The translations under genes and the position numbers were made by a program. From contig NZ_JARGEN010000012.1 of NCBI RefSeq assembly GCF_029211125.1, positions 43,791 to 107,790 of the forward strand: DNA of 64,000 bases. Direction: 5' to 3'. Positions 1 through 64,000 of this stretch are shown here, one piece after another; positions within the stretch are counted from its first letter, which is position 1, and each line of letters starts with the position of its first letter. The notes beneath the pieces are model-generated. The model did no database searches. It was given only the letters and a program-made list of their open reading frames with translations, and was not told the DNA's origin. The stretch comes from Curvibacter soli (GTDB lineage Bacteria > Pseudomonadota > Gammaproteobacteria > Burkholderiales > Burkholderiaceae_C).

Positions 1-9
1 GAGACAACC

Positions 10-1206
10 ATGCAATACAAATTCAAGGTACTGGCCATTGCCCTCGCGGCAGCCGGGATGGCCGCGGCCACGGCACAGGCGCAAGAGAAGGTGAAGATCG
101 GTTTCATCACCGACATGTCCAGCCTGTATTCCGACCTGGAAGGCAAGGGCGGTGCAACCGCCATCCAGATGGCCATCGATGACCTGGGCGGCAAGGTACT
201 GGGCCAACCCATCGAGCTGCTGAGCGCCGACCACCAGAACAAGGCCGACATCGCCGCGTCGAAGGCGCGCGAATGGATCGACACCCAGGGCATCACCCTG
301 GTCTTCGGCGGCACCAATTCGGGCGTGGCGCTAGCCATGGCCAAGGTGGCGCAGGAGAAGAAGCGCGTCTTCATCGACAACGGCGCGGGCACCTCGGTGC
401 TGACCAACGAGCAGTGCAGTCCCTACACCATCCACTACGCCTACGACACCGTGGCGCTGGCCAAGGGCACGGGCGCGGCGGTGGTGGACAAGGGCGGCAA
501 GAGCTGGTTCTTCCTGACCGCCGACTACGCCTTCGGCCAGGCCCTCGAAGCCGACACCGCGCGCGTCGTCAAGGAAAAGGGCGGTACCGTGGTCGGCTCG
601 GTCCGGCATCCGCTCAACGCGTCGGACTTCTCCTCGTTCCTGCTGCAGGCGCAAAGCTCCAAGGCGCAGATCCTGGGCCTGGCCAACGCAGGCGGCGACA
701 CCATCAACAGCATCAAGGCGGCCAAGGAATTCGGCATCAACAAGACCATGAAGACCGCCGGCCTGCTGGTGTTCCTGTCGGACATCCACAGCCTGGGCCT
801 GAAGAACACCCAGGGCCTGCTGCACACCACGAGCTGGTACTGGGACCTCAACGACGCCACGCGCAAGTTCGCCGCCCGCTTCTTCGAGAAGACCAAGCGC
901 ATGCCCACCGACGTGCAGGCCGCCGACTACTCCGCCACCTGGAACTACCTGAAGGCGGTGGAAGCGGTCAAGACCACCGACGCCGACAAGGTCATGGCGT
1001 ATCTGAAGAGCACCAAGATCGACGATTTCTACGGCAAGGGCCAGATCCGCGCCGACGGCAGCTTCATCCACGACATGTACCTCGTGGAAGCCAAGGCGCC
1101 CGCCGAGTCCACCAAGCCCTGGGACTACCTGAAGGTCATCGCCAAGCTGCCGGGCGACCAGGTGTTCACCACCAAGGCCGAGAGCAAGTGCAGCCTCTGG
1201 CAATAA
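10..1206 (+). CDS. ABC transporter substrate-binding protein, LivK type
   Basis: Periplasmic binding protein (398 aa) of a branched-chain amino-acid/amide (HAAT) ABC importer. The N-terminus is a Sec signal peptide: basic MQYKFK, an Ala/Leu-rich core, and an AQA/QE cleavage site near residue 24. The mature protein starts with the VKIGFITDMSSLYSD strand typical of Peripla_BP_6 (type I fold), and its length fits the family. It is followed by two permease genes, so it should deliver the ligand to that transporter. The ligand cannot be told from sequence; in Burkholderiales such systems take up amino acids, amides, urea or aromatic acids. The ATG is preceded by a short GAGA motif at the very edge of the window. 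Confidence 0.9.
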   Translation: MQYKFKVLAIALAAAGMAAATAQAQEKVKIGFITDMSSLYSDLEGKGGATAIQMAIDDLGGKVLGQPIELLSADHQNKADIAASKAREWIDTQGITLVFGGTNSGVALAMAKVAQEKKRVFIDNGAGTSVLTNEQCSPYTIHYAYDTVALAKGTGAAVVDKGGKSWFFLTADYAFGQALEADTARVVKEKGGTVVGSVRHPLNASDFSSFLLQAQSSKAQILGLANAGGDTINSIKAAKEFGINKTMKTAGLLVFLSDIHSLGLKNTQGLLHTTSWYWDLNDATRKFAARFFEKTKRMPTDVQAADYSATWNYLKAVEAVKTTDADKVMAYLKSTKIDDFYGKGQIRADGSFIHDMYLVEAKAPAESTKPWDYLKVIAKLPGDQVFTTKAESKCSLWQ

Positions 1207-1228
1207 GCCGCCGGCGTTGACCCCCCGT

Positions 1229-1254
1229 GCCCCGGCCCCGCGCCGGGGCGTTCT
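1229..1254 (+). terminator. hairpin between binding-protein and permease genes
   Basis: GCCCCGGC (1229-1236) pairs perfectly with GCCGGGGC (1242-1249) across a 5-nt loop, followed by GTTCTT. It lies in the 87-nt gap after the binding-protein stop. Such hairpins commonly protect or partly terminate the message so that the binding protein is made in excess over the membrane subunits. The weak T-tract argues for mRNA stabilisation or partial termination rather than full termination. The role is inferred. Confidence 0.45.
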
Positions 1255-1293
1255 TGTCCGACCCGACATTCCCGACATTCCGTTTCGCAATCC

Positions 1294-2178
1294 ATGGAAA
1301 TCTTCGGCGTCTCCCTGCCCGCCATGCTCAGCCAGCTCCTGCTCGGGCTGGTGAACGGCTCGTTCTACGCGATCCTGAGCCTGGGGCTGGCCGTGATCTT
1401 CGGCCTGCTCAACGTCATCAATTTCGCGCACGGCGCGCTGTTCATGATGGGCGCGGTGCTCTCCTGGATGGCCATGAACTACCTCGGCATCGGCTACTGG
1501 TGGATGCTGCTGCTCGCGCCGCTCGTCGTCGGCGTGTTCGGGGTGCTGGTCGAGCGCCTGCTGCTGCGCTGGATCTACAAGCTCGACCACCTCTACGGCA
1601 TGCTGCTCACACTGGGCCTGACGCTGCTCGTCGAAGGCGCGTTCCGCTCCGTCTACGGCGTATCGGGCCTGGCCTACGACACGCCCGAGGCGCTGGAGGG
1701 CGCCACCAACCTGGGCTTCATGATCCTGCCCAATTACCGCGCCTGGGTCGTCGCGGCCTCGGTCGTGGTGTGCTTTGCGACCTGGTTCGTCATCGAGAAG
1801 ACCCGCCTGGGCGCCTACCTGCGCGCCGGCACCGAGAACCCGCGGCTGGTGGAGGCGTTCGGCATCAACGTGCCGCTGATGATCACGCTGACCTATGCCT
1901 TCGGCGCCGCGCTGGCGGCCTTCGCGGGCGTGCTGGCCGCGCCGGTGATACAGGTGTCGCCGCTCATGGGGCAGAACCTCATCATCACCGTCTTCGCCGT
2001 GGTGGTGATCGGCGGCATGGGCTCCATCATGGGCTCCATCCTCACCGGCCTGGGCCTGGGCATCGTCGAGGGCTTCACCAAGGTGTTCTACCCCGAAGCC
2101 TCGTCCACCGTGGTCTTCGTGATCATGGTCATCGTCCTCCTGATCCGCCCCGCCGGCCTGTTCGGCAAAGAAAAATAA
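1294..2178 (+). CDS. branched-chain amino-acid type ABC permease, LivH family
   Basis: Inner-membrane permease subunit, 294 aa, with about eight hydrophobic segments. The LivH-type N-terminal block is visible (LLLGLVNGSFYAILSLGLAV, then NVINFAHGALFMMGA), as is the conserved GGMGSIMGSILTGLGLG segment near the C-terminus that contacts the ATPase. It should pair with the LivM-type subunit encoded 18 nt downstream and with the upstream binding protein. No ATPase (LivG/LivF) gene follows; they may lie left of the window. The ATG at 1294 gives the normal LivH start. Confidence 0.92.
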   Translation: MEIFGVSLPAMLSQLLLGLVNGSFYAILSLGLAVIFGLLNVINFAHGALFMMGAVLSWMAMNYLGIGYWWMLLLAPLVVGVFGVLVERLLLRWIYKLDHLYGMLLTLGLTLLVEGAFRSVYGVSGLAYDTPEALEGATNLGFMILPNYRAWVVAASVVVCFATWFVIEKTRLGAYLRAGTENPRLVEAFGINVPLMITLTYAFGAALAAFAGVLAAPVIQVSPLMGQNLIITVFAVVVIGGMGSIMGSILTGLGLGIVEGFTKVFYPEASSTVVFVIMVIVLLIRPAGLFGKEK

Positions 2179-2196
2179 GCGCGGGGCGATTCTCCT

Positions 2197-3174
2197 ATGC
2201 AAACCAAGACCATCGGCTACGGCCTGCTGCTGCTCGCGCTGCTCGCGGCGCCCTTCCTCGGCGTCTATCCCGTGTTCATGATGAAGCTGCTGTGCTTCGC
2301 CCTGTTCGCGTCGGCCTTCAACCTGTTGCTGGGCTACACCGGGCTGCTGTCGTTCGGCCACGCGGCCTTCCTGGGCGGCTCGGCCTACATGGCCGGGCAT
2401 GCGCTCAAGGCGTGGCATCTCACCCCCGAACTGGGGCTGCTGCTGGGCACCGCCAGCGGCGCGCTGCTGGGGCTGGTGTTCGGCTGGCTGGCCATCCGCA
2501 GGCAGGGCATCTACTTCGCCATGATCACGATGGCGCTGGCGCAAATGCTGTTCTTCATCTGCCTGCAGGCGCCCTTCACGGGCGGCGAGGACGGCCTGCA
2601 GGGCGTGCCGCGCGGCAACCTGTTCGGCGTGGTCGATCTGGGCAACGACCTGACCATGTACTACGTGACGCTGCTGGTGGCGGTGGCCGCCTTCCTGCTC
2701 ATCGCGCGCACCATCCATTCGCCGTTCGGCCAGGTGCTCAAGGCGATCAAGGAAAACGAGCCGCGCGCCATCTCGCTGGGCTACGACACGGCGCGCTTCA
2801 AGCTGCTGGCCTTCGTGCTGTCCGCCGCGCTGGCGGGGCTGGCGGGCTCGCTCAAGACCCTGGTGCTGGGCTTCGCCACGCTCAGCGACGTGCACTGGAC
2901 CGCCTCGGGCCAGGTCATCCTGATGACGCTGGTGGGCGGGCTGGGCACGCTGTCGGGGCCGCTGCTGGGCTCGGCCATCGTGGTGGTGCTGGAGAACAAG
3001 CTCGGCGAGATCGGCAGCGTCCTGGCGCAGGCGACGGGCATCGAGTGGTTCTCCACGCTCGGCGAATCCGTCACCATGGTCACGGGCCTGATCTTCGTCG
3101 TCTGCGTGCTGGCGTTCCGCCGCGGCGTGATGGGTGAAATCATTGCGCTGCTGCAGCGCCGGCGGGGCCGGTAG
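2197..3174 (+). CDS. branched-chain amino-acid type ABC permease, LivM family
   Basis: Second membrane subunit, 325 aa, very hydrophobic. It carries the LivM-type motif NLLLGYTGLLSFGHAAFLGG near residues 42-61 and the C-terminal GGLGTLSGPLLGSAIVVVLE block. It forms the translocation pore with the LivH-type protein and is probably co-transcribed with it. The reading frame ends at 3174, and a small mobile element with its 5-bp target duplication starts four bases later. Whatever originally followed, possibly the ATPase genes, is no longer adjacent. Confidence 0.92.
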   Translation: MQTKTIGYGLLLLALLAAPFLGVYPVFMMKLLCFALFASAFNLLLGYTGLLSFGHAAFLGGSAYMAGHALKAWHLTPELGLLLGTASGALLGLVFGWLAIRRQGIYFAMITMALAQMLFFICLQAPFTGGEDGLQGVPRGNLFGVVDLGNDLTMYYVTLLVAVAAFLLIARTIHSPFGQVLKAIKENEPRAISLGYDTARFKLLAFVLSAALAGLAGSLKTLVLGFATLSDVHWTASGQVILMTLVGGLGTLSGPLLGSAIVVVLENKLGEIGSVLAQATGIEWFSTLGESVTMVTGLIFVVCVLAFRRGVMGEIIALLQRRRGR

Positions 3175-3177
3175 TTC

Positions 3178-3416
3178 TTCAACCTGGAAACGGCAGTTGG
3201 ATGCGCCTGCCAGTGCCGTGATCGGGGTGCCAGGCAAGACGCGACGACGCGCTACTGCCCGCAAGGAGGAGCAACGCCGCATGGCGCGCCGAGCGCGGTG
3301 CTGGCAGGTGCATGGCGCTCTCACCCACGAGGCGAACGCCATCGAAGCCGTCAACGCTTGATTTCATGCGGCTTGTCAAGGGATACAAAGCGGTCAACTG
3401 CCGTTTCCAGGTTCAA
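3178..3416. mobile_element. MITE-like element, copy A, with 5-bp target duplication
   Basis: A 229-bp element (3183-3411) has perfect 17-bp terminal inverted repeats: CCTGGAAACGGCAGTTG at 3183-3199 and its complement at 3395-3411. It is flanked by the direct repeat TTCAA (3178-3182 and 3412-3416). The interior is about 90% identical to copy C (51514-51747) and shares both ends with copy B (36112-36429). It encodes no transposase, so it would be non-autonomous. Inside is a strong Shine-Dalgarno run (AAGGAGGAG, 3263-3271) before a 26-codon frame at 3281-3361. Found directly by comparing sequences in this window; transposase family unknown. Confidence 0.85.
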
Positions 3417-3417
3417 G

Positions 3418-3475
3418 CCAAATCGGGCTCCAGCGCCCTATCCGCCTGCGGTGGCAGCTCCTGATCCAGTAGCAA
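3418..3475 (+). repeat. dispersed ~57-bp palindromic repeat, copy 1
   Basis: Matches the window's dispersed repeat, whose pattern is GGCCTC-AGCGC, a spacer, TGCG-GGCAGCT, and a final (A)TAGCAA. It sits between MITE copy A and the helicase gene. It differs from the other copies mainly in the spacer and the last A/T-rich block. Confidence 0.7.
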
Positions 3476-3535
3476 CCGCCAGTCCAGGCGGCAGCGGTGG
3501 CTGAAAGGCATGCCCACGGTAGTACCCTTCGGGCC

Positions 3536-6500
3536 ATGACCTTGCCGCCCATTTCGCAACCGCCCGCGCTGGCTTATGAGCACAACGGCCAGCGCATCGC
3601 CCGCGACGCCTTCTACGCCATCGCCTGCGACCCGCGCCGCAGCGTGGCCGTGGAAGCCTGCGCCGGCGCGGGCAAGACCTGGATGCTGGTGTCGCGCATC
3701 GTGCGCGCGCTGCTCGACGGCTGCCCGGCGCACGAGATCCTGGCCATCACCTTCACCAAGAAGGCCGCAGGCGAGATGCGTGAGCGCCTGCACGCCTGGC
3801 TGGCCGAATTCTCCCGCATGCCCCTCGACGCCCTGGGCGAAGAACTGCGCCTGCGCGGCATCGTGGAAGAAATTGACCCCCAGCGCAGGCAGGACAAGCG
3901 CCAGGCGCTACAAAATCTGCAGCGCAACCTGCTGCGCGCGGGGCGGCCGGTGCAAATCCGCACCTTCCACGGCTGGTTCGCGGCGCTGCTGCGCACCGCG
4001 CCGCTGGCCGTCCTGCAGCAACTGGGCTTTCCCACGGGCTATGAACTGCTCGAAGACGACGCCGAGGCGGTGGAGCGGGTCTGGCGCCGTTTCTGGGGCG
4101 CGCTGCTGGCCGACGGCGCGGCGCGCGCCGATTTCGAGGCGCTGGTCGCCAGCCATGGCCGCGTGCAGGCGCACAAGGCGCTGGAGGCCGCGCTTGCGCG
4201 CCGCACCGAGTTCGCGCTGGCCGACGCGCAGGGCGTGGCCGATGCGTCGGTGCAGCCGTTCGCCGCGCTCTACCCGGCGCTGGCCGGCGTGGACGAGCCC
4301 TGGCAGGCCCTGCAGGGCGATGCGGCGCGCGCGCGATGGCACGGCTGGTCCGCGGCGCTGGGGCGCGAATCCGCCAAGACCCCGCAGAAAGCCGCCGCCG
4401 CCATCGCCGATGCGCTGCTGCTGCCCGCCGGGCCGGGTCAACTGGCCGCCTTGCGCAAGGCGATCTTCGTCGCGGCGCAAGACCGGCTGACGGCGCACCT
4501 GCAGAAGTTCGCCGCCGCGCAGGAGGCCGAGGCCGAACTGCAAACGCTCTGCGCCGCCCAGCGCCAGCACGAGGCATGGGTCTACCACCAGCGGCTGGTG
4601 CGCCTGTCGCGGCTGCTGCTGGCCGAATTCGCCGCGCTCAAGCGCGAGCGCGGCTGGGTCGACATGAACGACGTGGAGCGCGCCGCGCTGGTGCTGCTGT
4701 CCGACGGCGTGCTCAGCGGCTGGGTGCAGGAGAAGCTCGACGCCCGCGTGCGCCAGTTGCTCGTCGACGAGTTCCAGGACACCAACCCCCTGCAGTGGCA
4801 GGCCCTGCACGCCTGGCTGTCGGGCTATGCGGGCGCGGCGCGGGCGCCGGCGGTGTTCATCGTGGGCGACCCCAAGCAGAGCATTTACCGCTTCCGCCGC
4901 GCCGAGCCGCAGGTGTTCCGCGCCGCGCAGGTGTTCGTGGTGGAAGGCCTGGGCGGCGACCGGCTGGCCTGCGACCACACGCGCCGCAACGCGCCCGTGG
5001 TGATCGCCGCCGTCAACGCTGCCCTGCAGGTCGCGCAGGACGCGGGCGAGTACGCGGGCTTTCGCACCCACACCACGGAATCGCGCGCCCAGGGCGCCGT
5101 GTCGTGCCTGCCGCAGATCGTCCGCGAGGCGGAGGATGGACGGCCACCCGGCGAGCCGGCGGGCTGGCGCGACAGCCTTGCCACCCCGCGCCTGGCGCCC
5201 GAGGAAACGCTGCGCGCGCGCGAATGCCGCCAGGCCGCGCGCTGGCTGGCGGCGCGGGTGGCGGCGGGCACGCTGCGGGCGCAGGACGTGATGGTGCTCT
5301 CGCGCCGCCGCGCGCATCTGGCAGTCATGCAGGACGAACTGCGCCGCTTGGGCCTGCCCACGGAGCAGCCTGAAAAAACCAGCCTGGCCGACGCGCCCGA
5401 GGTGCAGGACGTGGTCGCGCTGCTCGACGCGCTGGTTTCGCCGGGGCATGACCTGTCGCTCGCGCGCGCGCTGCGCTCGCCGCTGTTCGGTTTGGGCGAC
5501 GAGGCCCTGGCGCGCATCGCGCTGGCCCGCAAGCAGGCCGCGCCAGAGTGCCATGGTTGGCTCGAATTGCTATTAAATCAGGAGCTGCTACCGCCCGATT
5601 TGCGGGCGCTAGGGCCTGTTTTGACCCAATACCGAGATTGGCTGGCCGCGCTGCCGCCGCATGATGCGCTGGACGCCATCTTCCATGCCGGCGATGTGCT
5701 GGCGCGCTTTGCCGCCGCCACGCCCGCGCCGCGGCGCGAGGCGGCGCAGGCCAACCTGCGCGCGCTGCTCGGCGCGGCGCTGCAGATCGACGGCGCGCGC
5801 TACGCCACGCCCTACGCCTTCGTGCGCGCGCTCAAGGCGGGCGCGGCGCAGGCGCCGGTGCAGACAGGCGGCGGCCACGGTGTGGGCGAAGGCGCCGTGC
5901 GCCTGCTCACCGTGCACGGCGCCAAGGGGCTGGAGGCGCCGCTGGTGCTGCTGCTCGACACCGACGCCGCGCCGCCGCGCGCCGAGACCATGGGCGTGCT
6001 CGTCGACTGGCCCGGCGAGCTGCCCGCGCCCCGGCGCTTTGCTTTCATCGCCAGCGAATCGCAGCCGCCGGCCTGCTGCGAGGCGCTGCTGGCCGCCGAG
6101 CAGGCCGAGCGCCGGCGCGAGGAGATCAACGCCCTCTACGTGGCGCTGACCCGCGCGCGCGGCGAGGTCGTCGTTTCGTCGGTGCAGCCGCACCGCAGCG
6201 GTGCCGCGCCGAGCTGGTGGCAGCGGCTCCAGCCCCTGTGCGCCCTGGCCGAAGCCGAGGCCGCCGACCCGCCGCGGCAGGCGGCGGACGCCGACGCGCC
6301 CTGCCTGCTGCGCACCCTGCCCGAACTGCCGCCGGAAATGAAACTCGCCGCCCAGCCCCCGCGCGCCGCGCCCGACGCCGCGGACCCGGCGGCGGCGCGG
6401 CTCGGCGAGGCCATGCACCGCCTGCTCGAAGAGCTGCGCGCGGATGCGCCGCCGCCCTGGGCCGACGGCAGTCCGCAGTTGCAGGCCGTGGCGCGCGAAT

Positions 6501-6934
6501 TTGGCCTCGACCCGCTGCAGGCCGCCGAAGCCGCCGCGCTGGCCCGGCGCATCCACGAAGGCGAGGGCGCCTGGGCCTGGCAGGCCGCGCTGCTGGACTG
6601 GCACGGCAACGAGGTGGAACTGCACCACCAGGGCGCGCTGCTGCGCCTGGACCGGCTGGTGCGCCGCCGCGACACGGGCGAATGGTGGGTGCTCGACTAC
6701 AAGACCGCCGCCGCGCCCGAGCGCCAGCCGGCGCTGCTGGAACAGCTCGCGCAGTACCGCCGCGCGGTGGCCGCGCTGAACCCCGGCGCCGTGGTGCGCG
6801 CGGCCTTCCTCACGGGGCAGGGCACGGTCGTGGCGGTGCAGGGCGATGGCGGTGCGCAGGCAGAATCCATGCCTTGCGCGCCGCCCATCGCCGGCCCCGC
6901 GCAGCCCGATTTGTTCCCGCACGCCCCGCCATGA
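3536..6934 (+). CDS. UvrD/RecB-family helicase with C-terminal PD-(D/E)XK nuclease (AddA-like)
   Basis: Predicted ATP-dependent exonuclease subunit for double-strand break processing (AddAB/RecBCD-type), about 1132 aa. Helicase motifs in order: Walker A ACAGAGKT (~41-48), Walker B VDEFQDTNP, GDPKQSIYRFR, then LLTVHGAKGLE and ALYVALTRARGE (motifs V and VI). The C-terminal nuclease signature is WWVLDYKTA with upstream LDRLV. The ATG at 3536 is preferred over upstream in-frame starts because the helicase domain begins right after it. An AddB-like partner is not in the window. A dispersed repeat is read in frame at 5567-5623 and encodes ELLLNQELLPPDLRALGPVL. The stop overlaps the next start (ATGA). 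Confidence 0.88.
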   Translation: MTLPPISQPPALAYEHNGQRIARDAFYAIACDPRRSVAVEACAGAGKTWMLVSRIVRALLDGCPAHEILAITFTKKAAGEMRERLHAWLAEFSRMPLDALGEELRLRGIVEEIDPQRRQDKRQALQNLQRNLLRAGRPVQIRTFHGWFAALLRTAPLAVLQQLGFPTGYELLEDDAEAVERVWRRFWGALLADGAARADFEALVASHGRVQAHKALEAALARRTEFALADAQGVADASVQPFAALYPALAGVDEPWQALQGDAARARWHGWSAALGRESAKTPQKAAAAIADALLLPAGPGQLAALRKAIFVAAQDRLTAHLQKFAAAQEAEAELQTLCAAQRQHEAWVYHQRLVRLSRLLLAEFAALKRERGWVDMNDVERAALVLLSDGVLSGWVQEKLDARVRQLLVDEFQDTNPLQWQALHAWLSGYAGAARAPAVFIVGDPKQSIYRFRRAEPQVFRAAQVFVVEGLGGDRLACDHTRRNAPVVIAAVNAALQVAQDAGEYAGFRTHTTESRAQGAVSCLPQIVREAEDGRPPGEPAGWRDSLATPRLAPEETLRARECRQAARWLAARVAAGTLRAQDVMVLSRRRAHLAVMQDELRRLGLPTEQPEKTSLADAPEVQDVVALLDALVSPGHDLSLARALRSPLFGLGDEALARIALARKQAAPECHGWLELLLNQELLPPDLRALGPVLTQYRDWLAALPPHDALDAIFHAGDVLARFAAATPAPRREAAQANLRALLGAALQIDGARYATPYAFVRALKAGAAQAPVQTGGGHGVGEGAVRLLTVHGAKGLEAPLVLLLDTDAAPPRAETMGVLVDWPGELPAPRRFAFIASESQPPACCEALLAAEQAERRREEINALYVALTRARGEVVVSSVQPHRSGAAPSWWQRLQPLCALAEAEAADPPRQAADADAPCLLRTLPELPPEMKLAAQPPRAAPDAADPAAARLGEAMHRLLEELRADAPPPWADGSPQLQAVAREFGLDPLQAAEAAALARRIHEGEGAWAWQAALLDWHGNEVELHHQGALLRLDRLVRRRDTGEWWVLDYKTAAAPERQPALLEQLAQYRRAVAALNPGAVVRAAFLTGQGTVVAVQGDGGAQAESMPCAPPIAGPAQPDLFPHAPP
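5567..5623 (-). repeat. dispersed palindromic repeat, copy 2, inside the helicase gene
   Basis: Opposite orientation to copy 1. It begins TTGCTATTAAATCAGGAGCT and contains the CGCCCG/CGGGCG stem around ATTTG. It is read in frame by the helicase gene between the conserved helicase motifs and is AT-richer than its surroundings, with TTA and CTA codons rare elsewhere in the gene. Confidence 0.8.
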
Positions 6935-8274
6935 ACCAGAACCCCCCGCTTCCCGTGGCCGTCATCGGCGCCGGCCCCGCCGGCCTCATGGCCGCCGAGG
7001 TGCTGGCCGCTGCCGGGCGGGCGGTGCACGTGTACGACGCCATGCCCTCGGCGGGCCGCAAGTTCCTGCTCGCGGGCAAGGGCGGACTCAACATGACCCA
7101 TGCCGAGCCCGCGCCGGCCTTCCTGTCGCGCTACGGCACGCGCGAGCCCTGGCTCGCGCCGCTGCTGCGGCGCTTCGGCGCCGACGCCGTGCGCGCCTGG
7201 GCGCACGGGCTGGGCGTGGAGACGTTCGTCGGCAGCTCGGGCCGCGTGTTCCCGCACGACATGAAGGCCGCGCCGCTGCTGCGCGCCTGGCTGCACCGGC
7301 TGCGCGGCGCGGGCGTGCAGTTCCACATGCGCCACCGCTGGCTCGGCTGGGATGCGCCGCCCGTGGCCGGCGGCCCACAGGCGCTGCGCTTCGCCACGCC
7401 CGCGGGCGAGGTGGCAGTGCCCGCCGCCGCCGCCGTGCTGGCGCTGGGCGGCGCGAGCTGGGCCCGGCTGGGCTGCGACGGCGCCTGGGTGCCGCTGCTC
7501 GAAGCGCTGGGCGTGCCGGTGGCGCCGCTCGCGCCGGCCAACTGCGGCTTCGACGTGGCGGGCCGCGCGGGCTTGCCGGGCGCGGCTGAGACGCGGCGCG
7601 CGTTTTTGCGCGAACTGGCGGGCGCCGCGCCCGGGCCGCAGCCGGGCTGGACGCCGTACTTCGCCGAACGCTTCGCGGGCCAGCCGTTCAAGTCGGTGGC
7701 CATCGCCTTCACCGACAGCCAGGGGCGGCGGTTCGCACGGCGCGGCGAATTCGTCGCCACCGCCACGGGCGTGGAAGGCGGCCTGGTCTATGCCGCGTCG
7801 GCGCTGCTGCGCGACGAGATCGCGGCCCACGGCCACGCCACCTTCCACCTGGATCTGCTGCCCGCGCTCGCGCCCGAGCGCGTGGCCGCCGAGGTACGCC
7901 ACCCGCGCGGGGCGCGATCCCTGTCCAGCCACCTGAAGAGCCGCCTGGGGCTCGACGGCATCAAGGCGGCGCTACTGCACGAACTGCTCGAGCCGGAAAC
8001 GCTGGCGCAGCCCGATCGGCTCGCCGCCGCCATCAAGGCGCTGCCCGTCACCGTGGTGGCGGCGCGCCCGGTGGACGAGGCCATCAGCAGCGCGGGCGGC
8101 GTGCCGTTCGAGGCGCTGGACGCGCATCTCATGCTGCATGGCGCGCCCGGCGTGTTCTGCGCCGGCGAGATGCTGGACTGGGAGGCGCCGACCGGCGGCT
8201 ACCTGCTCACGGCCTGCTGGGCCACGGGCCGCGCGGCGGGCGAAGGGGCGCTGCGCTGGCTGGCGGGTGCATGA
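6931..8274 (+). CDS. NAD(P)/FAD-dependent oxidoreductase (TIGR03862/BaiN-like flavoprotein)
   Basis: Flavoprotein of 447 aa. The N-terminal Rossmann dinucleotide site is GAGPAGLMAAE (~residues 10-20), followed by SAGRKFLLAGKGGLNMTH, which is diagnostic of the HI0933/BaiN family. The C-terminus has AGEMLDWEAPTGGYLLTACWATG, the second FAD-contact block of the same family. The substrate is unknown; members are annotated as putative flavoproteins and a few reduce bile-acid-type enones. The start codon overlaps the helicase stop, so the two are translationally coupled, though a functional link is not evident. Confidence 0.85.
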   Translation: MNQNPPLPVAVIGAGPAGLMAAEVLAAAGRAVHVYDAMPSAGRKFLLAGKGGLNMTHAEPAPAFLSRYGTREPWLAPLLRRFGADAVRAWAHGLGVETFVGSSGRVFPHDMKAAPLLRAWLHRLRGAGVQFHMRHRWLGWDAPPVAGGPQALRFATPAGEVAVPAAAAVLALGGASWARLGCDGAWVPLLEALGVPVAPLAPANCGFDVAGRAGLPGAAETRRAFLRELAGAAPGPQPGWTPYFAERFAGQPFKSVAIAFTDSQGRRFARRGEFVATATGVEGGLVYAASALLRDEIAAHGHATFHLDLLPALAPERVAAEVRHPRGARSLSSHLKSRLGLDGIKAALLHELLEPETLAQPDRLAAAIKALPVTVVAARPVDEAISSAGGVPFEALDAHLMLHGAPGVFCAGEMLDWEAPTGGYLLTACWATGRAAGEGALRWLAGA

Positions 8275-8380
8275 GGTTGCGCGCGATCGCGCCTGCGCAA
8301 ACGCCGCGCCATCCGTGCCGGCGGCTGCCCTGCGGGCGAAAGGGAAGGGGAAGAAAAAGGGGAGGGGAAGAAAGAAGAAG

Positions 8381-8478
8381 GTGACGAGCCTTACCCCCGG
8401 CACTGGCTCCACAGTTAGGGCTGCTTGGTTCCCCACCTGACCCGGTTGGCCGCTTCACCATGCGGGGAGGCCCGTCAC
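8381..8478 (-). ncRNA. ffs: 4.5S RNA (signal recognition particle RNA)
   Basis: Read on the minus strand, the sequence contains the SRP domain IV core, with GGGTCAGGTGGGGAACCAAG followed by CAGCCC (asymmetric GTCAGG and AAGCAGCC halves). It is closed by long pairing between the ends (GTGACGGGCCT with AGGCTCGTCAC). The ~98-nt size fits the small bacterial SRP RNA that binds Ffh. It is followed by a pyrimidine-rich tract (CTTCTTCTTTCTT) that could end the transcript. It lies near dnaX, a neighbourhood seen in several bacteria. The ends are set from the terminal pairing and may be off by a few bases. Confidence 0.9.
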
Positions 8479-8650
8479 GGCCGATTGTACCGGCTGGGCG
8501 GCGCGGATCCGCGCCGGGGCCATTTGGGCCCGGCCCGCGATTGCTTATTACGCTGGCTTCGTTGCGGCTGGCGGGTTTGTCCCTACCATGGGAACGCGCG
8601 GCGCCGTGTGCGCCGCCGCCATCTCCGCAATTTTTCTGGAGTATCCATCC

Positions 8651-9250
8651 ATGTCCGAATCCCGCACGCCGGAGTACCCCGTCGATCCGATCTTCCTCAA
8701 CCGCTGGTCGCCGCGCGCCTTCACGGGCGAGGCGATCCCCGAGCAAACGCTGCTGTCCATCCTCGAAGCCGCGCGCTGGTCGCCCTCGGCCTACAACCTG
8801 CAGCCCTGGCGCTTCATCTGGGCGCGTGCCGGCACGCCGGCCTGGGGGCCGCTGCTGGCCACGCTCAACGAGTTCAACCAGAGCTGGGCCAGGAACGCGT
8901 CGGCGCTGCTCGTCGTGCTGTCGGCCAAGACCGGGCTGCCGCCGGGTGCCACGGAGCCCCAGCCCAACGGCTGGCATGCGTTCGATACCGGCGCGGCCTG
9001 GCTCAGCGCCGCGCTGCAGGCCACGTCCCTGGGCTGGCATGCGCATGCGATGGCCGGCTTCGACAAGGATCTGGCGCGCAGCTCGCTCGGCGTGCCCGAC
9101 GATTTCGCGGTGGATGCGGTGGTGGCCATCGGACGCCTGAGCGCCGACAAGAGCGCGCTGCCGGAAGCCTTGCGCGCGCGCGACAATCCCACGCCACGCC
9201 TGCCGCTCGCGGCCATCGCGGCGGAAGGGCGGTTCGGCTTCAAGTCCTGA
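8651..9250 (+). CDS. nitroreductase family protein
   Basis: FMN-dependent nitroreductase-fold protein of 199 aa. It shows RWSPRAFTGEAIP near residues 19-31 and ARWSPSAYNLQPWRF at about 42-56, the two FMN-contact blocks of the family. The C-terminal IGRLSADKSALPEALRARDNPTPR resembles nitroreductases with a shortened tail. The substrate is unknown (NAD(P)H-dependent reduction of nitro compounds or quinones is typical). ATG 8651 is chosen because GGAG lies 10 nt upstream; an upstream in-frame ATG at 8588 would add 21 unsupported residues. Confidence 0.85.
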   Translation: MSESRTPEYPVDPIFLNRWSPRAFTGEAIPEQTLLSILEAARWSPSAYNLQPWRFIWARAGTPAWGPLLATLNEFNQSWARNASALLVVLSAKTGLPPGATEPQPNGWHAFDTGAAWLSAALQATSLGWHAHAMAGFDKDLARSSLGVPDDFAVDAVVAIGRLSADKSALPEALRARDNPTPRLPLAAIAAEGRFGFKS

Positions 9251-9296
9251 TCGGCAGCGTCCGTGCGCGGCTGCGGGGGCCCGTAGAATTGCACGG

Positions 9297-11249
9297 ATGT
9301 CCTACCTCGTGCTCGCCCGCAAGTACCGCCCGAAGACCTTTTCGGAAATGGTGGGGCAGGAGCATGTGGTGCAGGCCCTCACCAATGCGCTCACGCAGCA
9401 GCGCCTGCACCACGCCTACCTGTTCACGGGCACGCGCGGCGTGGGCAAGACGACGGTGTCGCGCATCCTGGCCAAGTCGCTCAACTGCCAGGGGCCGGAC
9501 GGGCAGGGCGGCATCACCGCCACGCCCTGCGGCGTGTGCCAGGCCTGCACCGACATCGACAGCGGCCGCTTCGTCGACTACACCGAGCTCGATGCGGCAT
9601 CCAACCGGGGTGTGGACGAGGTGCAGAGCCTGCTGGAACAGGCCGTCTACAAGCCGGTGCAGGGGCGCTTCAAGGTCTTCATGATCGACGAAGTGCACAT
9701 GCTCACCAACACCGCCTTCAACGCGATGCTGAAGACGCTGGAGGAGCCGCCCGAGTACCTCAAGTTCGTGCTCGCCACCACCGACCCGCAGAAGGTGCCG
9801 GTCACGGTGCTGAGCCGCTGCCTGCAGTTCAACCTGCGCCCCATGGCGCCCGAGACGGTGCAGGAGCACCTGGCCCACGTGCTGGCCGCCGAGAACATCC
9901 CCGCCGACGCGCCGGCGCTGCGGCTGCTCGCGCGCGCGGCGCGCGGCTCCATGCGCGACGCGCTGTCGCTGACCGACCAGGCCATCGCCTTCGGCAGCGG
10001 CAGGCTGGAGGAAGCCACGGTGCGCCAGATGCTGGGCAGCGTGGACCGCTCCTACGTGTTTCGCCTGGTCGATGCGCTGGCCGCGGGCGACGGCAGGACG
10101 GTGGTGGAAACCTCCGAGGCGCTGCGCGTGAACGGCCTGTCCGCCGCCTCCACGCTGGAGGACATGGGCACCGTGCTGCAACGCATGGCCGTGCTGCAGG
10201 CCGTGCCGCAGATGGCCGAGGCGATTGATGCCCATGACGCCGAGGCCGTGGAAACCGCGCGCCTGGCCGCGCTGATGCCCGCCGACGAGACCCAACTGCT
10301 CTACAGCATCTGCCTGCATGGCCGGGGCGAACTGGGCCTGGCGCCCGACGAATACGCGGCGCTCACCATGACGCTGCTGCGCCTGCTGGCGTTCAAGCCC
10401 GCGGGCGGCATGGCGGAAAAAAAAACTCTGACGCCGGCTAAGGCCGCCGTGCCTGCGGCGGCGCTACCGCCGTCTTCCGCGCCATTGGCGCCGGCTGCGC
10501 CGGTGGCGGTCGAAGCCTCTGCGCCGTCCTATGGCGCCGCCGAACCTGACCCCGAACCCGCCGAACCCGCCGAACCCGATGAGGAGGGCGACGACGTACC
10601 CCCCTGGCTCGATGAGGCGCCGCCGCCCGACGAATCCGAAGCCGTGGCGGCCCCGCGTGCCGTGCCGCCCGCGGTGGCCGAGCGCGCGGGCGGCGTGCTG
10701 CCGGTGCTGGAGCGCCCCGCGCCCATGCCGGCGCGGCCGGCGTCCGGGCTGCCGCCGCGCGCGCAGGTGGTGGCCGTGCCGGTGCGCCAGCAGCCCGAGC
10801 CCGGCGAGCGCCAGCGGCCGCGCGCCGATGCCGACGCGCCCGCGCCGCTGGCGCAGTTCACGCCGACCGGGGAGGGCGATTTCTGGCACGCCACGGTGCA
10901 AAAGCTCGTCGCCGCCGAGGCCATCACGGCGCTGGTGCGCGAGCTGGCACTGCAGTCGCAGTTGGTGGCGCGCGACGGCCCGCATTGGATGCTGCGCGTG
11001 GAGCGCGAATCGCTCAACCAGCCCGCCGCGCGCGAGCGCCTGCGCGCGGCGCTGGCCGATGCCGGCCTGGCCGAGCAGATCACGGTCGAGGTGGGCAGCG
11101 TCATCGACAGTCCCGCCCGGCGCAACGCCCACGCCGCGCGTGAGCGCCAGCGCGCGGCCGAGGAATTGATCCACGCCGACCCGTTCGTCCAATCCATGCT
11201 GCGCGACTGGGGCGCGACAATCGTGCCCGGCAGCATCAAGCCCCTCTGA
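9297..11249 (+). CDS. dnaX: DNA polymerase III subunits tau and gamma
   Basis: Clamp-loader ATPase, full length 650 aa (tau). Visible features are Walker [10 protein letters not shown] (~residues 43-51), a zinc module (CQGPDGQGG...PCGVCQAC), the DEVHML box and sensor-1 STTDPQK-like ATTDPQK. After residue ~375 comes a Pro/Ala/Glu-rich linker and then the tau C-terminal domain. Codons 374-377 contain a run of nine A (10417-10425). A -1 or +1 slip there reaches a stop within five or one codons, which would yield a gamma-like 377-381 aa product. ybaB and recR follow, the classic dnaX-ybaB-recR order. Confidence 0.96.
10417..10441 (+). promoter_or_regulatory. candidate dnaX slippage site (nine A) with nearby out-of-frame stops
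   Basis: A9 homopolymer at 10417-10425 in the context GCG GAA AAA AAA ACT. In the -1 frame the next codons are AAC TCT GAC GCC GGC TAA (stop 10439-10441). In the +1 frame they are CTC TGA (stop 10429-10431). Either translational or transcriptional slippage would therefore cut the protein right after domain III. An A9 run is conspicuous in such GC-rich DNA. Use as a gamma-producing site is inferred by analogy with Thermus (transcriptional slippage) and E. coli (ribosomal -1 shift). Confidence 0.65.
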
Positions 11250-11284
11250 CCCCCATCCTCCCGACAGCAAAGGACACACGCACC

Positions 11285-11617
11285 ATGTTCAACAAAGGAC
11301 AACTCGCCGGCCTCATGAAGCAAGCCCAGGCCATGCAGGACAACCTCAAGAAGGCGCAGGACGAGCTTGCGAACGTGGAGGTCGAGGGCGAATCGGGCGC
11401 GGGCCTGGTCAAGGTGCTCATGACCTGCAAGCACGACGTCAAGCGCGTGACCATCGACCCGAGCCTGCTGGCCGACGACAAGGACATGCTCGAAGACCTG
11501 GTGGCCGCCGCCTTCAACGCCGCCGTGCGCAAGGCCGAGGACACCACGCAGGAGCGCATGGGCAAGATCACTGCGGGCATGCCGGGCCTGCCGGGCGGGC
11601 TCAAGTTCCCGTTTTGA
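11285..11617 (+). CDS. YbaB/EbfC family nucleoid-associated protein
   Basis: Small DNA-binding protein of 110 aa matching YbaB/EbfC in length and in motifs: [20 protein letters not shown] at the N-terminus and a [18 protein letters not shown] core. It forms a dimer that binds DNA. It is encoded 35 nt after dnaX and before recR, its usual neighbours, so it may act with recombination or replication proteins. The gene ends in [10 protein letters not shown], a typical C-terminus. Confidence 0.93.
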
Positions 11618-11798
11618 GATGACCCACCCCGTTGCTCCCTCGCTTCGTGTAAGGGTGCCTCCCCCCGCCGGGGGGCACCGTCAGCGGCCTGGCAGAGCCG
11701 GCTCCGCGGCGGTTGCTGGCATGGCCTGCGCCGCAGCCCTTCGTACCGTGCGGTTTCATGCGGCGCGCAGCGCCGCGGATAACTGAAGCAGTTCGACC

Positions 11799-12392
11799 GT
11801 GGCCGCCGACACCCACAGCCTCGACTCGCTCGTGCAGGCGCTGCGCCGCCTGCCCGGCGTGGGGGTGAAGTCGGCGCAGCGCATGGCCTTCCACCTGCTG
11901 CAGCACGACCGCGACGGCGCCGAGCTGCTCTCGCGCGCGCTGCATGACGCCGCGGCCACGGTGCGCCACTGCGCGCGCTGCCACACCTTCACCGAGGCCG
12001 AGGTGTGCGCCACCTGCCTGGACCCGCGGCGCGACCCCACGCGCCTGTGCGTGGTGGAAACGCCCGCCGACCAGTCGGCGGTGGAGCGCACCGCCGCCTA
12101 CGACGGTCTGTACTTCGTGCTCATGGGGCGGCTCAGCCCGCTCGACGGCGTGGGGCCGAAGGACATCGGTGTGCACAGCCTGCTGGAGCGCGCGGGCGAC
12201 GGCACGGTGCAGGAGGTGATCCTCGCCACCAGCTTCACGGCGGAGGGCGAGACCACGGCCCACGTGCTGGGCGAGGCGCTGCGCGCGCGTGGCCTGCACG
12301 TCACGCGGCTGGCGCGCGGCGTGCCCGCGGGCAGCGAGCTGGAATACGTGGATCTGGGCACCATTGCGCATGCGCTGGTGGACCGGCGGTGA
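11799..12392 (+). CDS. recR: recombination mediator protein RecR
   Basis: RecFOR-pathway protein that loads RecA at gaps, 197 aa. The order is helix-hairpin-helix ([20 protein letters not shown], residues ~15-34), a four-cysteine zinc site (CARCHTF...CATCLD), then a Toprim domain ([16 protein letters not shown]...[15 protein letters not shown]). It starts with GTG at 11799. The 181-nt gap after ybaB holds a C/G-rich hairpin region and no gene. A dispersed palindromic repeat directly follows its stop. Confidence 0.95.
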
Positions 12393-12396
12393 CTGG

Positions 12397-12454
12397 ATTG
12401 CTATTGTTTTAGTAGCTACAAGCGCAATATATACCTGCGCTGGAGGCCAAAAAG
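12397..12454 (-). repeat. dispersed palindromic repeat, copy 3
   Basis: Intergenic copy between recR and the MAPEG gene. ATTGCTATTGTTTTAGTAGC is followed by AGCGCA/TGCGCT arms around an AT-rich spacer and GGAGGCCAAAAAGACC. It is one of the best-preserved copies and useful as the family reference. Its end lies four bases before the ATG of the next gene, so it occupies that gene's ribosome-binding region. Confidence 0.8.
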
Positions 12455-12458
12455 ACCT

Positions 12459-12866
12459 ATGACCATGAATACCCTGCACATCGCGCATTTCACGGTGGCC
12501 TACTGGTGCGTGCTGGTGGCGGCGTTGCTGCCCATCGTGTGCGCCGGCCTGGCGAAGTACGGCGCCGACCGCTTCGACAACCGCGATCCGCGCGGCTGGC
12601 TGGCGCGGCAGACCGATTGGCGGGCGCGCGCCAACGCGGCGCAGGCCAACAGCTTCGAAGGGCTGCCGTTCTTCATCGGCGCGGTGGTCATCGCGCACCA
12701 GCTCGGCGCGGCGCAGACGCCGCTGGACCTGCTGGCACTGCTCTACGTGCTGCTGCGCATGTTCTACATCACGGTGTACGTGGCTGGCCTGTCCACGGCG
12801 CGCAGCGCCGTCTGGACGGCAGGGCTGTTGGTCAACATCGGCATCCTGTTCCTCGGCTACCGCTGA
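12459..12866 (+). CDS. MAPEG family membrane protein
   Basis: Integral membrane protein of 135 aa with about four transmembrane segments. Features match the MAPEG superfamily (membrane-associated proteins in eicosanoid and glutathione metabolism): RANAAQANSFEGLPFFIGAV in the centre and LLYVLLRMFYITVYVAGLST downstream, then a final hydrophobic helix. Bacterial members are of unknown role, some with glutathione-linked activity. The ATG at 12459 has no clear Shine-Dalgarno sequence because a dispersed repeat occupies the upstream region; ATG 12465 is an alternative start two codons later. Confidence 0.85.
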   Translation: MTMNTLHIAHFTVAYWCVLVAALLPIVCAGLAKYGADRFDNRDPRGWLARQTDWRARANAAQANSFEGLPFFIGAVVIAHQLGAAQTPLDLLALLYVLLRMFYITVYVAGLSTARSAVWTAGLLVNIGILFLGYR

Positions 12867-13038
12867 TGCGCAGCGGTGCGCCGCGCACAGTGCGCGGCGA
12901 TGGGCAGCGGAGGAGGGGCCGACCTTGAGCCGTGCATCGGTGCATAGGGTATTCCTCGGGCGCCGCGCACAAGGCGCTCCCTAGAATAAGTCTGCAGAAG
13001 GCGCACGGTCGCGCGCGCCCTGTCCGAGGAGCTTGCAA

Positions 13039-13572
13039 GTGCAGAACCAGAACGCCGCCGCGCCGGCCCCGACGCAGCGGGTCATCAAGAAGTACCCCAA
13101 CCGCCGGCTCTACGACACCAGGACATCGGCCTACATCACGCTGGCCGAGGTGAAGCAGCTCGTGATGCGGGGCGAGCCCTTCGTCGTGCGCGACGCCAAG
13201 TCCGGCGACGACCTCACGCGCAGCATCCTGCTGCAGATCATCCTGGAGGCAGAGGCCGGCGGGGCCCCCATGTTCAGCGAGGCGGCGCTGGCCAACATCA
13301 TCCGCTTCTACGGCCACGCGATGCAGGGCTTCATGGGCTCGTACATCGAAAAGAACGTGCAGGCGTTCACCGACATGCAGGCCAAGCTGGCCGAACAGTC
13401 GCAGAACCTCACGCCCGAGATGTGGCCGCAGTTCATGAATGGGCAGTCGCCCCTGATGCAGGGCATGCTGGGCAACTACGTGGAGCAGTCGCGCGGCCTG
13501 TTCCAGCAGATGCAGGAACAGATGCAGAAGCAGGCCGCGCAAATGCTCGGCGCATTCGGGCTCAAACGCTGA
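13039..13572 (+). CDS. phaR: polyhydroxyalkanoate synthesis repressor PhaR
   Basis: Transcription regulator of 177 aa. The PHB/PHA-accumulation DNA-binding domain is near the start ([20 protein letters not shown]), followed by the accumulation-regulator domain ([20 protein letters not shown]). The tail is Gln/Met-rich and helical ([20 protein letters not shown]). PhaR binds PHA granules and represses phasin and PHA genes in Burkholderiales. The GTG at 13039 is preferred because GGAG lies 7 nt upstream; the TTG at 13033 would be too close. No other PHA gene is nearby. Confidence 0.92.
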
Positions 13573-13600
13573 CCCGGCGGATACCTGGGACAATGGGGGC

Positions 13601-14992
13601 ATGAGCGAAGTTCTTTCCCCCACGAAAACGCCCAAGGTCGGTTTCGTCAGTCTGGGCTGCCCCAAGGCGCTGACGGACTCCGAGCTCATCCTCACGCAGC
13701 TCAGCGCCGAGGGCTATCAGACTTCCAAGACCTTCGAAGGCGCCGACCTCGTCATCGTCAACACCTGCGGCTTCATCGACGATGCCGTGAAGGAAAGCCT
13801 CGACACCATTGGCGAAGCACTGGCCGGCAATGGCCGGGTCATCGTCACGGGCTGCCTGGGTGCCCGCAGCGCCGAAGGCGGCGGCAACCTCGTGCGCGCG
13901 ATGCACCCCAGCGTGCTGGCCGTGACCGGCCCGCACGCCACGCAGGAGGTGATGGACGCGGTGCACAGCCATTGCCCCAAGCCGCACGATCCCTTCATGG
14001 ACCTGGTGCCGGGCGCGTTCGGTGAAGCAGGCGTGAAGCTCACGCCCCGGCACTACGCCTACCTGAAGATCAGCGAGGGCTGCAACCACCGCTGCACGTT
14101 CTGCATCATTCCATCGATGCGCGGCGACCTCGTGTCGCGGCCCGTGGGCGACGTGCTGAAAGAGGCACGCGCCTTGTTCGAGGGCGGCGTGAAGGAGCTG
14201 CTGGTCATCAGCCAGGACACGTCCGCCTACGGCGTGGACGTGAAGTACCGCACCGGCTTCTGGGACGGACGGCCCGTGAAGACGCGCATGCTCGACCTGG
14301 TGCAGGCGCTGGGCGACCTGGCGGCGCCGCATGGCGCATGGGTCCGGCTGCACTACGTGTATCCCTACCCGAGCGTGGACGAGGTGATCGCGCTGATGGC
14401 AACGGGCCACGTGCTGCCCTACCTGGACGTGCCTTTCCAGCACAGCCATCCGGACGTGCTCAAGCGCATGAAGCGCCCGGCCAGCGGCGAGAAGAACCTG
14501 GAGCGCATCGAGCGCTGGCGCGATGCCTGCCCCGAACTCGTCGTGCGCAGCACCTTCATCGCCGGCTTCCCGGGCGAGACCGAAGAAGAGTTCCAGCACC
14601 TGCTGGATTTCGTGCGCGAGGCGCAGATCGACCGCGCCGGCTGCTTCGCCTACAGCGCGGTGGACGGCGCGGCGGCCAACGAACTGCCCGGCATGCTGCC
14701 GCTGGAACTGCGCGAAGAGCGCCGCGCGCGCTTCATGGCCGTGGCCGAAGAAGTCTCCACGGCGCGGCTGCGGCGGCGCGTGGGCGCGACCATGCAGGTG
14801 CTGGTGGATGCGGCGCCGGGCCTGGGGCGCAAGGGCGGCGTGGGCCGCAGCTACGCCGACGCGCCGGAGATCGACGGTACGGTGCAATTGCTGCCGCCCG
14901 AGAAGATCAGCAAGACCTTGAAAGTGGGCGAATTCACGCGCGCCCGCATCGTGGGCACGCAGGGCCATGACCTGGTTGCATTGCCCGTATGA
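13601..14992 (+). CDS. rimO: ribosomal protein S12 methylthiotransferase RimO
   Basis: Radical-SAM enzyme of 463 aa that methylthiolates the conserved aspartate of ribosomal protein S12. It has an N-terminal MTTase domain ([21 protein letters not shown] and GCLGAR supply the three cysteines of one cluster). The radical-SAM motif CNHRCTFC is near residue 160, and a C-terminal TRAM domain follows ([10 protein letters not shown]...). Length and order match RimO rather than MiaB. A bidirectional terminator follows at 15103-15130. Confidence 0.96.
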
Positions 14993-15102
14993 CCCCCGCC
15001 GCCCGCATGTGCCGCCCGCCGCCGAGCGCCTTGCCCGCATCTTGCTTGGGGCATGCCAGTGGGCGGCCGTGGGTGGCAAGCGCGCGGGTGCGGCGCCAAC
15101 AA

Positions 15103-15130
15103 AAAAGCCGCTGCGGTTGCAGCGGCTTTT
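15103..15130. terminator. bidirectional Rho-independent terminator
   Basis: AAAAGCCGCTGC (15103-15114), loop GGTT, then GCAGCGGCTTTT (15119-15130): a 12-bp perfect stem with A/T ends on both sides. It separates rimO (plus) from tRNA-Leu (minus) and can end transcription in both directions. Confidence 0.9.
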
Positions 15131-15164
15131 CAGGCCGAAAGCCCCTTGGGGTTTTCATTAAACT

Positions 15165-15249
<85 letters not shown>

Positions 15250-15266
15250 ATCTCAGGAAGACCAAG

Positions 15267-15296
15267 ATTGTATCTTAAAAATCAAAGCTCAAGCAA
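15267..15296 (-). promoter_or_regulatory. promoter of tRNA-Leu(CAG)
   Basis: On the minus strand TTGCTT (15296-15291) and TACAAT (15272-15267) are separated by 18 nt. The -10 box ends 17 nt before the first base of the tRNA. It overlaps the proposed start codon of rnr on the other strand. Confidence 0.6.
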
Positions 15297-17553
15297 TCGC
15301 TTGAACAACTTTCTCGAAGAAATCGAAGGCTCCGTACAGGGGCATCGTGACGGCCACGGGTTCGTCGTGCGCGACGACGGCGAGTCCGACATCTACCTCC
15401 CACCCAACGAAATGCGCGCGGTGCTGCACAAGGACCGCGTCAAGGCGCGGATCGTGCGCCTGGACCGCCGTGGCCGCCCCGAGGGCCGCGTGGTGGAGAT
15501 CATCGAGCGTCCCCCGCAGCCCATCATCGGGCGGCTGCTGCAGGAAAGCGGCGTCTGGCTCGTGGCGCCCGAAGACAAGCGCTACGGCCAGGACGTGCTG
15601 ATCCCCAAGGGCGCGACCGGCACTGCCAAGCCGGGACAGGTGGTGGTGGTGGAGCTGACCGAGCCGCCGGCCCTGTTCGGCCAGCCCGTGGGGCGCGTGA
15701 AGGAAGTGCTCGGCGAAGTGGACGACCCGGGCATGGAGATCGAGATCGCGGTGCGCAAGTACGGTGTGCCGCATGAGTTCTCCGAAGCCTGCCTGGCCGA
15801 GGCCCGCGCGCTGCCCGACAAGGTGCGTCCGCAGGACAAGCGCCAGCGCGTCGACCTGACGGACATTCCTCTGGTCACCATCGACGGCGAGGATGCGCGC
15901 GACTTCGACGACGCCGTCTACTGCGAGCCCGCGCGCGTCGGGCGCGCCAAGGGCTGGCGCCTGCTGGTGGCGATCGCCGACGTGAGCCACTACGTGCAGA
16001 CCGGCTCGGCCATCGACGTGGACGCCTACGACCGGGCCACCAGTGTGTACTTCCCGCGCCGGGTGATACCGATGCTGCCGGAGAAGCTGTCCAACGGGCT
16101 GTGCTCGCTCAACCCCGAGGTGGAGCGCCTGTGCATGGTGTGCGACATGCTCGTCACGGCCAAGGGCGAGGTTCAGGCCTACCAGTTCTACCCGGCGGTG
16201 ATGTTCAGCCACGCCCGCTTCACGTACACCGAGGTGGCCGCCATCCTGGCCAACACGCGCGGGCCCGAGGCCATGCGCCGCAAGGAGCGGGTGGCCGATC
16301 TGCTGAACCTGCACGACGTGTACCGCGCGCTGCTGGCCGCGCGCCAGGTGCGCGGCGCGGTGGACTTCGAAACCACCGAGACGCAGATCATCTGCGACGA
16401 CAACGGCCGCATCGAGAAGATCGTGCCGCGCGTGCGCAACGAGGCCCACCGCCTGATCGAAGAGGCCATGCTGGCTGCCAACGTGTGCAGCGCCGACTTC
16501 ATCGCACAGGGCAAGCAGCCGGGCCTGTACCGCGTGCACGAAGGCCCGACGCCCGAGAAAAAGGAGATCCTGCGCAACTACCTGAAGGCCATGGGCGTGG
16601 GCATGAGCATCGGCGATGAGCCGCACCCGTCGGAGTTCCAGGCCATCGCCGCGGCCACCAAGGACCGGCCCGACGCGCAGCAGATCCACGCCATGCTGCT
16701 GCGCTCCATGCAGCAGGCGATCTACACGCCCATCAACAGCGGCCACTTCGGCCTGGCCTACGAGGCCTATACCCACTTCACGAGCCCCATCCGCCGCTAT
16801 CCGGATCTGCTGGTGCACCGCGTCATCAAGGCGATCCTGGACAAGACCCGCTACCAGTTGCCCGTCCTGCCCACGCCGGGCGAGGCGCATGCCAAGCTCG
16901 CCAAGCGGATGGCGAGCCGCGTGGCCAAACCCAGCGCGGCGCCCCGCAAGCTGAGCGCCGCCGCCGCGAAGGAAACCCAGGCCTGGGAAGCCGCCGGCCT
17001 GCACTGCAGCGCCAACGAGCGCCGCGCCGACGAGGCCAGCCGCGACGTGGAGGCGTGGCTCAAGTGCAAGTACATGCGCGAGCACCTGGGCGAGGAATAC
17101 GGCGGCGTGGTCACGGCGGTCACGTCCTTCGGCATCTTCGTGACCCTAGACGCCATGTACGTCGAGGGCCTGGTGCACATCACCGAACTGGGCGGTGAAT
17201 ACTTCAAGTTCGACGAGGCGCGGCAGGAACTGCGCGGCGAGCGCACGGGCATCCGCTACGCCATCGGCAGCCGGCTGCGCGTACAGGTCAGCCGCGTCGA
17301 TCTAGATGGGCGCAAGATAGATTTCCGCATCGTGCACGAAGGCGCCGATCTGGTGCCGCGCGCGCTCAAGGACAAGGGCGTTGTGCCGCGCGACGCGCCA
17401 GCCGGCCAGGTGGCCAGGAAGGCGGCGCCGCGCAAATCCGCCGCTGCCGCGCCTGCGCGCTCGCCCATCGATGCCATCAAGTCCGCAGTCAAGAAGGCCG
17501 TGGCCAAGACCAAGGCAAAGGCCAAGGAAAAGGCGCGCAAGCCGCGCCGCTGA
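15268..17553 (+). CDS. rnr: ribonuclease R
   Basis: 3'-5' exoribonuclease of the RNB family, up to 761 aa. Order: N-terminal cold-shock/OB domains ([14 protein letters not shown]), catalytic RNB domain with [12 protein letters not shown] (Mg-binding aspartates, ~residue 205), [15 protein letters not shown], a C-terminal S1 domain ([14 protein letters not shown]), and a Lys/Arg/Ala-rich basic tail. The start is uncertain: the first in-frame codon is TTG 15268, which lies inside the -10 box of the divergent tRNA-Leu promoter. TTG 15301, 11 codons later and before [10 protein letters not shown], is a good alternative. Neither has a clear Shine-Dalgarno sequence. Confidence 0.93.
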
Positions 17554-17603
17554 GCCGCCTGGGCGCGGCCCATCTCCCCCCCCGACGAAAACACGGTGCA
17601 GCC

Positions 17604-18362
17604 ATGGAGCCACAAGCACGCAAGATCGCCATCGTCACCGGAGCCGGAACCGGCATCGGGCGCGCCGCCGCGCGGGCCCTGCTGCGCGACGGCTGGTCCG
17701 TGGCCCTCGCGGGGCGCCGCGAGCCCGTGCTGCGGCAGGTGGCCGACGAGGCCGGTGTGCCGGACCGCGTGCTGGCCGTGCCCGCCGACGTGTGCCAGCC
17801 CGCGTCGGTGCAGGCGCTGTTCGACGCGGTCGTGGCGCGCTGGGGCCGGGTCGACCTGCTGTTCAACAACGCCGGCGTGAATGCGCCGGGCGTGCCGCTC
17901 GAAGACCTGGAGGTCGCCCAGTGGCGCAGCGTGGTCGATACCAACCTGACCGGCATGTTCATCTGCATCCAGCAGGCGTTCCGCGCCATGAAGCAGCAGC
18001 AGCCGCGCGGCGGGCGCATCATCAACAACGGCTCCATCTCGGCGCACGCGCCGCGCCCCAACTCCATCGCCTACACCGCGACCAAGCATGGCGTGATGGG
18101 GCTGACCAAGGCGGCATCGCTCGATGGGCGCAAGTACGACATCGCGGTAGGCCAGATCGACATCGGCAACGCCGCCACCGACATGGCGCAGCGCATGGCC
18201 CGCGGCGTGATGCAGGCCAACGGCGAGATCGCCGCCGAGCCCTTGCTGGACGTGGAGATCGTGGGCCGCTCCGTGGCCTACATGGCGGGCCTGCCGTTGG
18301 AAGCCAACGTGCTGTTCCACACGGTCATGGCGACCAAGATGCCTTTCGTGGGCCGGGGCTGA
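17604..18362 (+). CDS. SDR family NAD(P)-dependent oxidoreductase
   Basis: Short-chain dehydrogenase/reductase of 252 aa. Cofactor site GAGTGIG (~residues 13-19), NNAGVNAPG (~90-98), catalytic Ser in [10 protein letters not shown] and the YTATK dyad (Tyr/Lys) about 14 residues later. It matches a classical SDR in length. The C-terminal [13 protein letters not shown] stretch is the substrate loop. The substrate is unknown. It lies 50 nt after rnr; no pathway can be assigned from neighbours. Confidence 0.9.
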
Positions 18363-18396
18363 TGCCGCCCAGGGCGCGTCCGGGGGGCTTGCCGTC

Positions 18397-18471
18397 TGCA
18401 TACTCCCCCCCCTATGGTAGCCGCCACCGCAATAAAAAAGCCGAAGACAAGTGCATACTCCCAGGGAGTAT
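18397..18471. promoter_or_regulatory. operator-like palindrome and partial second copy
   Basis: ATACTCCC-A-GGGAGTAT at 18455-18471 is a perfect 17-bp palindrome. TGCATACTCCC occurs twice, at 18397-18407 and 18452-18462; the first continues as C8 then TATGG. The layout resembles operators of CsoR/RcnR/FrmR-type repressors (a C or G run inside a TACT...AGTA frame), but no such regulator or target gene is adjacent. It lies in the 139-nt gap between the convergent SDR and nnr genes. Function unknown. Confidence 0.35.
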
Positions 18472-18501
18472 AAAGAATGGAGGCATCGAAAAGGCCGCGT
18501 T

Positions 18502-20022
18502 TCAGGCGCCACTGGCTGCGTTTGCCAGCCGGCCGGCGGTCAGGGGGCGGCCCGCGGGCCAGGCGTCGGCGCGCAGCCCATGCGCGTAGACGGCGGCGCA
18601 CGCCGCGTCGAACGCATCGGCGCCCTGCGGCGCCAGGCGCGCGCCGACCATGCCCGCCAGCACGTCGCCGGTGCCCGCCGTCGCCAACAGCGCATTGCCC
18701 GTGGGGTTGATGACGGGGCTGCGGTCGCCGTGCGCAATCACCGTCCCCGACCCCTTGAGCACCACGACGGCCTGCAATTCGCGGGCCAGCGCCGCGGCTG
18801 CGTGCAGGCGCTGCGACTGCACGTCGGCAGCGGTGGTCCGCAGCAGGCGGGCCGCCTCCAGCGGGTGGGGCGTGATGACGGTGGCCTGGCCGCGGGCGCC
18901 GCGGCTTGCGAGCGCGTGGCGCAGGCCGTCGTCCTGCGCAATGGCGTTCAGCGCGTCGGCATCGAGCACCAGGCGCCCGCTCGCGGCCAGTACCTGCGGC
19001 AGCACGCCGGCCACGGCATGCCCGCCGCCGCAGCCGCAGACGGTGGCTGTGGCTGTGGCGGCGAAGTCGAGCGCATCGATGGCGCGGAACATCAATTCGG
19101 GCTGCACCGCATCGACCGCCAGCGCGCCGCCGTCGAGCAGGCCGACGAAGACGCGCCCCGCGCCCGCGTGCAGCGCCGCGCGCGCGGCCAGCAGCGCCGC
19201 GCCCGACATGCCCATGCCGCGCTGCTGCATGCCTTCGCCGCCGACCACGCAGACATCGCCGTAGCTGCCCTTGTGGCTGGCGTGCGCGCGGGCCGTGGAT
19301 GCGGGCCGGTGCCCCAGCACGGCGCAGGCCCGCGCGGCATCGGCCTCCACGCCCAGCGTGTTGCACCAGACCTGGCCCGCGGCATCGCGCCCGTCGCCGG
19401 TGAACAGGCCGGACTTCAGGGTCAGCAGGCTCAGCGTGTGCAGGCGGTCCGCATGCAGCGCCTGTGGACGCATATGCCGCACGCCGGTGTCGGCATCCAG
19501 GCCCGAGGGCAGGTCCACGCACAGGATGGCCGCTGGCGATGCGTGCATGGCATCGAGCAGCGCCTGCATGCGCTGCGCCGCCGGATGCCGGCCCGGTTTA
19601 CCGCCGCCTATGCCCAGCAGCGCGTCGATGCACAGGTCGTCCGCGCCCAGGCCCGCAGGGATGCCGTCCGTGAAAACCACGCCGGCATCCACGGCGCGGC
19701 GCCAGGCGGCGCGCGCATCCGCCGGGGCCTGATCGGGATGGCCCAGCCAGGTGGCGGTGACGGGCATGCCCCACGCGCGCAGCCGGGCCGCGGCCTCCAG
19801 CCCATCGCCGCCGTTGTTGCCGCCGCCGCAGACGACCCACATCGTGCGTGCGTGCGGCGCCAGTGCGCGCGCCAGCGCCGCCACCGCGCCGCCGGCCCGC
19901 TGCATCAGCGTGAAGGGCGGCAGTGCGGCCAGCGCCGCTGCCTCCATGTCGCGGGTGGTGGCGATGTCGAACAGGGCATGCGGCCGGTCGAAGACGATGC
20001 GCAGGGTGGGGGGCTCGCTCAT
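18502..20022 (-). CDS. nnr: bifunctional NAD(P)H-hydrate epimerase / ADP-dependent dehydratase
   Basis: Repairs damaged hydrated NAD(P)H. 506 aa, close to E. coli YjeF/NnrDE (515 aa). The N-terminal epimerase domain shows MQRAGGAVAALARALAPHA and VVCGGGNNGGDGLEAAARLR. The C-terminal ribokinase-like dehydratase shows HKGSYGDVCVVGG and NPTGNALLATAGTGDVLAGM (catalytic Asp in GTGDVL). The ATG at 20022 gives the natural N-terminus. It is transcribed against the flanking genes and is followed upstream by a dadA remnant. Confidence 0.93.
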   Translation of the reverse strand: MSEPPTLRIVFDRPHALFDIATTRDMEAAALAALPPFTLMQRAGGAVAALARALAPHARTMWVVCGGGNNGGDGLEAAARLRAWGMPVTATWLGHPDQAPADARAAWRRAVDAGVVFTDGIPAGLGADDLCIDALLGIGGGKPGRHPAAQRMQALLDAMHASPAAILCVDLPSGLDADTGVRHMRPQALHADRLHTLSLLTLKSGLFTGDGRDAAGQVWCNTLGVEADAARACAVLGHRPASTARAHASHKGSYGDVCVVGGEGMQQRGMGMSGAALLAARAALHAGAGRVFVGLLDGGALAVDAVQPELMFRAIDALDFAATATATVCGCGGGHAVAGVLPQVLAASGRLVLDADALNAIAQDDGLRHALASRGARGQATVITPHPLEAARLLRTTAADVQSQRLHAAAALARELQAVVVLKGSGTVIAHGDRSPVINPTGNALLATAGTGDVLAGMVGARLAPQGADAFDAACAAVYAHGLRADAWPAGRPLTAGRLANAASGA

Positions 20023-20053
20023 GCGTGCATTCTGCGCGCGCCGGGGTGGCGCC

Positions 20054-20398
20054 TCAGGCCGCGCCGAAGCGCGCGGGCGCGTAGCCCGCCGCGTCCGCCT
20101 GCGGGGCGCGCTCGGCGATGAGATCCGCCAGCAACCGCGCGCAGTCGCAGGCCACGGCCCAGCCGTTGGCGCCATGGCCGGCATTGAGCCACGGCCGCGG
20201 GTCCGCCAGGGGGCCGACGACTGGCACGCCATCGGTGTATTCGGCGGCGCCGGGGAAGGATTCCTGCAAGGTGGCGTACAGGGTTTGCAGCGCCGCCGTG
20301 CCGTGCTGCTCGAAGACTGTGATGTCGTGCCCGTCGGCGGCCAGTTCGTAGGCCGTGCAGACGCCGGTGATGCCGGCGCCAACGATCGCGATTTTCAT
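20054..20398 (-). pseudogene. remnant of D-amino-acid dehydrogenase (DadA-type FAD oxidoreductase)
   Basis: Only 114 codons remain of a family that is normally about 410-440 aa. Residues 1-36 are a complete FAD-binding start (MKIAIVGAGITGVCTAYELA...DITVFEQHGTAA). They are joined directly to the family C-terminus (DGVPVVGPLADPRPWLNAGH, then GANGWAVACDCARLLADLI). The central substrate-binding region is missing, as is the WAGLRPMTP-type stretch before DGVPVVG. The frame is still open, so a short protein could be made, but it cannot form the enzyme. The most economical reading is an in-frame internal deletion. Confidence 0.8.
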
Positions 20399-20506
20399 GC
20401 AGGAAGCCAAGGCAGACGGGGCGGAATGTTCTGCGCGTGCAGGCTGGAATGCGCCGGGCGGGCTCTGTGGGCGGGTGTGCGTGCAGGGAGGGCGCAGGGG
20501 GGTGCA

Positions 20507-20692
20507 TGTTATACTCGTCGGGCTTTGCTGGGGATGGCCCCCGGCAATCCGGGCGTGTTGCTGCAGCCAGCGGCGGCGCCCTAACCACGAACCAGTCCTG
20601 CAAAGGTGTTGCAGGTTCTCGCCAGGGGCATGGATGCATGGCGGGCCGCAAATGTCGGACTGGGTTTCAGACCTAACCTTTGGAGTATTACT
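20507..20692 (+). promoter_or_regulatory. extended -10 promoter and ~170-nt leader of rpsB
   Basis: TG-T-TATACT at 20507-20515 is an extended -10 box. Transcription from about 20522 would give a leader of ~170 nt before the rpsB ATG, with GC-rich inverted repeats. Leaders of rpsB are frequently autoregulated by S2, but I cannot recognise a known motif. The ribosome-binding site is the GGAG in TTTGGAGTATTACT directly before the ATG. Nothing else is evident between the dadA remnant and rpsB. Confidence 0.5.
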
Positions 20693-21445
20693 ATGTCCGT
20701 GACCATGCGTGAAATGCTGGAAGCCGGTGTCCACTTCGGCCACCAGACCCGCTTCTGGAACCCCAAGATGGCCCCCTACATCTTCGGCCATCGCAACAAG
20801 ATCCACATCATCAACCTGGAAAAGACGCTTCCGCTGTTCCAGGAAGCGGCCAAGTTCGCCAAGCAACTGGCGGCCAACCGCGGCACCATCCTGTTCGTGG
20901 GCACCAAGCGCCAGGCGCGCGAGCTGGTGTCCGACGAGGCCAAGCGCGCGGGCGTGCCGTATGTCGACCAGCGCTGGCTCGGCGGCATGCTGACCAACTT
21001 CAAGACCGTCAAGACCTCCATCAAGCGCCTGAAAGACATGAAGGCGCAGCAGGAAGCCGGCCTCGACAGCCTGAGCAAGAAGGAGCAACTGACCTTCTCG
21101 CGCGAGATCGAGAAGCTCGAAAAGGACATCGGCGGCATCCAGGACATGACCGCGCTGCCCGATGCCATCTTCATCATCGACGTGGGCTTCCACAAGATCG
21201 CCGTGGCCGAGGCCAAGAAGCTGGGCATCCCGCTCATCGGCGTGGTGGACTCCAACCACTCGCCCGAAGGCATCGACTACGTGATCCCCGGCAACGATGA
21301 CTCCGCCAAGGCCGTGGCCTTGTATGCCCGCGGCATTGCCGATGCCATCATCGAAGGCCGCGCCAACGCCGTCAACGACGTCGTGCGTGCCGTTTCGCCC
21401 GAGAGCAGCGATGAATTCGTGGAAGTGGAAGAAGCCGCGGCCTGA
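20693..21445 (+). CDS. rpsB: 30S ribosomal protein S2
   Basis: Ribosomal protein S2, 250 aa. The N-terminus [20 protein letters not shown] is diagnostic, as are [22 protein letters not shown] and [11 protein letters not shown]. The start at 20693 is set by the Shine-Dalgarno GGAG 8-9 nt upstream and by family alignment. First gene of the conserved rpsB-tsf-pyrH-frr run. A hairpin plus T-run (21481-21505) follows before tsf and probably reduces read-through, giving S2 and EF-Ts different levels. Confidence 0.98.
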
Positions 21446-21480
21446 ACCCCGTTTCTTGCCGCGAGACATCGCGAAAAAGC

Positions 21481-21505
21481 GGGGCTTCATTGCCCCCTTT
21501 TTTTT
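21481..21505 (+). terminator. Rho-independent terminator/attenuator between rpsB and tsf
   Basis: GGGGC (21481-21485), loop TTCATT, GCCCC (21492-21496), one C, then eight T (21498-21505). A strong U-run but a short stem, compatible with partial termination. A TTGACA (21517-21522) follows but has no convincing -10 before the tsf start. Confidence 0.75.
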
Positions 21506-21556
21506 AGCCCCACCCTTTGACAATCTGTTCCAAGAACCGAATACGGAGAATTTGTA

Positions 21557-22450
21557 ATGGCTGCAATTACCGCAAGCATGGTCGCCGAACTGCGCGCCAA
21601 GACCGACGCACCGATGATGGAGTGCAAGAAGGCCCTGACCGAGGCCGAAGGCAACCTGGAAAAAGCCGAAGAACTGCTGCGCGTCAAGCTGGGCAGCAAG
21701 GCCGGCAAGGCGGCCTCGCGCGTCACGGCCGAAGGCGTGGTGGCCGCCTATGTCGATGGCGCAACAGGTGCTCTGATCGAGGTCAACTGCGAGACCGACT
21801 TCGTGACCAAGAACGACAGCTTCATCGCCGTGGCCCAGGCCGCAGCCGAACTCGTGGCCAAGCACGCCCCGTCGGACCTGGCAGCGCTGGGCGCGCTGCC
21901 TTACAGCCAGGACGGCTTCGGCCCCACGCTGGAAGACGTGCGCAAGGGCCTGATCGGCAAGATCGGCGAGAACATGAGCTTCCGCCGGTTCAAGCGCTTC
22001 GCGTCGGGCGCCAAGCTGGCTTCGTACCTGCATGGCACGCGCATCGGCGTGGTGGTGGAGTTCGAGGGTGATGCCACCGCCGCCAAGGACGTGGCCATGC
22101 ACGTGGCCGCGATGAAGCCGGTGGCGCTGTCGAGCGCCGAAGTGCCCGCCGAACTGATCGAGAAGGAGCGCACCGTCGCTGCGGCCAAGGCCGCCGAGTC
22201 GGGCAAGCCCGCCGAGATCGTCGCCAAGATGGTCGACGGCTCGGTGCAGAAGTTCCTGAAGGAGGTCGCGCTGTTCGACCAGTCGTTCGTGAAGAACGAC
22301 AAGCTGACCGTGCAGGCCATGCTCAAGGGCGCGAACACGTCGGTCAAGGGCTTCACGCTGTATGTCGTGGGCGAAGGCATCGAGAAGAAGGCCGACGACT
22401 TCGCTGCCGAGGTCGCCGCGCAGGTCGCCGCCGCCAAGGGCGCGGCCTGA
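21557..22450 (+). CDS. tsf: elongation factor Ts
   Basis: Nucleotide-exchange factor for EF-Tu, 297 aa. The N-terminal UBA-like motif is visible ([20 protein letters not shown]), followed by [14 protein letters not shown], the EF-Tu contact signature. The C-terminal [17 protein letters not shown] fits the core domain. The Shine-Dalgarno is ACGGAGAATTTGTAATG. Located between rpsB and pyrH as in nearly all proteobacteria. Confidence 0.98.
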
Positions 22451-22527
22451 ACGGCGCAGCAGGCGAGGGCCTCGAATCCCCCAACGATTCCCACTACACT
22501 CACGGCACTTTTCAGGGAGCCTCTTTC

Positions 22528-23247
22528 ATGACAGCCACGCCCGCCCACAAGCGTATCTTGCTCAAATTGTCGGGTGAGGCGCTCATGGGGGACGATGCAT
22601 TCGGCATCAACCGCGCGACCATCGAGCGCATGGTGGGTGAGATCGCCGAGGTCACGCGAATGGGCGTCGAGGTGGCGGTGGTGATCGGCGGGGGCAACAT
22701 CTTCCGCGGCGTGGCCGGCGGCTCCGTGGGCATGGACCGCGCCACCGCCGATTACATGGGCATGCTGGCCACGGTCATGAACGCACTGGCGCTGGCCGAC
22801 GCGATGAACAAGGCGGGGCTCACGGCGCGCGTCATGTCGGCCATTGCGATCGAACAGGTCGTGGAGCCCTACGTGCGCCCCAAGGCGCTCCAGTACCTCG
22901 AAGAAGGCAAGGTCGTCGTGTTCGCCGCCGGCACCGGCAACCCCTTCTTCACGACCGATACCGCGGCGGCGCTGCGCGGGGCTGAAATCGGCGCGGAACT
23001 CGTGCTCAAGGCCACGAAGGTCGACGGCGTGTATTCCGCCGATCCCCACAAGGACCCGGCGGCGACGCGCTACAGCCACATCAGCTTCGCCGACGCCATG
23101 GCGCAGAACCTCGGCATCATGGACGCCACCGCCTTCGCGCTGTGCCGCGACCAGAACCTGCCGATCAAGGTTTTCTCGATCTTCAAGCATGGCGCGCTCA
23201 AGCGCGTGGTGATGGGAGAAGACGAGGGCACGCTGGTGCATGCCTGA
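22528..23247 (+). CDS. pyrH: UMP kinase
   Basis: Phosphorylates UMP to UDP, 239 aa, amino-acid-kinase fold. Motifs: [13 protein letters not shown] (~residues 9-21), [11 protein letters not shown] (~51-61), [16 protein letters not shown] (~140-155) and [10 protein letters not shown] (~167-176). UMP kinases of this family are hexameric and feedback-regulated by UTP and GTP. Sits between tsf and frr; the order and short spacing suggest one transcript. Confidence 0.98.
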
Positions 23248-23284
23248 CCACCTTTTGCGCGAGGCTCGCGCCCAAGGAAACAAC

Positions 23285-23845
23285 ATGACGATTGCCGACA
23301 TCAAGAAGAACACCGACGCCCGGATGGCGCAGTCCATCGCAGCGTTCAAGAACAACCTGGCCAAGATTCGCACGGGCCGCGCCAACCCCGCGTTGCTCGA
23401 TACCGTGCATGTCGACTACTACGGCTCCATGGTCCCCATCAGCCAGGTGGCCAACGTGGCCCTGCTCGATTCCCGCACCATCAGCGTGCAGCCATGGGAA
23501 AAGGGCCTGGGCGCCAAGATCGAGAAAGCGATCCGCGAGAGCGACCTGGGCCTCAACCCGGCCTCGATGGGCGACCTCATCCGCGTGCCCATGCCGCCCA
23601 TGAGCGAGGAGCGGCGCAAGGAGATGACCAAGCTGGTCCGCCATGAGGGCGAGAGCGCCAAGGTCGCCATCCGCAACTTGCGCCGCGACGCCAACGAAGC
23701 CGTGAAGAAGCTGGTCAAGGACAAGCTCGCCTCCGAAGACGACCAGAAGCGCGCCGAGGCCGACGTGCAGAAGACCACGGACCGGCACATCGCCGAGATC
23801 GACGCGCTGGTGGCGGCCAAGGAGCAGGACATCATGGCGGTCTGA
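23285..23845 (+). CDS. frr: ribosome recycling factor
   Basis: Releases post-termination ribosomes together with EF-G. 186 aa, the usual size. Signatures: [20 protein letters not shown] near residue 27, [20 protein letters not shown] and the C-terminal [23 protein letters not shown] 23285 is used because it lies after AAGGAAACA, and upstream in-frame codons would overlap the pyrH end. Confidence 0.98.
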
Positions 23846-23867
23846 CCGCCTGGTTTTCTTTTCCGCC

Positions 23868-24602
23868 ATGGCCGCGAAGCTTCCCGTTCCCTGCCACATT
23901 GCGATCGTCATGGATGGCAATGGGCGCTGGGCCACGCGGCGCCTGCTGCCCCGCGTTGCGGGCCACAAGCAGGGCGTGGACGCGCTGCGGCGCTGCGTGC
24001 ACGCTTGCATCGAGCGCGGCGTGGGCGTGCTGACGGTGTTCGCGTTCTCGTCGGAGAACTGGCAGCGTCCCGCCGACGAGGTGTCCGGCCTGATGGAACT
24101 GATGGCGATGGCGCTGGGCCGCGAAGTCGCACAGTTGCAGAAAGCCGGTGTGCGGCTCCATTTCATCGGCGAGCGCACCCGGCTGTCGGACAAGGTGCGC
24201 GGCGGCCTGGCGCAGGCGGAGTCCGCCACCGCCCACAACACGCGGCTGGTCTTGAACGTCTGCTTCAACTATGGCGGGCGCTGGGAGATCGCGCATGCGG
24301 CAGCGGCGCTCGCCGCGCGCGGCGAACCCATCGACGAGGTCGGCCTGAGCCGGGCCATGGGCATGGCCCACGTGCCCGACCCCGACCTGCTGATCCGCAC
24401 GGGCGGCGAGAAGCGCATCAGCAACTTCCTGCTGTGGCAGATCGCGTACAGCGAGCTGTATTTCAGCGACGTGCTGTGGCCCGAGTTCGACGAGGCTGAA
24501 CTCGACGCGGCGATTGCCGACTACGCGCGGCGCGAACGCCGGTTCGGCCAGACCTCGCAGCAGGTCGTTGCCATCCCCATCGCTGAAAAGCGCACGGCCT
24601 GA
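23868..24602 (+). CDS. uppS: isoprenyl transferase (undecaprenyl diphosphate synthase)
   Basis: Cis-prenyltransferase making the C55 carrier for peptidoglycan and O-antigen. 244 aa. Conserved blocks: IVMDGNGRWATRR (catalytic Asp, ~residues 15-27), VFAFSSENWQRP (~62-73), and RTGGEKRISNFLLWQIAYSE (~183-202) with the pyrophosphate-binding arginines. Encoded 22 nt after frr and immediately before cdsA, the standard envelope-precursor arrangement. Confidence 0.97.
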   Translation: MAAKLPVPCHIAIVMDGNGRWATRRLLPRVAGHKQGVDALRRCVHACIERGVGVLTVFAFSSENWQRPADEVSGLMELMAMALGREVAQLQKAGVRLHFIGERTRLSDKVRGGLAQAESATAHNTRLVLNVCFNYGGRWEIAHAAAALAARGEPIDEVGLSRAMGMAHVPDPDLLIRTGGEKRISNFLLWQIAYSELYFSDVLWPEFDEAELDAAIADYARRERRFGQTSQQVVAIPIAEKRTA

Positions 24603-24613
24603 CCCACTCCGCC

Positions 24614-25468
24614 ATGCTCAAGCAGCGCGTCATCACCGCCATCGTCCTGCTGGCCATGCTGCTGCCCGCGCTGTTCTATCCCCGGCCGGAGCCCTTCGCC
24701 GCGCTGTCGCTCGTGATGATCGCGGCGGCGGCATGGGAGTGGAGCCGCCTGAACGGCGTGAACGGCCTGGGCGCCATCGGCATGGCGTTGGCCGTCGTGG
24801 CTGCCTGCGCAGTGGCGTGGGCGCTGGGCGGGCTGGCCCAGCCATGGCCGGCGCTATGGGGCATGGTGTCCCTCCTGTGGGTCGCGGGCGGCGCGGCGCT
24901 GCTGCGCGCCGGCGTGGCCGGCTGGAGCCGCATTCCCGTCTGGCTGCGCCTGGCGGCCGGCATGGCCGCCTTGTGGGCGGCGTGGCTGGCGATCGCGCAG
25001 GCGCGGGTGACCGGGGTCGGCTTCCTGCTTTCCGTGTTGACGCTGGTGTGGATGGCCGACATCGGCGCCTACTTCGCGGGTCGCGCCTTCGGACTGCGCT
25101 GGACGCGCTCCAGGCTCGCTCCATCCATCAGCCCCGGCAAGAGCTGGGAAGGCGTATGGGGCGGCATGGCCGGCGTGCTGCTGCTGGCATACGCCTGGGG
25201 CGGCGTGGCCGCGCGCACGCAGGCGGGCGACACCAGCCTCTACACGCAACTCGCGCAGCACGGCTGGTGGGCCGTCGGCATTGCCGCGCTGGTGCTCGCC
25301 GCGATGAGCGTCGTGGGCGACCTGGTGGAGTCGCTGGTCAAGCGCAGTGCCGGCGTGAAGGACAGCAGCGCCTTGCTGCCCGGCCACGGCGGCGTGCTGG
25401 ACCGCATCGACGCACTGCTGCCCACGCTGCCTCTGGCCATGATGCTGTCGACCTGGGCACACGCATGA
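24614..25468 (+). CDS. cdsA: phosphatidate cytidylyltransferase
   Basis: Integral membrane enzyme converting phosphatidic acid plus CTP to CDP-diacylglycerol. 284 aa with about eight hydrophobic segments. The CDP-diglyceride synthetase signature is at the C-terminus: SLVKRSAGVKDSSALLPGHG followed by GVLDRIDAL. The SPGKSWEGVWGGM block (~residues 174-186) is also typical. Its stop overlaps the dxr start (ATGA), so the two are translationally coupled. Confidence 0.96.
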   Translation: MLKQRVITAIVLLAMLLPALFYPRPEPFAALSLVMIAAAAWEWSRLNGVNGLGAIGMALAVVAACAVAWALGGLAQPWPALWGMVSLLWVAGGAALLRAGVAGWSRIPVWLRLAAGMAALWAAWLAIAQARVTGVGFLLSVLTLVWMADIGAYFAGRAFGLRWTRSRLAPSISPGKSWEGVWGGMAGVLLLAYAWGGVAARTQAGDTSLYTQLAQHGWWAVGIAALVLAAMSVVGDLVESLVKRSAGVKDSSALLPGHGGVLDRIDALLPTLPLAMMLSTWAHA

Positions 25469-26643
25469 AACAGCGATTGACGATTCTGGGTTCCACGGGC
25501 TCCATCGGCACCAGCACGCTCGACGTGGTGGCGCGCCACCCGGAGCGCTTCGAGGTGTTCGCCCTCAGCGCCGCCACGCAGGTGGACCTGATGCTGGCCC
25601 AGTGCGCGCGGTTCGCGCCGCGCTACGCCGTGATGGCCAGCGCCCCGCACGCCCGACTGCTGGCCGAGAAGTTAGAGGCAAATCGGCTTCCAACGCAGGT
25701 TCTGACTGCGGTGGATGCTCTTGAAACAATAGCATCGCACGATGCGGTGGATGCCGTGATGGCGGCCATCGTGGGCGCTGCGGGCCTTGCGCCCTGCCTG
25801 GCGGCGGCGCGCGCGGGCAAGCGCCTGCTGCTGGCCAACAAGGAGGCGCTGGTGGTCGGCGGCGAGTTGTTCATGCGGACCGTGCAGGCCGGCGGAGCGA
25901 CGCTGCTGCCCATCGACAGCGAGCATTCGGCGATCTTCCAGTGCCTGCCCGAAGACCGCGCGAGCTGGCCTCGGCGCGTGGACAGCATCCTGCTCACCGC
26001 CTCCGGCGGGCCGTTCCGCCAGCGCGACCCGGCCACGCTGGCGCGGATCACGCCCGACGAGGCCTGCGCCCACCCCAACTTTGCCATGGGGCGCAAGATC
26101 TCGGTGGACTCGGCCACCATGATGAACAAGGCGCTGGAAGTGATCGAGGCGCGCTGGCTGTTCGACCTGCCGCCCGAGCGCATCAAGGTGGTAATCCATC
26201 CGCAGCAGATCATCCACTCGATGGTGCAGTTCAATGACGCCTCCATCCTGGCCCAGCTCGGCACGCCCGACATGCGTGTGCCCATCGCCTGCGGGCTCGC
26301 GTGGCCCGAGCGCATCGAAAGCGGTGCGAAGCCGCTCGATTTCGCCGTGCTCGCCGCGCTGGCGTTTGAGGAGGCCGACGCGCGCCGCTTTCCCGGCCTG
26401 CACCTGTCGTGGCAGGCGCTGCGCGCCACGGCGGGCACCACGGCGGTGCTCAATGCGGCCAACGAAGTCGCGGTCGAGGCGTTCCTGGCGCACCGGTTGC
26501 GCTTCGACGCCATCCATGCGGTCAATCTTGCAACTTTGGACGCGGTAGCGCCCTCCAACCCTTCCACGCTGGCCGACCTGATGGATATCGATGCCCGGTC
26601 GCGTCGCGCCGCAGACGCCGCCGTGCATCGGCTGGCGGCCTGA
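25465..26643 (+). CDS. dxr: 1-deoxy-D-xylulose 5-phosphate reductoisomerase
   Basis: NADPH-dependent second enzyme of the MEP isoprenoid pathway, 392 aa. N-terminal LTILGSTGSIGTSTLDVV binds NADPH. Also seen: LLANKEALVVGG, LPIDSEHSAIFQCL (metal site), LTASGGPF, and HPNFAMGRKISVDSATMMNK. It supplies precursors for UppS encoded upstream and for the squalene genes at 54-58 kb. A dispersed repeat (25677-25734) is read in frame and encodes NRLPTQVLTAVDALETIA. The protein is not longer than E. coli Dxr as I remember it, so the repeat replaced rather than added sequence. Confidence 0.97.
   Translation: MKQRLTILGSTGSIGTSTLDVVARHPERFEVFALSAATQVDLMLAQCARFAPRYAVMASAPHARLLAEKLEANRLPTQVLTAVDALETIASHDAVDAVMAAIVGAAGLAPCLAAARAGKRLLLANKEALVVGGELFMRTVQAGGATLLPIDSEHSAIFQCLPEDRASWPRRVDSILLTASGGPFRQRDPATLARITPDEACAHPNFAMGRKISVDSATMMNKALEVIEARWLFDLPPERIKVVIHPQQIIHSMVQFNDASILAQLGTPDMRVPIACGLAWPERIESGAKPLDFAVLAALAFEEADARRFPGLHLSWQALRATAGTTAVLNAANEVAVEAFLAHRLRFDAIHAVNLATLDAVAPSNPSTLADLMDIDARSRRAADAAVHRLAA
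25677..25734 (+). repeat. dispersed palindromic repeat, copy 4, inside dxr
   Basis: GAGGCAAATCGGCTTCCAAC, a spacer with CGCAGG/ACTGCGG, then GATGCTCTTGAAACAATAGC. More diverged than other copies but retains all blocks. It is read in the same frame as the copies in lpxB, the SpoU methyltransferase and DUF4149, and includes a rare ATA codon. Confidence 0.65.
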
Positions 26644-26673
26644 CCTCATTTTTCTGCCAAGCGGGAGCCCGGG

Positions 26674-28050
26674 ATGCTGCTGACCATCATTGCCTTCGTC
26701 GTCGCGCTGAGCGTGCTGATCGCCGTGCACGAATACGGCCACTACCGCGTGGCCGTGGCCTGCGGCGTGAAGGTGCTGCGTTTCTCGATCGGCATCGGCC
26801 GGGTGGTGTGGCGCTGGCAGCCCCAGGGATCGCCGACCGAGTTCGTGATCGGCGCGTTTCCGCTCGGCGGCTACGTCAAGATGCTCGACGAGCGCGAAGC
26901 GCCGGTGGATCCGAAGGAGCTGCACCGCGCATTCAACCGCAAAAGCCTGGGCGCGCGCGCGGCCATCGTCGCGGCGGGGCCGCTGGCCAACCTGGTATTG
27001 GCCGTGCTGCTGTATGCCGTCGTCAACTGGCTGGGCGTCGAGGAGCCCCGTCCCATCCTGGCGAGTCCGGTGGCCGGCTCGCTGGCCGAGCAGGCCGGGG
27101 TACGGGGCGGCGAACTCGTGCGCAGCGCAGCGCTCGACGGCGACGAACTGCAGGAACTGCGCTCGTTCGAGGAGCTGCGCTGGCTGCTGACGCGCGGCGC
27201 GCTCGACCGGCACAGCGTGCGCTTGGCATTGGCCACCGATGCCACCGATGCCACCGCGCCGGCGCACGAGGTGCTGCTGCCGCTGGCCGAGCTGGAGGTG
27301 CGCGAGCCCGATGCGCAGTTGTTCCGCCGCATCGGCATCGTCGGCCCGTGGACCCGGCCCGTCATCGGCGATGTCATGCCCGAAGGCGCCGCGCAGGCCG
27401 CCGGCCTGCGCACGGGCGATCTGGTCGTGCGGATTGGTGGCACGGCCATCGTCGATGGGCTGCAGTTGCGCGAAGCCATCCGCGCGTCCGTGCGCGCCGG
27501 TGCCGGCCTGAGCCAGGCCTGGATCGTGGAGCGTGCCGGCCAGCAGCTTGCACTGCAGGTCACGCCGAGCGCCGTGCAGGACAACGGCCAGACCGTTGGA
27601 CGCATCAACGCCTATGTAGGCGCACCGCCCGAGATGCTGCTGGTGCGCCGCGGCCCGATCGACGGGCTGTGGCAGGGCGTGGTGCGCACCTGGGACATCT
27701 CCGCCATGACGCTGCGCATGATGGGTCGCATGCTGATAGGCGAGGCTTCGCTGAAGAACCTGAGCGGGCCGCTGACCATCGCCGACTACGCGGGCAAGTC
27801 GGCCAGCATGGGGTTCACGCAGTACCTCGTGTTCCTGGCGCTCATCAGCGTCAGTCTGGGCGTGCTGAATCTGCTGCCGCTGCCGGTCCTCGATGGGGGG
27901 CACCTGATGTATTATCTTTGGGAGGGCGTGACCGGCAGGGGCGTGTCCGATGCGTGGATGGAGCGCCTGCAGCGCGGCGGCGTGGCGATCCTTCTCGTGA
28001 TGATGTCCATCGCCCTGTTCAACGATGTCACACGGCTCTTTGTGGGTTAA
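26674..28050 (+). CDS. rseP: RIP metalloprotease RseP
   Basis: Inner-membrane site-2 protease, 458 aa, that cleaves anti-sigma factor RseA after DegS and clears signal-peptide remnants. Zinc motif AVHEYGHYR (HExxH, ~residues 18-26) in the first membrane helix; LPVLDGGHLM (LDG) in the third; two PDZ regions between (second at EGAAQAAGLRTGDLVVRIGG). Located upstream of bamA, fitting envelope stress control of outer-membrane assembly. Confidence 0.96.
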   Translation: MLLTIIAFVVALSVLIAVHEYGHYRVAVACGVKVLRFSIGIGRVVWRWQPQGSPTEFVIGAFPLGGYVKMLDEREAPVDPKELHRAFNRKSLGARAAIVAAGPLANLVLAVLLYAVVNWLGVEEPRPILASPVAGSLAEQAGVRGGELVRSAALDGDELQELRSFEELRWLLTRGALDRHSVRLALATDATDATAPAHEVLLPLAELEVREPDAQLFRRIGIVGPWTRPVIGDVMPEGAAQAAGLRTGDLVVRIGGTAIVDGLQLREAIRASVRAGAGLSQAWIVERAGQQLALQVTPSAVQDNGQTVGRINAYVGAPPEMLLVRRGPIDGLWQGVVRTWDISAMTLRMMGRMLIGEASLKNLSGPLTIADYAGKSASMGFTQYLVFLALISVSLGVLNLLPLPVLDGGHLMYYLWEGVTGRGVSDAWMERLQRGGVAILLVMMSIALFNDVTRLFVG

Positions 28051-28095
28051 CTCCGCCGCGGTTCCCCGAGACGCTGCGGCACTCCATCTTCATTC

Positions 28096-30393
28096 ATGAA
28101 AAAACAAATCAACCGCTTCGGTGTGCGCGCCGTTTCTGCAGTGGCGTCCATGTGGTTCGTGGCGCAGGCGGCGTGGGCCGTGAACCCTTTCACGGTCCGT
28201 GACATCCGGGTGGAGGGCCTGCAGCGGGTGGAGCCCGGCACGATCTTCGCGTCGCTGCCGGTGAGCGTGGGCGACACCTACAACGACGAAAAGGGCTCCG
28301 CCGCCATCCGCGCGCTGTTCGCGCTGGGCCTGTTCAAGGACGTGCGCCTGGAGACGCGCGGCGACGTGCTGGTCGTCGTGGTCGAGGAGCGCCCGACCGT
28401 GGCCGACGTGGACTTCGTCGGCACCAAGGAATTCGACAAGGACACGCTGAAGAAGGCGATGCGCGAAGTGGGCCTGACCGAGGGGCGCCCCTTCGACAAG
28501 GCGCTGGCGGACCGCGCCGAGCAGGAACTCAAGCGCCAGTACATCAACCGCAGCCTCTATGGCGCCGAAGTGGTGACCACCGTCACACCCATCGAGCGCA
28601 ACCGCGTCAACCTCACTTTCACGGTGATAGAAGGCGATCCCGCGAGGATCAAGGACATCCACATCGTCGGCAATGCCGCGTTCAGCGAATCGACGCTCAA
28701 GGACCTGTTCGACCTCGACACCGGCGGCTGGCTGAGCTGGTACACCAAGTCCGACCGCTATTCGCGTGCCAAGCTCAATGCCGACCTCGAAACCCTGCGT
28801 TCGTACTACCTGACGCGCGGCTACCTCGAGTTCCGCATCGACTCCACGCAGGTGGCGATATCGCCCGACAAGCAGAGCATCGACATCACGGTCAACGTGA
28901 CGGAGGGCGAGCGCTTCGTCGTCTCCAGCGTCAAGCTCGAGGGCAACTACCTGAACAAGGACGACGACTTCAAGTCGCTCATCACCATCAAGCCCGGCGA
29001 GCCCTACAACGCCGACGACGTGGCGCAAACCACCAAGGCATTCACCGACTTCTTCGGCAACTTCGGCTATGCCTTCGCGCGCGTCGAGGCCGTGCCCGAC
29101 ATCGACCGCGCCACCAACCGCGTGGCCATCGTGCTGCAGGCCAGCCCGTCGCGCCGCGCCTCCGTGCGCCGCATCAACATCAGCGGCAACAACCGCACGC
29201 GCGACGAAGTCATACGGCGCGAGTTCCGCCAGTTCGAAGCGTCCTGGTACGACGGCGACAAGATCAAGCTCTCGCGCGACCGCGTGGACCGCCTGGGCTA
29301 CTTCACGGAAGTCGGGGTGGAGACGCAGGAAGTCTCCGGCTCCCCCGACCAGGTGGATCTGCTCGTCACCGTTGCCGAAAAGCCCACCGGCAGCCTGCAG
29401 CTCGGCGCGGGCTTCTCCAGCGCCGAGAAGGTCGCGCTGTCGTTCTCCATCAAGCAGGAGAACGTGTTCGGCTCGGGCAACTACCTGGGCGTGGACGTCA
29501 ATACCAGCAAGTACAACCGCACCCTGGTGCTGAGCACGACCAATCCTTATTTCACGCAGGACGGCGTGTCGCGTACCGTGGACCTGTACTACCGCTCCTC
29601 CAAGCCGTACGAGGAGCAGGGCGGCAACTACCAGCTCATCACCGAGGGTGCCAGCGTGCGCTTCGGCGTGCCGTTCAGCGAGGTGGACACGGTGTTCTTC
29701 GGCGGTGGCCTCGAGCGCACCGAGATCAAGACCGGCACCAACATTCCCGCGGCCTACCTGGCCTATGCCGATCAGTTCGGCTACACCAGCGACACCCTGC
29801 CGCTGACCCTGGGCTGGTCGCGCGACGACCGCGACAGCGCCCTGGTGCCCAACCGCGGGCGCTTCCAGCGCCTGAATTCCGAATGGGGCATCGCGGGCGA
29901 CGCGCGCTACCTGCGCGCCAACTACCAGTTCCAGCAGTACGTGCCGCTGAGCAAGCAGTACACGCTGGCATTCAACAGCGAGGTCGGCTGGGGCAAGGGC
30001 TTCAGCGGCAGGCCGTTCCCGGTGTTCAAGAACTTCTACTCTGGTGGCCTGGGTTCCGTGCGCGGTTTCGAGCAGGGCACACTGGGTCCGCGCGACGTTA
30101 CGGGCTCATCCATCGGCGGGCCCAAGAAGATCACGCTGAACGCCGAGTTCATGACGCCGTTCCCCGGTGCCGGCAACGACCGCACGCTGCGGCTGTTCGG
30201 CTTCTGGGACGTGGGCAACGTGTACGGCGAGGACGAGAAGGTCTCGTTCAGCGAGATGCGATCCTCCGTCGGCGTGGGCCTGAGCTGGATTTCTCCCGTG
30301 GGCCCGCTGCGCCTGGCCATCGCCAATCCGATACGCAAGTTCGCAGGCGATAAAATCCAAAGATTGCAATTCCAGATCGGAACGTCCTTCTAA
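28096..30393 (+). CDS. bamA: outer-membrane protein assembly factor BamA
   Basis: Core of the BAM complex, 765 aa. Signal peptide of about 34 residues ending AQAAWA. Five POTRA domains (~35-420), the first beginning FTVRDIRVEGLQRVEPGTIF. A 16-strand barrel follows; the conserved loop-6 motif appears as VRGFEQGTLGPRD, and the protein ends in Phe (LQFQIGTSF), the signal for outer-membrane insertion. Stop and skp start overlap by one base (TAATG). Confidence 0.98.
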   Translation: MKKQINRFGVRAVSAVASMWFVAQAAWAVNPFTVRDIRVEGLQRVEPGTIFASLPVSVGDTYNDEKGSAAIRALFALGLFKDVRLETRGDVLVVVVEERPTVADVDFVGTKEFDKDTLKKAMREVGLTEGRPFDKALADRAEQELKRQYINRSLYGAEVVTTVTPIERNRVNLTFTVIEGDPARIKDIHIVGNAAFSESTLKDLFDLDTGGWLSWYTKSDRYSRAKLNADLETLRSYYLTRGYLEFRIDSTQVAISPDKQSIDITVNVTEGERFVVSSVKLEGNYLNKDDDFKSLITIKPGEPYNADDVAQTTKAFTDFFGNFGYAFARVEAVPDIDRATNRVAIVLQASPSRRASVRRINISGNNRTRDEVIRREFRQFEASWYDGDKIKLSRDRVDRLGYFTEVGVETQEVSGSPDQVDLLVTVAEKPTGSLQLGAGFSSAEKVALSFSIKQENVFGSGNYLGVDVNTSKYNRTLVLSTTNPYFTQDGVSRTVDLYYRSSKPYEEQGGNYQLITEGASVRFGVPFSEVDTVFFGGGLERTEIKTGTNIPAAYLAYADQFGYTSDTLPLTLGWSRDDRDSALVPNRGRFQRLNSEWGIAGDARYLRANYQFQQYVPLSKQYTLAFNSEVGWGKGFSGRPFPVFKNFYSGGLGSVRGFEQGTLGPRDVTGSSIGGPKKITLNAEFMTPFPGAGNDRTLRLFGFWDVGNVYGEDEKVSFSEMRSSVGVGLSWISPVGPLRLAIANPIRKFAGDKIQRLQFQIGTSF

Positions 30394-30938
30394 TGAAATC
30401 CATCACCCGTCATATCGCACTGGCCATGTCGCTCGGCCTGCTGGCTGCGGCAGCCTCCGCGCAGGCAGACGAATTCCGCGCGGGCTTTGTCAACACCGAT
30501 CGGATCTTCCGCGAGGCAAACACCGCCAAGGCCGCGCAGGCCAAGCTGGAGCAGGAGTTCTCCCGCCGCGAGAAAGACCTGATCGATCTGGGCAACACCC
30601 TGAAGGCTGCATCCGACAAGTTCGAGCGCGAGGCGCCGACCATGGCCGAGAGCCAGCGCACCGCGCGCCAGAAGCAACTGGTGGAGCAGGATCGCGACTT
30701 CCAGCGCAAGCGCCGTGAATTCCAGGAAGACCTCAATTCCCGCAAGAACGAGGAACTGCAGCAGGTGCTGGAGCGCGCCAACAAGGTCGTGAAGCAGGTT
30801 GCCGAGAGCGAGAAGTACGACGTCATCTTCCAGGATGCCGTCTACATCAACCCCAGGCTCGACATCACCGACAAGGTGATCAAGGCGCTGAACGCCGCCG
30901 CTCCGGCGGCCACGACGGGTACGCCCGCGACCAAGTAA
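30393..30938 (+). CDS. skp: periplasmic chaperone OmpH/Skp
   Basis: Holdase chaperone for unfolded outer-membrane proteins, 181 aa. Signal peptide ([17 protein letters not shown]), then [20 protein letters not shown] and a long charged coiled-coil (residues ~45-130) that forms the Skp tentacles. The C-terminus is Ala/Thr-rich. Coupled to bamA, its functional partner in delivering substrates to the BAM complex. Confidence 0.95.
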
Positions 30939-30963
30939 TCCTTCGCGGGACGAAGGACCACCC

Positions 30964-31956
30964 ATGGCGCTGCGCCTCGGAGCCATAGTCGAAGCGCTGG
31001 GTGGCGAATTCCACGGAGACCCGCAGGCCCTGGTCGAGCGCATCGCGCCGCTCGACGCCGCCGGGCCCGAAAGCCTGAGCTTTCTGAGTAATCCGCGCTA
31101 CCAGCAGCAGCTTTCGGGTTCGTCCGCGGGCTGCGTGATCGTGGGCCCCGCGCTCCGAGAGGTGGCCATGGCGCGCGGCGCCTGCATCGTCGCCGACGAC
31201 CCCTACGCCTACTTCGCGCGCACCACCCAGTTGTGGAAGCGCCAGCATGCGCGCGGCGAGGAGCCTGGCATCCATCCGAGCGCCGTGGTCGATCCCGAAG
31301 CCGTGGTCGATCCGCAGGCGCGCATCGGCCCGCTTTGCGTGGTCGAGCGCGGCGCGCGCATCGGCGCGGGTACGGTGCTGAAGTCGCGGGTGACCGTGGG
31401 CGAGGACTGCAGCATCGGCGAGCGCTGCCTGCTGCACCCCGGCGTGGTCATCGGCGCCGACGGCTTCGGCTTCGCGCCGGGTGGTAGCGGCAATGGCGGC
31501 GCCTGGGTCAAGATCGAACAGCTCGGCGCGGTGCGCATCGGCAACGACGTGGAGATCGGCGCCAACACCTGCATCGACCGCGGCGCGCTGGCCGATACGG
31601 TGATCGAGGACGGCGTGAAGCTCGACAACCTCGTGCAGATCGGCCACAACGTCCATGTCGGCCGGCACACGGCCATGGCCGGCTGCGCGGGCGTGGCCGG
31701 CAGCGCCGTGATCGGCGCGCATTGCAGCATCGGCGGCGGGGCCATCGTGCTGGGGCACCTGGCGCTGGCCGATGGCGTGAGCATCTCGGCGGCCACGGTG
31801 GTCATGCGCTCCATCTCCAAGCCCGGCCTCTACAGCGGCGTGTTTCCCATCGACGACAATGCGAAGTGGGAAAAGAACGCTGCCACGCTCAAGCAACTGC
31901 ACAGCCTGCGCGAGCGCATCAAGGCCCTCGAACAATCCGAAAAACACACACCATGA
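30964..31956 (+). CDS. lpxD: UDP-3-O-(3-hydroxyacyl)glucosamine N-acyltransferase
   Basis: Third step of lipid A synthesis: N-acylation of UDP-3-O-acyl-glucosamine. 330 aa. N-terminal uridine-binding domain ([14 protein letters not shown]), then a left-handed beta-helix of hexapeptide repeats ([19 protein letters not shown]...). Catalytic His lies in [19 protein letters not shown] (~residues 222-240). The end overlaps the fabZ start. Confidence 0.97.
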
Positions 31957-32393
31957 TGGACATCCACGCGATCCTCAAGCAACTGCCTCACCGCTACCCG
32001 TTCCTGCTGGTGGACCGCGTGCTCGAAATCGAAACCGGCAAGCGCATCAAGGCGCTGAAGAACGTCACGATCAACGAGCCGTTCTTCGGCGGCCACTTTC
32101 CGAAGCGTCCGGTCATGCCCGGGGTGCTGATGCTCGAAGCCCTGGCGCAGGTCGCGGGCCTGCTGGCGTTCGACGCCATGGGCTCGGCGCCCGACGAGAA
32201 CAGCATCTACTACTTCGCCGGTATCGACGGTGCGCGCTTCAAGCGGCCCGTGGAGCCAGGCGACCAGCTCGTCATGGAGGTCACGCTCGACCGCATGAAG
32301 GCCGGCATCTTCAAGTTCAAGGCCGTGGCGCGCGTGGGCGAGGAGGTGGCCTGCGAAGCAGAACTGATGTGCACCATGCGCAATATCGCCTGA
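31953..32393 (+). CDS. fabZ: 3-hydroxyacyl-ACP dehydratase FabZ
   Basis: Dehydrates beta-hydroxyacyl-ACP in fatty-acid elongation, competing with lipid A synthesis for 3-hydroxyacyl-ACP. 146 aa. [18 protein letters not shown] and the catalytic block [20 protein letters not shown] (His and Glu, ~residues 48-67) are intact. The first of two adjacent ATG codons overlaps the lpxD stop; ATG 31956 is possible. Lies between lpxD and lpxA as in most Gram-negatives. Confidence 0.97.
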
Positions 32394-32411
32394 GGCCGGG
32401 CGGGCTTTCGC

Positions 32412-33200
32412 GTGAGCAGCATCCACCCCACCGCCATCGTCGATCCCCAGGCCGAACTCGACGACTCGGTCAGCGTCGGGCCGTACACCGTCATCGGGCC
32501 GCACGTGAAGGTCGGCACGGGCACCAGCATCGGCGCACATTGCGTGCTGGAAGGCCGCACCACCATTGGCCGCGACAACCGCATCTTCCAGTTCAACTCC
32601 ATCGGCGCGATTCCGCAGGACAAGAAGTACGCGGGCGAGCCGACCGGGCTGGTGATCGGCGACCGCAACACCATCCGCGAGTTCTGTACCTTCAACATCG
32701 GCGTGCCCGGGGCCGGCGGCATCACCACGGTGGGCGACGACAACTGGATCATGGCCTACACCCACATCGCGCACGACTGCCATGTGGGCCACCGCACCAC
32801 GCTGGCCAACAGCACCACGCTGGCGGGCCACGTGGAACTGGGCGACTGGGTCACGGTAGGCGGCCTCACGGGCATCCACCAGTTCGTGAAGGTCGGCGCG
32901 CACGCCATGGTCGGCTTCGCCAGCGCGGTGTCGCAGGACGTGCCGCCGTTCATGCTGGTGGACGGCAATCCGCTGGCCGTGCGCGGCTACAACACCGTGG
33001 GGCTGCGGCGGCGCGGTTTTTCCAGCGAGCGGCTGGCCGCCGTCAGGCAGATGCACAAGCTGCTGTACCGCGAGGGCCGCACGCTGGAGCAGGCGCGCGA
33101 GGCCATCCGCGCGCTGGCCGCGCAGACGCCCGCGGCCGCGGACGACGTGGCGCTGATGGACGGCTTCCTTGCCAACGCCACGCGCGGCATCGCGCGCTAG
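32412..33200 (+). CDS. lpxA: UDP-N-acetylglucosamine O-acyltransferase
   Basis: First step of lipid A synthesis, 262 aa. Left-handed beta-helix; starts [20 protein letters not shown] with GTG. Catalytic His in [20 protein letters not shown] (~residues 116-135), and the C-terminal helical domain begins at [15 protein letters not shown]. The stop (33198-33200) is immediately followed by a half-copy of a hairpin repeat that separates it from lpxB, a pair that is usually tightly linked. Confidence 0.97.
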
Positions 33201-33277
33201 TGCTGTGGTTTGCGCCTTGCCCTGCGCCAAAACGCATCGCTTTTATTTGTGCCGCCAAGCATCGAACACTGCACTAG
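33201..33277 (-). repeat. half-copy of the long-hairpin element (between lpxA and lpxB)
   Basis: Nearly identical, in reverse complement, to the left arm of the complete element at 54288-54453: CACTAG end, CGATGCTTGGCGGCACAAAT, GCGCAGGGCAAGGCGCAAAC. It begins at the base following the lpxA stop codon and ends with CTAG at 33277. Confidence 0.85.
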
Positions 33278-33302
33278 CTGGGAAGGAGTGGTGCAGCCCG
33301 CA

Positions 33303-33412
33303 GTTCCGCCGCCGGGCCGCCCCAGGGTGGAACGCGCCCCAAGCCCCAGCAAAGCGCAGGACGCGCCTGCGCTGGGGGGCAGCAGGGACACGCCAGTGCC
33401 GGACGTAGGGGC
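33303..33412 (+). repeat. ~110-bp repeat G, copy 1, overlapping the lpxB start
   Basis: About 75-80% identical by eye to 55817-55928. Shared blocks include CGCCGCCGGGC, GCCCCAAG, AAGCGCAGG, CGCCTGCGCT, GGGGCAG and GACACG. The GTG proposed to start lpxB (33396) is inside this repeat. Confidence 0.7.
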
Positions 33413-34547
33413 TCGCAGCTTCGCCATGGTCGCGGGCGAAGCCTCGGGCGACCTGCTGGCCGGCCTGCTGCTCGACGGTCTGCGCACGCGCTGGCCTGGC
33501 CTGCGCGCCGCAGGCATCGGCGGGCCGCAGATGGCGCGGCGCGGCTTCGACGCCTGGTGGCCGAGCGATCTGCTGGCGGTGCATGGCTACAGCATGGATG
33601 TGCTGCTGCGCCTGCGCGCGCTGCTGCGCATCCGCGCGCAACTGCGCGAACGGCTGCTGCGCGAGCGGCCCGCCGCGTTCATCGGCGTGGACGCGCCCGA
33701 CTTCAACTTCGGCCTGGAGGCCGCCCTGCGCGCCGGCGGCGTGAAGACCGTGCATTTCGTCTGCCCTTCCATCTGGGCCTGGCGGCCCGGGCGCGTGGAC
33801 ACGATCCGTGCCAGCGCCGACCACGTGCTGTGCCTGTTTCCGTTCGAGCCCGCGCTGCTGGCGCGCCACGGCATCGCCGCCACCTATGTCGGCCATCCGC
33901 TCGCCAGCGTCATCCCCCTGCAGCCCGACCGTGCCGGCGCGCGCGCGCGCCTGGGGCTGGGCGCGGACGACACCGTGGTGGCCTTGCTGCCGGGTAGCCG
34001 CAGGGCCGAGATCGCACACCTGGCTTCATGCTTCTTTTCGGCTGCAGCGCTCATGCAGAAAGCGCATCCAGCTATCAAATTCATAGTCCCCGCGGTTCCG
34101 GCGCTGCGCGGCATGGTCGAGCAGGCGGCGGCCCGGGCGGGCCTGGGCGATGCGCTGCGCATCCTCGACGGCCAGTCGCACGCGGCGCTCGAAGCCTGCG
34201 ACGCCACGCTGATCGCCAGCGGCACCGCCACGCTGGAGGCCGCGCTCTACAAGCGCCCCATGGTCATCGCCTACCGCATGGGCGGCCTGTCGTGGCGGCT
34301 CATGCGGCGCAAGCAGTTGCAGCCCTGGGTGGGCCTGCCCAACATCCTGAGCGGCGAATTCGTGGTGCCCGAGTTGCTGCAGGACGCGGCCACGCCCGCC
34401 GCCCTGGCGCGCGCCACGCTCGATTGGCTCGACGCGCCCGCGAAAACCCGGGCGCTCGAACACCGCTTCGCCGCGCTGCATGCAGAATTGCGGCGCGACA
34501 CCGCCACCCTTGCCACCGATGCGATCCAGAAAGTTCTTGAAGGCTGA
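33396..34547 (+). CDS. lpxB: lipid-A-disaccharide synthase
   Basis: GT19 glycosyltransferase joining UDP-diacylglucosamine and lipid X. About 383 aa from GTG 33396, just before the first strand [20 protein letters not shown]. Other blocks: [27 protein letters not shown], and [20 protein letters not shown]. The natural start region appears replaced by repeats; a longer frame from 33210 would add 62 residues encoded by repeat DNA and is unlikely. A dispersed repeat (34030-34086) is read in frame as [18 protein letters not shown] without lengthening the protein relative to my memory of E. coli LpxB. Confidence 0.94.
34030..34086 (+). repeat. dispersed palindromic repeat, copy 5, inside lpxB
   Basis: CTTCTTTTCGGCTGCAGCGC, spacer, AGCGC and CCAGCTATCAAATTCATAG match the family. 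Read in the same frame as the copies in dxr, the SpoU gene and DUF4149. Confidence 0.7.
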
Positions 34548-35250
34548 ACAAGCCACCCTGGCCTGGGACGTGCCCGGCCTCGTGGCCGGCGTGGACGAGG
34601 CCGGGCGCGGCCCGCTGGCCGGCCCCGTGGTGGCCGCCGCCGTCATCCTCGACGACGCGCGGCGCATCCCTGGCCTGGCCGATTCCAAGACGCTCACGCC
34701 CGCGCGGCGCGAGCGGCTGTACGACGAAATCCGCGCCCACGCGCTGTGCTGCTCCGTGGCCGAGGCCAGCGTGGAGGAGATCGACCACCTCAACATCCTG
34801 CAGGCCACCATGCTCGCCATGCGCCGCGCCGTGGAAGGCCTGCGCCTGAAGCCGGCCAAGGTGCTGGTGGACGGCAACCGCCTGCCGCCGCTCGACGTGC
34901 TGGCCGAGGCCATCGTCCGGGGCGACGCGCTGGTGCAGGCCATTTCCGCCGCCTCCATCCTCGCCAAGGTGCACCGCGACCGGCTCTGCGACGCGCTGCA
35001 CGCGCAGTTCCCGCACTACGGCTTCGCGCAGCACAAGGGTTACGGCACGCCGGAACACCTGGCCGCGCTGCAGGCGCACGGCGCCTGCGCGCAGCACCGC
35101 CGCTCGTTCGCGCCGGTGGCGCAGGCGTTTGCGCGGCGGCCCGTACTGGTGCAGCCCGTCGCGCCCGTGCCCGTTGCGGCGCCGGTGCTCGATACCCTGG
35201 TGCCGCCCGCCGCGCCGCGCCGCGCCCGCGGCAGGGTGTCGCGGGTATGA
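34519..35250 (+). CDS. rnhB: ribonuclease HII
   Basis: Removes ribonucleotides from DNA. About 243 aa. The [20 protein letters not shown] block carries the catalytic Asp-Glu; [15 protein letters not shown] and the later [17 protein letters not shown] supply the remaining acidic and Lys residues. The C-terminus has an extra Pro/Ala/Val/Arg-rich tail (residues ~200-243) beyond the usual ~200 aa. ATG 34519 overlaps the lpxB end by 29 nt; TTG 34537 is an alternative. Confidence 0.94.
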
Positions 35251-36023
35251 CCAGCGCCGGCCCCATCCACATCAGCTCGCGCGACAACGCGCTGGTCAAG
35301 GATTTGCGCCGGCTGGCGCAGGACAACGGCGCCTACCGCAAGCAGGGCCGCGTCTGGCTCGAAGGCGACCATCTGTGCCGCGCCGCGCTGGCGCGCGGGG
35401 TGCGTCCAGCCCTGGCGGTTTTTTCAGAGTCTTTTTGGCCTCTAGCGCCCGTGGATATTGCGGCGGCAGCTCCTAAAATCATAGTTCTTTCCGATGCCCT
35501 GCTGGCCGACGTCAGCGGGCTTGAATCGTCGGCCCCGCTGGCCTTCGTGCTGGATCTGCCCGCGCCGCCGGCGCTGCAGGCGGGCGCGGCCAGCGTGGTG
35601 CTCGACCGGGTGCAGGACGCAGGCAACGTCGGCTCCATCCTGCGCAGCGCATCGGCCTTCGGCTTTGCGCAGGTGCTGGCGATCAAGGGCACGGCGGCGC
35701 TCTGGTCGCCCAAGGTGCTGCGTGCCGGCATGGGCGCGCATTTCAACCTGCGGCTGCTCGAAGGGCTGGCCGAGGACGACCTGGACGCGCTGGGCGTGCC
35801 GCTGCTGGTCACCAGCTCGCATGGTGGCGCCTTCCTGCACCAGGGCTCGCTGCCCTGGCCCTGCGCCTGGGTACTGGGCCACGAAGGGCAGGGCGTTGCG
35901 GCGCCGCTGGAGGCGCGCGCGGCCCAGCGCATCCGCATCGCACAGCCGGGCGGGGAGGAGTCGCTCAACGTCGCCGCCGCCGCCGCCATCTGCCTGCATG
36001 CCAGTGCGGCCATGCATGCCTGA
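35247..36023 (+). CDS. TrmH/SpoU family RNA methyltransferase
   Basis: SAM-dependent 2'-O-ribose methyltransferase with a trefoil knot. 258 aa. An N-terminal RNA-binding domain ([20 protein letters not shown]) is followed by SPOUT motifs [20 protein letters not shown] (motif 1), [12 protein letters not shown] (motif 2) and [20 protein letters not shown] (motif 3). Probably modifies 23S rRNA or a tRNA; the exact site is not evident. It overlaps the rnhB stop. A dispersed repeat at 35431-35485 encodes [18 protein letters not shown] in the linker between the two domains. Confidence 0.92.
35431..35485 (+). repeat. dispersed palindromic repeat, copy 6, inside the SpoU methyltransferase
   Basis: CTTTTTGGCCTCTAGCGCCC, GTGGATATTGCGGCGGCAGC and TCCTAAAATCATAG: a well-preserved copy, in frame between the substrate-binding and SPOUT domains. 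Confidence 0.8.
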
Positions 36024-36111
36024 ATCGTCTCGTTTCCTTGCGCTTTTATTCTTGAATATCATTGTTTTAGAAGGATATTTCTTATTAGAATCTTCTCATA
36101 AATCAAATCAT
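36024..36111. other. AT-rich gap upstream of MITE copy B
   Basis: This 88-nt stretch is strikingly AT-rich compared with its surroundings (TTATTCTTGAATATCATTGT and TTCTTATTAGAATCTTCTCA). If MITE B is removed, it lies directly upstream of the HipA-like start codon and would have been its promoter and leader. No gene is visible. Confidence 0.5.
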
Positions 36112-36434
36112 CCTAAAAACGGCAGTTGGATGCGCCCGCCGGTGCCGCGATCGGGGTACCAGGCAAGGCTGAGCGCTGCGGCTCCAACAGCACCTGCGTG
36201 CTGTTGGACAGTGCGAAGAAGGCCTGTCTCCGACAGGCCTGCGCCCTGCAAGGGGGACGACGCGGCGGGCTACTGCCCGCAAGGAGGAGCAACGCCGCAT
36301 GGCGCCCTGGGCGCGGTGCTGGCGGGTGCATAGCGCTCTCACCCACAAGGTGAACGCCATCGGAGCCATCAACGATAGATTTCATGCGGCCTGGCAAGGA
36401 ATACAAAGCGGTCAACTGCCGTTTTTAGGATCAT
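36107..36434. mobile_element. MITE-like element, copy B, at the HipA-like start codon
   Basis: A 318-bp element (36112-36429) with perfect 17-bp terminal inverted repeats CCTAAAAACGGCAGTTG (36112-36128) and its complement (36413-36429). Target duplication ATCAT at 36107-36111 and 36430-36434; the second copy contains the ATG of the next gene. It carries ~85 bp absent from copies A and C, with two perfect internal hairpins: TCCAACAGCAC/GTGCTGTTGGA (36183-36208) and AGGCCTGTC/GACAGGCCT (36220-36240). No transposase. Confidence 0.87.
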
Positions 36435-37836
36435 GGCGCGTAACCCGTCGCAATCCCAGTCCCTCCTACTTTCGGCCCTGGCCCGGCTCGCGCCCGCCAG
36501 CGCGGCGGGGTTGGCGCAGGCCCTGGGCGTGAGCGTGCCCACGCTGCACCGCATGCTGCAGGCGCTGCCGCCGGGCCAACTGGTGGCGGCGGGCCGGGCG
36601 CGCCGGGCGCGCTATGCGCTGCGCCGGCCCGTGCATGGCGTGGCCGCGCCCCTGCCGGTCTATGCGGTCGATGAAACCGGCCGTGCCGAACTGCTGGCGC
36701 CGCTGGCCGCGCTGCATCCGCAGGGCTGTCTGCTCGACCTCGCGGGCTCCGGCTGGCCCGTGCCCGACGAGTCGCGCGACGGCTGGTGGCCCGGCCTGCC
36801 ATACCCCCTCTACGACATGCGGCCCCAGGGCTACATGGGCCGCCTGTTCGCGCGCGCGGAGCACCAGGCGCTGGGCGTGTCGCCCGACCCGCAGGCGTGG
36901 ACCGACGACGATGTGCTGCACGTGCTGTCGCGGCGCGGGTGGGACGGCTCGGGCAATCTCATCGTGGGCGACGGCGCCTATGCGCTGTGGCAGTCCGCGC
37001 GGCTGGCGCTGGCGCCGCCGCTGCAGCCCGGAGAGACACCGTCGGCCTATGCCGGGCTGGCCGGGCAAGCCGTGGCCACGGGCGTGCCGGGTTCGAGCGC
37101 GGCGGGCGAGTTTCCCAAGTTCGCGGCCCGGCGCGCGCTGCCCGGGGGAGAGGATGGCGAGGCCAGCGCCACGCCGCATGTGCTGGTCAAGTTCTCGGGG
37201 GCCGACCCGTCGCCCACGGTGCGGCGCTGGGCCGACCTGCTGGTCTGCGAGCACCTGGCGCTGCAGCAGGCCCGGCTGTTGCCGGGCGTCGATGCGGCGC
37301 GCAGCCGCGTGCTGTCGCACGGCGGGCGTACCTTCCTGGAGGTGGAGCGCTTCGACCGCCATGGCGAGCATGGCCGCAGCCCGTTGTGCACGCTGGAAAC
37401 CGTCAACGCCGCGTTGGTGGGCGATGCCGCGCGCGATTGGACGCAGCTCGCGCGCCGGCTGCGCGACGCCGGCTGGCTGGACGACGACGCGGTGGCCGCC
37501 ATCGATCGGCTGTGGTGGTTCGGCAGGCTCATCGCCAACACCGACATGCATTGTGGCAATCTGAGCTTTCGCCCCCAGGGGGGGCGGCTGCGGCTGGCGC
37601 CGGCCTACGACATGCTGCCCATGCTGCACGCGCCGCTGGCTGGCGGCGAGGTGCCGGCGCGCAGCTTCGAGCCGCCCTTGCCGCTGCCCCCACAGCGCCC
37701 GGCATGGCTGGAGGCCTGCGTCGCCGCCCTGGCGTTCTGGGACACGGCGGCAGCGGATGCGCGCATCGGCGCTACGTTTCGCGCCCTGTGCGCAGACCAT
37801 GGCGCGCAGTTGCGGCGCGTGGCCACGCATGCCTGA
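36433..37836 (+). CDS. HipA-family serine/threonine kinase (toxin YjjJ type)
   Basis: 467 aa. Residues ~1-75 form a winged-helix/HTH region (LAQALGVSVPTLHRMLQALP). The HipA kinase core follows: glycine-rich loop PGSSAAGEFPKF (~225-236), VKFSGADPSPTVRRWADLLV (~259-278), EVERFDRHGEH, catalytic ANTDMHCGNLSF (~365-376) and metal-binding YDMLPM. The fused HTH and lack of a separate HipB gene match E. coli YjjJ. It presumably phosphorylates a protein (HipA: GltX). The start codon lies in a target-site duplication of MITE B, so its original promoter and ribosome site were pushed 323 bp away. Confidence 0.88.
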   Translation: MARNPSQSQSLLLSALARLAPASAAGLAQALGVSVPTLHRMLQALPPGQLVAAGRARRARYALRRPVHGVAAPLPVYAVDETGRAELLAPLAALHPQGCLLDLAGSGWPVPDESRDGWWPGLPYPLYDMRPQGYMGRLFARAEHQALGVSPDPQAWTDDDVLHVLSRRGWDGSGNLIVGDGAYALWQSARLALAPPLQPGETPSAYAGLAGQAVATGVPGSSAAGEFPKFAARRALPGGEDGEASATPHVLVKFSGADPSPTVRRWADLLVCEHLALQQARLLPGVDAARSRVLSHGGRTFLEVERFDRHGEHGRSPLCTLETVNAALVGDAARDWTQLARRLRDAGWLDDDAVAAIDRLWWFGRLIANTDMHCGNLSFRPQGGRLRLAPAYDMLPMLHAPLAGGEVPARSFEPPLPLPPQRPAWLEACVAALAFWDTAAADARIGATFRALCADHGAQLRRVATHA

Positions 37837-37877
37837 CGCGCCGCCCGGCCAGTCCCGCTGGCGGGCAGGCGGCAGGC

Positions 37878-37883
37878 TACAAT
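37878..37883 (+). promoter_or_regulatory. candidate carAB promoter -10 box
   Basis: TACAAT at 37878-37883 (GGCTACAATAGGGGG) would start a leader of ~115 nt before the carA GTG. No clear -35. The leader has G/C-rich pairing (GGCCCGCGAGGCC) but no recognised attenuator. Confidence 0.45.
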
Positions 37884-38005
37884 AGGGGGCTTTACCGCAA
37901 CAGCGTCGCCCGGCCTTTCCCTCAGCCAGAACAACCCCAAAGCAAACCGTCCAGATGGCCCGCGAGGCCGGGGACGCGGGCGACCGTAACCATCCGGAGA
38001 ACCCA

Positions 38006-42421
<4,416 letters not shown>

Positions 42422-42472
42422 AACCCTGCCGGCAGCCTGCCCGTGGCCACGGGGCGCGGGCGGCAAGTTCGG

Positions 42473-42529
42473 CATAATTGGCGCCAATACCATCACCGCT
42501 GGGCGGCAACGCCTGGCGGTTTTCATTTT
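42473..42529 (+). promoter_or_regulatory. greA promoter -10 and leader terminator/attenuator
   Basis: CATAAT (42473-42478) is a plausible -10. It is followed at 42496-42519 by the hairpin CCGCTGGGCG-GCAA-CGCCTGGCGG (8 of 10 pairs, GNRA-type loop) and a T-rich tract TTTTCATTTT. The hairpin precedes the greA ribosome site (GGAGAAGACGAGCAC), so it would terminate or attenuate within a short leader. E. coli greA has a comparable leader terminator (GraL RNAs); the analogy is inferred. Confidence 0.55.
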
Positions 42530-42544
42530 GGAGAAGACGAGCAC

Positions 42545-43021
42545 ATGGCAACCATCCCCATCACCAGGCGCGGCGCGGAGAAGCTCAAGGAGGAGCTGCG
42601 CCAGCTCAAGACCGTGGAACGGCCTGCGGTGGTCGCGGCCATTGCCGAGGCGCGCGCCCAGGGCGACCTGAGCGAGAACGCCGAATACGAGGCGGCCAAG
42701 GACCGCCAGGGCTTCATCGAAGGCCGCATCCAGGAAGTGGAGGGCAAGCTCTCCGCCGCGCAGATCATCGATCCCTCGGCGGTCGACGCGGGCGGCAAGG
42801 TGGTGTTTGGCGCCACCGTCGAGTTGGAGGACGAGGACAGCGGCGCCGCCGTGCGCTACCAGATCGTCGGCGAGGACGAGGCGGACCTGAAGCTTGGCCT
42901 CATCAACATCTCCAGCCCCATCGCCCGCGCGCTGATCGGCAAGGAAGAGGGCGACACCGCCGAGGTGCAGGCGCCCAGCGGCGTGAAGCGCTACGAGATC
43001 ATCGCGGTGCGCTACGAATGA
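42545..43021 (+). CDS. greA: transcription elongation factor GreA
   Basis: Rescues backtracked RNA polymerase by stimulating transcript cleavage. 158 aa. N-terminal coiled coil with the acidic tip ([20 protein letters not shown], ~residues 31-50), and a C-terminal FKBP-like domain ([27 protein letters not shown]). Good Shine-Dalgarno. Its stop overlaps the next gene by two bases. Downstream of carAB as usual in Burkholderiales. Confidence 0.97.
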
Positions 43022-43464
43022 GCGCCCTGGCCCGTCGCCTGCCGGTCTTCGCCGCAGCACTCTGGTGGGGCAGCCTGACGGCCATCGGCTTCATCGCCGT
43101 GCCGCTGCTGTTCGCCCACCTGCCCACGCCGGCCATGGCCGGCTATGCGGCGGCGCGCATCTTCACGGCGCAGACCTGGGTGTCGCTCGCCTGCTGCGTG
43201 CTGCTGCTCATCGCTTCCAAGCAAAATGAGCCCGCAGCGCCCGCAAATACTGCGGTAGCAGCTATCGTTTTCATAGTGCTGGGGCTGCTGCTGGCGCTGC
43301 TCGTGGAATATGCCGTGGCGCCGCGCATCGTGGCGCGGCAGAACCTGCGGCTCTGGCATGGCGTGGGCACCGCGATGTACGCCGTGCAGTGGCTTTGCGC
43401 TGCCGCAACCTTGTGGAAAGTGTCCTCGGCTACAACGCACGATCAGGCAGCGCCGCTGCCATAG
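43018..43464 (+). CDS. DUF4149 domain-containing membrane protein
   Basis: 148 aa with about four transmembrane helices (residues ~8-30, 48-68, 78-100, 115-135). Matches the DUF4149 arrangement ([20 protein letters not shown]; later [20 protein letters not shown]). Function unknown; it is a constant neighbour of greA in Burkholderiales. A dispersed repeat (43223-43277) is read in frame as [18 protein letters not shown] at the loop and start of the third helix. Confidence 0.85.
43223..43277 (+). repeat. dispersed palindromic repeat, copy 7, inside the DUF4149 gene
   Basis: AAAATGAGCCCGCAGCGCCC, GCAAATACTGCGGTAGCAGC, TATCGTTTTCATAG. Well preserved and read in the same frame as in the SpoU gene, so the conserved GCAGCT is read as Ala-Ala in both. 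Confidence 0.8.
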
Positions 43465-43571
43465 CAGCTACCGGCGGGTGGCGCATGCCAAGGCAAGGAA
43501 GGTCATGGAGTCGCAACTCATCCGCATCGGGCATGGGTGCAGTACCTTATGGCGGTACTACTCTTGCCGGA

Positions 43572-43647
43572 ACTTACGCAAGCAAGGATGCGCCAGCGCG
43601 CTGCGCACAAGGAGTGAGTGTCTTGCCTGAACCCGTTTTGCGTAAGT
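43572..43647. repeat. 76-bp segment bounded by 10-bp inverted repeats
   Basis: ACTTACGCAA (43572-43581) and TTGCGTAAGT (43638-43647) are perfect inverted repeats around 56 bp. The ends resemble some IS-end or small-MITE termini, but there is no obvious target duplication. It lies in the 215-nt gap between the DUF4149 gene and the convergent glycosyltransferase; a 6-bp stem AGTACC/GGTACT lies just before it. No gene is visible in the gap. Confidence 0.45.
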
Positions 43648-43679
43648 CGTAGCCTTGCTGCGCAACCTGCCCCCAGGGC

Positions 43680-44456
43680 TCACTCTCGCCACTCGCGCCC
43701 CACCCATTGCGCCGGCTCGATGTGCCGGAACCGCTTGTTGCGCCGCCCTGCCAGAGCGTCCGGGGGGTTGCATTCGCCGTGGAAGACCACGATGCGCGCG
43801 CCCTCGGGCACGAACGGCTCCTTCCAGTAATTGGTGGGCCAGGGCGGGATGCCGTGGTACTTGAAGCTCGGGCACCAGGCATCGGGCCAGTAGTCGAGCT
43901 GGCCCTGGCGGTGCAGCCAGTCCGACAGGAATGCTTGCTCGTTGCGAAAGCGCGCCTGCACCTCGTCCATGTGGGCGCGGAAGTACGCCAGCACGTCGGC
44001 GTGCGCGCCCAGCGCGAAGCGGTAGACGGATGAGTTGCCCGTGATGCGCCCGGCCTGCCAGAACCGGCGGTAGTCGTGGATGATGCGAAAAGGGCCTGGC
44101 AGTGCGAAGAAGTCGTCGAGCGGGCCGACTATCACCACGTCCAGGTCCAGGAACAGCGCGGTGCCGCGCAGGCCGTGCAGATCGGCTTCGAAGGTGGTGA
44201 GCTTCTTCCAGGCGCCGTCGCGCTGGCCTGGCGCCAGGTGTAGCGCCAGCGGCGGGATCGGCAGGCACGCCACCTCGGGCCGGATGCCCGCGCCGTCATC
44301 GGTCAGGCAGACGAAGCGGAAGTCGCCGCGCAGGTGGCGGCGCACCATGGCGTAGAGGCGGTTGACGTATTCGGGGCCGTACTTGGTGCCCCACTTCATG
44401 CAGAGGATGTGGCGCTGGCCTGCAGGCTCCCGCGGCACCGTGGAGGAAGCAGCCAC
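43680..44456 (-). CDS. glycosyltransferase-like protein with DxD motif
   Basis: 258 aa. HILCMKWGTKYGPEYVNRLY (first strand), FRFVCLTDDGAGI, and FLDLDVVIVGPLDDFF (~residues 98-113) with the DxD metal/nucleotide-sugar motif. The WCPSFKYHGIPPWPTNYW region and final FHGECNPPDAL resemble GT-A enzymes of the GT8-like type acting on surface glycans. Acceptor unknown. Starts at GTG 44456, four bases after the yhbY stop, so co-expressed with it. It interrupts the usual DUF4149-yhbY adjacency. Confidence 0.78.
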   Translation of the reverse strand: MAASSTVPREPAGQRHILCMKWGTKYGPEYVNRLYAMVRRHLRGDFRFVCLTDDGAGIRPEVACLPIPPLALHLAPGQRDGAWKKLTTFEADLHGLRGTALFLDLDVVIVGPLDDFFALPGPFRIIHDYRRFWQAGRITGNSSVYRFALGAHADVLAYFRAHMDEVQARFRNEQAFLSDWLHRQGQLDYWPDAWCPSFKYHGIPPWPTNYWKEPFVPEGARIVVFHGECNPPDALAGRRNKRFRHIEPAQWVGREWRE

Positions 44457-44460
44457 GCTC

Positions 44461-44937
44461 TCAGCGCACCTGGTTCTTCTTCACCGACTTCTTGCGCGGC
44501 TTCTTGGCGCGCTTGACCAGCCCGCCTTGCGTCAGGCGCTGGTTGCCCAGCACGCGCAACTGCTTCACCTCGGGCCGCTGGCCGCCGCGCGAGCTGTACT
44601 TGAGCACCTTCACGTCGCGCGGGCCGGGCATGCGGTCCTCGTCCACGGCGCGGGCTTTTTCGGGCATGGGGCGCCATAGCACCAGCAGTTTGCCGATGTG
44701 TTGCACGGGGGCCGCGTTCAGCGCGTCTGCGAGTTGCTGGTAGATCTGCTCGCGCGCGGCGCGGTCGTCGGCGAATACGCGCACCTTGATGAGCCCGTGG
44801 GCGTTCAGCGCGGCATCCACTTCTTTCTGTACCGCAGGCGTCAGGCCATCGCCGCCGATGAGTACCACTGGGTCCAGATGGTGCGCCAGGGCACGCTGTT
44901 CGCGGCGCTGGGCCGGGGTCAATTGGATGTGGGGCAT
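44461..44937 (-). CDS. yhbY: YhbY family ribosome-assembly RNA-binding protein with basic tail
   Basis: CRM-domain protein of the large-subunit assembly type. Residues ~1-95 match Yhb[41 protein letters not shown], and [20 protein letters not shown]. The protein is 158 aa against ~97 aa for E. coli YhbY; the additional 60 residues are polar and end in a Lys/Arg-rich tail ([17 protein letters not shown]) likely to add RNA binding. Divergent from rlmE, only 45 nt between starts. Confidence 0.92.
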
Positions 44938-44982
44938 GGGCTCTATTATCCGTGGCCGCTGCGCGCCTTCACAATGGAGGCC

Positions 44983-45639
44983 ATGAAGGTCAAAACCCAG
45001 AGCAAGAAGGTGAACAAGGCGTGGCTCAACGATCACGTGAACGACACCTATGTGAAGCTGGCCCAGAAAGAGGGCTACCGCGCCCGCGCGGCCTATAAGC
45101 TCAAGGAGATCGACGAGACGCTGGGCCTGATCCGCCCCGGCCACGTGGTGGTCGACCTGGGCTCCACCCCCGGCGCCTGGAGCCAGTACGTGCGGCGGCG
45201 CCTGTCGCCCCAGGGGGCGGCGGCGGGTGAACTCAACGGCGCCATCATCGCGCTGGACATCCTGCCCATGGAGCCGGTGGAGGGCGTGACCTTCCTGCAC
45301 GGCGACTTCCGCGAGGCCGAGGTGCTGCAGCGCCTGGAAGATGCGCTGCAGGGCCGCAGCGTGGACGTGGTGGTGTCGGACATGGCGCCCAACCTGTCGG
45401 GCATCGCCTCGGCGGACATGGCGCGCATCTTCCACCTGGTGGAGCTGGCGGTCGATTTTGCCCGGCACCACCTCAAGCCCGAAGGCGCGCTGGTCGCCAA
45501 GGTGTTCCACGGCGCGGGCTACAGCGAACTGGTGCAGCTATTCAAGGGCGCGTTTCGCGTGGTCAAGCCAGTCAAGCCTAAAGCCTCGCGCGACAAGTCG
45601 TCGGAGACGTTCTTGGTGGGGATGGGGTTGCTGCGGTAG
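44983..45639 (+). CDS. rlmE: 23S rRNA (uridine-2'-O-)-methyltransferase RlmE (FtsJ/RrmJ)
   Basis: Methylates U2552 of 23S rRNA in the 50S subunit. 218 aa. Starts [23 protein letters not shown] site [15 protein letters not shown] (~residues 49-63); catalytic K-D-K-E set recognisable in [35 protein letters not shown] and [11 protein letters not shown] 44974 three codons upstream is possible. FtsH normally follows in Burkholderiales, but here mobile elements and the tct locus follow. Confidence 0.96.
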
Positions 45640-45686
45640 CCGGGGCTGGTGGCGTGGACTCTGGGTGCTCCAGCGATCGGGGTGAA

Positions 45687-45865
45687 CCTAAAAACGGCAG
45701 TTGAATCCCCGAAATTCGAGCAAGTGCCTGTCACGCATTGCGTTTCCATGCTTTCCAGACTCACCCATCTGAAACTGCTCTGCAGTCACTTTGAAGTCTT
45801 TGGAAACCCGCATGGATATTGGGTTTCTTCAGTTTTTCGGTTGGTTCAACTGCCGTTTATAGGGT
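45687..45865. mobile_element. MITE-like element, divergent copy D
   Basis: A 179-bp segment bounded by CCTAAAAACGGCAGTTGAA (45687-45705) and TTCAACTGCCGTTTATAGG (45847-45865). The outer CCTA-AAACGGCAGTTG core is shared with copies A-C, with one mismatch between the two ends. The interior is unrelated to A-C and less GC-rich, and includes an imperfect hairpin GAAACCC/GGGTTTC. No convincing target duplication. Probably a different derivative of the same transposon family. Confidence 0.65.
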
Positions 45866-46114
45866 TTGAGGGACTTGCAGAATTCGGATGAATTTTTTAA
45901 ACGCGCCAACGTGCGCTCAAAATAGACTGCGACCCCTCCCCCTACGCTGAACATGAAAAACGCCTCAAAACGCACGAGATCGCCTCCAAATCAATTTGCC
46001 CAAAATGGCCTCTAAAAATTCTCGTCAAAATTCCTCAAATCTTAGAAATTTTGCTTAAATTTTAAGCAAATTTAGACGAATTTCGGCAAAAATAATTCTG
46101 CAAGTCCCTCGTTT
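45866..46114. mobile_element. AT-rich MITE-like element E with 17-bp TIRs and GTTT duplication
   Basis: A 241-bp element (45870-46110) with perfect 17-bp ends GAGGGACTTGCAGAATT and the complement AATTCTGCAAGTCCCTC. Direct repeat GTTT lies at 45866-45869 and 46111-46114. The interior is markedly AT-rich, with a palindrome around AATTTTGCTTAAATTTTAAG, in contrast to the ~67% GC surroundings. No coding capacity. It abuts copy D and has entered the 3' end of the tctE-type sensor gene, giving that protein a new C-terminus. Confidence 0.78.
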
Positions 46115-47552
46115 GACCATTATTCACCACCGGCAGCCGCGCCACCGCGTCGAGCCCCGCCGCCGCGCCATCCGTGCCGGTGCGGTTGGCCAGCGCCACG
46201 CTGCCGCCCAGCGCCCGCGCGATCTCGCGGCAGATCGTCAGGCCCAGGCCCGTGCCGCCATGTGCGCCGCCGGTGGAAAACGGCTCGAACAGCCGGGCCG
46301 CCAGTTCCTCGCTCACTCCCGGCCCCTGGTCGGCGATGGTCAGCACGGCCCATGCGGGCTGCCCGGGCGGCTCCAGCCGCAGATCGACGGCCAGCACGCT
46401 GCCCACGGGGGCGTGGCGGATGGCGTTGTGCAGCAGGTTGCGCGACAGCTCGCGCAGCATCCATGCGGGCGCGCACACCGGCGCGGGCACGGTGGCGATG
46501 CCGAAGTCCAGGTCGCGCTCGGCCACCAGGGGCGACAGCTCCAGCGCCAGCGCGCGCACTTGCGCGGCCCAGTCGGCCACGGACTGCTCGCCCGGCTGCT
46601 GCTGGCGCGTCTGCTCCACGCGCGCCAGCGCCAACATCTGGTTGGCGAGCTGGGTGGCGCGCGCCACGGTGCCGGCGATCTCGGCTAGCGCCTGCGCGGG
46701 CGGCAGGTCGCCGCGCTGGGCCGACTGCGTTTGCGTCTTCAGCACCGCCAGCGGCGTGCGCAACTGGTGCGCGGCGTCGCGCACGAAGCGCAGTTGCTGC
46801 GCCAGCAGTTGCGCCAGCCGAGCCATCACGTGGTTGGTGGCTTCCACCAGCGGCTGCAGTTCGCGCGGCGCGTCGGGCGCGGCGATGGGGGTCAGGTCGC
46901 CTTCGGGGCGCGCCTGCAGCTCGGCGCTCAGGCGGCGCACCGGGCGCGTGGCGCTCTGCACCACCAGCACCACCACCAGCGCCACCACGCCGAGCAGCAG
47001 GGTCTGCAGCCGCACGGTGTCCCACAGAATCTCGCGCGCCAGCGCGTGGCGCAACTGCAGCGTTTCGGCCACCTGGATCACCGCCATGCTGCGGCCCCGC
47101 GTGCTGGCCACGGGCTGCAGCAGCACGGCCACGCGCACGGGCTGGCCGCGAAAGCTGTCGTCGTAGAAGTCCACCAGCGCCGCATAGGGCGGGCGCTGCG
47201 GAATGCTGCCGTGCCAGAACGGCAGTTCCGGAAAGCCCGAGATGACCTCGCCGCGCAGCGTGGATACGCGGTAGACCATGCGGGTATGGTTGTCGGTCTC
47301 GAAAGCCTCCAGTGCGGCATAGGGCACGGTGGCGCGCAGCGTGGCCTGGTCGTCGTAGCCCTGCACGTCGAGCTGTTCGCTGATGGTCTTGGCCGAGGCC
47401 AGCAGCGTGCGGTCGTAGGCGGTGTTGAGCGCGATGAGCGTTTCGCGGTAGAGGCTGGCCGTGTTGAACGCCACGATGGCTGCCACCGGCAGCAGGATGC
47501 CCGCGAGCAGGCGCCGCCGCAGCGACAGCCGGGTGGCGCCCGGCGCGTTCAA
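46062..47552 (-). CDS. tctE: sensor histidine kinase, TctE type
   Basis: Membrane sensor of the tricarboxylate-responsive TctDE system, about 496 aa. N-terminal TM (LLAGILLPVAAIVAFNTASL), periplasmic domain, second TM (LLLGVVALVVVLVVQSA), HAMP, H-box RDAAHQLRTPLAVLKTQTQS, N-box LLHNAIRHAPVG, G-boxes ADQGPGVSEEL and GGTGLGLTICREIA. Starts at TTG 47552, overlapping the regulator's stop. After VARLPVVNNGQT the last ~15 residues (RDLQNYFCRNSSKFA) are encoded by inserted element E; the catalytic core is complete, so it is probably active. Confidence 0.9.
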   Translation of the reverse strand: MNAPGATRLSLRRRLLAGILLPVAAIVAFNTASLYRETLIALNTAYDRTLLASAKTISEQLDVQGYDDQATLRATVPYAALEAFETDNHTRMVYRVSTLRGEVISGFPELPFWHGSIPQRPPYAALVDFYDDSFRGQPVRVAVLLQPVASTRGRSMAVIQVAETLQLRHALAREILWDTVRLQTLLLGVVALVVVLVVQSATRPVRRLSAELQARPEGDLTPIAAPDAPRELQPLVEATNHVMARLAQLLAQQLRFVRDAAHQLRTPLAVLKTQTQSAQRGDLPPAQALAEIAGTVARATQLANQMLALARVEQTRQQQPGEQSVADWAAQVRALALELSPLVAERDLDFGIATVPAPVCAPAWMLRELSRNLLHNAIRHAPVGSVLAVDLRLEPPGQPAWAVLTIADQGPGVSEELAARLFEPFSTGGAHGGTGLGLTICREIARALGGSVALANRTGTDGAAAGLDAVARLPVVNNGQTRDLQNYFCRNSSKFA

Positions 47553-48220
47553 GCCTCCACCTTCAGCAGGTAGCCCAGGCCGCGCAGCGTCATCAGCGTG
47601 GTGCCGGTGCCCGCGAGCTTCTTGCGCAGGCGGTACACCACCACCTCCACCGCCTCGTACTGCACTGCGGCCTCGCCGGGGAACACCAGATCGAACAGCC
47701 GCTCCTTCGATACCGCGCGCCCGGCCTGTTCCATCACCGCGTGCAGCAGCGCCAGTTCGCGCGGCGTCAGGTCCATCACGCGGCCCAGGTGGTAGATGGC
47801 GCCGTTGGCATGCTCGTAGCGCAGCGGGCCCACGGCGATGTCGCGCGCCGCCGTTGCCGCGCCGCTGCGGCGCGCCAGCGCGTGCAGGCGCGCCTCCAGC
47901 TCGTCGAGGTCGAAGGGCTTGGCCAGGTAGTCGTCGGCGCCGCTGTTGAGGCCCAGCACGCGGTCGCCTACGGCGGCACGCGCGGTGAGGATGATGACCG
48001 GCGTGCGCAGCCCCTGCCGGCGTGCGCGGTCCAGCACCTGCAGGCCGTCGAGGCCCGGCAGGCTCATGTCCAGCACCACGGCGTCGGGCGGCTGGGCGGC
48101 CCAGCGCGCGAGCGCGTCCAGCCCGTCGCCCGCGGCCTGCACCTGCATGCCGCGGTGCTGCAGCGCGCGGCACAGCGTGGCCTGCATCGCGGGGTCGTCT
48201 TCGACAAGGAGAACCTGCAT
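47549..48220 (-). CDS. tctD: response regulator, TctD type (OmpR family)
   Basis: 223 aa. Receiver domain: VLLVEDDPAMQ (acidic pocket), VVLDMSLPGLDG (phospho-Asp ~51), LTARAAVGDRV, and YLAKPFDLDEL (Lys ~101). C-terminal winged helix: VMDLTPRELALLHAVMEQAG and VEVVVYRLRKKLAG. Start at ATG 48220 behind a GGAGAACC ribosome site. Divergent from tctC with 128 nt between starts, so it likely activates tctCBA from that region in response to TctE. Confidence 0.93.
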   Translation of the reverse strand: MQVLLVEDDPAMQATLCRALQHRGMQVQAAGDGLDALARWAAQPPDAVVLDMSLPGLDGLQVLDRARRQGLRTPVIILTARAAVGDRVLGLNSGADDYLAKPFDLDELEARLHALARRSGAATAARDIAVGPLRYEHANGAIYHLGRVMDLTPRELALLHAVMEQAGRAVSKERLFDLVFPGEAAVQYEAVEVVVYRLRKKLAGTGTTLMTLRGLGYLLKVEA

Positions 48221-48348
48221 GGGGGCGCACCATAGCAGCATCGCGCGCGGCGCCATTGCGCCCTGGTGTTTTCCCTGATGGGGCGGACAGCCAATTGACA
48301 GCCGGCACGCGCATGATCGTGGGGTTCAACCCATAAAAGGAGACGACC
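48221..48348. promoter_or_regulatory. divergent tctD/tctC control region
   Basis: 128 nt between the two start codons, expected to hold both promoters and TctD sites. GGGGTTCAACCC (around 48320) is a small palindrome just before the tctC ribosome site AAAAGGAG. No clear -35/-10 pair identified. Confidence 0.4.
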
Positions 48349-49311
48349 ATGCGCCGCAACACCTTCCTTCAATCCCTGACTGCGCTCGCCGTGGCCGGCG
48401 CGCTGCCACTGACCGCGCGCGCGGGCGGCAACTTCAAGCTGATGCTGCCGGCCAACCCCGGCGGCGGCTGGGACACCACGGGCCGCGCGCTCGGCAAGGC
48501 GCTGCAGGACGCCAAGGTGGCCGACACCGTCACCTACGACAACAAGGGCGGCGCGGCGGGTGCCATCGGGCTGGCGCAGTTCGTCAATTCGGCCAAGGGC
48601 GACCCGAACGCGCTGATGGTCATGGGCGCGGTGATGCTCGGCGGCATCATCACCGGCAAGCCGCCGGTCAGCCTGAGCCAGGCCACGCCGCTGGCGCGCC
48701 TGACCAGCGAATACAACGTGTTCGTGCTGCCCGCCAACTCGCCGCTCAAGACCATGGCCGACGTGGTGGCGCAGCTCAAGAAGGACCCGGGCAGCGTCAA
48801 GTGGGGCGGTGGCTCGCGCGGCTCCACCGAGCACATCGCCGCGGCCATGATCGCGCAGAAGGTTGGCGTGGACCCGGCCAGGATCAACTACGTGGCCTTC
48901 CGTGGCGGCGGCGAGGCCACGGCGGCCATCCTGGGCGGCAACGTCACCGTGGGCGGCAGCGGCTACAGCGAGTTCGCCGAGTACATCGCGGCGGGCAAGA
49001 TGCGCGCCATCGCCGTCACATCGGGCGAGCGGCTGCCGGGCATCGACGTGCCCACGCTCAAGGAGCAGGGCATCGGCGTTGAGATCGGCAACTGGCGCGG
49101 CGTGTACGGCGCGCCGGGCATCACGGCGGCGCAGCGGCAGGCGCTGATCGACGGCATCGTGGCCGCGCTGAAGTCGCCTTCGTGGGCCGAGTCGCTGAAG
49201 AAGAACGACTGGACGCCCGCCGTGCTCACGGGCGACGCGTTCGGCAAGTTCGTGGACGAGGAGTTCGCCAGCCTGCGCGACACCATGACCCGGGCCGGCA
49301 TGGTGTCCTGA
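48349..49311 (+). CDS. tctC: tripartite tricarboxylate transporter substrate-binding protein (TctC/Bug)
   Basis: Periplasmic Bug-family receptor, 320 aa. Signal peptide RRNTFLQSLTALAVAGALPL with ARA cleavage region. Family blocks: LMLPANPGGGWDTTGRALGK (residues ~26-45), YDNKGGAAGAIGLAQF, and KWGGGSRGSTEHIAAAMIAQ. Ligand is likely a carboxylate such as citrate; specificity is not readable from sequence. First gene of tctCBA. Confidence 0.95.
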   Translation: MRRNTFLQSLTALAVAGALPLTARAGGNFKLMLPANPGGGWDTTGRALGKALQDAKVADTVTYDNKGGAAGAIGLAQFVNSAKGDPNALMVMGAVMLGGIITGKPPVSLSQATPLARLTSEYNVFVLPANSPLKTMADVVAQLKKDPGSVKWGGGSRGSTEHIAAAMIAQKVGVDPARINYVAFRGGGEATAAILGGNVTVGGSGYSEFAEYIAAGKMRAIAVTSGERLPGIDVPTLKEQGIGVEIGNWRGVYGAPGITAAQRQALIDGIVAALKSPSWAESLKKNDWTPAVLTGDAFGKFVDEEFASLRDTMTRAGMVS

Positions 49312-49332
49312 TTCCTTTCGTGCCTTGTGCGG

Positions 49333-49355
49333 GCCCCTCGCCGCCGGCGCGGGGC
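49333..49355 (+). terminator. hairpin after tctC
   Basis: GCCCC-T-CGCC-GCC-GGCG-C-GGGGC: 9 pairs with one internal mismatch, followed by a pyrimidine-rich tract. Placed between the binding-protein gene and the membrane genes like the hairpin after the livK-type gene, consistent with higher expression of the receptor. Confidence 0.45.
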
Positions 49356-49389
49356 GCTGCGTTTCCCTTTCTTCCGTCCGCGTCCCGCC

Positions 49390-49932
49390 ATGAACACCAC
49401 CACTCCCACTGCGGAGGCCGATGCCGCGCCGCCTGCATCCCCCTTGCCGCAAACGCTGGTCGGCATCGCCGTGCTGCTGGGCGGACTGGGCCTGGGTTAC
49501 GGCGCCCTGGGCATCTCGTCGCAGGCGGGCTATAGCGGCGTGGGCCCCAACTTCCTGCCCTGGCTGGTGGCCGGCGCGCTCACGCTCTGCGGCGCCTGGA
49601 TCATCTGGGAGGCGCGCACCGGGGGCTTCCGCGAAATGCAAGCGCCCAGCGGCGCGGCGCACGGCTACTGGCCCGGCTTCGTGTGGGTGTCCGCCGGGCT
49701 GTTGGCCAACGCGGCGCTCATCACCACCATCGGCTTCATCCTGAGCTGCACGCTGTGCTACGTGCTGGCCGTGCAGGGCCTGCGCCGCGCGGCTGGGCAG
49801 GCGGCGGGGCGGGCGCGCACCTGGGCCATCGACGTGCTCACCGGCTTCGTGATTTCCGCGCCCGTGTTCTGGGTCTTCACGCAGTTCCTGGCGATCAACC
49901 TGCCGGGCTTGACTTCAACAGGCTGGTTTTGA
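49390..49932 (+). CDS. tctB: tripartite tricarboxylate transporter small membrane subunit (TctB)
   Basis: 180 aa with about four transmembrane helices ([80 protein letters not shown]). This matches TctB in size and topology. Lies between tctC and tctA, two bases before the tctA start. Confidence 0.92.
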
Positions 49933-49934
49933 CC

Positions 49935-51452
49935 ATGGACATCCTCAACGCACTCCTGCACGGCTTCGCCGCGGCCATCACGCCGATCAACCTGCTCTGG
50001 GCGCTGTTCGGCTGCGCGCTGGGCACGGCGGTCGGCGTGCTGCCGGGCATCGGCCCGGCGGTGGCCGTGGCCATGCTGCTGCCCATCACGGCCAAGGTGG
50101 ACGTAACCGCCTCGATGATCTTCTTTTCGGGCATCTACTACGGCGCCATGTACGGCGGCTCCACCACCTCCATCCTGCTCAACACGCCGGGCGAGACAGC
50201 CAGCATGGTGACGGCGATGGAGGGCAACAAGATGGCCAAGAGCGGGCGCGCCGGCGCGGCGCTGGCCACATCGGCCATCGGCTCGTTCGTGGCCGGCACC
50301 GTCGCGACCGTGGTGGTCACGCTGTTCGCGCCCTACGTGGCCGACTTCGCCGTCAAGCTCGGGCCGCCCGAATACTTCCTGCTCATGGTGCTGGCCTTCA
50401 CCACCGTCAGCGCGGTGCTGGGGCAGAGCGCGCTGCGCGGGCTGACCGCGCTGTTCCTGGGCCTGGCCGCGGGCTGCGTGGGCATGGACCAAATCTCGGG
50501 CCAGGGGCGCTACACGGGCGGCATTCCGGAGCTGCTCGACGGCATCGAGATCGTGCTCGTGGCCGTGGGCCTGTTCGCCGTGGCCGAGGTGCTGTACGCG
50601 GCGCTGTACGAGGGCCGCGTGGTCGAGGGACGCAACCGCATGAGCCGCGTACACATGACCGCGCGCGACTGGCGGCGCTCCATCCCCGCGTGGCTGCGCG
50701 GCACGGCCATTGGCACGCCGTTCGGCTGCATCCCGGCGGGCGGCACCGAGATCCCGACCTTCCTGAGCTATGCCACCGAGAAGAAGCTCGCCAAGGGAGA
50801 GGATCGGGCCGAGTTTGGCACCGTCGGCGCCATCGAGGGCGTGGCCGGGCCCGAGGCGGCCAACAACGCCACGGTGACGGCAGCGCTGATCCCGCTGCTC
50901 ACGCTGGGCATCCCGACGAGCAACACCACGGCCATCCTGCTCGGCGCGTTCCAGAACTACGGCATCCAGCCCGGGCCGCAGCTCTTCACCACCTCGGCGG
51001 CGCTGGTGTGGGCGCTGATCGCCTCGCTCTACATCGGCAACGTGATGCTGCTGGTGCTCAACCTGCCGATGGTGGGCCTGTGGGTCAAGCTGCTCAAGAT
51101 TCCCAAGCCGCAGTTGTACGCGGGCATCCTGATCTTCGCCACCGTGGGCGCCTACGGCATGCGGCAGAGCGCGTTCGATCTGTTTCTGCTCTATGCCATG
51201 GGCGTGCTCGGCGTGGTGATGCGGCGCTTCGATTTCCCCACGGCGCCTGTGGTGGTCGGCATGATCCTCGGGCCGTTGGCCGAGGCGCAGATGCGCAACG
51301 CCATGTCCATCGGCGAGGGCAGCGCTGCAGTGTTCGTGCAGCGGCCCATGTCGCTCGCGCTGATCGTCGTCGTGGCGGCGGTGCTGCTGCTGCCGCGCCT
51401 GCTGCGGGTCTGGGCGGCGCGGCGGCGCCTGCCGGCCACGCACGCAGCCTGA
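49935..51452 (+). CDS. tctA: tripartite tricarboxylate transporter large membrane subunit (TctA)
   Basis: 505 aa with ~12 transmembrane helices. Signature blocks: [20 protein letters not shown] (residues ~35-54), [40 protein letters not shown], and [20 protein letters not shown]. It forms the cation-driven channel. Last gene of tctCBA, followed by MITE copy C. Confidence 0.96.
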
Positions 51453-51508
51453 TGCGGCTTGCCTGCGCTGTCGGCGCGCCTGCGTGCCGCAGGGCGCGCC
51501 GGGTTCCG

Positions 51509-51752
51509 GTCAGCCTAGAAACGGCAGTTGGATGCGCCTGCCGGTGCCGTGATCGGGGTGCCAGGCAAGGCGCGACGACGCGGCGGGCTACTGCCCGCAA
51601 GGATGAGCAACGCCGCATGGCGCGCCGAGCACGGTGCTGGCAGGTGCATAGCGCTCTCACCCATGAGGTGAACGCCATCGAAGCCGTCAACGCTTGATTT
51701 CATGCGGCTTGTCAAGGGATACAAAGCGGTCAACTGCCGTTTCTAGGGTCAG
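51509..51752. mobile_element. MITE-like element, copy C, at the GST stop codon
   Basis: A 234-bp element (51514-51747) with perfect 17-bp inverted repeats CCTAGAAACGGCAGTTG (51514-51530) and its complement (51731-51747). Target duplication GTCAG at 51509-51513 and 51748-51752; the right copy includes the TCA that is the GST stop codon on the minus strand. Interior closely matches copy A, including the 26-codon frame (51617-51697), although the Shine-Dalgarno reads AAGGATGAG. No transposase. Confidence 0.87.
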
Positions 51753-52453
51753 TCGGCGCCCGGCACGTCCAGCCCTTTGCGCACCGCGGGCCGCGCCGCG
51801 AACGCGTCGAGCGCGCGGCGCACATGGGCGAAGCCGTCGAAGCCCACGATCTCGCCCGCGCCGTAGAAGCCCACGAGGTTGCGCACCCACGGGAACACGG
51901 CGATGTCGGCGATGGTGTAGTCGCCGCCCATGATCCATTCGCGGCCCGCGAGCCGCTGGTCGAGCACGCCGAGCAGGCGGCGCGATTCGGCCGCGTAGCG
52001 GTCGCGCGGGCGCTTGTCCTCGTAGTCCTTGCCCGCGAACCGGTGGAAGAAGCCGAGCTGGCCGAACATCGGCCCCACGCCGCCCACCTGCCACATCAGC
52101 CACTGGATGGTCTCGTAGCGGGCAGCGGCGTCCTGCGGCGCGAAGCGGCCTGTCTTGTCGGCCAGGTAGAGCAGGATGGCGCCCGACTCGAACAGCGCCA
52201 GCGGCCGCCCGCCCGGGCCGTCGGGGTCGAGGATGGCCGGGATCTTGTTGTTCGGGCTCAGCGACAGGAACTCGGGCGAGAACTGGTCGTTGCTGTCGAA
52301 CGCCACGCGGTGCGCCTCGTAGGGCAGGCCGGTTTCCTCCAGCATGATCGACACCTTCACGCCGTTGGGCGTGGGCAGCGAATAGAGCTGCAGGCGCTCG
52401 GGGTGGCGCGCGGGCCACTTGCGGGTGATGGGAAAGTCGGACAGCGGGTTCAT
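51749..52453 (-). CDS. glutathione S-transferase family protein (YfcG/YghU-like)
   Basis: 234 aa. N-terminal thioredoxin-like domain with [20 protein letters not shown] (residues ~21-40), typical of nu-class GSTs (YghU/YfcG), which act as disulfide reductases. [15 protein letters not shown] and [18 protein letters not shown] form the glutathione site, then a helical C-terminal domain ([20 protein letters not shown]). The start overlaps the hemH stop (ATGA). The stop codon lies in the target duplication of MITE C. Confidence 0.9.
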
Positions 52454-53490
52454 GGTGCGGTGTTTTCCGTGGTGGGTTGGGGGGCGTATTCCCAGCCGCC
52501 GAGGTGCTCCTGCGCGATCGCGCCGAGCGCGTCGATCCAGGCGGGGCTGTCGTTGAGGCACGGGACGTAGCGGAACTCCTGCCCGCCCGCGCGCAGGAAG
52601 GCGGCGCGGACTTCGATGTTGATCTCCTCCAGCGTCTCCAGACAGTCGCTCGTGAAGCCGGGGCACATCACGTCCACGCGCCGCGTGCCGCCCTGGGCCA
52701 GCGCGACCAGCGTGGGCTCGGTGTAGGGCTCCAGCCAGCGGGCCTTGCCGAAGCGCGACTGGAACGTGACGCGCACGCGGTCCGCCGCCAGCCCCAGCGC
52801 CTGCCCCAGCAGAGCCGCCGTCGCCAGGCATTCGCGCTGGTAGGGGTCGCCCAGGCGCACGGTGCGCTCGGGAATGCCGTGGAAGCTCATCACCAGCACA
52901 TCGGCCGGGCCGCCTTCGCGCAGCCAGTGCTGGCGCACGCTCTGCGCCAGCGCGGCGATGTAGCTGGGATGGTCGTGGTAGCCGTTGACGAAACGCAGCT
53001 CCGGCAGCCGGCGCGTGCGCCGTGCCCAGGCATACACCGCGTCGGCCACGCTGGCCGTGGTGGTGCCCGAGTACTGCGGGTACAGCGGCAGCACCAGCAC
53101 GCGCTCGATGCCCTCGGCCATGAGGGCGTCGAGCTGCGACGCGACGGACGGCTGCCCATAGCGCATGGCGTGGCGCACCTGCGTGCGCAGGCCCGCCTCG
53201 CCCAGCCAGCCGCGCAGCAGCACGGCCTGCCTGGCGGTCCAAACGGCGAGCGGCGAGCCCTCGGGCGTCCAGATGCTGGCGTACTTGGCGGCGGATTTCG
53301 CGGGCCGCGTGCGCAGGATGACGCCATGCAGGATGGGGCGCCACAGCACGGGTGGAATCTCCACCACGCGCGGGTCGGACAGGAACTGCGCCAGATAGCG
53401 CCGCAACGCCGGCGCGGTGGGCGCGTCGGGCGTGCCGAGGTTGCACAGCAGTACGGCGGCGCGAATGGCGGGTGGGGTTGTCGAGGGCAT
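52450..53490 (-). CDS. hemH: ferrochelatase
   Basis: Inserts iron into protoporphyrin IX, last step of haem synthesis. 346 aa. [60 protein letters not shown] (catalytic His) and [19 protein letters not shown] (conserved His replaced by the usual GFTSDC/ET pattern) are all present. Encoded directly upstream of the GST gene. Confidence 0.96.
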
Positions 53491-53532
53491 GGGCGGGGGG
53501 GCGAATTCGATGCGGTATTCTCCGTGAGAATC

Positions 53533-54225
53533 ATGCTCGACCTTGCCCGCATCCGCGCCATCACGCTGGACCTCGACGATACCCTGTGGCCCGTATGGCC
53601 CGCCATCGAGCGCGCGCAAGCGGTGCTGGCGCAATGGCTGCGAGCCCATGCGCCCGCGACCGCCGAGCGCTACCGCACGCCCGCGGCGCTGCGCGCCATC
53701 CGCGACCAGGTGGAGCGCGACCGCCCCGACCTGGGCCACGACCTGGGCGCGCTGCGGCGCGAATCCATCCGCCTGGCGCTGGCGCAGGCGGGCGACGACC
53801 CGGCGCTGGCCGAGCCCGCGTTCGCGCTGTTTTTTGCCGAGCGCCAGCGCGTGGATTTGTACGACGGTGCGCTGGACCTGCTGGCCTTCCTGTCGGCCCG
53901 CTACCCCGTGGTGGCGTTGTCCAACGGCAATGCCGACGTGCATGCGGTGGGCATCGGCCGGTATTTCGCCGCAGCGCTCAGCGCGTGTGAATTCGGCGTG
54001 GGCAAGCCCGACCCGCGCATCTTCCACGCTGCCGCGCGGGCCGCGGGCGTGGAGCCGCACGCGGTGCTGCACATCGGCGACGATGCCACGCTGGACGCGC
54101 AGGGCGCGCTGGGCGCGGGCATGCAGGCTGTATGGATCAACCGCACCGCGCAGCCCTGGCCACATGCCGGGCCGGCGCCCGCCACGGTGGACGGCCTGGG
54201 ACAGTTGCATGGCTTGCTGCGGTAA
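53533..54225 (+). CDS. HAD family hydrolase
   Basis: 230 aa, HAD superfamily subfamily IA. Motif [12 protein letters not shown] (nucleophile Asp, residues ~10-20), motif [10 protein letters not shown] (~130), motif III Lys in [13 protein letters not shown] (~160), motif [15 protein letters not shown] (~185). Resembles YigB-like FMN or sugar-phosphate phosphatases; substrate unknown. Divergent from hemH with a 42-nt gap. Confidence 0.9.
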
Positions 54226-54246
54226 GGCGGCAGGTCGCATGCCTGA

Positions 54247-54292
54247 TGCTATCAAAAAAGTAGCTGCCAGCGCAATATCTACGGGCGCTAGT
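54247..54292 (-). repeat. dispersed palindromic repeat, copy 8
   Basis: TGCTATCAAAAAAGTAGCTG, CCAGCGCAATATCTACGGGC and GCTAGTG. Truncated at the GAGGCC end, where it runs directly into the long-hairpin element; the two share the CTAGTG junction. Confidence 0.75.
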
Positions 54293-54453
54293 GTAGTTTT
54301 CGATGCTTGGCGGCACAAATAAAAGCGATGCGTTTTGGCGCAGGGCAAGGCGCAAACCACAGCGATAGCCGTAGCTATCGCGAGGATTTGCAACGCCGCC
54401 ATGCGTCAAAAGGCGCGGTTTTATGTGCTGCTTAGCGTTGAACACTGCACTAG
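54288..54453. repeat. complete long-hairpin element (166 bp)
   Basis: The two halves are imperfect inverted repeats over nearly their whole length. The left starts CTAGTGTAGTTTTCGATGCT; the reverse complement of the right starts CTAGTGCAGTGTTCAACGCT. The centre is a perfect GCGATAGC-CGTA-GCTATCGC hairpin (54363-54382). Half copies occur at 33201-33277 and 57957-58032. It lies between the convergent HAD and hpnE genes and is followed by six T (54458-54463), so the transcript could act as a terminator. Mobile origin inferred. Confidence 0.75.
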
Positions 54454-54462
54454 AGCCTTTTT

Positions 54463-55779
54463 TCATTCAGAACCCGCAGCCACCGCCCGCGCCGCCTCGA
54501 TGCCGCTGCGCACCGCGCCTTCGAGCGTGGCCGGATAGGGGCCCTGCACGTAGTCGCCGCAGGCCAGCAGGCCGGGCGCGATGCGTGCGGCGGGCCGCCG
54601 CAGGCCGGGCGTGCAGGCGAAGGTGGCGCGCTTTTCCACCACCGTCTGCACGATGCGCGGCGCGGGCAGGCCCAGTTGCACCTGGGCCTGGCGCAGCACC
54701 TGGGCTTCCAGGGCGGCGCGCTCGCCTTCGAACGCGCTTGCCACGAACGCCAGCAGCCCTGCCGGGCCGCCGAGGTGGCCGCGGTCGAACACGAACTGCG
54801 CGGGCGCATCGGCGGCCTGGCGCAGCGCCAGCATCGGCAGCGGCAGGCACCGGGCCACGGCCTGGGCGTCGGCCTGGGCATATACGGTGGCGATGGCGGT
54901 GAAGGCCAGCGCCTGCGCGTCGTCGGCCCAGGCGTGCAGGGCGCCGGCATGCGGCGACTGCGCGCAGCCGCGCACGAGGCGGGCCGCTTCGGTGCTGGGC
55001 GTGGCCAGCAATACGGCGTCGAACTGCGCGCCGTCCACGCTCCAGCGCGTGCCGGCAGCCGCACCCATGGGCGCGATGGCCTGCACGCGCCGGCCCCATT
55101 GAACCGCGTGCCCGCGTTCGGCCAGCCATTGCGCCGCGCGGGCTGGGAACAGCGCGCCCAGGTCCACGCGCGGCAGCAGCAGATTGGAGCCGCCGCGCCC
55201 GCTGAACAAGCCGTCCTGCAGTACGCGCAGGAACACCGCGCCGCTGGCGGCCTGGGCCGGCGTGTTGAGGGCGGAGACGCAGAGCGGCTCGATGAATTCG
55301 TGCAGCAGCCGCGCCGGCAGGCCCGCGCACAACCGCGCCACCGACGTTTCGGGGCTGCAGCGGAAACCGCGCAGGCGCCAGGCCGCCGCCGCGCGCAGCA
55401 GCGCCAGCCGCTCGCGCGCCGTCCAGCCGCGCGCGCGCAGGATGCCCGCGATCGCATCCCAGGGCGGGGCCAGGTCGGGCAGCGCAAGCCCGCTGCCATC
55501 GGGAAACACGAGCGCCAGCGGCAGGCGCAGCAGCGCCGTGCCAGGTTCCACGCCCACCGCGCGCATGAGCCGCAGGCATTCGGCATAGGCGCCGATCAGG
55601 ATGTGCTGGCCGTTGTCGAGCGTGAGCGGCGCGCCATCGTCATCATGGTCTAGAACGGCCCTGGCGCGCCCCCCGGCTGTGCGGGTTGCTTCGAAAACCG
55701 TAGCGCCATGGCCGGCCCGCACCGCCGTCACGGCCGCCGCCATGCCGGCCCAGCCGGCGCCGACGATGGCGATGTTCAT
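54463..55779 (-). CDS. hpnE: hydroxysqualene dehydroxylase HpnE
   Basis: FAD-dependent enzyme reducing hydroxysqualene to squalene. 438 aa. Amine-oxidase-type FAD site NIAIVGAGWAGMAAAVTAVR and ATRTAGGRARAV; LDNGQHILIGAYAECL; C-terminal LLACGDYVQGPYPATLEGAV with the second FAD contact. Third gene of the minus-strand hpnC-hpnD-hpnE set converting farnesyl diphosphate to squalene. Repeat G copy 2 fills the gap to hpnD. Confidence 0.93.
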   Translation of the reverse strand: MNIAIVGAGWAGMAAAVTAVRAGHGATVFEATRTAGGRARAVLDHDDDGAPLTLDNGQHILIGAYAECLRLMRAVGVEPGTALLRLPLALVFPDGSGLALPDLAPPWDAIAGILRARGWTARERLALLRAAAAWRLRGFRCSPETSVARLCAGLPARLLHEFIEPLCVSALNTPAQAASGAVFLRVLQDGLFSGRGGSNLLLPRVDLGALFPARAAQWLAERGHAVQWGRRVQAIAPMGAAAGTRWSVDGAQFDAVLLATPSTEAARLVRGCAQSPHAGALHAWADDAQALAFTAIATVYAQADAQAVARCLPLPMLALRQAADAPAQFVFDRGHLGGPAGLLAFVASAFEGERAALEAQVLRQAQVQLGLPAPRIVQTVVEKRATFACTPGLRRPAARIAPGLLACGDYVQGPYPATLEGAVRSGIEAARAVAAGSE

Positions 55780-55816
55780 GGAGCGCAGGCCGCAGCGGCG
55801 GTCTGCCTGACGGGAG

Positions 55817-55928
55817 GTTTCGCCGCCGGGCTGCCCGAAGGCGAAATGCGGCCCCAAGGCCAAGCGAAGCGCAGGGCACGCCTGCGCTTGGGGGCAGGCA
55901 GCGACACGAAGTGCGCGACCGTGGGGGT
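55817..55928 (+). repeat. ~110-bp repeat G, copy 2 (between hpnE and hpnD)
   Basis: Matches 33303-33412 in the same order of blocks (CGCCGCCGGGC, GCCCCAAGGCC, AAGCGCAGG, CACGCCTGCGCT, GGGGGCAG, GACACGAAGTGC). On the minus strand it occupies the hpnD-hpnE intergenic gap, which is otherwise without features. Confidence 0.7.
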
Positions 55929-56785
55929 CATAACCTGCCGAGTGCCTGGACCTTCCAGGCCAGCCACAGCTTGCGCAGCGGTGTGAGCGCGATGCGCTGG
56001 TGCAGCACCTGGAAATCGTCGCGCTCGATCTCGCGCAGCAGCGTGCGGTAGATGCTGGCCATCATCAGGCCGGGCTTTTGCGTCCGGCGCTCGCTGGCGG
56101 GCAGCAGGGCCAGGGCCTCGTCGTACAGGCGGTGCGCGCGCTCGGCCTGGAAGCGCATGAGGGCGGTGAAGCGCTCGGAATAGGTGCGCTGGAGGATCTC
56201 GTGCGCCTTCACGTCGAACTGCTGCAACTCGCTGACCGGCAGGTAGATGCGCCCGCGCAGCGCGTCCTCGCCCACGTCGCGGATGATGTTGGTGAGCTGG
56301 AAGGCCAGGCCCAGCCGGTGCGCATATTCGGTGGTACGGGCGTCGGCCTGGCCGAAGATGCGCGCGGCCACCTCGCCCACGATGCCGGCCACCAGGTGGC
56401 AGTAGCGCGAGAGGCCCGCGAAGTCGAGGTAGCGGGTCTGCTCCAGGTCCATCTGGCAGCCCTGCACCACGGCGTGCAGGTGGGCGGCCTCGATGCCGTA
56501 CTCCGTCGCGTGGGGCATCAGCGCCTTGAGCACCGGGTGGCTGGGCTGGCCGCGGTAGGCCTGGGCGACCTCGCCATCCCACCAGGCCAGCTTGGTGCGC
56601 GCCACGCCGGGGTCTTGCGCGTCGTCCACCACGTCGTCCACCTCGCGGCAGAACGCATAGAACGCCGTGATGGCCGCGCGGCGGGCCGGGGGCAGGAACA
56701 GGAAGGCGTAATAGAAGCTGCTGCCGGAGGCTGCGGCTTTCTGCTGGACGTACTGCTCGGGGGTCATCGGCGGGAATTGTCCCAT
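55928..56785 (-). CDS. hpnD: presqualene diphosphate synthase HpnD
   Basis: Condenses two farnesyl diphosphates to presqualene diphosphate. 285 aa, squalene/phytoene synthase fold. Aspartate motifs: FYAFCREVDDVVDDAQDP (~residues 42-59) and AFQLTNIIRDVGEDALRGRI (~162-181), plus VVQGCQMDLEQTRY. The start at MGQFPPMTPEQY could be six codons later. Preceded by a 253-nt gap from hpnC. Confidence 0.93.
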   Translation of the reverse strand: MGQFPPMTPEQYVQQKAAASGSSFYYAFLFLPPARRAAITAFYAFCREVDDVVDDAQDPGVARTKLAWWDGEVAQAYRGQPSHPVLKALMPHATEYGIEAAHLHAVVQGCQMDLEQTRYLDFAGLSRYCHLVAGIVGEVAARIFGQADARTTEYAHRLGLAFQLTNIIRDVGEDALRGRIYLPVSELQQFDVKAHEILQRTYSERFTALMRFQAERAHRLYDEALALLPASERRTQKPGLMMASIYRTLLREIERDDFQVLHQRIALTPLRKLWLAWKVQALGRL

Positions 56786-57038
56786 GGCGGGGTGGTGGTG
56801 CCGGCGCGGGCGGTTTGGGCATTTTTTAGGCTTGTGGTGCCCATGGAATAAGCGCTGACAGCTATCTTTCTTGAGTGAGCCGACAGGGGCGGCCCGTGCC
56901 CGTGTGGAGCGCATTCAGCCTGCCGCGCGCACCATGTGGGCGGGGCGCTTCTTGCCTTGCGGGGCCGACAGCGGGCTGGTGAGTTGCTGGTAGCGCCGGA
57001 ACAGAAAGGCGCGGTCATCTTGCCGGTGGCCCGCAGGC
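56786..57038. other. hpnC-hpnD gap with a dispersed repeat and a possible coding relic
   Basis: 253 nt. 56818-56875 is a dispersed repeat copy. On the minus strand, from about 57040 down to ~56918, one frame is open with a protein-like ending (DDRAFLFRRYQQLTSPLSAP, QGKKRPAHMVRAAG, stop) but has no start codon. It may be a fragment of a lost gene or chance in GC-rich DNA. Confidence 0.35.
56818..56875 (+). repeat. dispersed palindromic repeat, copy 9
   Basis: TTTTTTAGGCTTGTGGTGCC, CATGGAATAAGCGCTGACAG, CTATCTTTCTTGAG. The first AGCGC block has decayed but GCGCTGACAGCTATC is intact. Intergenic between hpnC and hpnD. Confidence 0.65.
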
Positions 57039-57905
57039 TTACATCACCGCAGCGCGCCAGAGCATCACCACCCAGTCGCGCCGGCGCAGCGTGGGGCGCG
57101 ATTGCAGTGTCGTATAGCCCTGGGCCGCGATGCGGTCGAGGATGCGCAGGCCGCCTTGCACCACTAGGCGCAGTTCCCAGCCCGCGCGGCCCGGCAGCCG
57201 GTGCACAAGTTGCATGCCTTTTTGCATGGTAGCGCTCGACCAGTCTGCGCTTGCAGCTATCAATTCAATAGTTTGAGGGGTGCTGCGCCGGGCGCACAGG
57301 TCGGCGAGCGGCACGCCGTGGGCGGCGCGGTCCTGCGCGTTCAGGTAGTGGCGCCCGCGCGGGATGTCCACACTCAGGTCTTGCCAGAAGTTGATGAGTT
57401 GCAGCGCGGTGCAGATGGCGTCGCTCTGCGCCAGGGCTGCTTGGTCGTGCACGCCGTACAGGTGCAGCAGCAGGCGGCCCACGGGGTTGGCCGAGCGGCG
57501 GCAGTAGTCGAGCAGTTCGGCGCGATCGGCATAGCCGGCGCCGTCGCGGGTTTTCTCCACGTCCTGCATGAAGGCGCCGAGCAGGTCGGCCAGCAGGGGC
57601 ACGGGCAGGGCGTGGGTGCGTAGCGCGGCATGCAGCGGCCCGAAGACGCCGGCCCAGCGCGCTGATGGCGGCAGGCCCTGCGCGATGGCGTCGAGGTCGG
57701 CGCGGTAGGCGGCCAGATCCGCCAGGCGCTGGGTGGGGGACGCGTCGCCCTCGTCGGCGATGTCGTCCGCCGTGCGGGCAAAGCCATAGATCGCGGTGAT
57801 GGGCGCGCGCAGGCGCGGCGGGCACAGCCACGAGGCGACGGGGAAGTTCTCGTAGTGGCCGGCGGTGGCTTCGGGTCTCTGGGGATGGGCGGGGGGAGAG
57901 TTCAC
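57039..57905 (-). CDS. hpnC: hydroxysqualene synthase HpnC
   Basis: Converts presqualene diphosphate to hydroxysqualene. 288 aa, same fold as HpnD. First aspartate region AIYGFARTADDIADEGDASP (~residues 38-57), second TALQLINFWQDLSVDIPRGR (~164-183), and AELLDYCRRSANPVGRLLLH. GTG start. A dispersed repeat (57218-57274) is read in frame as TIELIAASADWSSATMQK, in opposite orientation to most coding copies. First gene of the set; hopene cyclase is not in the window. Confidence 0.92.
   Translation of the reverse strand: MNSPPAHPQRPEATAGHYENFPVASWLCPPRLRAPITAIYGFARTADDIADEGDASPTQRLADLAAYRADLDAIAQGLPPSARWAGVFGPLHAALRTHALPVPLLADLLGAFMQDVEKTRDGAGYADRAELLDYCRRSANPVGRLLLHLYGVHDQAALAQSDAICTALQLINFWQDLSVDIPRGRHYLNAQDRAAHGVPLADLCARRSTPQTIELIAASADWSSATMQKGMQLVHRLPGRAGWELRLVVQGGLRILDRIAAQGYTTLQSRPTLRRRDWVVMLWRAAVM
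57218..57274 (+). repeat. dispersed palindromic repeat, copy 10, inside hpnC
   Basis: CTTTTTGCATGGTAGCGCTC, GACCAGTCTGCGCTTGCAGC, TATCAATTCAATAG. The gene reads the complementary strand, so the encoded peptide differs from copies in dxr, lpxB, SpoU and DUF4149. Confidence 0.75.
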
Positions 57906-57956
57906 CCGCAGGATTGTCGCTTGACGGTCCGGCGCGGGTGCCTCTGGACTACTATC

Positions 57957-58032
57957 GTGCAGTGTTCGATGCTTGGCGGCAACAATAAAAGCGATGTGTC
58001 TTGGCGCAGGGCAAGGCGCAAAGCACAGCGAT
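57957..58032 (+). repeat. half-copy of the long-hairpin element (upstream of tRNA-Leu)
   Basis: GTGCAGTGTTCGATGCTTGG, GCGATGTGTCTTGGCGCAGG, GCAAGGCGCAAAGCACAGCG: the left arm of the element at 54288-54453, ending at about the centre of its palindrome. It is fused to the 5' side of an adaptor-protein fragment. Confidence 0.8.
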
Positions 58033-58272
58033 ACTGGCTGCCTGCTCGCGCCCCGCGCCGGTGGAAGAGCCCTTGCGGGCTGTCAAGCTGCTGACCGTGG
58101 GCCTGGGCAGCTACGGCGCGCAGCGCGAATACGAGGGCGATGTGAAGGCGCGCGTGGAAAGTCGGCTGGGCTGTCGCGTGGCCGGCAAGATCGTGAAGCG
58201 CCAGGCCGAGCTGGGCCAACGTGTGAAGGCGGGCGACGTGCTGGCGCAACTCGACGCGGCGAGGCGAGTCGG
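58033..58272 (+). pseudogene. fragment of an RND-type periplasmic adaptor (HlyD/AcrA family)
   Basis: Encodes LAACSRPAPVEEPLRAVKLL, the tail of a lipoprotein signal (LAAC) and the linker. Then SRLGCRVAGKIVKRQAELGQ and RVKAGDVLAQLDA, the lipoyl/biotinyl half-motif of membrane-fusion proteins. About 75 of ~370 residues remain. The start of the signal peptide is replaced by the half-hairpin repeat, and the 3' side is cut before the tRNA-Leu promoter region. No permease gene follows. The remaining nucleotides to 58361 hold only the presumed tRNA promoter. Confidence 0.75.
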
Positions 58273-58361
58273 CGGAAGCCCGAGATTAAGCAGTTAAAAT
58301 CTAAGGTTGACCTTGTTCATCCGGGCGGAGCCTTTGCGGCGCTGCCCGGCCCTGATAGACC

Positions 58362-58448
58362 GCGCGGGTGGCGAAATTGGTAGACGCACCAGGTTTAGGT
58401 CCTGACGCCAGCAATGGTGTGCCGGTTCGAGTCCGGCTCCGCGCACCA
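58362..58448 (+). tRNA. tRNA-Leu (anticodon TAG)
   Basis: Acceptor GCGCGGG/CCGCGCA region, GGCGAAATTGGTAGACGC D arm, anticodon arm around TTTAGGT (anticodon UAG, reading CUA and CUG), class II variable arm, T arm GGTTCGAGTCC, encoded CCA. Lies 28 nt before tig, the conserved Burkholderiales position, and may be cotranscribed. A TAAAAT at 58295-58300 is a possible -10. Confidence 0.96.
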
Positions 58449-58476
58449 TAGACCCCGAAGCAAGCAGAGAACCACC

Positions 58477-59793
58477 ATGGCCGTAAATGTCGAAACCCTT
58501 GAGAAGCTGGAGCGCAAGATCACGCTGACGCTGCCAGTCACCGCGATCCAGTCCGAAGTGGACTCGCGCCTCAAGCGCCTTGCCCGTACCGTCAAGATGG
58601 ACGGCTTCCGGCCCGGCAAGGTGCCGCTGAACGTCGTGGCCCAGCGCTACGGCTATTCCGTGCAGTATGAAGTGCTTAACGACAAGGTGGGCCAGGCTTT
58701 CGCCAGCGCCGCCAACGAGGCGCAATTGCGCGTTGCGGGCCAGCCCCGGATCACCGAGAAGGACGACGCGCCCGAGGGCGAAATGACGTTCGACGCGGTG
58801 TTCGAGGTCTATCCAGAGGTGAAGATCGGCGACCTGTCGGCGGCCGAGGTGGAAAAGCTTTCCACCGAGGTGACGGACGCCGCCGTCGACAAGACGCTTG
58901 AAATCCTGCGCATGCAGCGCCGCACCTTCGCGCAGCGTGCGCAGGATGCCGCCGCCCAGGATGGCGACCGCGTGACGGTGGACTTCGAAGGCAAGATCGA
59001 TGGCGAGCCCTTCGGCGGCGGCAAGGCGGAGGGCTTCCAGTTCCTGGTCGGCGAAGGCCGGATGCTCAAGGAGTTCGAGGATGCGGTGCGCGGCATGAAG
59101 TCCGGCGAGAGCAAGACTTTCCCGCTGGCTTTTCCTGCCGATTACCACGGCAAGGATGTGGCGGGCAAGCAGGCCGATTTTCTGGTGACCGTGAAGAAGA
59201 TCGAGGCGGCGCATCTGCCTGAAGTGAATGAAGCGCTGGCGAAGTCCCTGGGCATCGCCGAGGGCACGGTGGAAGCCCTGCGCATCGACATCAAGAAAAA
59301 CCTTGAGCGCGAAGTGAAGTTCCGCTTGCTGTCGCGCAACAAGAATGCGGTGATGGAGGCGTTGTTGTCCAAGGCCGAACTGGACCTGCCCAACGCCAGC
59401 GTGCAGGCCGAACTGGAGCGCATGGTGGAAAACGCGCGTGCCGACCTGAGGCAGCGCGGCATCAAGGACGCCGACAAGGCGCCGATCCCCGAAGACATGT
59501 TCCGCCCGCAGGCCGAGCGCCGTGTGCGCCTGGGGCTGGTGGTGGCCGAGCTCGTGCGTGCGAACAACCTGCAGGCCAAGCCTGAGCAGATCAAGGCGCA
59601 TGTCGAGGATCTGGCTTCCAGCTATGAAAAGCCCGCCGACGTGGTGCGCTGGTATTTCGGCAACAACCAGCGGCTGGCCGAGGTGGAAGCCATGGTCATC
59701 GAGAACAACGTGACCGATTTCGTGCTGGGCCAGGCCAAGGTAGTGGACAAGGCCGTGTCGTTCGACGAACTGATGGGCCAACAACAGGGCTGA
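58477..59793 (+). CDS. tig: trigger factor
   Basis: Ribosome-bound chaperone and prolyl isomerase, 438 aa. N-terminal ribosome-binding domain with the GFRPGKVP loop (residues ~43-50, the contact with L23), FKBP-type domain ([20 protein letters not shown]... and [13 protein letters not shown]), C-terminal helical arms. Located upstream of clpP as usual. Confidence 0.97.
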
Positions 59794-59887
59794 TCGCGGG
59801 TCGATCTGGCTTCGTGGGGCTTGTGCCAGTGTGCACAGGCCCCATGTCCATTTCTGGATACAGTACCTTTTCACCTTTGGAGAAAAC

Positions 59888-60496
59888 ATGAGTGCACTGG
59901 AAACACGGGGCCTGGGCATGATCCCCATGGTCATCGAGCAGTCGGGCCGGGGCGAGCGGTCGTACGACATTTATTCGCGCTTGCTCAAGGAGCGCGTGAT
60001 TTTCCTGGTTGGCGAGGTGAACGACCAGACTGCCAACTTGGTAGTGGCCCAATTGCTGTTCCTCGAAAGCGAGAACCCGGACAAGGACATTTCGTTTTAC
60101 ATCAATTCGCCTGGCGGCAGCGTGAGTGCCGGTCTGGCGATCTACGACACGATGCAGTTCATCAAGCCCGAGGTCTCTACACTGTGCATGGGCATGGCGG
60201 CCAGCATGGGCTCGTTCCTGCTTATGGCAGGTGCCAAGGGCAAGCGCTTTGCGCTCCCCAACTCGAAGATCATGATCCACCAGCCTTCTGGCGGCACCTC
60301 CGGCCAGGCGACCGACATCGAGATCCACGCTCGCGAAATCATCAAGACGCGCGAGCAGCTCAACAGGATCTATGCCGAGCGCACGGGCCAGACCGTGGAG
60401 AAGATTGCACTGGACATGGAGCGTGACCGCTATCTGTCGGCGGACGAGGCCAAGGAATACGGCTTGGTCGACCAGGTAATTTCCCGGCGCGCCTGA
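59888..60496 (+). CDS. clpP: ATP-dependent Clp protease proteolytic subunit
   Basis: Serine protease partner of ClpX and ClpA, 202 aa. [20 protein letters not shown] start, [20 protein letters not shown], catalytic Ser in [16 protein letters not shown], catalytic His in [12 protein letters not shown], Asp in [13 protein letters not shown]. The ATG at 59888 follows TTTGGAGAAAAC. A terminator separates it from clpX. Confidence 0.98.
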
Positions 60497-60516
60497 AAGC
60501 CTCTGTCGGCACCTGG

Positions 60517-60549
60517 ACGGCGCTTTCTGGCAGGGAAGGCGCCGTTTTT
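60517..60549 (+). terminator. Rho-independent terminator between clpP and clpX
   Basis: ACGGCGC (60517-60523) pairs with GCGCCGT (60539-60545), loop of 15 nt, followed by TTTTA. Suggests that clpX also has its own promoter, perhaps using TATCAT just downstream. Confidence 0.7.
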
Positions 60550-60593
60550 ATTTCGCTATCATCATCGCAACTCCGTAACAAGGCATTGCCCCC

Positions 60594-61859
60594 ATGGCCG
60601 AGAAAAAAGGCTCTTCCAGCGAGAAAACCCTCTACTGCTCTTTCTGCGGCAAGAGCCAGCATGAGGTTAAGAAACTCATCGCGGGTCCGTCGGTTTTCAT
60701 CTGCGACGAGTGCATCGACCTCTGCAACGAGATCATCCGCGACGAGCTGCCGGCTGCCGACAACGAACGCGAAAGCCGCGGCGACCTGCCTTCACCGGCG
60801 GAGATCAAGGTCAACCTAGACAATTACGTCATAGGCCAGGACGTTGCCAAGCGCACGTTGGCTGTGGCGGTCTACAACCATTACAAGCGCCTGCGCTACA
60901 AGGACAAGGCGACCAAGGACGATGTCGAGCTTTCCAAGAGCAATATCCTGCTGATCGGCCCTACCGGGTCGGGCAAGACGCTGCTGGCGCAGACGCTGGC
61001 GCGCATGCTCGACGTGCCCTTCGTCATGGCCGATGCCACCACGCTGACCGAGGCTGGCTACGTGGGCGAAGATGTCGAGAACATCGTGCAGAAGCTGCTG
61101 CAGAGCTGTAACTACGACGTGGAACGCGCACAGCGCGGCATTGTCTATATCGATGAGATCGACAAGATTTCACGCAAGTCGGACAACCCTTCCATTACCC
61201 GCGATGTGTCGGGCGAGGGCGTGCAGCAGGCGTTGCTCAAACTCATCGAAGGCACCATGGCCAGCGTGCCGCCGCAGGGCGGGCGCAAGCATCCGAACCA
61301 GGATTTCCTGCAGATTGACACGACCAACATCCTGTTCATCTGCGGAGGGGCTTTTGCCGGGCTCGAAAAGGTCATTGAAAACCGTACCGAGGCATCGGGT
61401 ATCGGTTTCGGCGCGGCGCTTCGCACCAAGAAGCAACGTTCGCTGACCGAGGTTTTTGGCGAGATCGAGCCGGAAGACTTGATCAAGTTCGGCCTGATCC
61501 CGGAGCTCGTAGGCCGCATGCCTGTCGTCGCCACGCTGGCCGAGTTGAACGAGGATGCGCTGGTGCAGATTCTGACCGAACCCAAGAATGCGTTGCTCAA
61601 GCAGTACAGCAAGCTCTTCGCGATGGAGGGGGTGGACCTGGAGGTGCGCCCCGGCGCCCTGAAGGCCATCGCCAAGAAGGCGCTGGCGCGCAAGACCGGC
61701 GCGCGGGGCCTGCGCTCCATCATGGAGCATGCTTTGATCGATACGATGTTCGAACTGCCGAATACGTCCAATGTCGCGAAGGTGGTGGTGGAGGAATCCA
61801 CCATCGACGAAAACAAGCCGCCTTTGATGGTGTACCGCGAGGCGGCCAAGAAGGCCTGA
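60594..61859 (+). CDS. clpX: ATP-dependent Clp protease ATP-binding subunit ClpX
   Basis: AAA+ unfoldase, 421 aa. N-terminal four-Cys zinc domain ([14 protein letters not shown]...[10 protein letters not shown]), Walker [13 protein letters not shown] (~residues 121-132), VYIDEIDKI Walker B, and the ClpP-binding IGF loop in [12 protein letters not shown]. Length matches E. coli ClpX (424 aa). Substrate unfolding and delivery to ClpP. Confidence 0.98.
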
Positions 61860-61946
61860 TGGCCTTCATGGTACTGATGCAATGGCAATGGGCGGCATGC
61901 CTCTTGCCTTGTGGATGGCCGTTGCTTTCATTTTGCCGGTCAGCGG

Positions 61947-61974
61947 GTTGAAATCGCTGCCTGACTGACCATAT
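61947..61974 (+). promoter_or_regulatory. sigma-32-like heat-shock promoter of lon
   Basis: GTTGAAA (61947-61953), 13 nt, then GACCATAT (61967-61974), compared with the E. coli sigma-32 pattern CTTGAAA-N13/15-CCCCATNT. It would start transcription ~20 nt before the lon ATG. lon is a heat-shock gene in most proteobacteria, which supports the assignment. No other feature is seen in the 140-nt gap. Confidence 0.6.
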
Positions 61975-61999
61975 TCCACAGGTACCCATAAGGATTGTC

Positions 62000-64000
<2,001 letters not shown>

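Follow-up and report, generated by a model that had tools for sequence, protein, structure and literature searches.

We propose that lpxB in the window, that is, in the whole 64,000-nucleotide stretch of Curvibacter soli DNA analysed here, has received an in-frame insertion of a repeat, repeat G, just behind its native GTG start codon, and that its product carries a disordered, repeat-coded tail; on balance, this is the reading towards which we lean. Two unrelated small repeats would have entered the lpxA-lpxB junction. The first, a hairpin ending in CTAG, would have come to lie at the stop codon of lpxA and been shortened afterwards by the loss of its left arm, its only effect being a longer gap between the genes; the second, the palindromic and GC-rich repeat G of 111 bases, which is like the beta-proteobacterial repeat element (BRE), would have been inserted in frame behind the fourth lpxB codon, with retention of the native start, GTG 33291 (or GTG 33288), together with GGAAGGAG. 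The product would then consist of MQPA, 37 repeat-coded residues and RSFAMVAGE onwards, the extra residues forming a disordered tail ahead of the first strand.

lpxA and the conserved beginning of the LpxB protein are separated by three segments: a hairpin fragment, 25 ordinary bases and repeat G. lpxA (positions 32412-33200 of the window, plus strand; 262 aa, GTG start) ends with a TAG at 33198-33200 that lies inside the terminal CTAG of the hairpin element, of which a deletion derivative (33197-33277, plus strand) is present, with seven left-end bases (CTAGTGC) joined to the right arm. Between both repeats is an apparent remnant of the native leader (33278-33302, plus strand; 25 bases), with AAGGAG at 33283-33288 and, directly behind GGAAGGAG, two in-frame GTG codons at 33288 and 33291 (33288-33293, plus strand) that the first-pass annotation missed; the second is our proposed native start. 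Repeat G follows (33303-33413, plus strand), its 111 bases forming 37 codons open in the lpxB frame, so that from GTG 33291 the frame runs across the repeat into the conserved body of lpxB (33414-34547, plus strand), which starts RSFAMVAGE and matches Pfam LpxB (E 7.9e-88) from residue 45 onwards, counting from GTG 33291. Without 33303-33413 the sequence reads GTG CAG CCC GCA CGC AGC TTC GCC ATG, an ordinary LpxB N-terminus of a length usual among relatives. The nearest named relatives of this LpxB are from the Comamonadaceae (e.g., Hydrogenophaga and Polaromonas); the genome of the window is a 3.36-Mb draft and the sole one of its genus in the comparison set. lpxB shares the frame of lpxA, with one TAG between them; a read-through LpxA-LpxB fusion was considered and rejected, as the shared frame is nothing special, being seen in 47 of the 175 distinct junctions of the family.

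Much of what had first been described at this junction stands. The half-hairpin repeat behind lpxA is real, extends here over 33197-33277 and has strong matches genome-wide; repeat G is common to the region at 55817 (33303-33411 and 55817-55927 are 80% identical, with E 8.6e-20 against a small local database), the GTG at 33396 (33396-33398, plus strand) lies inside it as described, and a frame longer by 62 residues does exist, starting at TTG 33210. The lack of an ATG ahead of the conserved strand is likewise correct, no in-frame ATG being found in 33201-33425, but it is not noteworthy, since 38 of the 175 distinct family junctions have none from the lpxA stop codon to the conserved strand. 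The central claim, that lpxB is translated from repeat-derived sequence, survives in part: most of the junction derives from repeats, and whichever GTG is used, LpxB probably has a repeat-coded part, but the start codon need not be donated by the repeat, because ahead of repeat G there is an in-frame GTG that has a Shine-Dalgarno stretch and because copies of G lie in frame within other genes.

The same in-frame GTG and its Shine-Dalgarno stretch stand against the view of the first-pass annotation, in which the insertion displaced the native start and the repeat donates both the start codon, GTG 33396, and its ribosome site. We regard this as rather unlikely, yet it has points in its favour: GTG 33396 is in frame in the repeat, AGGGAC precedes it by 6 nt (-4.7 kcal/mol), and it would yield an LpxB of ordinary length starting 7 residues ahead of the predicted first strand. 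The pairing available to GTG 33291 at the usual spacing is no better, at best about -3.8 to -4.9 kcal/mol (4-6 nt), and AAGGAG ends 2 nt before GTG 33291 and overlaps GTG 33288, which counts against the insertion that we prefer. Predictions of ribosome-site energy and mRNA accessibility do not discriminate between the two codons. Nor do they bear out the weak initiation once suggested: lpxA and lpxD, which belong to the same operon, have predicted Shine-Dalgarno energies and costs of opening the mRNA similar to those at both GTG 33291 and GTG 33396. At bamA and the upstream ompH-like gene the mRNA opens more easily. The comparable predicted sites and opening costs would also fit the use of both starts, GTG 33291 giving a long form and GTG 33396 a short one, but the differences among the predictions are too small to inform, and we consider such a dual start improbable. 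A start at TTG 33210 or GTG 33249 in the hairpin fragment, or at ATG 33426 in the first strand, seems more improbable still: no stop codon interrupts the frame behind that of lpxA, but at GTG 33249 Shine-Dalgarno pairing does not reach -2 kcal/mol and at TTG 33210 there is almost none, while initiation at ATG 33426 would remove half of the predicted first strand. With initiation at GTG 33291, LpxB would have 418 residues. In an AlphaFold model built with 18 sequences (mean pLDDT 79.3) residues 1-39 have pLDDT values below 50, and the repeat-coded part is for this reason predicted to be a disordered tail; the first strand covers residues 43-48. Long LpxB N-termini are tolerated, judging from the estimated extensions in other members of the family, which reach 45 residues against 44 in the window (from GTG 33291).

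The junctions of relatives provide a second line of evidence. We searched 190 loci and resolved 184 of the junctions, 175 of which were distinct after identical ones had been merged; L092 and L097 were omitted from one family comparison. Fetched stretches were of 571-895 bases; 109 longer loci were of 3.2-5.2 kb (median 5.1). A further 80 genomes were sampled best-first from the 292 of 299 that matched, 29 others came as loci, and the sample leans to nearer relatives. From the lpxA stop codon to the conserved strand the median distance is 40 bases and the 95th percentile 122 (184 junctions); the window, with 222, is second to L073, with 485, where inspection by eye suggests an additional small gene within the operon. 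Among the 190 loci the repeat profile matches the junction in L205, L223, L035 and the window. In each of the first three, a single ATG, GTG or TTG occurs between lpxA and the repeat, and it is in frame. In the window, the two GTGs of the native 25 bases are in frame as well; the hairpin fragment ahead of them contains starts both in and out of frame. An upstream start in frame in all four repeat-bearing junctions, which argues against initiation at GTG 33396, has a probability by chance of about 0.012, or 0.037 for the other three alone, assuming random frames and independent cases. L205, L223 and L035 also have in-frame GTGs in the 3' part of the repeat, so that the family cases are compatible with a start inside it.

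A start upstream of the repeat is conserved in relatives to a limited extent. L226, a congener of L223, lacks the repeat and has the identical TGACCGACCATG start, and so the native ATG occurs in a filled and an empty junction of one genus; two other congeners of L223 (L123 and L304) have different starts, the start of L205 is not shown by its congeners L230 and L303, and native starts are poorly conserved overall. L230, which is without the repeat, has GTGGTGCAA at the place matching the GTGs of the window, a weak parallel. Since the genus of the window is represented by one genome, there is no direct empty site for its lpxB. The repeat at the window junction belongs to the long subfamily of its own genome, whereas L205, L223 and L035 carry the short form; for this reason the four repeats look like separate insertions, as far as sequence comparison goes. 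That the junction is a hot spot for insertion is unproven: in the 109 longer loci and 5 kb of the window, a BRE model matched the junction twice (L035 and the window) and other places six times (L110, L112, L031 and three in L025), the remaining junction matches to this model coming from 571-base loci that hold little else. The L025 matches are three tandem BRE-like copies upstream of lpxA (22-260) in a Comamonadaceae MAG; a stretch in L027 is repeat-like by eye and is unmatched by the model.

Repeat G occurs in at least seven copies in the genome of the window, counted from searches that each scored the best 40 candidates: two are in the window, the second at 55817-55928 (plus strand) between two minus-strand genes (judged by eye from open frames), and other full-length copies are on contigs 79, 19, 54, 45 and 44. 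Four of the seven long copies lie between genes, one inside a gene and two at gene starts, the contexts being lpxA-lpxB, the intergenic copy at 55817, hisA-hisF, a response regulator-kinase junction, permease/Bmp-family genes, the start of gspI and the interior of an acyl-CoA synthetase gene. In the synthetase, the alignment to 5gxd breaks off after query residue 296 and is taken up again from 334, on either side at template residue 275; the 37 extra residues are repeat G, the frame is otherwise open and the N-terminal, AMP-binding and C-terminal Pfam domains are all three matched. The peptide encoded there includes AQDAPAPGG, compared with AQDAPALGG in lpxB. An unambiguous in-frame coding copy in the same genome argues against GTG 33396 as the start of lpxB. 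In gspI, repeat G lies in reverse orientation, in frame between a start in an ATGA overlap (MRT) and GFTLVEVLVA. The leaders of GspI are shorter in relatives, and a GTG in the repeat would give gspI a more usual leader length, a point in favour of repeat-donated starts; gspI too could start inside the repeat, but the ATGA overlap argues against this. Very probably, repeat G is translated elsewhere in the same genome, to judge from the reading frames: in the synthetase and, probably, in gspI. The hisA-hisF junction is filled by repeat G (L129, 1501-1610; contig 19 of G000), and the hisF ATG lies 5 bases behind the GTGGGGG of the repeat, which may thus supply the ribosome site of hisF; that the end of the repeat can occupy this position also speaks for a start at GTG 33396 in lpxB.

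A short form of repeat G is present in 50 of the 80 sampled family genomes, with matches mostly of 70-95 bases; about 11 candidates were scored per genome and the counts are lower bounds. Short copies also form tandem sets with a spacing of about 84-86 bases (e.g., G041:C30 and G063:C25), and L025 has three. The form found at lpxB is longer (110-117 bp) and has an enlarged middle hairpin. The openness of the repeat follows from its composition alone, which leaves it nearly stop-free in all frames; selection for stop-free frames was rejected, because openness matches that of dinucleotide shuffles. The 49 short copies have a mean of 5.43 of six frames open, against 5.37 in the shuffles, and 27 of them have no closed frame, the corresponding fraction of shuffles being 0.52; the seven long copies have a mean of 5.14 open frames, against 4.95, and the stretches flanking repeat copies 4.19. 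No special RNA fold was apparent for the lpxB copy, whose stability does not exceed that of shuffles (z 0.30), and the 55817 copy is somewhat more stable (z -1.84, with 5 of 200 shuffles as good). An Rfam search over 32900-33900 gave five matches, every one below its gathering score, and in a plasmid collection repeat G was unmatched, the hairpin element giving four partial matches.

By published description, not by sequence, repeat G resembles the BREs. These are described as 75-91 bp long, mostly intergenic, in tandem at some loci, in some cases overlapping gene ends and in others wholly within coding sequences (Hot et al. 2011, PMC3110155); the published element is located at 3605317-3605401 in B. 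pertussis. As a short, GC-rich repeat of Comamonadaceae genomes, with copies mostly of 70-95 bases and a tandem spacing of 84-86 bases, short G agrees with the parts of that account cited here (PMC3110155), and it has the size and the many copies expected; long G, at 110-117 bp, exceeds the range, so that the copy at lpxB would represent a longer subfamily with an enlarged middle hairpin. Tandem copies are found, and so are copies in coding sequence, in the acyl-CoA synthetase gene and probably in gspI. Rickettsia palindromic elements (RPEs) are described as palindromic repeats of about 150 bp with a conserved peptide, in frame in coding genes and kept in the product (PMC10969869). Repeat G is likewise a palindromic repeat in frame within protein-coding genes and retained in the product, but, set against this description, only part of its copies are coding and its openness follows from composition. 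We therefore suggest, comparing descriptions, that repeat G works like an RPE, and do not file it as one.

The other repeat is a different kind of element. Genome-wide, the half-hairpin had 40 strong matches including the query (the best 40 of 188 candidates being scored), and 41 copies laid out from 38 fetched loci and the window show a near-palindrome, CTAGTGCAGTGTTC...GAACACTGCACTAG; the strict full-length pattern CTAGTGCAGTGTTC...GAACACTGCACTAG, of 166-167 bp, was found in 21 of the 38 fetched loci. The window contains a full-length copy of 166 bp (54288-54453, minus strand) and a one-arm copy (57957-58033, minus strand). At 166 bp, near-palindromic, with dozens of copies, CTAG at both ends and one-arm derivatives, the element is like a MITE as outlined in the part of PMC10969869 used here, and it is a short, many-copy element with terminal inverted repeats (GTGCAGTGTTC). 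CTAG, either duplicated target or end of the element, flanks most of the ends; one end deviates in some copies, and in L221 one side carries TTAG. In the lpxA copy the left CTAG holds the lpxA stop TAG and the left arm is deleted, probably by loss between two GTGC words, since GTGCTGTGGTTTGCG occurs in the middle of the element in L132, L142 and L151. At the lpxA stop codon, CTAG is not rare, being present in 17 of the 175 distinct junctions. In the 109 longer loci and 5 kb of the window, the hairpin model matches the window only. A related full-length hairpin, in the opposite orientation and with a native ATG behind it, lies exactly at the lpxA stop codon in another genus (L221, G204), whose congener L220 (G109) is without it; in the junctions of L192 and L201 (G221 and G134) there is a third hairpin, a more distant one that has the middle of the element in common, with a native ATG downstream. 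Some hairpin elements (L146, L162 and L168) are directly followed by AAACGGCAGTTG words, and a third repeat family in the window (D1/D2; 187 nt and more) contains AAACGGCAGTTGGATGCG (3179-3415, 36108-36433 and 51510-51751).

That some BREs are located within coding sequences is already published (PMC3110155, in the part cited here). For their recurrence at lpxB and for the in-frame copies in gspI and the synthetase we found no earlier report in the open-licence literature. A vague claim of a repeat-donated start has become a sharp choice between two start codons 105 bases apart, and at BRE-bearing junctions in this bacterial family gene callers may misplace starts. Tentatively, and with somewhat more doubt than confidence, we would go further: the BRE-like repeats of the Comamonadaceae could be coding palindromes that insert repeatedly behind the starts of genes in tight operons, and the N-terminus of LpxB could evolve partly by their capture, a reading based on four lineages at lpxB and on gspI and the acyl-CoA synthetase in the genome of the window. 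The lpxB junction suggests that an N-terminal segment coded by a repeat can be tolerated in an essential enzyme.
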